Shown piece after piece: positions 1 to 36,703 of a DNA stretch of 36,703 nt; the first letter of the stretch is position 1; each line of letters starts with the position of its first letter. The translations under genes and the position numbers were made by a program. Below the pieces are notes generated by a model. It did not search any database. It was not told the origin of the DNA and saw only the letters and a program-made list of their open reading frames with translations. Origin of the DNA: Clostridia bacterium (lineage in GTDB: Bacteria; Bacillota; Clostridia; UBA1381; UBA9506); NCBI GenBank assembly GCA_017507525.1, contig JAFWAT010000019.1, forward strand, positions 1-36,703, written 5' to 3'.

Positions 1-35
1 CGGCGTCCTCGACGGTCTGTCAAAACAGAATATTA

Positions 36-64
36 TTGCAATTTTTCACAAATTGTGTTATACT
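36..64 (+). promoter_or_regulatory. Sigma-A promoter of the leader RNA / DUF4177 unit
   Basis: The -35 hexamer TTGCAA (36-41) and -10 hexamer TATACT (59-64) are separated by exactly 17 bp. This predicts a start near base 71, which is the first base of a long closed stem. The match to the vegetative consensus is strong, but the assignment rests on sequence alone. Confidence 0.75.
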
Positions 65-118
65 GTATGTGCAACAATTTTCTAAAAACTTAATAAATAT
101 TCCAAGAGGGGATACGCT

Positions 119-169
119 ATGTTAAAAGGCGCATGCTCTTGTTTCTGTGCACCCCTTGAGGAATATTAA
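119..169 (+). CDS. Putative 16-residue Cys-rich leader peptide
   Basis: ATG at 119 is preceded by AGAGGGG (105-111) at an ideal 7-nt spacing. The frame encodes MLKGACSCFCAPLEEY and ends at TAA (167-169). Three of the 16 codons are Cys, clustered as C-S-C-F-C. The Shine-Dalgarno bases are paired with 152-157 in the predicted rod, so translation and RNA folding would compete. This suggests a leader peptide whose translation controls the terminator at 224-261, possibly sensing cysteine. It could also be a small secreted or modified peptide, or chance. I know of no named family that matches. Confidence 0.4.
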   Translation: MLKGACSCFCAPLEEY

Positions 170-223
170 GTTGTGTAGAAAATTGTTGCAGATTTTCATG
201 AAACAGAGCCACTGCGCTTTTTG

Positions 224-261
224 GTGCGTGACTTTGCTTTGGTGAGGTCACGCACTTTTTT
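224..261 (+). terminator. Intrinsic terminator ahead of the DUF4177-like gene
   Basis: Perfect 9-bp arms GTGCGTGAC (224-232) and GTCACGCAC (247-255) with a 14-nt loop are followed by six T. It sits between the leader RNA and the Shine-Dalgarno site of the next gene, the usual place for an attenuator. Confidence 0.8.
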
Positions 262-281
262 ATTATAGGGGGCGGATACAA

Positions 282-494
282 ATGTCAAAATACATAGTGG
301 TACAAGTTTTGGAAAAGGAAAAATTCTATGATAACACCATTAGCTATGCAGAAACAATGCAAAACATTATGAATGAACAAGCCGAAGCCGGTTATCGCCT
401 GCATACAGTTTTAAGCAGTGATCAAGTTTCGCGCAACCTCAGCCTTGACGGCAGCATCAGGCCTAAGACAACCATGATATTTGAAAAAATATAG
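282..494 (+). CDS. DUF4177-like small protein
   Basis: This 70-residue protein has the layout of the DUF4177 family: an N-terminal strand (KYIVVQVLEKEKFY), a helix ending in an A-G-Y-R-L turn that matches the family's G-W-E-L position, and a closing strand TTMIFEKI. The role of the family is unknown. There is no signal peptide or membrane segment, so it should be cytoplasmic. A run of five G (268-272) serves as ribosome site about 9 nt before the ATG. No separate promoter is visible between the terminator at 224-261 and the ATG, so expression probably depends on read-through from the promoter at 36-64. The family match is by eye and is moderate. Confidence 0.65.
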   Translation: MSKYIVVQVLEKEKFYDNTISYAETMQNIMNEQAEAGYRLHTVLSSDQVSRNLSLDGSIRPKTTMIFEKI

Positions 495-530
495 TAAAAC
501 GGAGTCGCGAAATCACGACTCCGTTTTACT
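493..530. terminator. Bidirectional terminator, DUF4177-like gene / arg operon
   Basis: A perfect 15-bp inverted repeat (493-507 and 516-530) has AAAACGGAGTCG as its core arm and T-rich ends on both strands. It ends the plus-strand gene at 494 and the minus-strand RAYT-relic frame at 513. Both stop codons lie within the repeat. Confidence 0.8.
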
Positions 531-905
531 ATTATAAAAACAATCTTGTTCCCATTTAATTATGTTTGTATCTATGTAGTTCCAAATTTTAAGGTAATCC
601 TGCTTGTCACGGATGATGTGATCGTGAAAAGAACGTTGCCAGATTTTCTTTTCATCGTAAAGTATATGAATCTGTTTTGATGCATTCATTTTTAAATATC
701 CCATTGCTTTAGAAATAATTGACCGATGACGTTGTAGGAGCGATTCGTGAATCGCCCCTACAATTTTAGATAGTGTTTGTTTATGATTATGTGTACACAA
801 GGTCACAAAATACGCACCCGGTGCAGAATAATCATATCCTTTTAATCTGGTTGGCTTTCGATTTGGTAAATCTATTCCTTTACCGCTAACAGTCTTTTTA
901 TTCAT
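513..905 (-). CDS. Internally deleted REP-associated (Y1) transposase, copy 1
   Basis: This 130-residue frame has both ends of a REP-associated tyrosine transposase (RAYT, IS200-like Y1 family). The N-terminus has LPNRKPTRLKGYDYS and GAYFVTLCTHN. The C-terminus has IWQRSFHDHIIRDKQDYLKIWNYIDTN followed by KWEQDCF. The family's central part, with the metal-binding His-hydrophobic-His (HUH) motif usually seen as PNHVHLL, is missing. In its place is an open palindrome (732-763) translated as GAIHESLLQRH. The frame is intact but cannot encode an active nuclease. Intact relatives are about 180-250 residues. The start ATG overlaps the stop of the GNAT gene by 8 bp, placing the relic at the 3' end of the arg operon. 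A copy with the same architecture lies at 7821-8186. Confidence 0.8.
   Translation of the reverse strand: MNKKTVSGKGIDLPNRKPTRLKGYDYSAPGAYFVTLCTHNHKQTLSKIVGAIHESLLQRHRSIISKAMGYLKMNASKQIHILYDEKKIWQRSFHDHIIRDKQDYLKIWNYIDTNIIKWEQDCFYNSKTES
732..763. repeat. REP-like palindrome inside RAYT relic 1
   Basis: Arms of 15 bp (732-746 and 749-763) flank a 2-nt centre and carry the core GGCGATTC / GAATCGCC with outer GTAGGGG or CCCCTAC. One arm has a single mismatch (GTAGGAG on the plus strand). It matches the palindrome at 7939-7970 almost base for base, and shares the GTAGGGG head with the palindromes at 32956-33026. Confidence 0.8.
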
Positions 906-1362
906 AATCCTTACACATCAGTACACGGATGTAACCCTTGCAGGTTGTAGTAGAATACACATAGAAGCCTCTGCCGTAATAAAACCGGACCAGCGGAAAC
1001 GCTTTGGAGGCGGTGTGAAGCAGTACCCGTTTAATGCCCATGTTGCGCATTTCTGCATCAAAAACTGCCATGATAGACTTACCGATTCCAAGGTTTTGGT
1101 ATTCATCACTGACACCAAAACGGGAAAGATAAGCAGTGTGCTCATTAATCTGTTCCATACGAACGCTGCCAACCACCACATCATCAATATAAGCCACATA
1201 CACATTTTTGTTCAAAATGTCATACTCCACCTGCTCTTTGGTTTCGTGGAGCGCGGCGGTATCTGTGATGCCGGCAACCTCAATATATTTTTTAAATGCC
1301 TGTTGTGTAATTTTCATGATACTTTCTGTATCGCCAAGTGTTGCTTTGCGTACGGAAAACAT
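898..1362 (-). CDS. GNAT family N-acetyltransferase
   Basis: This 154-residue protein has the single-domain GNAT fold. An N-terminal VRKAT-LGDTESI segment is followed by strands 2-4 and the acetyl-CoA pyrophosphate-binding motif A, RFGVSDEYQNLGIGKSIM (about residues 81-98, with Q-N-L-G-I-G as the Q/R-x-x-G-x-G/A signature). A late LVRFYYGRGF segment corresponds to motif B. The substrate cannot be read from sequence. Its start follows argF by 13 bp with a GGGGGG ribosome site, so it is very probably co-transcribed with argD-argF. That makes a role in arginine metabolism, such as acetylating glutamate or ornithine, a possibility but no more. Confidence 0.85.
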   Translation of the reverse strand: MFSVRKATLGDTESIMKITQQAFKKYIEVAGITDTAALHETKEQVEYDILNKNVYVAYIDDVVVGSVRMEQINEHTAYLSRFGVSDEYQNLGIGKSIMAVFDAEMRNMGIKRVLLHTASKAFPLVRFYYGRGFYVYSTTTCKGYIRVLMCKDYE

Positions 1363-1375
1363 AGAATCGACCCCC

Positions 1376-2302
1376 CTATTTATTATCGCCCATCAGCATA
1401 ACCATAACCGCTTTTTGTGCGTGGAGACGGTTTTCTGCTTCATCAAATACGGCAGAATTCGGTCCGTCAATGACCTCGTCGGTTACCTCCATGCCACGGT
1501 ATGCCGGCAGACAATGAAGGAAGATAGCATCCTTTTTTGCCAGAGAAAAGAGTTCCTGATTTACCTGATAGGGTGAGAAGGATTTGACCTTTTCTGCCTT
1601 TTGATCTTCCTGACCCATGCTTACCCAGGTATCGGTATACACAGCATCAGCATCCTTAACAGCCTCTTTTGCATCGGTTGTAATGGTGATTTTAGCGCCG
1701 GTGAGCTTGGCATCTTCCATTGCCTGCGCTACAACTGTTTCATCGCAGGCGTATTCTGCCGGGGTGGCAATGGCAATTTCCATACCGGTTTTTGCACAGC
1801 CATAAAGTAGTGAATGAGCAATGTTGTTACCATCACCCACATAGGCAACTTTTTTGCCGGCAAGCGCACCGCAATGTTCTTCGATGGTCAAAAGGTCAGC
1901 TAAAATCTGGCAGGGATGTAAAAGGTCGGTTAAGCCGTTGATGATGGGGATGCTGCCGTATTTAGCTAAATCCTCAACATCCTCCTGCTTAAAGGTACGA
2001 ATCATAATACCGTCTAAAAAGCGGGAGAGAACCTTTGCGGTATCATGAATGGTTTCCCCTCTGCCCAGTTGAATATCGTTGGAGCTTAAAAACAGCGCGT
2101 TACCGCCTAACTGATACATACCAACCTCAAAGGAAACACGGGTACGGGTTGAGGATTTTGTGAAAATCATACCCAGAGTTTTGCCTTGGAGCAGGTGATG
2201 GGGAATGCCTTCTTTTTGTTCTTTTTTTAATTTTGCCGCTAAACTCAGTGCGGTATGAATATCTTCCGGTGTCCAGTCATGTAATGATAATAAATGTTTC
2301 AT
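1376..2302 (-). CDS. argF: Ornithine carbamoyltransferase
   Basis: It joins carbamoyl phosphate to ornithine to give citrulline, the sixth step of arginine synthesis, in the cytoplasm. The 308 residues are the normal family length. The carbamoyl-phosphate loop S-T-R-T-R is near residues 54-58, HPCQ near 129-132, and the ornithine-binding HCLP motif near 262-265. The start lies 2 bp past the argD stop, so the two are translated from one message. An anabolic role is favoured over a catabolic one because of the argD partner and the ARG boxes upstream. No arginine deiminase or carbamate kinase genes are nearby. Confidence 0.96.
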   Translation of the reverse strand: MKHLLSLHDWTPEDIHTALSLAAKLKKEQKEGIPHHLLQGKTLGMIFTKSSTRTRVSFEVGMYQLGGNALFLSSNDIQLGRGETIHDTAKVLSRFLDGIMIRTFKQEDVEDLAKYGSIPIINGLTDLLHPCQILADLLTIEEHCGALAGKKVAYVGDGNNIAHSLLYGCAKTGMEIAIATPAEYACDETVVAQAMEDAKLTGAKITITTDAKEAVKDADAVYTDTWVSMGQEDQKAEKVKSFSPYQVNQELFSLAKKDAIFLHCLPAYRGMEVTDEVIDGPNSAVFDEAENRLHAQKAVMVMLMGDNK

Positions 2303-2304
2303 GA

Positions 2305-3498
2305 TTATTCTCCTTTTAAAATATCGGTTAAAACGGCGACAAAGTCGTCAGCATCTTTTTTTGTCAGAATTAAAGGCGGTGCCAGACGCAAAATAGTATC
2401 GCCGACAGCGTTAGCAACATAATGTCTGTCAAATAACGCACCCAAAACATTTTTTGCAATGGGTTCGGAAAATTCAACACCGATTAACAGCCCCAGACCT
2501 CTAACATCTTGAATCACGGAAAATTCCTTTTTTAAAGCGGTTAATGCATCTTTTAAATAAGCGCCTATGGTTTTGGCGTTTTCCACAAGATTTTCTTCAT
2601 CAATGGCTTTAAACACAGCTAAGCCGGCAGCAGTTGCCAAAGGATTGCCGCCGAAGGTGCCGCCGTGGTCACCGGGGCTGAAGGCGCAAACAGAGTCTTT
2701 TGCACAAAGGGCACCAATGGGCACGCCACCGCCCAAACCTTTTGCCAGAGTGAAAATATCCGGCGTGATACCATAATGCTCATAGCTGAACCATGTTCCG
2801 GTTCTGCCCATGCCGGTTTGAACCTCATCGACAATCAAGAGAATTTCTTTTTCACGGCACAGCGCCACAACTTTGTCAACATAATCCTGTGTCGCAGGGC
2901 GTACGCCGGATTCACCCTGACAAAGCTCCATCATAATCGCAGCGGTTTTGTCAGTCACAGCAGATGCGAGTGCATCAAAATCATTTAGAGGGACGTGCGA
3001 AAAACCAGGAACCAGAGGCTTATATGGCTTTTGATATTTTGCCTGACCGGTTGCTGCAACACAGGCAAGGGTTCTGCCGTGGAAGGAATTGGTCAGGGTA
3101 ATGATTTCGTTTTTCTCCGGCTGATTTTTCTTGTAAAAATACATTTTTGCAAGCTTAATGGCACCTTCGTTTGCTTCTGCACCGGAGTTGGCAAAAAACA
3201 CCTTATCTGCAGCAGAGTGCTTAACAATCTGTTCGGCTAAGAGTGCCTGATTTTCAATGTAATACGAGCTGGAGGTGTGGAGCAGCTTGTCCACCTGCTC
3301 ATGAAGTGCTTTTGTCAGAGTTGGATGACAATGCCCCAAGGCGCTGACGGCAATGCCGGCTAAAAAGTCGGTATATTCCGTGCCATCGGTATCATAAAGA
3401 TGAATCCCTTTGCCGTGTGTGAAACAAACAGGGGTACGTTTGCCGAAGGTATTCATATAATACTGTTCGTCTAAATTCATAATTGCTTGCAAATCCAT
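2305..3498 (-). CDS. argD: Acetylornithine aminotransferase
   Basis: This class III PLP-dependent aminotransferase makes N-acetylornithine from N-acetylglutamate semialdehyde using glutamate. It has 397 residues. Visible motifs are NSGAEANEGAIKLA (cofactor phosphate-binding region), SFHGRT, the IVDEVQTGMGRTG strand with the PLP-contacting Asp, and LAKGLGGGVPIGA with the Schiff-base lysine. The ribosome site AAGGAAGGA is about 7 nt before the ATG. It is the first gene of argD-argF-GNAT, driven by the promoter/operator at 3550-3587. Family members can also use succinyl-DAP or ornithine, but the neighbours support the arginine pathway. Confidence 0.95.
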   Translation of the reverse strand: MDLQAIMNLDEQYYMNTFGKRTPVCFTHGKGIHLYDTDGTEYTDFLAGIAVSALGHCHPTLTKALHEQVDKLLHTSSSYYIENQALLAEQIVKHSAADKVFFANSGAEANEGAIKLAKMYFYKKNQPEKNEIITLTNSFHGRTLACVAATGQAKYQKPYKPLVPGFSHVPLNDFDALASAVTDKTAAIMMELCQGESGVRPATQDYVDKVVALCREKEILLIVDEVQTGMGRTGTWFSYEHYGITPDIFTLAKGLGGGVPIGALCAKDSVCAFSPGDHGGTFGGNPLATAAGLAVFKAIDEENLVENAKTIGAYLKDALTALKKEFSVIQDVRGLGLLIGVEFSEPIAKNVLGALFDRHYVANAVGDTILRLAPPLILTKKDADDFVAVLTDILKGE

Positions 3499-3549
3499 GA
3501 AAAAATCCTTCCTTTTATATCTTCATCAAAAGTTTTGTTTTATAAATAA

Positions 3550-3587
3550 TATACATAATTATACAACATTATGAATAATTATGCAAT
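3550..3587 (-). promoter_or_regulatory. argD promoter with tandem ARG boxes (ArgR operator)
   Basis: On the minus strand, TTGCAT (3581-3586) and TATAAT (3558-3563) are 17 bp apart, forming a strong promoter. Two 18-bp ARG-box-like sequences lie directly over it. Box 3570-3587 (TATGAATAATTATGCAAT) differs at one conserved position from the WNTGAATWWWWATTCANW consensus. Box 3550-3567 is weaker. They are separated by 2 bp, close to the tandem spacing that ArgR hexamers bind. Bound ArgR would cover both hexamers, so arginine repression is expected. Confidence 0.75.
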
Positions 3588-3658
3588 AGTTTTTTTAAAA
3601 AAATATGAATTCTTCCCCTAAAAAGGGAAAAATTTTCAGAAAAATGTATCATCCTTTT

Positions 3659-3687
3659 GCATAAGCAGTTTTTTTATGCACAAAATA
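3659..3687 (+). promoter_or_regulatory. Sigma-G-like promoter of the SASP gene
   Basis: GCATA (3659-3663) and CAAAATA (3681-3687) are 17 bp apart. These resemble the sigma-G -35 (GNATA) and -10 (CATNNTA) elements, with one mismatch in the -10. Forespore-specific control fits the product. Confidence 0.55.
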
Positions 3688-3736
3688 AAGCCGAGGCACA
3701 TGCCTTGAATAAAATTTTAAAGGAGAACATTTTATT

Positions 3737-3928
3737 ATGAATAGCAACAAAAAAGTTGTTCCTGAAGCAAAAAGTGCTCTGGATAAGTTTAAGATGGAAG
3801 TCGCAAACGAAGTAGGCGTTAACTTAAAGGAAGGCTACAACGGCGATATCACTGCTAGAGAAGCAGGCTCCATCGGTGGCCAGATGGTTAAGAAGATGGT
3901 TGAAGCTTACGAAAACAGCATTAAATAA
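3737..3928 (+). CDS. Alpha/beta-type small acid-soluble spore protein
   Basis: This 63-residue DNA-binding protein saturates the spore chromosome in the forespore, protecting it from UV and chemicals. It is degraded at germination. The family core is clear: a KMEVANEVGV segment holding the expected germination-protease cleavage region (family consensus around E-hydrophobic-A), followed by LKEGYNGDITAREAGSIGGQMVKKMVE. The ribosome site AAAGGAG is at 3719-3725. It stands alone between a sigma-G-like promoter and its terminator, divergent from argD. Endospore formers usually have several paralogues, so I give no numbered gene name. Confidence 0.93.
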   Translation: MNSNKKVVPEAKSALDKFKMEVANEVGVNLKEGYNGDITAREAGSIGGQMVKKMVEAYENSIK

Positions 3929-3967
3929 GTAAGCCTAAATGCGGTATAGCAGGTGCTGCTGTGCCGA

Positions 3968-4018
3968 AAAAAGGCAGAGCTTCTCAATCCTATCAGGTTC
4001 GGTAAGCTCTGCCTTTTT
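3968..4018. terminator. Bidirectional terminator, SASP gene / xerD
   Basis: Perfect 15-bp arms AAAAAGGCAGAGCTT (3968-3982) and its complement (4004-4018) have T-runs on both strands. It serves the SASP gene on the plus strand and xerD on the minus strand. Confidence 0.85.
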
Positions 4019-4057
4019 GTTGTGCATATGTAAGCTTATAGAATCTTATGTATCCGG

Positions 4058-4939
4058 CTAGGCGCGAGGGTGTGCCTTTTTATAAACATCTTTTAAGCGG
4101 CTGCCAACTAAGCGTGCATACACCTGTGTGCTGGAAATATCTGCATGACCAAGCATGGATTGAATGGAACGCAGGTCTGCACCGTTTTCTAAAAGGTGTG
4201 CCGCAAATGAGTGCCGCAGGGTATGAGGTGTGATGGGGCTTTTGATTCCCGCTGAAGCGGCATACTGCTTTAAAAGCTTCCAAAAACCCTGACGGGACAT
4301 GCGCTGACCTAAAAGATTTAAAAACAGTGCCTTTTCTTCTTTTGTTTTAATGAGCAAGGGGCGTGCTGTTTTTATATAATCTGTTAACGCTCCGGTACAA
4401 ATCTTGCCAATGGGAATAATCCGCTCATGACCGTCGTGGTTGCAATGGATAAAACCCATATCCAGATTGACATCTTCAAGATTTAATTCTACCATCTCAG
4501 TTACCCGAATGCCCGTTGCATATAAAAGCTCCAGCATAGCCTTGTCCCGAAAGCCCTTCAGGTCTGTGGCAACCGGTTGCTCGAGTAAATGCTCAATTTC
4601 ATCAGGGGTTAAAATATAGGGTAGCTTCTTTTTAATTTTAGGTGCTTTGGCATTTTCAGCAGGGTTTGTTTCCACTAGATTTTTTTGCATCATAAATGCA
4701 TAAAAATTTTTGAGAGTAGCAAGGCAACGTGAAATGGTTGTGTTGGCCCTGCCTTTTTTCTGAAGCGTCTGCAAAAAATTCTGAATCGTGCTTGTGGAAA
4801 CATCGGCAAAAGAGACAGCATTTTTCTCGGTGAAAGCCAAAAACAGTTGCATATCGTGTTCATAAGAAGCTAATGTGTTTTTTGTCAGCTTCTTTTCTTT
4901 ATCTAAATATCGGATAAAGTCTTTCACTAAATCTGACAT
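4058..4939 (-). CDS. xerD: Site-specific tyrosine recombinase XerD
   Basis: This recombinase resolves chromosome dimers at dif during division. Its 293 residues comprise the SAM-like core-binding domain (about 1-90) and the catalytic domain (about 105-293). Catalytic residues are visible as R in ATGIRVTEM, H-x-x-R in TPHTLRHSFAAHLL, H in MLGHADISSTQ and the nucleophile Y in VYARL. XerC and XerD are hard to separate by eye. The XerD call rests on synteny: spoIIM lies directly upstream (39-bp gap), as in Bacillus subtilis where the spoIIM and xerD/ripX genes are neighbours. It is chromosomal rather than a phage integrase, since it lacks the extra N-terminal arm-binding domain and no phage genes are near. 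Confidence 0.9.
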   Translation of the reverse strand: MSDLVKDFIRYLDKEKKLTKNTLASYEHDMQLFLAFTEKNAVSFADVSTSTIQNFLQTLQKKGRANTTISRCLATLKNFYAFMMQKNLVETNPAENAKAPKIKKKLPYILTPDEIEHLLEQPVATDLKGFRDKAMLELLYATGIRVTEMVELNLEDVNLDMGFIHCNHDGHERIIPIGKICTGALTDYIKTARPLLIKTKEEKALFLNLLGQRMSRQGFWKLLKQYAASAGIKSPITPHTLRHSFAAHLLENGADLRSIQSMLGHADISSTQVYARLVGSRLKDVYKKAHPRA

Positions 4940-4978
4940 GTATAAGCTCGATCCTTTCTCGGCTAAACGGTTGCATCG

Positions 4979-5605
4979 TCAGGAAAGATACAATCCTGAA
5001 ATCAAACGAATCAGCAATGGTTCGATATACGCCTGCAGCAATGTGGCCATGGTTGCCAGTATAAAGAAAGCAGCCAGAGCCGCCAATAGGCGCAATATCA
5101 TTTTTTTTAATTCCTGTTTTTCGTGTATAATGGAAACAGAATATCTCAGGCAAAAGGCACAGACGCCCAAATAACAAGGAATCAATAACAGATAGTGAGG
5201 CAACATGCCCAGTAAAAAAAACAATGCTGCACGGATTCCGTAAAGCCTGAACATAAAAAACAGGGTAAACGAATGCATAAAACCCTTCACCGCAGCAAAG
5301 ACAGCAATAAAGGGGGCGCCGATTACCATGACGGAGAAGAAAAACAAGAACCCGAAATTTCTCAGGTTCGAAAGGATTCCGGAACGGAAAATTGCCACAG
5401 AGTCAGCACCGCTTTCTTTCATGTTCCGGAAAAAATCTTCTAAATATAAAAGCAGTTCCTTGCAGGAAAGCTCCGGCAGGGTAAAGGCAAAGACGGCGGC
5501 AATAATGCCGCCGATTGTAAATGAAGCCAAAATGCTAATATAAAATTTAATATTTTTTGTTATGTAGAATAACCAGGATTTTGGCAACTGCACTTTTTTT
5601 CTCAA
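4979..5605 (-). CDS. spoIIM: Stage II sporulation protein M
   Basis: SpoIIM is a polytopic membrane protein of the SpoIID/SpoIIM/SpoIIP machine, which thins septal peptidoglycan and drives engulfment of the forespore. Its 208 residues show about five hydrophobic segments (roughly 20-45, 78-103, 113-135, 137-160 and 172-195). The central LRNFGFLFFFSVMVIGAP region and the later LFFLGMLPHYLLLIP match the family's conserved helices. The start is TTG at 5605 with GAGGG 7 nt upstream. It lies upstream of xerD, a conserved pairing. Any sigma-E promoter upstream is too weak to call. Confidence 0.9.
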   Translation of the reverse strand: MRKKVQLPKSWLFYITKNIKFYISILASFTIGGIIAAVFAFTLPELSCKELLLYLEDFFRNMKESGADSVAIFRSGILSNLRNFGFLFFFSVMVIGAPFIAVFAAVKGFMHSFTLFFMFRLYGIRAALFFLLGMLPHYLLLIPCYLGVCAFCLRYSVSIIHEKQELKKMILRLLAALAAFFILATMATLLQAYIEPLLIRLISGLYLS

Positions 5606-5693
5606 GTTACATCCCTCTTTCTTATCACGGGTTTGGACAATCCTTACTATAACCTATGATAAAACACGAGGAAAAATAACCATGCTGCCTGTT

Positions 5694-6980
<1,287 letters not shown>

Positions 6981-7034
6981 CTAAAATCTGTGGCAGCTTT
7001 TGCCGCAAATGTATTATCAAAACACTACCTTATT

Positions 7035-7063
7035 ATTATAACGAAGTTTTATGTAAATTGCAA
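7035..7063 (-). promoter_or_regulatory. Sigma-A promoter of purA
   Basis: On the minus strand, TTGCAA (7058-7063) and TATAAT (7035-7040) are 17 bp apart. The start would be near 7028, leaving a leader of about 60 nt. I see no purine riboswitch or PurBox in it. Confidence 0.7.
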
Positions 7064-7104
7064 GGGGATATTCTCATAAAAACCGGAATTTTCTTTAGAT
7101 TTGC

Positions 7105-7134
7105 TTGACACGGCAAGCTTTTATCCGATACAAT
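7105..7134 (+). promoter_or_regulatory. Sigma-A promoter of the HAD phosphatase gene
   Basis: TTGACA (7105-7110) and TACAAT (7129-7134) are 18 bp apart. It is divergent from the purA promoter. Confidence 0.7.
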
Positions 7135-7166
7135 AAAGATATTACAGCAAAAAAAGGATGAGAGAA

Positions 7167-7805
7167 ATGTATTATATTTTTGATATGGACGGGGTTTTGG
7201 TGCGTTCCGCATCGGTGACGATTCACGCTGCACAGCTGATTTTAGAAGAATATGGCGTCACGGCGGAGCCTTGCGAATTTGCTCCTTTTATTGGTGCGGG
7301 AGAGGCGCGGTTTATCGGCGGTGTGGCAGAAGCCCACGGCATTCCCTATGAGCCTGTTATGAAAGACAAGCTCAATAAAAAATATGCCGAAATTGTAGGG
7401 GATGAGTTACCGCCCTATCCGAGCGGCAAAATGATTTTAGAAACGCTGAGAGAACAAGGCGTTAAATTTGCCTTGGCTTCCAGTGCCGATATGATTAAAA
7501 TTGAAGCCAATTTAGGGGCGGCAGGCATACCCCTTGACTGGTTCTGCGCGATTGCCTCAGGCGAGGATGCCGAGCGCAAAAAACCGGCACCGGATATTTT
7601 TCTTGCTGCTGCGAAACGGATGGGAGCGGCGCCTTGCGATTGCCTTGTGGTGGAGGATGCCATTAACGGCATTGAAGCGGCACGGGCAGCGGGGATGAAA
7701 GTTGTGACCATTACCTCTTATTTTGACAGAGAAACCCTTGAGGAGCATAAGCCAGATGCTGTGATTGATGATTTGATGGAGCTACTTGATTTGCAAATCT
7801 TCTAG
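7167..7805 (+). CDS. HAD-superfamily phosphatase, beta-phosphoglucomutase-like
   Basis: It is a soluble hydrolase or mutase of the HAD subfamily with a helical cap inserted between motifs I and II. Motif I is FDMDGVL at the extreme N-terminus (nucleophile and acid/base Asp), motif II is ASSAD (Ser), motif III is the Lys of RKKPAPDIF, and motif IV is VVEDAINGIEAA. These define the beta-phosphoglucomutase/phosphoglycolate phosphatase group, whose substrates range over sugar phosphates and phosphoglycolate. I prefer the ATG at 7167 (MYYIFDMDG, 212 residues) because the only purine-rich site, AAAAAGG, directly abuts the earlier ATG at 7158. It is monocistronic apart from the RAYT relic that follows. 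Confidence 0.88.
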   Translation: MYYIFDMDGVLVRSASVTIHAAQLILEEYGVTAEPCEFAPFIGAGEARFIGGVAEAHGIPYEPVMKDKLNKKYAEIVGDELPPYPSGKMILETLREQGVKFALASSADMIKIEANLGAAGIPLDWFCAIASGEDAERKKPAPDIFLAAAKRMGAAPCDCLVVEDAINGIEAARAAGMKVVTITSYFDRETLEEHKPDAVIDDLMELLDLQIF

Positions 7806-7820
7806 AATGGGGAGTAGGCT

Positions 7821-8186
7821 GTGGTGGTTGATTTGCCAAAGCGAAAGCCTACAAGGTTAAAAGCATATGATTACAGTTCACAAGGTGCGTATTTTGTGAC
7901 GGTATGTACGCATAATCATAAACAAACACTATCTAAAATTGTAGGGGCGATTCGTGAATCGCCCCTACAACGTCATCGGTCAATTATTTCTAACGCAATG
8001 GGATATTTAAAAATGAATGCATCAAAACAGATTCATATACTTTACGATGAAAAGAAAATCTGGCAGCGTTCTTTTCACGACCACATCATCCGCAACGAGC
8101 AGGATTATTAAAAGATATGGCATTACATAGACACAAACGTAAGCAAGTGGGAGCAGGATTGTTTTTATGTAAAAGAAAAGGAGTAG
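7821..8186 (+). pseudogene. Internally deleted REP-associated (Y1) transposase, copy 2, with nonsense codon
   Basis: It has the same architecture as the relic at 513-905: LPKRKPTRLKAYDYS and GAYFVTVCTHN at the N-terminus, the palindrome (7939-7970) in place of the HUH core, then IWQRSFHDHIIRNEQDY. Here a Leu codon of the C-terminal helix has become TAA (8109-8111). In the same frame the family sequence continues as KIWHYIDTN then KWEQDCFYVKEKE, to a TAG at 8184-8186. So the damage is a single substitution, not a frameshift. The first codon is GTG at 7821 and no good ribosome site precedes it. It lies 15 bp after the HAD gene, and its 3' end overlaps the terminator of the hydrogenase operon. 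Confidence 0.85.
7939..7970. repeat. REP-like palindrome inside RAYT relic 2
   Basis: Perfect 15-bp arms (7939-7953 and 7956-7970) around a 2-nt centre carry the core GTAGGGGCGATTC. It stays open in the transposase frame, read as GAIRESPLQRH. The only differences from the copy at 732-763 are one arm base and the central bases. Confidence 0.88.
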
Positions 8187-8203
8187 CATTTCTGCTACTC
8201 CTT
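8178..8203. terminator. Terminator of the hyd operon (bidirectional)
   Basis: The 11-bp arms AAGGAGTAGCA (8178-8188) and TGCTACTCCTT (8193-8203) close a 4-nt loop. On the minus strand the stem is followed by TTCTTTT, suiting hydA. On the plus strand it is followed by ATTTTATT and overlaps the last codons of the relic. Confidence 0.8.
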
Positions 8204-8209
8204 ATTTTA

Positions 8210-9952
8210 TTAATATTTGGGTCTTTCCTGATAGTGTGTATGCAGGAGTTTGTGTGACTTGTGACCGCAGGGCTCACCGAGATATTCTTCATATAATTTC
8301 TTGATGTAGGGATTCTCGTGAGATTTTCTGAGGCCGGCAGCCTTATCTTCAGCATACAGAGCCTTAGCACGTTCTGCCTTTAAGTCAATTTCAGCAGCAA
8401 CTTTTGCAGGCTGAATCGGCTGACCGCCACCGGTTACGCATCCGCCGGGGCAGCCCATGATTTCGATGAAATGGTAATCTGCCTTTCCTTCGCGAATATT
8501 ATTTAAGAGTTTTCTTGCATTACCCAGACCGTGAGCAACAGCAACCTTAACATCCATATCAGCAATTTTAACAGCTGCTTCTTTAATGCCTTCAGTACCG
8601 CGAACTTCTGTGTAATCCAGCTTGTCTAAAGACTTTCCGGTTAATACATCAGCAACGGTACGCAGGGCTGCTTCCATAACACCGCCGGTAGCACCGAAGA
8701 TAACGCCGGCGCCGGTAGCTTCGTCACCGAAGGGAGAATCAAAGACAGCATCTTCGAGTTCGTTGAACTTAAGACCTGCTTCTTTAATCATCTTAGCCAG
8801 CTCACGAGTGGTTAAAACTGCATCAACATCGGGGTAGCCTGTGCCGGAGAGTTCGGGGCGCTGTGCTTCAAACTTCTTAGCGGTACAGGGCATTACAGAA
8901 ACAACGAAAATGTCTTTCGGGTCAATGCCTGCTTTTTCAGCATAGTAAGATTTTAAGATAGCACCATACATCTCGTGAGGAGATTTAGCAGAAGACAGAT
9001 TGTCTAAAAAGTCGGGGAAGTTGTGTTCACAGAACTTAACCCAGCCCGGGCTGCAGGAGGTGATTAAGGGGAGCTTACCGCCTTCTTTAATGCGGTTTAA
9101 GAGCTCGGTGCCTTCTTCCATAATGGTCAGGTCAGCAGCAAAGTCGGTATCGAATACCTTATCAAAGCCCAATGCTTTTAAAGCGGCTGCCATTTTGCCG
9201 GTTACCGGTGTGCCAATGGGCAGGCCGAATTCTTCACCCAGTGCTGCTCTAACAGCCGGTGCTGTCTGAACAACAACGTGTTTGGTTTCGTCAGCCAGAG
9301 CCTTCCAAACGGGAGCCAGGCCGTCTTTTTCATACAGAGCGCCAACGGGGCAGACAGACACGCACTGACCGCACATAGCACAATCTGTTTCGTTTAAGCT
9401 CTTTTCAAAAGAAGAGCCGATGGTGGTGTTAAAGCCTCTCTGTGTTGCGTCGATGGCACCAACAGTCTGAATTTTTTTACATACAGCTACGCAGCGACGG
9501 CAAAGAATACATTTGCTGTTGTCACGAACAATGGAGGGAGAAACATCATCAATGGTTGACGGTGTCTGTGCACCTTCATAGGGGAGTTCGGTAACGTTTA
9601 ATTCTTCAGCCAGTGTCTGCAGTTCGCAGTTTCTGTTTCTTGCACAGGTCAGACATTTTTTGTTGTGGTTTGAAAGCATCAGTTCTAAAACTGCCTTTCT
9701 TGCCTTTCTGACACGTTCGGTCTGAGTGAAGACCTCCATACCCTCGTTAACGGGGTATACACAGGCGGTAACCAGAGTTCTTGCACCCTTTACCTCAACC
9801 AGACACATTCTGCATGCGCCGATTTCGTTAATATCTTTTAAATAGCAAAGCGTGGGGATATCAATACCGGCAGAACGTGCTGCCTGCAGGATGGTGTAAT
9901 CCTTAGGTACTGAAATGCTTTTGCCGTTAATTGAAATAGTAACCATTTCCAT
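8210..9952 (-). CDS. hydA: [FeFe] hydrogenase catalytic subunit HydA (NAD-linked, group A3 type)
   Basis: This is the H2-forming or H2-oxidising subunit of a cytoplasmic HydABC complex. It has 580 residues. A plant-type [2Fe-2S] domain is at about 1-75 (Cys36, 47, 50, 64). A His-Cys3 [4Fe-4S] site follows (His96, Cys100, 103, 109). Two [4Fe-4S] ferredoxin motifs are at Cys148/151/154/158 and Cys191/194/197/201. The H-cluster domain has L1 TSCSPGW (298-304), L2 MPCTAKKFE (354-362) and L3 EIMGCPGGCVTGGGQP (497-512). L1 has Ser where the best-studied enzymes have a second Cys. A short C-terminal tail (HKLLHTHYQERPKY) follows. The ATG has GGAGGA 10 nt upstream. It is last in the operon after hydC and hydB, which points to electron bifurcation between NADH and ferredoxin. 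Confidence 0.95.
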   Translation of the reverse strand: MEMVTISINGKSISVPKDYTILQAARSAGIDIPTLCYLKDINEIGACRMCLVEVKGARTLVTACVYPVNEGMEVFTQTERVRKARKAVLELMLSNHNKKCLTCARNRNCELQTLAEELNVTELPYEGAQTPSTIDDVSPSIVRDNSKCILCRRCVAVCKKIQTVGAIDATQRGFNTTIGSSFEKSLNETDCAMCGQCVSVCPVGALYEKDGLAPVWKALADETKHVVVQTAPAVRAALGEEFGLPIGTPVTGKMAAALKALGFDKVFDTDFAADLTIMEEGTELLNRIKEGGKLPLITSCSPGWVKFCEHNFPDFLDNLSSAKSPHEMYGAILKSYYAEKAGIDPKDIFVVSVMPCTAKKFEAQRPELSGTGYPDVDAVLTTRELAKMIKEAGLKFNELEDAVFDSPFGDEATGAGVIFGATGGVMEAALRTVADVLTGKSLDKLDYTEVRGTEGIKEAAVKIADMDVKVAVAHGLGNARKLLNNIREGKADYHFIEIMGCPGGCVTGGGQPIQPAKVAAEIDLKAERAKALYAEDKAAGLRKSHENPYIKKLYEEYLGEPCGHKSHKLLHTHYQERPKY

Positions 9953-9973
9953 TTTAAAATCTTCCTCCTTCCG

Positions 9974-11857
9974 TTATTCAACAATAATTGCGCCGAATTT
10001 ACATTTTTCAACACAAGCGCCGCACTTAACACACTTAGAAGTATCAATGGTGAAGGGGCTCTTGATTTCGCCGGAGATTGCACCAACGGGGCACTGTCTA
10101 GCACAGAGGCTGCAGCCCTTACATTTGTCAGCAACAATCTTGTAGCTTACAAGCGCTTTACATACGCCTGCGGGACATTTTTTGTCAATAACGTGTGCTT
10201 CATATTCATCTCTGAAGTAGCGCAGAGTAGAAAGAACCGGGTTGGGAGCTGTCTGACCCAGACCGCACAGAGCAGATTCTTTAATGGAGTAAGCGAGCTG
10301 CTCTAACTTGTCAAGGTCTTCTAAGCATCCGTTACCTTTGGTAATTCTGTCTAAGATTTCCAGCATACGCTTGGTACCAATACGGCAGGGCGTACACTTA
10401 CCGCAGGATTCATCAACGGTGAACTCTAAGAAGAACTTAGCAATGTCAACCATACAGTTGTCTTCGTCCATAACAATCAAACCGCCGGAACCCATCATGG
10501 AACCAATTTGAATTAAGGAGTCATAGTCAATGGCAACATCCATGAGTGAAGCGGGAATACAACCGCCGGAAGGACCACCGGTCTGTGCAGCTTTGAACTT
10601 TTTGCCGTTCGGAATGCCGCCACCGATTTCTTCAACAATTTCACGCAGGGTTGTGCCCATGGGAACTTCCACAAGGCCGGTGTTGTTGATTTTACCACCC
10701 AGCGCAAATACTTTAGTGCCCTTGCTCTTTTCAGTACCAATCGAGGTGAACCACTCAGCACCGTTTAAGATGATTTGCGGAATATTTGCATACGTTTCAA
10801 CATTGTTTAACAGGGTCGGCTTCTCCCACAGACCTTTAACAGCCGGGAACGGCGGACGGGGTCTGGGCTCGCCGCGCATACCTTCAATAGAGGTCATCAG
10901 CGCTGTTTCTTCACCGCACACAAAGGCGCCGGCACCGAGACGAATCTCTAAGTCAAAGTTAAAGTCAGTACCGAAGATGCCATTACCTAACAGACCGTAC
11001 TCGCGAGCCTGGTCGATGGCAATCTGCAAACGTTTAACGGCAATGGGGTACTCAGCACGAATGTAAATGTAACCCTGCTCAGCGTTTACTGCATAAGCTG
11101 CAATTGCCATTGCTTCGATAACAGCATGGGGGTCACCTTCCAGTACGCTTCTGTCCATGAATGCACCCGGGTCACCTTCGTCAGCGTTACAGCAAACATA
11201 TTTGCCGATTACGTTGGGGGATTTAGCAGCCAGCATCCATTTGATACCGGTGGGGAATCCGCCGCCGCCACGGCCACGAAGACCGGAGTCTTTAATCACG
11301 TCAATAACCTGTTCCGGTGTCATTTCGGTCAGAACCTTAGAAAGGGCTTTGTAACCGTCTAATGCTATGTATTCATCAATGTTTTCAGGGTCAATAACAC
11401 CGCAGTTACGCAGTGCAATACGCATCTGCTTTTTATAGAAGTTTGTCTCATTCAAGGATTTAATAGAATCCTCCTGAACAGTTTCTTCGTACAATAAGCG
11501 TGTAACGATGTTACCGTTTACCAGATGTTCTGTAACGATTTCTTCAACATCTTCAACCTGAACGGTGCTGTAGAAAGCGCCTTCGGGATAAACAATAACG
11601 ATGGGACCTAAGGCACACAGACCAAAACAACCGGTTTGAATAACCTTAACTTCATTTTCCAGACCCTTTGCAGCAATCTGGTCATTAAATTCTTTAATGA
11701 TTTTCGGACTGCTGGAGGAGGTACATCCTGTACCGCCGCAGACCAGCACTGTTGCTCTGACTGAATCTGCATGGTCGCATGCGCTGTCTTCCCTGCGCAT
11801 ATCAACAAAGTCTTTCATTTTGCTTTTTATAGCTTCAAGCTCAGCTAAACTTTTCAT
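9974..11857 (-). CDS. hydB: NADH-binding hydrogenase subunit HydB (NuoF-like)
   Basis: This flavoprotein subunit passes electrons between NADH and the hydrogenase module. In the 627-residue form the order is: an N-terminal thioredoxin-like [2Fe-2S] domain (Cys40 and Cys45 in CGGTGC, then the TGCFGLC pair), the NuoF FMN/NADH domain (GRGGGGFPTGIKW; CNADEGDPGAFMDR), the SLBB region, the NuoF [4Fe-4S] site (CGKCTPCRIGT with a later LCGLGQ), and two C-terminal ferredoxin [4Fe-4S] motifs (CKGCSLCARQCP; CVKCGACVEKCK). I start at the ATG at 11857 (MKSLAELE), which has GGAG 7 nt upstream. An in-frame GTG at 11908 would add 17 residues, but it lacks a ribosome site. A small hairpin (11876-11891) lies in the gap to hydC. 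Confidence 0.95.
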   Translation of the reverse strand: MKSLAELEAIKSKMKDFVDMRREDSACDHADSVRATVLVCGGTGCTSSSSPKIIKEFNDQIAAKGLENEVKVIQTGCFGLCALGPIVIVYPEGAFYSTVQVEDVEEIVTEHLVNGNIVTRLLYEETVQEDSIKSLNETNFYKKQMRIALRNCGVIDPENIDEYIALDGYKALSKVLTEMTPEQVIDVIKDSGLRGRGGGGFPTGIKWMLAAKSPNVIGKYVCCNADEGDPGAFMDRSVLEGDPHAVIEAMAIAAYAVNAEQGYIYIRAEYPIAVKRLQIAIDQAREYGLLGNGIFGTDFNFDLEIRLGAGAFVCGEETALMTSIEGMRGEPRPRPPFPAVKGLWEKPTLLNNVETYANIPQIILNGAEWFTSIGTEKSKGTKVFALGGKINNTGLVEVPMGTTLREIVEEIGGGIPNGKKFKAAQTGGPSGGCIPASLMDVAIDYDSLIQIGSMMGSGGLIVMDEDNCMVDIAKFFLEFTVDESCGKCTPCRIGTKRMLEILDRITKGNGCLEDLDKLEQLAYSIKESALCGLGQTAPNPVLSTLRYFRDEYEAHVIDKKCPAGVCKALVSYKIVADKCKGCSLCARQCPVGAISGEIKSPFTIDTSKCVKCGACVEKCKFGAIIVE

Positions 11858-11919
11858 ATTCAAGCTCCATTCCCACTGCGGCAAGCCGCAGATGTTATTT
11901 TTTTGCACACAATTTGTAC

Positions 11920-12417
11920 TTAGTCGGTGTATTTTGACAGAATTCTGTCAACATCATCAACAGTCAGCTTACCGTAGACTTCGTCATTAACAGTCAGGAC
12001 GGGAGCCAGACCGCAAGCACCGATGCAACGGGTTGCCTCAATGGAGAACTTGCCGTCAGGTGTGCAGGTACTATCACCTGTGAGACCAATTTTTTCTTTA
12101 ATTTTGTTAAAAATGTCGCCTGAACCTTTAACATAGCAGGCTGTACCCAAACAGACACCAATGTGGTATTTACCCTTGGGTTCTGTGGTAAACTGGGTGT
12201 AAAAAGTGACAACGCCGTAAATCTCTGCCATGGGCACATCCAGATTTTTAGAGATCATAGCTTGTACCTCAATGGGGAGATAGCCGTAGATGCTCTGTGC
12301 TTCGTGCAGAACGGGAATGAGAGCGCCGTCTGTTCCTTTGTGGCGAGCGATGGCTTCCATCAACTTCGCTTCTTGCTCTTTGGTGCCGTTAAAAGCAACC
12401 GTTTCTTGTTTGTTCAA
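11920..12417 (-). CDS. hydC: NuoE-like [2Fe-2S] hydrogenase subunit HydC
   Basis: This small electron-transfer subunit of the NAD-linked hydrogenase has 165 residues. A helical N-terminus (HEAQSIYGYLP, then VPMAEIYGVVTFYTQF) precedes a thioredoxin-like [2Fe-2S] domain with Cys in CLGTACYVKG and in RCIGACGLAP. This is the standard four-cysteine NuoE pattern. The start is TTG at 12417 with GGGGG about 9 nt upstream. It is the first gene of hydC-hydB-hydA. The leader holds a Rex operator (12497-12514) and a stem-loop (12445-12463). Confidence 0.94.
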   Translation of the reverse strand: MNKQETVAFNGTKEQEAKLMEAIARHKGTDGALIPVLHEAQSIYGYLPIEVQAMISKNLDVPMAEIYGVVTFYTQFTTEPKGKYHIGVCLGTACYVKGSGDIFNKIKEKIGLTGDSTCTPDGKFSIEATRCIGACGLAPVLTVNDEVYGKLTVDDVDRILSKYTD

Positions 12418-12444
12418 GAAAAATTACCCCCTTATAGTTAGTTG

Positions 12445-12463
12445 CGCAATAAAAAATATTGCG
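12445..12463 (-). promoter_or_regulatory. Stem-loop in the hydC leader
   Basis: Arms CGCAATA (12445-12451) and TATTGCG (12457-12463) lie just upstream of the hydC ribosome site. They overlap a TTGCGCAA palindrome (12442-12449), which recurs at 12663-12670 upstream of truB. The function is unknown; it could stabilise the message or bind a regulator. Confidence 0.35.
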
Positions 12464-12496
12464 ATATTTATGGATTTTATCGGCTCCGCAGCATTT

Positions 12497-12514
12497 TTGT
12501 TAAGAGTTTAACAA
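12497..12514. promoter_or_regulatory. Rex operator of the hyd operon
   Basis: TTGTTAA-GAGT-TTAACAA is an exact match to the Firmicutes Rex consensus TTGTTAANNNNTTAACAA. Rex is a repressor released from DNA by NADH. The site lies about 15-30 nt downstream of the predicted transcription start, where a bound repressor would block elongation. A surplus of NADH would therefore switch on the hydrogenase that disposes of it. Confidence 0.88.
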
Positions 12515-12536
12515 TCAAAACTTTAGAACCTTATTT

Positions 12537-12565
12537 ATTATACCATCACTTGCATCAAAAGTCCA
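12537..12565 (-). promoter_or_regulatory. Promoter of the hydCBA operon
   Basis: On the minus strand, TGGACT (12560-12565; four of six consensus positions) and a perfect TATAAT (12537-12542) are 17 bp apart. The start would be near 12530. The rest of the 12566-12740 gap is AT-rich and holds the truB upstream region, with a possible TACAAT -10 at 12701-12706 but no convincing -35. Confidence 0.6.
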
Positions 12566-12788
12566 TACTTATTTATTATAAATTTATTAATTTTATTGAT
12601 TTTTGGCGTTTTTCATAAAAAAATAGATAGCTTCTGTTTGATAATAAATAAAAATTTTAAAGTTGCGCAAATAAAGCTTTTCTTTATGCTTTTTTTATGA
12701 TACAATATAAATAGGTGTTAGGAAAAATAAGAAACGCCACTGAGTGGCACGCAACAAGATACAGAGCATGATGAACAGGGGTGAGGTT

Positions 12789-13682
12789 TTGCTCGGAATT
12801 ATTAATTTAAATAAGCCCGCAGGCAAAACATCGCACGATATGGTGTCCTTTGTGAGGAGAACCATGGGCATAAAACGCGTGGGGCATGCAGGGACGCTTG
12901 ACCCGGATGCAACAGGCGTGTTGCCCATTTTAGTGGGAAAGGCAACCACCCTTTCAGATTTACTGACAGAGAAAACCAAAACCTATCTTGCTACCGTGCG
13001 GCTGGGCATTGAAACCGATACGTATGATATTTCGGGTCAAGTGACAGGCACTTGCAAAATTCGCCCGACGGAGACAGAAATCTGCCGGATGGCGGAACGC
13101 TTTTTAGGCAATATTTCTCAGATGCCGCCCATGTATTCTGCAATTAAAGTAGGCGGCAAAAAGTTATATGAGCTGGCACGGCAGGGGCAGACTGTTGCGC
13201 TACAGCCCAGGCAAGTTACAATTTATAGCCTTTCTTGTTTTAATTTTACGGAAGATACGTTTCAAATGGAGGTCTCGTGCTCTAAGGGAACTTACATTCG
13301 TTCTCTGTGCCATGATTTGGGAAGGGCACTTGGAACTTGCGCATGTATGGAGTCCCTTGTTAGAACAAAAAGCGGACCTTTTTTGCTGGAAAATGCACAT
13401 ACGCCGGAAGAAATTGAAGAAGCAATCCATAACGGTGCCATAAAGCAAATATTGCTGCCGCCGGAAACAGTGCTTTCGGCATATAAGGTGGTTTCCTTGA
13501 CGGAAGACACGGTTTCAAAAATAAAAAATGGTCTTAGAATGAGGCCGCAGCAGCTGGGTATCACGGATGCAACAGAAGGAGAGTGTTACCGCTTATATGA
13601 CGGTGAAACGCTGCTTTGCCTTGTTAAAGCCATTGCCGGCGAAGAGTCGCTGGTTCTTGCTATTGACAAAACATTTTTCTGA
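12789..13682 (+). CDS. truB: tRNA pseudouridine-55 synthase TruB
   Basis: It makes pseudouridine 55 in the T-loop of tRNAs. GIINLNKPAGKTSHD at the N-terminus and HAGTLDPDATGVLPI (with the catalytic Asp) are diagnostic. Y-A-T-V-R-L-G-like and KGTYIRSLCHDLG segments follow, with a small C-terminal extension. Start choice: the TTG at 12789 gives MLGIINLNKP, the family's usual beginning (297 residues), with AGGGG 7 nt upstream. ATG codons at 12768/12771 and a GTG at 12744 are in frame but have no ribosome site. It is followed by ribF, a pairing seen in many Firmicutes. Confidence 0.93.
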   Translation: MLGIINLNKPAGKTSHDMVSFVRRTMGIKRVGHAGTLDPDATGVLPILVGKATTLSDLLTEKTKTYLATVRLGIETDTYDISGQVTGTCKIRPTETEICRMAERFLGNISQMPPMYSAIKVGGKKLYELARQGQTVALQPRQVTIYSLSCFNFTEDTFQMEVSCSKGTYIRSLCHDLGRALGTCACMESLVRTKSGPFLLENAHTPEEIEEAIHNGAIKQILLPPETVLSAYKVVSLTEDTVSKIKNGLRMRPQQLGITDATEGECYRLYDGETLLCLVKAIAGEESLVLAIDKTFF

Positions 13683-13756
13683 TGCTTGTTAAATCTCTCC
13701 GATGCATTACGTGTGCGGAGATACTAATATAATTTTCATAAGGGGAGGTAATTCAA

Positions 13757-14671
13757 ATGAAAACGGTTTGGTATGATTACAGCAAAATCGAATCCCGAAA
13801 CGGCACAGCGGTTGCAATGGGTAACTTTGACGGTCTCCACAAGGGCCACATGAAGTTATTATCCATGCTGATGGATGTATCGCAGGACAACGGTTTGCAC
13901 TCGATGGTATATACTTTTGATGTACATCCGGTCAATGCCATTAAAGGGGCAAATACCTTAAAACTGATTGCAGATAATGAGTACAAGGAAGAACTTTTGT
14001 CTGCTTGCAATCTCGATGCGCTGTTTTTTGAGAAATTTGAGGATGTTAAAGACCTTTCTCCCGAAGAATTTGTGCGGGATATTTTAGTGGAAAAATTAAA
14101 TATGAAGGTTGCTGTTGTGGGCCTTCATAACCATTACGGCAAAAATTCTGAGGGCGATGTGAAATTGCTCAGAGAGCTGGGTCAGAAATACGGTTTTCTT
14201 GTGCATATGATCAAGCCCTTATATTTTGACGATGTTTTGTGCTCCAGCACAAAAATCCGTGAATGTATTGAAAACGGTGATGTGGAAATGGCAGCAGAGC
14301 TTTTGGGTCGTCCTTTTAAAATCACAAAGCCTGTTGTGGTCGGCAAAAAGCTGGGTAGAGAACTGGGTTACCCAACGGCGAATATGATTCCCGAACCCGG
14401 TCAGCTGATTCCGAAAGACGGCGTTTATGCAACAAATGCCTATGTTGACGGAGCAGCCTATAAAGCCATTACCAATGTAGGCAATGACCCGACCGTGGGT
14501 GATGACGGTAAGCTTCAGGTTGAAACCCATATCATCGGCTTTGATGGGGATGTTTACAACGAAACACTGGAAATTGAGTTTTTATATAAAATCAGAGATG
14601 AACAAAAATTTGACAATCTGGAAGCTTTGAAGGCGCAGCTTGCAGAGGATGAAAAAGTGAGATTATCGTAA
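13757..14671 (+). CDS. ribF: Bifunctional riboflavin kinase / FAD synthetase
   Basis: It converts riboflavin to FMN and then FAD. Its 304 residues comprise an N-terminal adenylyltransferase domain (about 1-180) with the nucleotide-binding GNFDGLHKGH motif and SSTKIRE, and a C-terminal kinase domain (about 185-304) with GRELGYPTANM and TNVGNDPTV. Oddities: the adenylyltransferase VG-N-F-R-F-G motif of most RibF reads VGLHNHYGKNSEGD here, and the FDPHP motif reads FDVHP. The FAD synthetase half is therefore divergent. The ribosome site is AGGGGAGG. There is no FMN riboswitch upstream; the 74-bp gap after truB holds only a weak hairpin (13696-13721). Confidence 0.9.
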   Translation: MKTVWYDYSKIESRNGTAVAMGNFDGLHKGHMKLLSMLMDVSQDNGLHSMVYTFDVHPVNAIKGANTLKLIADNEYKEELLSACNLDALFFEKFEDVKDLSPEEFVRDILVEKLNMKVAVVGLHNHYGKNSEGDVKLLRELGQKYGFLVHMIKPLYFDDVLCSSTKIRECIENGDVEMAAELLGRPFKITKPVVVGKKLGRELGYPTANMIPEPGQLIPKDGVYATNAYVDGAAYKAITNVGNDPTVGDDGKLQVETHIIGFDGDVYNETLEIEFLYKIRDEQKFDNLEALKAQLAEDEKVRLS

Positions 14672-14683
14672 ATCACCCGCTTG

Positions 14684-14727
14684 AAAAACCGGCTTCTGTC
14701 CTTTATCTCGCAGAAGCCGGTTTTTTT
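14684..14727 (+). terminator. Terminator after ribF
   Basis: The 15-bp arms AAAAACCGGCTTCTG (14684-14698) and its complement (14711-14725) are followed by T to 14727. Confidence 0.85.
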
Positions 14728-14758
14728 ATGTGCAAATTGCCAGTTTTCTCAAAAGGAA

Positions 14759-14787
14759 TTGACAATGAAAGTGGGGAATGATATAAT
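14759..14787 (+). promoter_or_regulatory. Consensus sigma-A promoter of the LCP-rsmA unit
   Basis: TTGACA (14759-14764) and TATAAT (14782-14787) at 17-bp spacing match the consensus at all twelve positions. Confidence 0.85.
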
Positions 14788-14844
14788 ATAATATACTTTG
14801 GTTTTAACGGAAACGCTTGTGTGTAGGCGAAAGGACATAAGAAA

Positions 14845-15735
14845 ATGAAGAAATTTTTTATATCAATGGTGGCGACTGTTTTAGTTGTAACGGCCATTGC
14901 TTTAGGGCTTCAGGCTGCGCAGCTTTTCTTTGGGTCGAGCCTTTCCAGTGAAATTACAAAATTATTAGACAAGGCAACCAATGATACAGTTAACATTTTG
15001 TGCTTGGGTCTGGATAAGGACGGAACACGTTCGGATGTCATTATGGTTGTTTCAATTGATTCTAAGCGGGAACAAATTAACATTCTGTCAATCCCGCGTG
15101 ATACACGGGTGCTGTATCCCAATTCAAAATATGATAAAATCAATCACGCAATGGGTTATAAAAAACCGGAAGAAACCATTATCGGTTTGGTTAAACAAGT
15201 GACCGGTATGCCCATTCATTATTATTGTGAAATTGATTTTGAAGGGTTTCGCAATGTGATTGATATTTTAGGTGGCGTTGAGTTTAATGTGCCTATGGAC
15301 ATGCATTATGAAGATCCAACGCAAGACTTGTACATTCATGTGAATAAAGGGTATCAGAAGTTAAACGGGAAGCAGGCAGAAGGTGTTGTTCGCTTTCGCG
15401 CCGGCTATGCTACCGGTGATAATGGCAGAATCCCGGTTCAGCAGGACTTTATCCGTGCTTTGTTTGAACAGAAATTAAAGCCGCAATATATTATTAAGGC
15501 ACCTACGCTGATGAAAGAAATCTATGAAAATGTGAATACAAACTTCACGGTTTCAGATGCAATGGGTTACGTTAAATTGCTGAGGAATTTGTCAGCTGAT
15601 TCACTCAGCACATACACTTTGCCGGGGCAAAGCTCCTATATCAGCGGCGTTTCTTATTATGTGTACGATGAGGCGGAAACTCGCCGGCTGATTTTGGAGA
15701 AAATGGCTATCCTGAAGATGAAGCCAAAAAATTAG
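14845..15735 (+). CDS. LytR-CpsA-Psr (LCP) family cell-wall glycopolymer ligase
   Basis: LCP proteins transfer teichoic acids or other glycopolymers from polyprenyl pyrophosphate to peptidoglycan on the outer face of the membrane. Its 296 residues comprise an N-terminal membrane anchor (about 5-28), then the LCP domain. The domain shows LCLGLDKDGTRSDVIMVVS, the polyprenyl-phosphate-binding ILSIPRDTRV, KINHAMGYK, a DILGGVEF strand and VRFRAGYATGDNGRIPVQQDFI with the conserved Arg and Asp residues. There is no C-terminal LytR_C domain. The attached polymer cannot be inferred. It sits behind a perfect promoter and shares its message with rsmA 33 bp downstream. Confidence 0.92.
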   Translation: MKKFFISMVATVLVVTAIALGLQAAQLFFGSSLSSEITKLLDKATNDTVNILCLGLDKDGTRSDVIMVVSIDSKREQINILSIPRDTRVLYPNSKYDKINHAMGYKKPEETIIGLVKQVTGMPIHYYCEIDFEGFRNVIDILGGVEFNVPMDMHYEDPTQDLYIHVNKGYQKLNGKQAEGVVRFRAGYATGDNGRIPVQQDFIRALFEQKLKPQYIIKAPTLMKEIYENVNTNFTVSDAMGYVKLLRNLSADSLSTYTLPGQSSYISGVSYYVYDEAETRRLILEKMAILKMKPKN

Positions 15736-15768
15736 AAAAACAGAAGGCTAAGGCAGAGGGAGAATAAG

Positions 15769-16641
15769 ATGGATTTTTCTTCAAAAAAGGCTGTACAGCG
15801 GCAGCTTGCAGGGGAGGGTCTTCGCCCGAAAAAAGGGCTGGGGCAAAACTTTTTGACAGATGAATCAGTGCTCTTTGATATTGTATCGGCGGCAGAACTC
15901 ACAAAAGACAGCTGCGTTTTAGAAATCGGTCCGGGTATGGGCGTTTTAACCCGTGAACTGGCAAAAAAGGCAGGTAGTGTTGTGGCGGTTGAACTGGATA
16001 CCACAATCTTGCCGGTTTTAGAGAAAAATCTGTCAGAATTTAATAATGTCACGATTATTAATCAGGATATTTTAAAGGTGGATTTAGATAAGCTGTTTGA
16101 TGACCATTTTGGCGACCGGTCTGTTAAGGTCATTGCGAATTTACCGTATTATATTACCACCCCGATTATCATGAAGCTTTTAGAGCATCATCGAATTACG
16201 TCTATTGTTGTTATGATTCAGCGAGAGGTTGCAAGAAGGCTTTCTGCAAAAGCCGGCTCGAAGGATTTTGGTGCGATTACCTTGGCAGTTGATTACCGTG
16301 CTGTGGCAGAACCCGTGCGGGATGTGCCGCCTGAGGCATTTATGCCGGCACCCAAGGTCTGGTCCTCGGTGATTCGACTATCTTTGCGGGAAGAGCCACC
16401 GGTAACTGTTTTGAATGAAAAACATTTTTTTGATTTGGTGAAAGGTGCTTTTTCGCAGCGGCGCAAAACTTTTGTAAACAGCGTTGGCAGCTATGGAGCA
16501 CTTGAAACAAATAAAGAAGCGGTTAAAGCAATTTTAGAAAAATTAAATATTCCTGAAACCATTCGCGGCGAGGCGCTTGATATTGAGGCTTATGCAAAAA
16601 TATCAAATGAGATGGTAAAGATGCAAAAACAGAGCGGTTAA
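15769..16641 (+). CDS. rsmA: 16S rRNA (adenine1518/1519-N6)-dimethyltransferase
   Basis: RsmA (KsgA) dimethylates two adjacent adenosines near the 3' end of 16S rRNA in late 30S assembly. The 290 residues are family-typical. GLGQNFL near residues 24-30 is the family's N-terminal hallmark. EIGPGMGVLTREL is the SAM-binding motif I, QDIL follows, and NLPYYITTPI is the adenine-binding N-L-P-Y motif. The C-terminal domain carries FSQRRKTF. Its TAA lies in the loop of its own terminator. Loss-of-function alleles of this family give kasugamycin resistance. Confidence 0.96.
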   Translation: MDFSSKKAVQRQLAGEGLRPKKGLGQNFLTDESVLFDIVSAAELTKDSCVLEIGPGMGVLTRELAKKAGSVVAVELDTTILPVLEKNLSEFNNVTIINQDILKVDLDKLFDDHFGDRSVKVIANLPYYITTPIIMKLLEHHRITSIVVMIQREVARRLSAKAGSKDFGAITLAVDYRAVAEPVRDVPPEAFMPAPKVWSSVIRLSLREEPPVTVLNEKHFFDLVKGAFSQRRKTFVNSVGSYGALETNKEAVKAILEKLNIPETIRGEALDIEAYAKISNEMVKMQKQSG

Positions 16642-16655
16642 AGCGCTCTGTTTTT
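16625..16655 (+). terminator. Terminator after rsmA
   Basis: The 12-bp arms AAAAACAGAGCG (16625-16636) and CGCTCTGTTTTT (16644-16655) have a 7-nt loop that contains the rsmA stop codon. Confidence 0.8.
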
Positions 16656-16781
16656 CTTATTTTAAAAATGTGATAATTCTCCTTAAAGAAACATATACTA
16701 TCAATGATTGGCAACAGATACATTTTTGCAATTTATCTGACGCCATGTATTTGTCTTATCATTTTTATGAGGAGGAAAATC

Positions 16782-17036
16782 ATGAAAAGCAAAATCTTAC
16801 TGGGAGCCATGGCTCTTATGATTGCAACAGGCAGCTTAGTCGGTTGTAATGCTATGAAGGAAGGCGTTGAAGAGGTTATGCCCTCTGCGTCAGCTTCAGC
16901 CCCGGCAGCAGCCGGCACAGCCACAGCTACTGCAAAACCTTCCGCAACCGCAGACAGTGGTATGGGCATGGATGCAGAAGCATCCCCGTCAGCATCAGCA
17001 ACAGCATCACCGACAGCAGGCAACGCAAACAACTAA
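16782..17036 (+). CDS. Small lipoprotein with Ala/Ser/Pro/Thr-rich tail
   Basis: This 84-residue protein has a lipoprotein signal peptide: MKSK, a hydrophobic core, and the lipobox LVGC, with the acylated Cys near residue 22. The mature part is low complexity, rich in Ala, Ser, Thr and Pro with few charged residues (A-S-P-S-A-S-A-T-A-S-P type). It looks like a disordered, surface-exposed spacer with no catalytic domain. I start at the ATG at 16782 because AGGAGG lies 6 nt upstream; the frame is open back to 16704 but has no ribosome site there. It stands alone between two terminators. The function is unknown. Confidence 0.7.
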   Translation: MKSKILLGAMALMIATGSLVGCNAMKEGVEEVMPSASASAPAAAGTATATAKPSATADSGMGMDAEASPSASATASPTAGNANN

Positions 17037-17075
17037 AAAAAGGGCTGTAAAAACTAGTTTTTTACAGCCCTTTTT
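17036..17075. terminator. Bidirectional terminator, lipoprotein / flavin reductase
   Basis: A long inverted repeat has arms AAAAAGGGCTGTAAAA and its complement, nearly continuous through the centre with one bulged base. T-runs lie on both strands. It separates the convergent lipoprotein gene and flavin reductase gene. Confidence 0.8.
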
Positions 17076-17076
17076 G

Positions 17077-17592
17077 TTACTCTTGTGTCTTCATTAAAAC
17101 TTTTACAATTTCACCGATGTATACAGTATGATAATCCTTGTCAGGGTAAATTTTAGCATCAATATCCGGCGCAATGATCGCATCGGGGTCAATGGTGCCG
17201 GCATAGAGCTTTTTGCAGATGATTACCAGGTTCCCTTCCTCAAAATAGGGGGCACCTTCTGCATGCTTAACACACAGCCCGGTTTTGGCAATTTTGTCTT
17301 CATCTCTGCCGCTGACTGTACCGAAATACTGCAAGTCTTTTTTATAGCTTTCATTAAAAAAGGTAAGAGAAAAGCGGTCTTCGGTGTCCAAAAATTCTTT
17401 GGTGTAGCGCTGGGGGCGCACAAAACCAAAGACAACATTTTTGTTCCACAAAACACCGACGCCGCCCCAGGATGCAGTCATGGCGTTGGCTTTACCGTCC
17501 GTTTCGGCGGCAATTAACATCCATTCCTTTCCAATCATGGTAAAGGGATTTTTTTCAATCTGCTCAGGGGTAATTTCATAAAATTGACTCAT
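17077..17592 (-). CDS. Flavin reductase-like (split-barrel FMN-binding) protein
   Basis: This 171-residue protein has the FMN-binding split-barrel fold of the flavin reductase/flavoredoxin group. MIGKEWMLIAAETDGKANAMTASWGGVGVLWNK is the typical start, where the N-A-M-T-x-S segment contacts FMN. VVFGFVRPQRYTKEFLD and FSLTFFNESYKKDL follow, and a Cys-containing central region (KTGLCVKHAEGAPYF) comes before a strand ending IGEIVKVL. The partner and substrate are unknown. It follows spmB by 21 bp with an AGGAGG site, so it may be read with spmAB, though such proteins are usually vegetative. Confidence 0.82.
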   Translation of the reverse strand: MSQFYEITPEQIEKNPFTMIGKEWMLIAAETDGKANAMTASWGGVGVLWNKNVVFGFVRPQRYTKEFLDTEDRFSLTFFNESYKKDLQYFGTVSGRDEDKIAKTGLCVKHAEGAPYFEEGNLVIICKKLYAGTIDPDAIIAPDIDAKIYPDKDYHTVYIGEIVKVLMKTQE

Positions 17593-17613
17593 GCTCAGTC
17601 CTCCTTGTAATAT

Positions 17614-18141
17614 TTATCGAAAAAATAGATAACAAATCCAGGTTCCCACAAAAAGCCCCGTTAAATCGGCACAAAGCGCCGCGGGAACGCTGTGACGGGA
17701 ATTTTTAATTTTAACGGCACCATAGTAAACTGCCAGCGTATAAAAAGTGGTTTCTGTTGAGCCCATGATCACTGACGCAATGTGCCCCACCATAGAATCG
17801 GGGCCGGCGCTTGTTAAAAGGTCACCTACAATAGCAAGAGCACCGCTGCCTGAAACGGGGCGCAATAGCGCCAGGGGCATGATTTGGGCCGGAATGCCTA
17901 AAAGCCTTGTGACCGGTGATAAGAGTGTGGTTAAAAATTCCAATGCACCGGAAGCACGGAACATAGAGATGGCGGCAATTAAACCGACTAAAGCCGGCAG
18001 AATAGAAAAAAGACTCTTAAGCCCATCTTTCGCGCCGCATAAAAAGGCATCAAAAATATCGACTTTTTTTATCATCGCAAAGCCGATAATGATTAAAAAT
18101 ATAACAGGCATAACCGAGGCGGACAGACTGTGGAGCATCAA
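17614..18141 (-). CDS. spmB: Spore maturation protein B
   Basis: This 175-residue membrane protein of the nucleoside-recognition (Gate) domain family acts in the mother cell, where SpmA and SpmB promote dehydration of the spore core. About four hydrophobic stretches are visible, with the typical LRPVSGSGALAIVGDLL and SVIMGSTETTFYTLAVYYGAV segments. Its ATG overlaps the spmA stop by 4 bp (ATGA), indicating translational coupling. Confidence 0.93.
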   Translation of the reverse strand: MMLHSLSASVMPVIFLIIIGFAMIKKVDIFDAFLCGAKDGLKSLFSILPALVGLIAAISMFRASGALEFLTTLLSPVTRLLGIPAQIMPLALLRPVSGSGALAIVGDLLTSAGPDSMVGHIASVIMGSTETTFYTLAVYYGAVKIKNSRHSVPAALCADLTGLFVGTWICYLFFR

Positions 18142-18728
18142 AACCGCCTCCTTTTATTCCGTCGCGAAAGGTATTTGGCAACTATAACACCGACTGTTAC
18201 GGAGCAAATAGAGCAAATCCAGACCGGCAGAATAATGGAAAAGGGGTCTATCGAACCGGCAGCAGCACGCATGGTAATAACCGTGGTGGGGAGCAGGCTG
18301 ATGGATGCGGTATTAATGACCACAAACATGCACATTTCATCAGAAGCCGTATCCTTATTTGGATTTATTTTATCAAGCTCATGCATGGCGGCAAGTCCCA
18401 AAGGGGTAGCTGCGTTTGAGAGCCCCAAAAAGTTAGCCGTCATATTCATGACCATAGCACGAAGGGCAGGTGAATCCGGCGAAAGCTTTGGAAACAAAAT
18501 CTTTGTTAGCGGTCGAATGAGCCGTGCAAGCCAATCTGTTAGCCCTGACCGTTTGGCAATTTCTAACATGCCGGACCAGAAGCACATCATGCCAAGGAGC
18601 GAAAACGCCATGGTTACGGCGCTTTCGGCACCTGAAAGCGCTGCTTCTGCCACAGATTGTAACTGCCCGTTTGCAATGCCAAAGAAAAAAGCGGCGATCA
18701 CCATGCCGCCCCAAATATAACCCATCAT
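18138..18728 (-). CDS. spmA: Spore maturation protein A
   Basis: This 196-residue multi-pass protein is the partner of SpmB. The N-terminal IWGGMVIAAFFFGIANG helix, an FSLLGMMCFWSGMLEIA helix, the family stretch MTANFLGLSNAATPLGLAAM and the later FVVINTASISLLPTTVITMRA are all diagnostic. I start at the ATG at 18728 because GAGG lies 8 nt upstream; the earlier in-frame GTG at 18737 overlaps that site. A sigma-E-like promoter (18747-18775) lies just upstream, which separates spmAB from the aro/phe operon. Confidence 0.93.
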   Translation of the reverse strand: MMGYIWGGMVIAAFFFGIANGQLQSVAEAALSGAESAVTMAFSLLGMMCFWSGMLEIAKRSGLTDWLARLIRPLTKILFPKLSPDSPALRAMVMNMTANFLGLSNAATPLGLAAMHELDKINPNKDTASDEMCMFVVINTASISLLPTTVITMRAAAGSIDPFSIILPVWICSICSVTVGVIVAKYLSRRNKRRRF

Positions 18729-18746
18729 AGGTACCACCTCTTTATT

Positions 18747-18775
18747 ATGGTATGATAATGCGGGTGGATATATGA
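18747..18775 (-). promoter_or_regulatory. Sigma-E-like promoter of spmAB
   Basis: On the minus strand, TCATATA (18769-18775) and CATACCAT (18747-18754) are 14 bp apart. These fit the mother-cell sigma-E -35 (near TCATATT) and -10 (near CATACAAT) at the right spacing, with one or two mismatches. The known sigma-E control of spmAB in Bacillus subtilis supports it. Confidence 0.55.
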
Positions 18776-18791
18776 TGGGTGAATGTGCGTT

Positions 18792-19301
18792 TTATAGGTA
18801 TGTTTTTAAAGCTAACATCGTTTCTTTGACGGTTTCCTTTATATCTGTTTTACCATTAATGGTAAGATCGGCATATGTCTTGTACAAATGATGACGTTCT
18901 TTATAAAGTTCGTATAACCGGTTTTTATTTTGTGCCAGCATTGGACGGATAGAGAGGTTAATTTTCTTTAAAATGTCATCCGGGGAACGGTCTAAGAATA
19001 TGATGACAGCATTTTGCTTTAAATATTCCATATTTTTTGGATTTAAAATCGCACCGCCGCCGGTGGCGATGACTTTTCCGCCGGTTTCGGAAAGCTCTTT
19101 GGAAGCAATGGTTTCTAAAGAACGGAAATAGGACTCGCCGCTATCTTCAAAAATCTCCTTGACGGTTTTTCCTTCTTTTTTTTCAATGTATGCATCCATA
19201 TCTACAAATTCCATTGACAAAAGTGAGGAGATTTTTTTGCCGACAGTGGTTTTTCCACAGCCGGTGAGACCGATTAATACAACGTTTTTCATATGTTTCA
19301 C
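18792..19301 (-). CDS. aroK: Shikimate kinase
   Basis: It phosphorylates shikimate with ATP, the fifth step of the chorismate pathway. Its 169 residues contain the P-loop GLTGCGKTTVG, the shikimate-binding D-M-D near residues 35-37, FR in ESYFRSLE, the glycine-rich ATGGGAIL, and the lid Arg in IRPML. Its ATG overlaps the pheA stop by 4 bp (ATGA). It is the last gene of the run pheS-pheT-aroA-aroC-pheA-aroK. Some genomes name this aroL; aroK is the common name for a single copy. Confidence 0.95.
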   Translation of the reverse strand: MKHMKNVVLIGLTGCGKTTVGKKISSLLSMEFVDMDAYIEKKEGKTVKEIFEDSGESYFRSLETIASKELSETGGKVIATGGGAILNPKNMEYLKQNAVIIFLDRSPDDILKKINLSIRPMLAQNKNRLYELYKERHHLYKTYADLTINGKTDIKETVKETMLALKTYL

Positions 19302-20413
19302 TCCCGGGCTGAGGGATAGTTCCCTAAAATTTGCAAGGAAGAGGAAAGTTCCTTGATTTCGTTCATGGCATCTGTTACAGCATCTGTCTTTAGTGAGCCG
19401 GAAAGGTCTGTGAAAAACATATATTCAAAATTATGCCCGGGCAGGGGTCTTGACTCAATGTATAAAAGATTTAACCCGTGGCGGGAGAAGGCGGAAAGAA
19501 CCTTACAAAGCGAGCCGCTTTCGTGGCGCAGGGTAAAGGCAAGGCTGATTTTATCAGCTTTAGGATGCTGTTCCATTTGCCGAGCAACTGCTACAAAGCG
19601 GGTGGTGTTGGTCTTAGCTGTCTGAATGTTTTCTGCCAAGGGTACAAGACCGTAGAGCGCTGCCGCTTTGGGACTTACGATTGCGGCTTTTGTGACATCG
19701 TTTTCCTCAGACACATAAAGGGCGCTGTCTGCCGTGCTTGCCAGAGGTGTTTTTTCTTCTAAATTCTCTAAGGTGTTTAAAAAGTCAGCACACTGTAAAA
19801 ACCCCTGAGGGTGTGAATACACCTGACGAATGCCGGCGAGGGTTGCACCTTTTGGTGCTGCCAAATGAAACTCAATTTTCATAAAGGCTTCGCTCACAAT
19901 GTATAAATTATTTCTGCAAAGTAGGTCAAGTACGTCTGTAATGGCGCCGGTTGACGAATTTTCAATGGGGAGCACGCCATAGTCTACCTGCTCTTCATTG
20001 AGCAATTTAAAAATGCCGTTAAAGGTCTCAGACGAAATGGTCACACTTGCATCGGGGAACATCTGCAACAGTGCTTCAGCGCTGTTAGAACCGGGTCTGC
20101 CAAGGTATGCCACACGGGGATTTTTGACAGCAGGTGCAAAGATGAATTCTTCTTTTTTAGCCTGTTGTTGCAATCGGCGGGAAATGGCCATTAAATCCGT
20201 GAAAAAATCTACGGTTAAGTTCCGGTATTCAGGGTTATTCAGTGCGGCAATCCGGTTTTCAATGACAGCTTGTTCCCGGTCGGGCACAAAAATGGGCAGA
20301 TTCCGCTCGTTTTTATATGCGCCTACCTGCTTTGCAACGTCCATACGTTTTTCAAACAAGGCAAGCATTTCTTTGTCAATTGCATCAATTTCTTTTCGAA
20401 GCTGGTTCAGCAT
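19298..20413 (-). CDS. pheA: Bifunctional chorismate mutase / prephenate dehydratase (P-protein)
   Basis: It turns chorismate into prephenate and then phenylpyruvate, committing flux to phenylalanine. In its 371 residues, an AroQ-type chorismate mutase helix bundle (about 1-90, LRKEIDAIDKEMLALFEKRM) is followed by the prephenate dehydratase domain (about 105-280). That domain shows VAYLGRPGSNS, VLPIENSSTGAI and the catalytic NTTRFVAV. A C-terminal ACT domain (about 290-365) has GSL and the Phe-binding IESRPLPGHNFEYMFFTD, so feedback inhibition by phenylalanine is expected. Its start overlaps the aroC end by 29 bp, with GGAGG inside aroC. Confidence 0.95.
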   Translation of the reverse strand: MLNQLRKEIDAIDKEMLALFEKRMDVAKQVGAYKNERNLPIFVPDREQAVIENRIAALNNPEYRNLTVDFFTDLMAISRRLQQQAKKEEFIFAPAVKNPRVAYLGRPGSNSAEALLQMFPDASVTISSETFNGIFKLLNEEQVDYGVLPIENSSTGAITDVLDLLCRNNLYIVSEAFMKIEFHLAAPKGATLAGIRQVYSHPQGFLQCADFLNTLENLEEKTPLASTADSALYVSEENDVTKAAIVSPKAAALYGLVPLAENIQTAKTNTTRFVAVARQMEQHPKADKISLAFTLRHESGSLCKVLSAFSRHGLNLLYIESRPLPGHNFEYMFFTDLSGSLKTDAVTDAMNEIKELSSSLQILGNYPSARE

Positions 20414-21491
20414 AGGTTTTCGCCTCCAGTAATAAATCCGCTGTTACAATGGCTGCGGCTGCTTCAATTACACAAACGGCACGAGGCACAATGCAAGGAT
20501 CGTGACGACCGTGAATTTCCATTGTTTCTTCTTTTTGAGTTTCCGTGTTCACCGTTTCTTGGGGTTTGCTGATAGACGGCGTGGGTTTAACAGCAACAGA
20601 AAAGCACAGAGGCATACCGTTGGTGATGCCGCCGTTAATGCCGCCGTTATGGTTGGTTTTGGTTTTAACTGTGCCATCTTTTAAACAGAAGGGATCATTT
20701 GCCTGACTGCCTAAAAGCTCTGTAATCCCAAAGCCTGAGCCAAACTCTACACCTTTCACGGCAGGAACGGAGAAGAGCATAGCGGCAAGCCGGCTTTCTA
20801 CCGACTCAAAAAATGGGGAACCGAGACCTGCCGGCAAGCCTGTGATTAGCGCTTCGATCACACCGCCCACAGAGTCTTGCACCATTTTTGCGCTTTCAAT
20901 GGTTTCTGCCATTTTGGTGGCAATTTCTTTATTCAAAACCGCCAGCATCTCGTTTTTTAGCTTGCGGTAGGTTTCTTTGTCCGGGTTGACCGAATCAAAG
21001 GCTACATCCTGATGGTTTTTTAAGGATTTAATATGGGCAAAAATTTCAATGCCTTGTGATGCAAGATAAGATTTTAAAATAGCTCCTGCAAAAACCAGCG
21101 GTGCTGTTAGTCGGCCGGAGAAGTGACCGCCGCCACGATAGTCTGAAAAACCGTGATAGCGGCAAAGAGCCGTAAAATCTGCATGTGAGGGGCGAAGAAG
21201 CTGTGGGGTGTAGTCCTTTGAACGCGTGTTTGTATTTTGAATAATGGCACACAGAGGTGTGCCGGTTGTTTTGCCGTTAAACAGGCCACTGACAATATGG
21301 GGTGCGTCCCCTTCTTTTCGGGGCGTAGAAAAAGCATTCCGCCCCGGCGCGCGGCGTTCCATTTCCGTTTGTACGGCATCCATATCCACAGGCAGACCTG
21401 CAGGCAGACCGTCAATCACAATGCCAATGGCATCCGAGTGGGACTCGCCGAACAGGGAGAGTTTTAATATGTTTCCAAATACATTTGCCAT
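20385..21491 (-). CDS. aroC: Chorismate synthase
   Basis: It converts EPSP to chorismate using reduced FMN. Its 368 residues contain the family signatures GESHSDAIGIVIDGLPAGLP (N-terminus), RYHGFSDYRGGGHFSGRLTA, and the C-terminal NGGINGGITNGMPL followed by GRHDPCIVPRAVCVIEAA. The ribosome site AGGAGG precedes the ATG. It lies between aroA and pheA, so the two enzymes on either side of chorismate are made from one message. Confidence 0.97.
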   Translation of the reverse strand: MANVFGNILKLSLFGESHSDAIGIVIDGLPAGLPVDMDAVQTEMERRAPGRNAFSTPRKEGDAPHIVSGLFNGKTTGTPLCAIIQNTNTRSKDYTPQLLRPSHADFTALCRYHGFSDYRGGGHFSGRLTAPLVFAGAILKSYLASQGIEIFAHIKSLKNHQDVAFDSVNPDKETYRKLKNEMLAVLNKEIATKMAETIESAKMVQDSVGGVIEALITGLPAGLGSPFFESVESRLAAMLFSVPAVKGVEFGSGFGITELLGSQANDPFCLKDGTVKTKTNHNGGINGGITNGMPLCFSVAVKPTPSISKPQETVNTETQKEETMEIHGRHDPCIVPRAVCVIEAAAAIVTADLLLEAKTYAEPASKRN

Positions 21492-21501
21492 AGTAAGCCT
21501 C

Positions 21502-22704
21502 CTAATTCTGCAAAGAAAAATAATCTTGCCAGAAGTTTCCGTAGGATTTTGCTACACATTCACTGCCTAAAACTGTTACCTCGCCCATAGCCACTGTCGC
21601 AGCAATGGCTGCTGCCATGGCAATGCGATGGTCGTTACAAGCATCCACCATGCCGCCTGAAAGGGGTGTTGTTCCAAAGATGACCAGAGCATCTTCCTGC
21701 TCTTCTATGTTTGCGCCTAAGCGGCGGAGCATATCGGTGGTGGTTTTTAGGCGGTCACTTTCTTTAATGCGAAGCCGCGCAGCGTTCATAATGGTGGTCA
21801 TACCCTCTGCCTGCGTTGCTAAAACTGCCAGTACCGGTACAAGGTCAGGTATCTGGCTCACGTCAATGGTGATGCCGGAGAGGGGCTCACCAAACCTTGC
21901 AATAATGGATACGATTTCGCGGTCGCCCTGAGAGGAATCAGGGTTTAGTCCTAAAACCTCTACATCGCTGCCCATGGCATTGGCACAAAGATAAAAGGCA
22001 GCCTGAGAATAGTCACCCTCAATGGTGACTTCACAGGGCTTATAGCTTTGGCCACCTGGGATGTAATAGGTTTGGTAGTTATCATGGGTTACAGAAACAC
22101 CAAAGGATTGCAGAATGTCTAAGGTCATTTGAATGTAGCCAACAGACTCAACTTCAGTGGTCAGCTCTAAAACACTGTCAGACGCAAGCAACGGCAAGGC
22201 AAACAACAGCCCCGTAATAAACTGGGAGCTGATGTTGCCGGGAAGACGATAGCTGCCGCCCTTTAACTTGCCGCAAAAGGTCACCGTACTTTCGGTGCAT
22301 TCATAGCGGATGCCCTCGCTGTCGCAAAGTGCAAAATAAGGGTCTAGCGGTCTTGCCATGAGCCGCCCTCTGCCGGTAAAGGTGGTTTTTCTGCCGGAAA
22401 TCCACGCCATGGGGATTAAAAACCGTAGAGTCGAGCCGGATTCTGCGCAGTCAATCACCGCGTTTTCAGTAGGCTGAGGTTGGTTGCCGGAAACAGTCAA
22501 ACTACTGCCTTGTGTGGTTACATTTGCTCCAAACGCCTCCATAGCACCGATGGTGGCAGAAATGTCCTGAGAAAAGGCAATGTTTTTAATCTCTGACGTG
22601 CCATGGGCTAAGCAGGCAGCAATCACAGCACGATGTGCCTGGCTTTTAGAAGGGGGAACGGTGACCGTTCCCCTTAGTTTTTTGGGTATAATTTTTTGTT
22701 CCAT
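21502..22704 (-). CDS. aroA: EPSP synthase (3-phosphoshikimate 1-carboxyvinyltransferase)
   Basis: It transfers enolpyruvyl from PEP to shikimate-3-phosphate. Substrate-binding motifs are VPPSKSQAHRAVIAACLA, the GSTLRFLIPMAW segment, GRGRLMARPLDPY, and late RIKESDRLKTT and DACNDHRIAMAAA. I start at the ATG at 22704 (MEQKIIPKKL, 400 residues), which has an AGAGGAAC site 4 nt upstream. The longer frame from 22752 would overlap pheT by 32 bp and adds residues atypical of the family. LFFALPLL-like text replaces nothing essential. I cannot judge the class I or II glyphosate type by eye. Confidence 0.95.
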   Translation of the reverse strand: MEQKIIPKKLRGTVTVPPSKSQAHRAVIAACLAHGTSEIKNIAFSQDISATIGAMEAFGANVTTQGSSLTVSGNQPQPTENAVIDCAESGSTLRFLIPMAWISGRKTTFTGRGRLMARPLDPYFALCDSEGIRYECTESTVTFCGKLKGGSYRLPGNISSQFITGLLFALPLLASDSVLELTTEVESVGYIQMTLDILQSFGVSVTHDNYQTYYIPGGQSYKPCEVTIEGDYSQAAFYLCANAMGSDVEVLGLNPDSSQGDREIVSIIARFGEPLSGITIDVSQIPDLVPVLAVLATQAEGMTTIMNAARLRIKESDRLKTTTDMLRRLGANIEEQEDALVIFGTTPLSGGMVDACNDHRIAMAAAIAATVAMGEVTVLGSECVAKSYGNFWQDYFSLQN

Positions 22705-22720
22705 AACAGTTCCTCTGTTT

Positions 22721-25096
22721 TTAGCGAAGTGTTGCGCCCAGTTCCTTTTCAAGTGCTGAGAGAATTTCCTGAATGGTTTCGTTTATTTCAGTATCCGTCA
22801 GGGTTTTATCCATAGATTGCAGGGTCAGCTTATATGCCATAGATTTTTTACCCTCGGGTACCTGTTTGCCTTTATAAACATCAAACAGTGTAAGACCTGC
22901 AAATAATTTCTTAGCTTTTTTCTTCATAATGGCTTCTACATCGGCTGCGAGTACCGTGTCATCTACTAAAATAGCCAGGTCACGGGTTACTGCCGGATAT
23001 TTCGGCAGGGGGCTGTAGGTTTTGGTGCTTTTTGCATAGGTTAAAAGGTCAGGCAGATTGATTTGTGCAACATAAATCTCGGTATCAATATCATAGTTGT
23101 CACACACCGTCGGATGAATCTGACCCAGAACACCAATTTCCTTTTTACCCACTAAAATGCTTGTGAAGCGGCCGGGGTGGAAGGTGGGGTTTTCGCTTTC
23201 GGGTACAAACCGTGCACCGGAAAGTCCCACAACCTCAAACAGGGTTTCTACAATGCCCTTGGCATCAAAGAAATCGCAGTCACCGTACATACCTAAGGAG
23301 ATGACTTTGCGTTCTTCGGGCAGCTTGCCGGCATCCTCATCGGGGATGTAAATGGTAGCAAGCTCAAAAAGCTTTGCTGTTTCCGCCTTAAAGTTCCGGT
23401 TCCGTGCCAGGGTTTCCAGCATGGAGTGGATGGCGGTGGTACGCATAATTGAGTTTTCTTCGCCTAAGGGGTTAGAAATAGTTACGGTATTGCGCAGCGG
23501 GCTGTCAGCAGCGAGGCAAAGCTTATCAAACAAATTGGGGTTTGTGAAGCTATAAGTCACAATCTCGTTCATGCCGCAAGCGCAAAGCAGGGTTCTGACA
23601 GTATCTTCAAGCTTCTGAGCCGGCGTTTTCACGCTGTGAGCCGTTTCACCGCACATTAAGGTTGAGGGAATTTTATCATAGCCGTAAATACGCAGAACTT
23701 CCTCTGCAACATCGGCAAAGCCCTCAATGTCTTTGCGGAAGGAGGGCGGCGTTACAGTGTCTTCAGTCACAACAAAGTCAAGCGCTTTTAAGGTTTTATC
23801 CATAAATGCTTTATCGATGTTGGTACCCAAGAAGCTGTTGATTCTGTCAGCGTCATAAGGAATCACGTTGGGTTCTTCCTCTGCGCCGCGAATATCAATC
23901 ATGCCGTCAACCACTTCGCCGCAGCCCAGTTCTTCAACCAGCTGGCAGGCACGCAGAATTGCCGGTTCTGTATTTTCAGGGTCAAGACCCTTTTCATAGC
24001 GGGCAGAGCTTTCTGTTCTCAGGCCCAGTTTTCTGGCTGTTTTACGCACCAGCGCACCGTTAAAGGTGGCAGACTCAAATAAAATTGTGGTGGTATCATC
24101 CTTGATTTCAGAGTTCTGACCGCCCATAACACCGGCAACACCCACAGGCTTTTTGCCGTCACAAATCATCAGCATAGATTCATCTAAGGTGCGTTCAATA
24201 TCATCAAGGGTTGTTAAGGTTTCACCAGGCTTAGCACGGCGCACGTTGACAGCATTGCCTTCTAAATCACGCAGGTCAAAGGCGTGCATGGGCTGACCGT
24301 ATTCAAGCATAATGTAGTTTGTAATGTCAACAATGTTAGAAATAGCGCGGATGCCGCAAGCCTTTAAACGGTCCTGCATCCATTTGGGGGAGGGGCCGAT
24401 TGTAACATTTTTAACCACCTTACCGCAGTAACGCATGCAACCCTCTTTATCATCAACGGAGATAGAAACGTAGTCAGAAATATCGCCGCCGGCGCCTTTT
24501 ACAGCGGGTTGTTTTAAGGTAAAGGGTCTGTCAAAGGTAACAGCCGTTTCACGGGCAAGACCAATGACGGACAAACAATCAGGACGGTTGGAGGTAATTT
24601 CAAATTCAACAATGTTCTCGTTTAAGTTAAACACGTCACGGATGTCCATACCTGCCGGCAGGGAATCCTCTAAAATTAAAATGCCATATTCAGCATCGGG
24701 GAAGTCTGCTTCTGTCATGCCCAGTTCTTCATAAGAGCAGAGCATGCCGGCAGATGTGACACCGCGAAGCTTGCCGGTTTTGATTTTTGTGCCGTCAGGA
24801 AGCAGTGCGCCGTTTAAGGCAACAGGCACTGTTTGACCCACCTTTACGTTGGGTGCGCCGGTCACAATTTGCAACGTTTCAGTTCCTACATTAATCTGGC
24901 AGACAACCAGCTTATCTGCATCAGGATGGGGCGCAATCTCTAAAATTTTACCAACCACAACGTTTATCAGGTTATCGCCAGGGTTTTCAATGCCCTCAAC
25001 CTTAGAACCGGTCATGGTCATAGCATGGTTATATTCAGCCGGCGAAATACCGGACATATCAGTATAGTCACTAAGCCAACTCATTGGAATTTTCAT
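22721..25096 (-). CDS. pheT: Phenylalanyl-tRNA synthetase beta subunit
   Basis: This is the tRNA-binding and editing subunit of the alpha2-beta2 enzyme that charges tRNA-Phe. Its 791 residues are full length. In order: an OB-fold tRNA-binding domain (about 40-150, VVVGKILEIAPHPDADKL), the B3/B4 editing domain (about 210-385, ending in the DPENTEPAILRAC segment), the B5 domain (about 400-475), the catalytic-like core, and a C-terminal anticodon-binding (FDX-ACB) domain (about 695-790) with YPAVTRDLAILVD. The ribosome site is AAGGAAG. It follows pheS by 26 bp. Confidence 0.97.
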   Translation of the reverse strand: MKIPMSWLSDYTDMSGISPAEYNHAMTMTGSKVEGIENPGDNLINVVVGKILEIAPHPDADKLVVCQINVGTETLQIVTGAPNVKVGQTVPVALNGALLPDGTKIKTGKLRGVTSAGMLCSYEELGMTEADFPDAEYGILILEDSLPAGMDIRDVFNLNENIVEFEITSNRPDCLSVIGLARETAVTFDRPFTLKQPAVKGAGGDISDYVSISVDDKEGCMRYCGKVVKNVTIGPSPKWMQDRLKACGIRAISNIVDITNYIMLEYGQPMHAFDLRDLEGNAVNVRRAKPGETLTTLDDIERTLDESMLMICDGKKPVGVAGVMGGQNSEIKDDTTTILFESATFNGALVRKTARKLGLRTESSARYEKGLDPENTEPAILRACQLVEELGCGEVVDGMIDIRGAEEEPNVIPYDADRINSFLGTNIDKAFMDKTLKALDFVVTEDTVTPPSFRKDIEGFADVAEEVLRIYGYDKIPSTLMCGETAHSVKTPAQKLEDTVRTLLCACGMNEIVTYSFTNPNLFDKLCLAADSPLRNTVTISNPLGEENSIMRTTAIHSMLETLARNRNFKAETAKLFELATIYIPDEDAGKLPEERKVISLGMYGDCDFFDAKGIVETLFEVVGLSGARFVPESENPTFHPGRFTSILVGKKEIGVLGQIHPTVCDNYDIDTEIYVAQINLPDLLTYAKSTKTYSPLPKYPAVTRDLAILVDDTVLAADVEAIMKKKAKKLFAGLTLFDVYKGKQVPEGKKSMAYKLTLQSMDKTLTDTEINETIQEILSALEKELGATLR

Positions 25097-25122
25097 TGTT
25101 TATCTTCCTTTCTGCTATCCGA

Positions 25123-26142
25123 TTAAAATTGATTTAAAAAGCGCAGGTCATTATCGTATAAATGACGCATATCGTCTATGTTCAAGCGGCGCATAACAAT
25201 GCGCTCTAAACCTAAGCCGAAAGCAAAGCCGCTGTAGACAGAGGTGTCAATACCGCAGCGCTCTAACACCTTAGGATGCACCATACCGGCACCCAAAAGT
25301 TCAATAAAGCCTTCGCCCTTACAAACACGGCAGCCCTTACCACCGCAAACGAAGCAGGAAACGTCAACCTCTGCGCTTGGCTCGGTAAAGGGGAAATGGT
25401 GAGGACGGAAGCGAAGCACAGCATCGTTTCCGTATAAGGTTTTCATAAAGACTTCCAAGGTGCCCTTTAAGTCGCCCATGGTAATGCCCTTGTCAACCAC
25501 CAAGCCTTCAATCTGGTGAAAAACAGGGGAGTGGGTGGCATCTACCGCATCGCTTCTGTAAACACGGCCGGGGGCAATGACACGAATCGGCGGTTTCTGG
25601 TTTTCCATTACACGAACCTGCACAGAGGAGGTCTGGGAACGGAGCACCACGTTATCGTTAATATAGAAGGTATCCTGCGTGTCACGGGCAGGATGGTCAG
25701 CCGGAATATTTAGGGCTTCAAAGTTATAATAATCATATTCAACCTCGGGACCCTCCACAATAGAGAAGCCCATGCCGATGAAAATGTCTTTTACTTCTTC
25801 AAGTACGGTGGTAAGGGGATGGGTTTTACCAATAACCGGCTTTTTGCCTGCCATGGTTACATCCAGCGTTTCGCTCTTTAACTGCTCCGCTCTCTCTGAT
25901 GCCACGAGAGCCTTTTTTTGTTCTTCAATTTTGTCTTCAATAAAACTTCTGACCTCGTTGGCAAGCTGACCAATCACGGGGCGTTCTTCGGCAGATAAGC
26001 CGCCCATGCCGCGGAGAATTGCTGTGAGTTCGCCTTTTTTTCCTAAAAGGCTGATGCGGATATCCTCCAAATCCTGCAAGGTTTTGGCACTTGTAAGCGC
26101 CTGGCTTGCCTTTTCTTTCATGTTTAAAAGCTGTTCTTTCAT
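25123..26142 (-). CDS. pheS: Phenylalanyl-tRNA synthetase alpha subunit
   Basis: This catalytic subunit activates phenylalanine and joins it to tRNA-Phe. In the 339-residue form, an N-terminal coiled coil (about 1-90) precedes the class II core. The core has motif 1 near [19 protein letters not shown], motif 2 in [26 protein letters not shown] and motif 3 in [15 protein letters not shown]. The [17 protein letters not shown] insert may bind a metal. I start at the ATG at 26142 ([11 protein letters not shown]) because AAGGAG lies 6 nt upstream. The frame is open to 26301, but that part is T-box leader. Confidence 0.97.
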
Positions 26143-26178
26143 TTCGTTCTCCTTTCTAGATTCCGGTCGGGCAAAAAT

Positions 26179-26443
26179 AAAAAAGCCCGCCCCCATAAAA
26201 GGGACGGGCATAAAGTTGCTCGTGGTACCACCCTTATTCCCAAAGCGGAGCTTTGGCTTCATTGGCGCGTGACGTGCGCTCCCGGCAGAGCCTAATAACA
26301 TAAAACGTTCAACCCTGCAGCTCCGGAGTGAAATTTCAAATCTGCCCTTAACCGGATTTCCTTTCAGCCGGTGAGAAATCCTCTCTTTTTTAGGTGGTGG
26401 CGATTCTACTTTGCTCCATCATAGCTTTTACTTATCACATATT
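26179..26443 (-). promoter_or_regulatory. T-box riboswitch, Phe specifier
   Basis: The leader of pheS contains the T-box sequence AAGGGTGGTACCACGAG (26219-26235 on the minus strand). It ends in an intrinsic terminator (26179-26209) of 9 bp with a T-run at 26184-26179. Stem I has the AGTAGAA loop element on its 5' side and, opposite, the specifier triplet UUC (26330-26332) followed by A. The stem is closed by GGAG/CTCC pairing. UUC is a Phe codon, so uncharged tRNA-Phe should stabilise the antiterminator and switch on the operon. Confidence 0.93.
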
Positions 26444-26450
26444 TTTGTTT

Positions 26451-26479
26451 ATTGTATCACAAATTCAAAAAAATTGCAA
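26451..26479 (-). promoter_or_regulatory. Promoter of the T-box operon
   Basis: On the minus strand, TTGCAA (26474-26479) and TACAAT (26451-26456) are 17 bp apart, with the start near 26443 at the head of the T-box. It lies between the T-box and the stop codon of the upstream ATP-grasp gene. Confidence 0.72.
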
Positions 26480-26486
26480 GTATTTT

Positions 26487-27752
26487 TTAATCCCACCAGG
26501 TTTTAATGATTTCGGTATCAATCCGGTCGAAAATCATGTCATGCCCCTCTGTGTCAACAGCTTCTAAAAGCTGATAGGTACGGTCAGCGGCAACTTTTAT
26601 AGTTTCGGGGTCGGTGTCGTAAAGATGTACCATGGCAAGTTTTACCAGAATGGCTTTATCATCCTCGCAGACCTTTCCTTTGTAGCACATTGGCAGCATA
26701 TAATGGCACTGGGGCAGCTTTTCGATTTCTTCTGTCCCCTTAAAGTGAGAAAAGGTACCGGCTTTAGCATAGAAATTCAGCGTAATACCTTTTAAATCTT
26801 CTCCGGTTTTGAGGCTTAAGTCGATGCCGTTTGTATTGCCGGTCAGGGCGTGGTAAATGAAAATATCTTGGCAGTCTGGCATTCCGCAAGCCTTACCGTA
26901 TTTGTAGAGATGTCCTCCGGGCAGGCGGTAGCCTGTTTCAAAAAAGGCAAAGGATTCACCATCTGCAAAACCGGAAAAGAAGATAAGACCTTCGGTGATT
27001 CCCATACTGCGAATCATCTTTCTCAGGCTGCTATCTGCCTGTTCTAAAAACAGATTATGATATTTAGAGGGTGTCAGCCAGGCACTTTGTACTACCTTTT
27101 CTGTTCCGTTATCCTTGGCGTTGACCGTGTCGGTTGTACCGATGATCGCAATCTCACCGTTTGAAATGGCATAGACAACATCAAATTTTGTGCCTTTTGT
27201 GATAAAATCTTCAATAATTACCTTTTTGCAGAGAGACATCTCCATTGCATAGTCATAAGCCTTGGCGAGTTCTTCTTTATTATTTGCCACACTGATGCCG
27301 ATGGAGCCTGCACGGTCAACGGGTTTAACAATGACGGGATAAGAATCAACAGCGTCAGGATCGGGATATTCCTTAATAACCGGTACACCGTTTTTCCTAC
27401 ATTCTTCTTTAAAAAGAATTTTATCCCTGGTAATTTCGAGCTGCTCTTTTGTAATATAACAAGGTAGTCCCAAACGGTTGCACAACTGGATCAAACAGTC
27501 AACAATGATTTCGCTGTACCCGGCGGTGATGCCGTTGATACCGGCTTCCTTGCATTTTTTCTCAAGGACGTCAATATCCGACCAACTAATATCCCAATAT
27601 TCGTCAGCAAGCTTTTTTGCGGGAGAAATTTCGAGGTTATAATAATCAGTTACAATGGTATATACGCCGAGTTCTTTTGCTCTGCGAACCAAATCTACTT
27701 CATGGGGTGAACCTGCCAAAATCAGAAGTTTTTTTCCACTTAAGCTTGTCAC
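26487..27752 (-). CDS. ATP-grasp domain protein of unknown substrate
   Basis: This 421-residue protein has a Rossmann-like pre-ATP-grasp domain (LLILAGSPHEVDLVRRAKELG), then an ATP-grasp fold (about 110-310) with TRDKILFKEECRKNGVPV, the nucleotide-contacting VIVKPVDRAGSIGISV and a later FFETGYRLPGGHLY near the metal site. This resembles carbamoyl-phosphate-synthase-like carboxylate-amine ligases. Such stand-alone proteins make amides or peptide bonds in many pathways, so no substrate is assigned. I start at the GTG at 27752, which has GAGG 9 nt upstream. It is monocistronic behind a consensus promoter. No partner gene points to a pathway. Confidence 0.85.
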   Translation of the reverse strand: MTSLSGKKLLILAGSPHEVDLVRRAKELGVYTIVTDYYNLEISPAKKLADEYWDISWSDIDVLEKKCKEAGINGITAGYSEIIVDCLIQLCNRLGLPCYITKEQLEITRDKILFKEECRKNGVPVIKEYPDPDAVDSYPVIVKPVDRAGSIGISVANNKEELAKAYDYAMEMSLCKKVIIEDFITKGTKFDVVYAISNGEIAIIGTTDTVNAKDNGTEKVVQSAWLTPSKYHNLFLEQADSSLRKMIRSMGITEGLIFFSGFADGESFAFFETGYRLPGGHLYKYGKACGMPDCQDIFIYHALTGNTNGIDLSLKTGEDLKGITLNFYAKAGTFSHFKGTEEIEKLPQCHYMLPMCYKGKVCEDDKAILVKLAMVHLYDTDPETIKVAADRTYQLLEAVDTEGHDMIFDRIDTEIIKTWWD

Positions 27753-27790
27753 TTTAAAGCACCTCAACTTATGTTATTATATTCCTTTAC

Positions 27791-27819
27791 ATTATATCAC
27801 AGAAAAACAATTATGTCAA
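27791..27819 (-). promoter_or_regulatory. Consensus promoter of the ATP-grasp gene
   Basis: TTGACA (27814-27819) and TATAAT (27791-27796) on the minus strand are 17 bp apart, matching at all twelve positions. It abuts the terminator at 27821-27860. Confidence 0.82.
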
Positions 27820-27820
27820 A

Positions 27821-27860
27821 AGGGGTTGTGGTAAAAGGATTTCGTTTTACCGCAACCCCT
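27821..27860 (-). terminator. Terminator after the Cys-rich membrane protein gene
   Basis: The 16-bp arms (27821-27836 and 27845-27860), with one G-U pair and an 8-nt loop, end in CCCCTTTT on the minus strand. Confidence 0.75.
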
Positions 27861-27879
27861 ATCCTTTGCATATTAGCAA

Positions 27880-28290
27880 TCAGTCCTCACAGTCAGCACA
27901 GCCCAGTGAACATTTTACCAGGCAAGCTGTTGTTGTTAGTGTAAGAGACAAGAAGAACAACAGTATGCCGACAATAATAGCGCCCAGAATGCTGGTGGCA
28001 GCAAAGCCTACGCCCAGCAGAATCAGGGAAGACAGAGCTGCACCCAAAATGCCTGTTAAAAGGGCGGGCAACGTGCTGCATATGCAGCCGGCGTGACGGT
28101 TAAACGCTGAGAAGACTAAAAGAGTAGCCAAATACACAACGGCGATGCCAAAGGCTACCCATAAAAATGCCGGTGTAATTGTGATGGTTGCAGTAAATGT
28201 GAGTGCTGCAGCGATAATACCAACAATAAAGCTTGCAATAGCAGAAATCGCCACACAGCCACACTTACAATTGCATGAATTTTTACCCAT
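27880..28290 (-). CDS. Cys-rich four-helix membrane protein, unknown
   Basis: This 136-residue protein has about four hydrophobic segments (roughly 12-32, 36-58, 68-90 and 95-118). They are bracketed by two cysteine clusters: CNCKCGC close to the N-terminus and CLVKCSLGCADC at the C-terminus, with a CIC in a middle loop. An even number of helices would put both clusters on the same side of the membrane, where they could bind a metal or form disulfides together. I recognise no family. The start at 28290 is chosen for its AGGAGG site. It is monocistronic with its own terminator and lies between the murB cluster and an ATP-grasp gene. Confidence 0.65.
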   Translation of the reverse strand: MGKNSCNCKCGCVAISAIASFIVGIIAAALTFTATITITPAFLWVAFGIAVVYLATLLVFSAFNRHAGCICSTLPALLTGILGAALSSLILLGVGFAATSILGAIIVGILLFFLSLTLTTTACLVKCSLGCADCED

Positions 28291-28487
28291 ATTTTTCACC
28301 TCCTGATTCAGTATATGAAAATTAAACATGAGAGGTGAAAAAAGAGCAAGCCACTTTTTAGGTTTTCCTTCAAGTAAGCATGGATTCAATCAGATTCTAA
28401 TTTTCTTGCAGGGGATGCCTGCCATGACAATTGAGTTAGTGTAAGATTGTAGGGTACAGCCTTTAGGAAGTGCCGAAAACACTGCAT

Positions 28488-29405
28488 TTACAGCGAATCG
28501 GAAAAATCACCTAACATGCGCACTTCCGGCTCTAGGATGATGCCGTATTTTTCGAAAACTTTTTCTTTTACATAATCCATCAGGCGGCATACATCTTTTG
28601 CAGTTGCACCTCCTGTGTTAATCACAAAACCGGCATGTTTTTCTGAAATCTGTGCACCACCAATGGTCGTGCCTTTTAAGCCGGCATCTTCAATGAGCTT
28701 GCCGGCAAAATGCCCCTCGGGGCGTTTAAAAAAGCTGCCGGCAGAGGGAAAGTTTAAGGGCTGTTTATCCTTGCGGCGTGTGTTTAATTCGAGCATAGTG
28801 GCACGAATCTCATCGGAATTGCCCCTTGCTAATTTCATTTTAGACGCAAGCACAATGCCGCCTTTTTCAGAAAAAATACTGTGGCGGTAGCCAAAGTCAT
28901 GAGCATCACCGGAAACAGCGGAAACATTACCGTCTTTAGCCAGATATTCTGTTTCAACGATGACGTCTTTCATCTCGCCGCCGTAGGCACCGGCGTTCAT
29001 AAACACAGCACCACCCAAGGAACCGGGAATGCCGCTTGCAAACTCAAGACCGGAAAGAGAGAAAGACAAGGCTTCTGCTGCCAACCGTGCCAGAGAGATA
29101 CCGGCTTCGGCGGTGATGTATTCGCCTTCAACGCTAACTTGGTTTAGCGGCTTTGCCAAACGGATGACAACGCCACGGATGCCGCCGTCTGCAACCAAGA
29201 GGTTTGAGCCGGCACCAATGATGAGAGGGGTGATGCCTTCTTCTGCTAAAATCCGGTAACTGCCAATCAAAGCCTCTTTGGTTTCAGGCTCAATGAAAAG
29301 GTCGGCAGGACCGCCGATTTGGAAGGATGTATATTCAGCCATGGGGGCGTTTTCCCGCATGGACAAATTCTTTTGCGCACTTAATTTTGCAATCAGTTTT
29401 TGCAT
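28488..29405 (-). CDS. murB: UDP-N-acetylenolpyruvoylglucosamine reductase
   Basis: This FAD enzyme reduces UDP-GlcNAc-enolpyruvate to UDP-MurNAc with NADPH, the second step of peptidoglycan precursor synthesis. Its 305 residues include YTSFQIGGPADLF, the FAD-binding IIGAGSNLLV, FASGIPGSLGGAVFMNAGAYGGE, the catalytic Ser in PSAGSFFKRP and the Glu in ILEPEVR. The short form lacking the E. coli-type loop (type II) fits Firmicutes. It is last in hprK-PHP-murB and follows the PHP gene by 17 bp. The often-linked rapZ and whiA are absent here. Confidence 0.96.
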   Translation of the reverse strand: MQKLIAKLSAQKNLSMRENAPMAEYTSFQIGGPADLFIEPETKEALIGSYRILAEEGITPLIIGAGSNLLVADGGIRGVVIRLAKPLNQVSVEGEYITAEAGISLARLAAEALSFSLSGLEFASGIPGSLGGAVFMNAGAYGGEMKDVIVETEYLAKDGNVSAVSGDAHDFGYRHSIFSEKGGIVLASKMKLARGNSDEIRATMLELNTRRKDKQPLNFPSAGSFFKRPEGHFAGKLIEDAGLKGTTIGGAQISEKHAGFVINTGGATAKDVCRLMDYVKEKVFEKYGIILEPEVRMLGDFSDSL

Positions 29406-29422
29406 GATTTCCTACAATATTT

Positions 29423-30175
29423 TTATTCGGGCTTTGTGTTTTCAAAGCGGGAACGAGCAAAACCTTTCCGGCGGCAAAGATAGGATAAAAAGCTTTCGGC
29501 GGTCAGGTTCACAATCTGCTCCTCACGGATGCCTGCCTCCATGGCAAGATTCCAACAAAGCTCTGTATCACCTAAATCGTAGATGCTGTGGGCATCGGTG
29601 GAAAGAATGACGTTGACGCCAAGCTCAGCACAACGTCTGGCGATTTTTGAGCAGTTTTCAATGCTCTTTTTCCGCATGAGAAAACTGTGATTGTTCAGTT
29701 CAATTGCCTTATCATAACGCTTTGCGGTTTCCAAAACCGCATCAATGTCATAGGAAAAGGCAGGGGTGCCACTATGTCCTAAAGCATCAATATAAGGGTT
29801 TTCTAATACCTTGATGTATGTGTTTGTATGGTCTTTTTCGGTTCCAGGATCAAGGCAGGGGCTGTGGATGCTGGCAATAACCCAATCTAAGCGCTCGAGC
29901 AGCTTATTCGGTAAATCCACCGAGCCGTTGTAATCAACAATATTCACCTCGGCACCTTTTAAAAGATAAAAGTCGCCGATTTTACGGGGCAGAACCTTTA
30001 AATTCATGAAATGCCAGGCGTCGGCACCGTCACGGGTTGCAGGGCCGTGGTCTGTTACGGCAAGAAGAGAAATCCCTAAGGATTTTGCATGGGCGACAAG
30101 CTCGCCTACGGTGCTGTATGCATGCTGGCTGACCAGGGTATGGGTATGGACTTCGGTGTTAATTTTACTCTTCAA
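29423..30175 (-). CDS. PHP-domain phosphoesterase (YcdX-like)
   Basis: This 250-residue metal-dependent phosphoesterase of the polymerase-and-histidinol-phosphatase fold shows the family metal ligands in order: EVHTHT, an Ala-Tyr-Ser helix cap, VTDHGP, Glu in [20 protein letters not shown] and STDAHS. This set matches the trinuclear-zinc YcdX group, whose natural substrate is not established. The start is TTG at 30175, overlapping the hprK end by 11 bp, which implies translational coupling. It lies between hprK and murB, an arrangement I recall from other Clostridia. Confidence 0.88.
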
Positions 30176-30725
30176 TGTTTTCCATGAGCCTCCTGTTTAA
30201 TTCTTCTGCGGCGTTATAGCCCATTTTGCGCTGTCTGTGATTCATGGCGGCAACCTCAATGATGATGGCAAGGTTTCGGCCGGGTTTTACGGGAATGGTC
30301 AGAGAAGGAATGTTAAGACCCATAATATCCGTTGTAAAGGTATCTAGACCTAAACGGTCGTAGTGCTTGCCTGCCTGCCATGGTTCTAAATGAATCACCA
30401 GATTAATGTTTTCGGTATCCTTAACAGAACCGATACCGAAAATGCGCTTAACGTCAATGACGCCGATGCCGCGAAGCTCAATAAAATGGCGAATAATGTC
30501 AGGGGAAGAGCCAACTAAGGTCTTGCGGGACACTTTTTTGATTTCTACCGCATCATCAGCTACCAGACGGTGACCGCGCTTAACAAGCTCAATGGCGGTT
30601 TCGCTTTTGCCGACGCCGCTTTCACCCATAAGCAAAATGCCTTCGCCGAAGACCTCAACCAAAACACCATGAACCGTTGTCATAGGTGCCAGCGAAACAG
30701 ATAACGAGAGAATTAAATCACTCAT
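30165..30725 (-). CDS. Possible separately translated HPrK catalytic domain
   Basis: Downstream of the nonsense codon the first ATG (30725) opens a 186-residue frame, [21 protein letters not shown] onward, that contains the whole catalytic domain: P-loop near residues 34-42, DD near 56-57 and the HPrK signature further on. This is close to the border at which truncated HPrK of Lactobacillus casei is known to stay active, so restart could give working enzyme. No Shine-Dalgarno site precedes this ATG, which argues against efficient translation. Confidence 0.4.
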
Positions 30726-31088
30726 AAATTGCGAGGTGGTTTCATGGGTGCGGAGCAGGGTTACATCATATTTTTATGCACAAGTAAGCAGCTCGGGGAA
30801 AACTTCCATATCCCGGGTGAGAACGATAGCGGGGATTTTTTTCTCAAACAACGGTTCTAAACGATGCAAACGTTCCCTAGAGTCAAATGCTTCAAGATAT
30901 GTATATTCAACCATACCGAAAATTTGAATCCGCTGAGGGTCAAAATGTTCAAAAAAACCTGCCAAAGGTAGGCTTGGGCGGTTAACTTCGGCAATGGTAA
31001 TGGGGAGATTTTCATAATCCTTTGCACCGTAAATCAGCTCTAAGGACTGCTCTTCTATCAGTGTGCCCAATTTTACACAATTATCCAT
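30165..31088 (-). pseudogene. hprK: HPr kinase/phosphorylase gene interrupted by one in-frame TAA
   Basis: HPrK phosphorylates and dephosphorylates Ser46 of HPr in carbon catabolite control. Reading from the ATG at 31088 (AAGGAAG site), the first 104 residues are a normal N-terminal domain (EVNRPSLPLAGFFEHFDPQRIQIFG, IPAIVLTRDMEVFPELL). TAA at 30774-30776 then stops the frame. In the same frame it resumes at once as [20 protein letters not shown] and runs through the P-loop GESGVGKSE, the HxxxxDD-like LVADDAVEI and the signature [13 protein letters not shown] to 30165. One substitution (for example AAA or CAA to TAA) explains it. The total of about 308 codons is normal for the family. It may be a true mutation, a strain variant or a read error. 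Confidence 0.88.
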
Positions 31089-31246
31089 TTGGCAACTTCC
31101 TTTCTGTCGTAAAAAATCTTCCATTATAAGTATATCATAAATTTTATTCTATGTAAATTAAAAAAAGAAATTTCTTATAGATAGGACTAGATTTTTCCTT
31201 GATTTTGATGTAAAATGTTAGTAGCTCACTTTTAGGAGGTTTTGCA

Positions 31247-31516
31247 ATGCGTGCAGTTATAACAGTTGTTGGACACGATAAAATCGGTATCATTTATGAG
31301 GTCAGCCATGTTCTGGCAGAAAATGATGTTAATATTCTGGATATTTCTCAGACGATTATGCAGGATATGTTTACTATGATTATGCTGGTTAATACTGAAA
31401 AGTCTGAGGTAAGCTTTAAGGACTTATCTGAAACCTTAGAAGGTCTGGGAAAGAACTTGGGTCTTTCTATTCAGATTCAGCATGAGGATTTGTTCCAATC
31501 CATGCATAGAATTTAA
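31247..31516 (+). CDS. ACT-domain protein, UPF0237 family
   Basis: This is an 89-residue single ACT domain: [46 protein letters not shown] is the complete ligand-binding half. Such domains sense amino acids or similar small molecules as dimers. The ribosome site is AGGAGG. The gene is 14 bp upstream of the UPF0210 gene, and the same pair is adjacent in Streptococcus pneumoniae and many Firmicutes. The ACT protein is therefore probably a regulatory partner of its neighbour. Confidence 0.92.
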
Positions 31517-31530
31517 AGGGAGGGTTCATC

Positions 31531-32892
31531 ATGCTTAACTCAATGGAAATTATGGAAACCATTAAAATGATTTCCGAAGAGCATTTAGATATTCGTACTG
31601 TTACGATGGGTATCTCCCTTTTGTCCTGTACTGATGGCAGCGTGCAAAAGGTATGCGATAATGTGTATGAGAAAATTACCCGTCAGGCAGAAAAGCTTGT
31701 GGAAACGGCGGAGAATATTGAAACGGAATACGGGATTCCCATTATTAATAAACGTATTTCCGTGACACCGGCATCCATGCTTTTAGGAGCAAGCCAAAAT
31801 CCTGAGGATTTTGTGGCTTTGGCAAAAGCCTTAGACCGTGCGGCGAAAACCACCGGTGTTAACTTTATCGGCGGATATTCTGCCTTAGTACATAAGGGAA
31901 TGAGCCTTGGCGATCAGGCGCTGATTGCTTCCATTCCTGAGGCGCTTTCAGTCACAGAACGGGTATGCTCCAGTGTGAATGTGGGCACAACCCGTGCCGG
32001 TATTAATATGGATGCGGTGGCACAGATGGGTCGTATCATTAAAGAAACGGCAGAGAAAACCAAAGCTCAGGACGGCTTTGGCTGTGCAAAGCTTGTTGTA
32101 TTTTGTAATGCGGTAGAGGATAACCCCTTTATGGCAGGTGCGTTTTGCGGCGTGGGTGAACCGGATGCGGTCATTAACGTGGGTGTTTCCGGTCCCGGCG
32201 TTGTCAAGTGTGCCTTAGAGCAGGTACGTGGTGCTGATTTTGGCGTGGTTGCAGAAACCATTAAGAAAACCGCCTTTAAAATTACCCGTATGGGTCAGCT
32301 TGTTGCGCAGGAGGCATCACGCCGTTTAGGCGTTCCCTTTGGCATTGTGGATTTATCCTTAGCACCAACCCCGGCTGTGGGTGACAGTGTTGCTTATATT
32401 TTAGAGGAAATGGGTCTTGAAAAGTGCGGTACGCATGGTACTACCGCAGCCCTTGCCCTGCTCAACGATGCGGTGAAAAAAGGCGGTGTTATGGCAAGCT
32501 CTTATGTAGGGGGTCTTTCCGGTGCCTTTATCCCCGTGAGTGAGGATGCCGGCATGATTGAGGCGGCAAAGCTTGGTGCCCTGTCACTTGATAAGCTGGA
32601 AGCCATGACCTGCGTTTGCTCTGTGGGTCTTGATATGATTTGCGTGCCCGGTGATACCACAGCAGAAACCATTTCGGCTATTATTGCTGATGAGGCGGCA
32701 ATCGGCATGGTGAATAACAAAACCACGGCGGTGCGTATTATCCCTGCCCCCGGCAAAAAGGTGGGGGACACGGTGGAATTCGGCGGTCTCCTTGGCACCG
32801 GTCCTGTGATGCCGGTGAACGCAAGCAGCAGTGCAGAGTTTATCCATCGCGGTGGACGGATACCGGCACCGATTCACAGCTTGAAGAATTAA
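31531..32892 (+). CDS. UPF0210 / DUF711 (PFL-like) family protein
   Basis: This 453-residue cytoplasmic protein belongs to a broadly conserved family with a pyruvate-formate-lyase-like barrel fold but no assigned reaction. It is glycine- and alanine-rich. Typical segments are [15 protein letters not shown] near the N-terminus, [78 protein letters not shown] and a C-terminal [13 protein letters not shown]. The AGGGAGG site is about 7 nt upstream. It pairs with the ACT gene before it and is closed by its own terminator. Confidence 0.93.
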
Positions 32893-32893
32893 C

Positions 32894-32931
32894 AAAAACC
32901 GGCGTAGATATATCGCTACGTCGGTTTTTTT
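32894..32931 (+). terminator. Terminator after the UPF0210 gene
   Basis: The 14-bp arms AAAAACCGGCGTAG (32894-32907) and CTACGTCGGTTTTT (32916-32929), with one G-U pair, are followed by T to 32931. Confidence 0.82.
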
Positions 32932-32955
32932 GTTGCGGTTTTATATTCTTATTTT

Positions 32956-33026
32956 GTAGGGGAGGGCTTCCATGCCCTCCCGTATTTTTGCATTATTTTT
33001 GGGAGGGCGCAGAGACCCTCCCCTAC
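32956..33026. repeat. REP/BIME-like double palindrome
   Basis: A 71-bp element is built as two head-to-head hairpins: 32960-32981 (GGGAGGGC / GCCCTCCC) and 33001-33022 (GGGAGGG / CCCTCCC). The outer ends GTAGGGGAGGG (32956-32966) and CCCTCCCCTAC (33016-33026) are also exact complements. It lies between the UPF0210 terminator and the 3' end of a HAD gene, the usual intergenic place of BIMEs. Its GTAGGGG head is shared with the palindromes inside the two RAYT relics. Confidence 0.8.
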
Positions 33027-33031
33027 TTTTT

Positions 33032-33592
33032 TTATTTCCAATCTGTAACTTTTTCCCCTTTGACAAGATAAGCCTTTTGTGCCAGTTTTGCCATTGGGGT
33101 ATCGGAGTAAGAGTCAGAATAAAATTCCTCTACGCAGGCGTCGGGGAAAACTTCTCGAAAGCGGCGGACCTTTTCCTCTCCATGGCAGTTTTCACCGGCG
33201 TGTTTTCCGGTTTTAGCGTCCACGGGGGAAGCCAACAGGTGCTGCAAACCCAACATCTTGCAAGCGGGTTCTAAAAAGAATTCCGGAGAAGCGGAGATAA
33301 TCACGTCATCTGGCTTTTGTTGTGCTATGTAGAAAGCTTTTACCTTGTGGATGTTTTTCTCCCAGAAATCTAACAGTGCTTTGTCCATATCGGTGACGTC
33401 TTGAAAATATTCATAAAAAATTTCTTTCATTTGGGTTTTGGTAATGGTGTGAAGCACATAATGCCGGCAAAACGCACCAAGCTGGCGGGGGAGACGGAAG
33501 AATATTTTTTTATAACGCAAAAGACAGAACAGGTAAAAATCCGTACTGCTGTCACTTTTATAAATAGTTTTGTCAAAATCGTAACAGTTCAT
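33032..33592 (-). CDS. HAD-superfamily phosphatase, subclass IB (SerB-like)
   Basis: This 186-residue protein has HAD motif I YDFDKTIYKSDSS at the extreme N-terminus, motif II VIISASPEF, Lys of motif III in GEEKVRRF, and motif IV as YSDSYSDTPMAKLA. A helical cap lies between motifs I and II, as in phosphoserine phosphatase. Related proteins dephosphorylate serine phosphate, phospholipid head groups or sugar phosphates, and the substrate is not readable here. I start at the ATG at 33592 (MNCYDFDKT), which has GGAGG 4 nt upstream. It has its own consensus promoter. Confidence 0.87.
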   Translation of the reverse strand: MNCYDFDKTIYKSDSSTDFYLFCLLRYKKIFFRLPRQLGAFCRHYVLHTITKTQMKEIFYEYFQDVTDMDKALLDFWEKNIHKVKAFYIAQQKPDDVIISASPEFFLEPACKMLGLQHLLASPVDAKTGKHAGENCHGEEKVRRFREVFPDACVEEFYSDSYSDTPMAKLAQKAYLVKGEKVTDWK

Positions 33593-33622
33593 AATGCCTC
33601 CGGAAATGAAAATGTTATCTTC

Positions 33623-33651
33623 ATTATATGGTACTAATGGGCGGTTGTCAA
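33623..33651 (-). promoter_or_regulatory. Consensus promoter of the HAD-IB gene
   Basis: TTGACA (33646-33651) and TATAAT (33623-33628) on the minus strand are 17 bp apart, matching at all twelve positions. The -35 touches the end of the terminator at 33651-33690. Confidence 0.83.
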
Positions 33652-33690
33652 GCATAAAAAAGCGGCGCAGTGCGCCGCTTTTTTTATGCT
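33651..33690 (-). terminator. Terminator of the phosphohexomutase gene
   Basis: A G+C-rich stem AGCGGCGCA / TGCGCCGCT is extended by A/T pairs to about 19 bp per arm with one extra T. Six T follow the G+C stem on the minus strand. The stop codon of the mutase gene lies inside the repeat. Confidence 0.82.
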
Positions 33691-35402
33691 AATAATTCTT
33701 TATATGCTTTTTTTAGTTCGTGGAGCTTTTCTTGGCTGTCTTCATAGCTTGTGCCTACGACGCAGCTATAGAGCTTGATTTTCGGCTCGGTACCGGAGGG
33801 ACGCAAGATAAAGAATCCGCCACCGGAGAGTTCAAAATATAAAACATTGGAAGGCTCATAGCTAAGCGCTTCTTTCTTACCGGTGACATAGTCTAAACGG
33901 AAGCCCTCTTGATAGTTTCTAAAGGCTGTAATTTGGGTATCTCCAATGGTACGGAACGGGTTTTCGGCAACCTTTTCCAACATGGCATTCATGCGTTCCA
34001 TGCCGTCAATGCCTTCCATATACAGAGATTCGGTATTTTCAAGGAAATAACCGTAGGTTTCGTATATATCTGTTAAGGCATCTGCCAGGGTTTTACCTTG
34101 CTTTTTATAAAATGCAGCGGCTTCACATACTAAAAGTGCCGCGCTGACGGCATCCTTATCCCGGGCATATGTGCCGGGGAGGTAGCCGTAGCTTTCTTCA
34201 AAACCAAACAGATATTCACCGCCATCGGGGTTTTGTTCATGGTCTTTCATGATGCCGGCAATAAATTTAAAGCCGGTATAGACCTGATACAGCTTCACGC
34301 CGTGCGCCTTTGTGATGGGCTCCAGCATGTTAGTGGATACAATGGTGCTGACGACATAATCCTCCGGTTTTAGGTTCTTTTTCTGAGAAAGAATGTATTC
34401 TGTGAGGAGCACACCGGTTTGATTACCGTTAATAATCTGATAGCCGCCATCCTTTTTACATAAAACACCTATGCGGTCAGAATCAGGGTCTGTGCCGATG
34501 ATGATGTCAGCGTCCTTTTCCATGGCAAGCCGGGTTGCCATTTCAAAACCCTCAGGGTCTTCCGGATTCGGGGATTTAACCGTGGAGAAGTTCGGGTCTT
34601 TTACTGCCTGCTCGGGAACCGGAAAGACCTGTGAAAAGCCCATTTCGGTAAGGGCACGCATCACCGGCTTGTAACCTGTGCCGTGGAATGGCGTGTAAAC
34701 GATTTTTAAATCATCTTTCATTTCATTTATGACGGCAGGATTTTTCACGCATGCCTTTACAGCAGCCATGTAAGGCTGTAACACATCCTCGCCGATGACT
34801 TGCAAAAGACCGCTGTCTTGTGCATCTTGCATGCTTGTATATTTGACGCCGGTAAACATGTCGATTTGCTGGATAAAGGATAAAACGGTTGCAGAATCTT
34901 TGGTGTTCATCTGGGCGCCGTCTTCACCATACACTTTGTAGCCGTTATATTTTGCCGGATTGTGGCTGGCAGTAATCATGATACCGGAGGCCGTGTTGAG
35001 ATAACGAACGGCAAAGGAAAGAGCAGGAGTTGGCTGCATTTCGCTGTAAATGAAAACACGAATGCCGTTTGCAACCAGCACACAGGCGGCTTCCCATGCA
35101 AACTCCTCAGAGTAATGCCGGCAGTCATAGGATATGGCAACACCGCGTTTTGCAAAGGCCTCCCCTTTTTGCAAAATATAAGAAGCGAGCCCTTGGGTAG
35201 CACGGCGCACGGTGTAAATGTTCATGCGGTTGGTTCCTGCCCCTAAAATGCCTCGAAGCCCCGCTGTGCCAAACTCTAAATTTTTATAAAAACGTTCTTC
35301 AATTTCTTTTTCGTTATCTGCAATGTCTAAAAGCTCAGCTTTTGTTACGTTGTCAGCTAACGAGCACCATTCATTATAGCGCTCCTTATATTCTTTTTTC
35401 AT
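33684..35402 (-). CDS. Phosphoglucomutase / phosphomannomutase family protein
   Basis: This alpha-D-phosphohexomutase interconverts hexose-1- and hexose-6-phosphates through a phosphoserine. In the 572-residue form, domain 1 holds GTAGLRGILGAGTNRMN and the active Ser in TASHNPAKYNGYKVY. The Mg-binding loop is GTDPDSDRIGV. The sugar loop is FGFEESYGYLPG, and domain 4 has RPSGTEPKIKLY. The length fits the long PgcA-type group that supplies glucose-1-phosphate for wall or storage polymers. I prefer the ATG at 35402 (MKKEYKERY). AAAGGA lies 11 nt upstream but abuts the alternative ATG at 35414. The open frame reaches 35429. It follows the PBP gene by about 40 bp with no terminator between, so co-transcription is likely. 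Confidence 0.92.
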   Translation of the reverse strand: MKKEYKERYNEWCSLADNVTKAELLDIADNEKEIEERFYKNLEFGTAGLRGILGAGTNRMNIYTVRRATQGLASYILQKGEAFAKRGVAISYDCRHYSEEFAWEAACVLVANGIRVFIYSEMQPTPALSFAVRYLNTASGIMITASHNPAKYNGYKVYGEDGAQMNTKDSATVLSFIQQIDMFTGVKYTSMQDAQDSGLLQVIGEDVLQPYMAAVKACVKNPAVINEMKDDLKIVYTPFHGTGYKPVMRALTEMGFSQVFPVPEQAVKDPNFSTVKSPNPEDPEGFEMATRLAMEKDADIIIGTDPDSDRIGVLCKKDGGYQIINGNQTGVLLTEYILSQKKNLKPEDYVVSTIVSTNMLEPITKAHGVKLYQVYTGFKFIAGIMKDHEQNPDGGEYLFGFEESYGYLPGTYARDKDAVSAALLVCEAAAFYKKQGKTLADALTDIYETYGYFLENTESLYMEGIDGMERMNAMLEKVAENPFRTIGDTQITAFRNYQEGFRLDYVTGKKEALSYEPSNVLYFELSGGGFFILRPSGTEPKIKLYSCVVGTSYEDSQEKLHELKKAYKELLA

Positions 35403-35443
35403 CGGGCAATTCATCCTTTCGGTGCTCAATCAATCGGAGCCTT

Positions 35444-36703
35444 TTACTCACTCCACATTATTTCTTCGTCCGCCGGTGGTGGCGTAACGGGTGCTATCGG
35501 TGCAGGTTGCTGGGGTGCGGGATTCGCAGGGGTCCCTACCCCAGGTTCACTTCCGGTGCCGGAAGCGTTCCCTGCTTCAGGCGTGAGAGACGGATTTACC
35601 ACTTCACCTTCAGCAGGCGGATTGCTTGCCCCTGTACCGGGTGCTGTTTCGTTTAAGCCCAGATCTTCATTTTCAATGGTTTCATCAATTAAATCTTCCG
35701 GATCTGTTTCTTCCTCGTGAGAATAACAAAAGCTGCTGGGCTGCGTACCGGATTTAAAGTATTCCGTTCGTTTGTTTTCACAGGTGCCGGTGGCGATTCT
35801 GCCGCTTTCCTGACACACAACTCTCGAAACCATACCGTCCGGCACGGGGATTTTATTAATTGTTTCATTCTGGTGAATTTTCGTCATAACCTGTCTCCAA
35901 GCGTTTGTGCAGGGGTTGTACATGCCGCTCATGGACTTGGGACTATCGTAACCGGACCAGACAACGCCAACATAATTCGGCGTAAAGCCGGCAAACCAAC
36001 GGTCGATGTCGTGGTCGGTTGTACCGGTCTTGCCGGCAGAAAATACATTGCCTAACCGTGCGGCAGTACCGGTACCATAATCTACAACGCCGGAAAGCAT
36101 ATGCACCATGGAGTAAGCGGTTGTCTCGCTCATTGCACGAACCGTTTTGGGCTTGTTCTCTAAAATAACACGGCCGCTGGAGTCTACAACTTTAGTATAT
36201 GTGGTTGGTGTTGTATATATACCATTGTTTACAAAGCTTGAATAAGCAGCGGTCATCTCTAAAACGGAAACACCGTCTGTTAAACCGCCTAAGCCTAATG
36301 AACTTAAATACTTGTCAGTATGAATTTCTCCGTCAGCACGTTTTTCAGAGCTGACTAAAGTTGTAAAACCTAACCGCTTTGTCATAAAATCAAAGGAACG
36401 GTCAACGCCCAGTTTATCCAGTATACGAACAGCCGGTGTATTACGGGATTTTTCCAGTGCCACCCGTGCTGTGATGGGACCCATAAACGACCCATCGGCG
36501 TTTTTAGGGGTCCAGTTACCAATGCGAATGGCTGTATCGTGTACCACAGTTGCCGGCGTAATCACACCGTATTCAATAGCCGGCGCGTAAACAGCAAGCG
36601 GCTTGATAGAGGAGCCGGGCTGACGCAGGGACTGTGTTGCACGGTTTAAAACACGGTTGCCGACTTTTTCGCCGCGACCGCCGACAATCCCCTTCACCTG
36701 ACC
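35444..36703 (-). CDS. Class A penicillin-binding protein, C-terminal part (partial)
   Basis: This is the transpeptidase end of a peptidoglycan synthase. The frame is open through the window edge at 36703, so the start and the glycosyltransferase domain lie outside. Within about 420 visible residues are GIVGG, the active-site SxxK as QPGSSIKPL, the SxN as KSRNTPAV, and the K-T-G box as SAGKTGTT. Then come the DRWFAGFTPNYVGVVWSGYD strand and a Cys-containing region (VCQESGRIATGTC). It ends with a long acidic and Pro/Gly/Ala-rich tail of about 100 residues. The family resembles PBP1A/PonA. The tail is low complexity and probably disordered outside the cell. Confidence 0.93.
   Translation of the reverse strand, partial: GQVKGIVGGRGEKVGNRVLNRATQSLRQPGSSIKPLAVYAPAIEYGVITPATVVHDTAIRIGNWTPKNADGSFMGPITARVALEKSRNTPAVRILDKLGVDRSFDFMTKRLGFTTLVSSEKRADGEIHTDKYLSSLGLGGLTDGVSVLEMTAAYSSFVNNGIYTTPTTYTKVVDSSGRVILENKPKTVRAMSETTAYSMVHMLSGVVDYGTGTAARLGNVFSAGKTGTTDHDIDRWFAGFTPNYVGVVWSGYDSPKSMSGMYNPCTNAWRQVMTKIHQNETINKIPVPDGMVSRVVCQESGRIATGTCENKRTEYFKSGTQPSSFCYSHEEETDPEDLIDETIENEDLGLNETAPGTGASNPPAEGEVVNPSLTPEAGNASGTGSEPGVGTPANPAPQQPAPIAPVTPPPADEEIMWSE

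Follow-up and report, generated by a model that had tools for sequence, protein, structure and literature searches.

The window (the whole stretch of DNA analysed, 36,703 nt) opens with a promoter, a leader RNA built around a long rod hairpin, and a small gene (Table 1). The gene product scores 20.5 bits against DUF4177, below the curated cut-off of 25. A sequence-only reading of this DNA had described a near-consensus promoter, a 14-bp closing stem and a Shine-Dalgarno site soon after a terminator, all of which were seen. The terminator and its T-run also stood, its stem having 15 pairs by scan rather than the 9 bp given then. The minimum free energy of the leader (71-262) is −72.3 kcal/mol, compared with −43.5 ± 4.2 kcal/mol for shuffled sequences (z −6.8). 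The start of contig C38, from the same genome, repeats positions 1-141 of the window exactly, in reverse; this represents an assembly-graph overlap, which places the leader's upstream neighbour on C38.

Table 1. Features of the leader and the gene behind it (window coordinates)
Feature	Position	Strand	Details
Promoter	36-64	+	−35 TTGCAA (36-41); extended −10 TGnTATACT (56-64), TATACT at 59-64
Rod domain, 119 nt	71-189	+	Closing stem P1, AU-rich 5′ bulge (~93-96), upper stem P2
P1 closing stem, 14 bp	71-84/176-189	+	Folds
Segment 1, P3 5′ arm: AUACGCUA	112-119	+	Double changes in 7/7 P3 pairs across the family
Segment 2 (M): AAAAGGCGCAUGCUCUUGUUUCUGUGC	124-150	+	A-rich P3 loop, P3 3′ arm and J3/2
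Segment 3 (S): UCAUGAAACAGAGCCACUGCGCUUUUUG	196-223	+	Partner is M (anti-antiterminator) or the terminator 5′ arm (antiterminator)
Segments 4 and 5 (T5′, T3′)	223-262	+	Intrinsic terminator stem 223-256, U-run to 262
Shine-Dalgarno-like GGGGG, purine-rich	268-272	+	Seen in sequence
DUF4177-like gene, 70 aa	282-494	+	ATG at 282; presumed target of the window copy

The earlier remark that the RNA fits no known family was borne out when Rfam 15 was searched. No family matches the leader (71-262) even at an E-value of 10, apart from miRNA-like or sRNA chance matches far below cut-off, and no bacterial family was found at the leader in the loci of 40 relatives. Covariance models for 6S RNA and SRP RNA gave no match at the leader, and neither did that for the T-box, which did recover a T-box leader at gathering score elsewhere in the window (26197-26431, minus strand). 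In the literature, searched exclusive of supplementary lists such as the thousands of candidates of PMC8040213, no description of the leader was found.

A DNA search revealed that the terminator block is conserved, and that relatives match the leader over its full length at 68-73% identity. Two models were constructed: R1, built from P2, P3 and the terminator, and the broader R2; the E-values of both are rough. In the order, R1 has matches in 71 of 95 genomes, a single genome holding as many as 20 copies, and in the class 76 of 391 genomes match; the copies total in the hundreds, six of them in the genome of the window. In a 398-genome sample of the phylum, R2 gave no match at an E-value of 1e-6 except in the queried genome, which doubles as a specificity control. 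The window leader is thus one copy of a previously uncatalogued, widespread RNA family in uncultured gut bacteria; the named contigs that carry it are from metagenome-assembled genomes, many of ruminant gut. At L163, L169, L100 and L113 copies lie in tandem, closely spaced and on the same strand. A phage or plasmid origin was considered and rejected, there being no match in IMG/VR (exact pattern), phage records or plasmid records.

Among 102 aligned matches, 93.6% of the cells in P2, P3 and the terminator are paired. Double changes occur in 25 of 26 modelled pairs (P2 8/8, P3 7/7, terminator 10/11), with 551 double-change cells against 141 in shuffled data, and sliding or shuffling the alignment abolishes the pairing signal. 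Compensatory changes among relatives, on which the earlier reading had staked its stems, are therefore abundant, a check for their absence having come out negative; change on this massive scale indicates that the modelled stems are under selection. Because these three helices are fitted by the model, independent tests weigh more. P1 lies outside the model; its first six pairs are fully paired in 93% of the copies, compared with 35% for swapped partners, and they co-vary (GCUACA/UGUAGC, ACCACA/UGUGGU, GUCACA/UGUGAC, GCGACA/UGUCGC). In 80 of 89 copies an extended −10 box is situated 6-7 nt upstream of the first base that pairs in the closing stem. Together with the covariation of P1 this makes it very likely that transcription starts at position 71, the first base of the rod hairpin, as the earlier reading had predicted. 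Nearly all copies possess their own promoter and their own terminator. Sequence conservation is slight outside the switching segments, apart from an AAA in the P3 loop (97-99% conserved by column) and a near-invariant U5 ahead of the terminator.

A feature absent from the earlier reading is a segment downstream of the rod that has two pairing partners, the apical loop and the terminator's 5′ arm. Five segments form a covarying pairing chain (P3 5′ arm : M : S : T5′ : T3′). When each copy was paired with its own partner or with that of another copy, the M:S duplex gave −20.4 versus −14.6 kcal/mol (z −17.4; its 3′ half by itself, z −6.1), the pairing of J3/2 with the segment after the rod −9.9 versus −6.5 kcal/mol (z −14), and the antiterminator S:T5′ −13.0 versus −9.3 kcal/mol (z −13), although these z values treat related copies as independent and so overstate significance. 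A negative control segment pair gave z −0.5, and none of 2000 permutations came near the energies of the three pairings. The latter two pairings lie outside model R1. In the window copy M and S pair with −26.1 kcal/mol. A simple pseudoknot between the loop and the segment after the rod was rejected as the whole story, being superseded by the full M:S pairing, which accounts for the invariant AAA and U5. Within single genomes M:S stands at −19.6 kcal/mol for a copy's own segments and −15.8 kcal/mol with those of other copies; this copy-specific complementarity argues for action in cis, and a trans network among the copies was rejected on the same grounds.

Folding of the window leader by transcript length gives the antiterminator first, for transcripts ending at about 234-252, with the terminator winning from 257, these ViennaRNA energies being of a kind in which the pseudoknotted state cannot be scored against the alternative. 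The linker between P1 and S is nearly constant (about 4-11 nt, median 7), while rod lengths vary widely, the rod up to J3/2 often being some 30 bp. With so short a linker, M:S pairing in cis requires the rod to bend. The AU-rich 5′ bulges could be the bending sites, though they are absent from some predicted rods.

Downstream sequence was long enough for 87 copies to be judged. With a home-made ORF caller, 65 of these are followed within 130 nt by a same-strand ORF preceded by a Shine-Dalgarno site; the divergent side gave 17 of 81. About 75% of the leaders thus directly precede a ribosome-binding site. Measured from the U-run, 60 of the 64 listed starts fall within 60 nt and 29 within 30 nt, which leaves little or no room for a second promoter. 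The 64 listed target proteins include 13 with BspA-type LRR_5 repeats, eight YpsA-SLOG, seven Cu-amine-oxidase-N, six SLH and three DUF4177 proteins, and a crude, home-made signal-peptide score is positive for 40 of the 64 as against 18 of 107 background ORFs. The targets are, by these predictions, mostly secreted or surface proteins (BspA-like repeats, S-layer, copper-amine-oxidase-N) or SLOG proteins, with DUF4177 a minor class. Proteins of about 77-86 aa and unknown function (type MKLKYELLANAVSEAI...) recur behind the leader at L120, L121, L137 and L140.

Control of the DUF4177-like gene, as proposed from the sequence, survives in part. The leader adjoins the gene, and within the genus each of the four DUF4177-like genes has it just upstream (window, L034, L035, L040); it was found upstream of none of four more distant relatives (L036-L039), and elsewhere the targets are mostly surface and SLOG genes. 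A leader dedicated to DUF4177 was rejected: DUF4177-like genes occur in 7 of 150 genomes, against the 71 of 95 of the order for the RNA. About a quarter of the copies, including three of the six in the genome of the window, have no adjacent gene and keep the pairings. These three orphans are on contigs C8, C13 and C40 (L190, L174, L195) and have a promoter and a terminator with no adjacent downstream gene; one of them lies ahead of an opposite-strand terminator.

The order promoter, leader, terminator and gene, read earlier as that of a regulatory leader, recurs in most copies of the family, and a conserved, mutually exclusive antiterminator and terminator stand ahead of the gene, as in a cis-acting transcription attenuator. 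For surface-protein genes and others, the family probably sets the choice between being read and being stopped early. By sequence and covariation, the rod (P1/P2) presents the small apical hairpin P3 and the single-stranded joint J3/2. In the mechanism that we propose, P3 (segments 1:2) can coexist with the antiterminator S:T5′ (3:4), and this state would lead to read-through; M:S (2:3) can coexist with the terminator (4:5), and that state would lead to termination. P3 plus antiterminator and M:S plus terminator thus constitute two alternative global states. As to the direction of the decision, we infer that S lands first on J3/2 as a toehold and then invades P3, whereupon the terminator forms, which leaves the default state of the gene as off. 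A small molecule or protein that binds or stabilizes P3/J3-2 would block the toehold, S would take the terminator arm and read-through would follow, the P3/J3-2 loop thereby serving as sensor and toehold at once. We consider it likely that the leader is a self-contained, cis-acting transcription attenuator of this kind, triggered at P3/J3-2 and off by default, with a regulon of secreted or surface, SLOG-type and DUF4177-like proteins. That it represents a new class of riboswitch or of RNA-binding-protein target, governing a regulon of surface-protein and SLOG genes that numbers up to about 20 in a genome, through a toehold from which the RNA invades its own sensor hairpin, and perhaps reading a signalling nucleotide, is a tentative proposal, possible rather than probable.

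Nearly every copy having its own promoter and terminator, one might suppose that these are free-standing regulatory RNAs of about 190 nt which act in trans, gene adjacency being secondary; the sequence-only reading had offered such an RNA as an option. The orphans, half of the copies in the genome of the window, are in keeping with this and may be where it applies, and they retain M:S complementarity (−19.4 versus −20.3 kcal/mol). Against it stand the gene starts directly behind 65 of 87 copies, far in excess of the other side, and M:S complementarity which is particular to each copy and not common to those of one genome; an antiterminator, moreover, would be needless in a free RNA. We regard action in trans as unlikely. 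About as improbable, in our estimation, is an attenuator that lacks a ligand, in which polymerase speed, NusA/NusG or temperature would set the balance between M:S and the antiterminator. Such a kinetic or thermosensing device would suit a decision falling in a short range of lengths (~234-257 by folding), and the low conservation outside the switching segments, where the A's of the loop and the U's are explained by pairing; yet every copy bears the high cost of maintaining the rod with its apical P3, beyond what a pure kinetic device needs.

Peptide-coupled attenuation by ribosome stalling can be almost wholly discounted. It was suggested by a micro-ORF that had been counted as part of the leader, the window copy containing GAGGGG and an ATG ahead of a 16-codon ORF (MLKGACSCFCAPLEEY). 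Only 4 of 96 copies have a Shine-Dalgarno-preceded ORF of at least eight codons, and the ATG start is found in the window copy alone, so that the micro-ORF is coincidental; this candidate was rejected, largely refuted by non-conservation. It is also quite improbable, if less so, that the leader is a riboswitch candidate already described and merely uncatalogued, such as the SLH motif (PMC6429828), which likewise precedes S-layer genes in Clostridia. Stav et al. (2019) gave 80 examples of that motif, about 60% of them ahead of SLH-domain genes, and it occurs in Synergistaceae and Negativicutes, whereas the present family has hundreds of copies, SLH proteins as 6 of 64 targets, and, beyond the queried genome, no member in the 398-genome sample of the phylum. 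The SLH motif is the nearest published idea: both are at home in Clostridia and have S-layer homology genes as a partly common target class, and the motif, compared here by its description, differs in its far fewer examples, other phyla and mostly SLH targets. On the features compared, gene association and taxonomy, the two differ.

The preferred reading, a cis-acting attenuator, shares with the terminator-type riboswitches and protein-responsive attenuators of Bacillota a sensor domain in the 5′ leader, an exclusive choice of antiterminator or terminator and a Shine-Dalgarno site directly behind. Unlike these it has a five-segment chain, in which an anti-antiterminator in the apical joint would be able to strand-invade the sensor hairpin, and no known aptamer or Rfam family. 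T-box leaders (RF00230) similarly have a long leader stem, an antiterminator/terminator choice and several copies per genome; the present family targets surface proteins rather than amino-acid genes and gives no T-box match. Attenuators of the trp and pyr type also decide termination by a chain of mutually exclusive helices, but the leader has five segments instead of four, no conserved leader peptide and diverse, unlinked targets. On the sequence evidence we rate the family as an orphan leader, either an attenuator or a riboswitch candidate, whose five-segment switching chain is unusual.

Few Ruminant-gut Clostridia have been cultured and hardly anything is known of how their genes are regulated; the family would rank among their more numerous uncatalogued cis-regulatory RNAs. 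That exported proteins, among them BspA-like repeat and S-layer proteins, share a regulon suggests a common signal for surface remodelling, for the finding of which the leader RNA offers a handle. The toehold-like architecture of five segments would be a clean natural example of strand-displacement regulation.

A c-di-GMP-I riboswitch (L020, 1343-1422) lies close to one leader copy; this is probably coincidence, yet relevant to the surface-signalling idea. Downstream of the DUF4177-like gene, on the minus strand of the window (513-905), is a short ORF resembling REP-associated tyrosine transposases (NCBIfam NF047646, below cut-off). A REP-like palindrome, GTAGGAGCGATTCGTGAATCGCCCCTAC, is located inside its reading frame at about 733-762, and similar palindromes occur near several leader copies.
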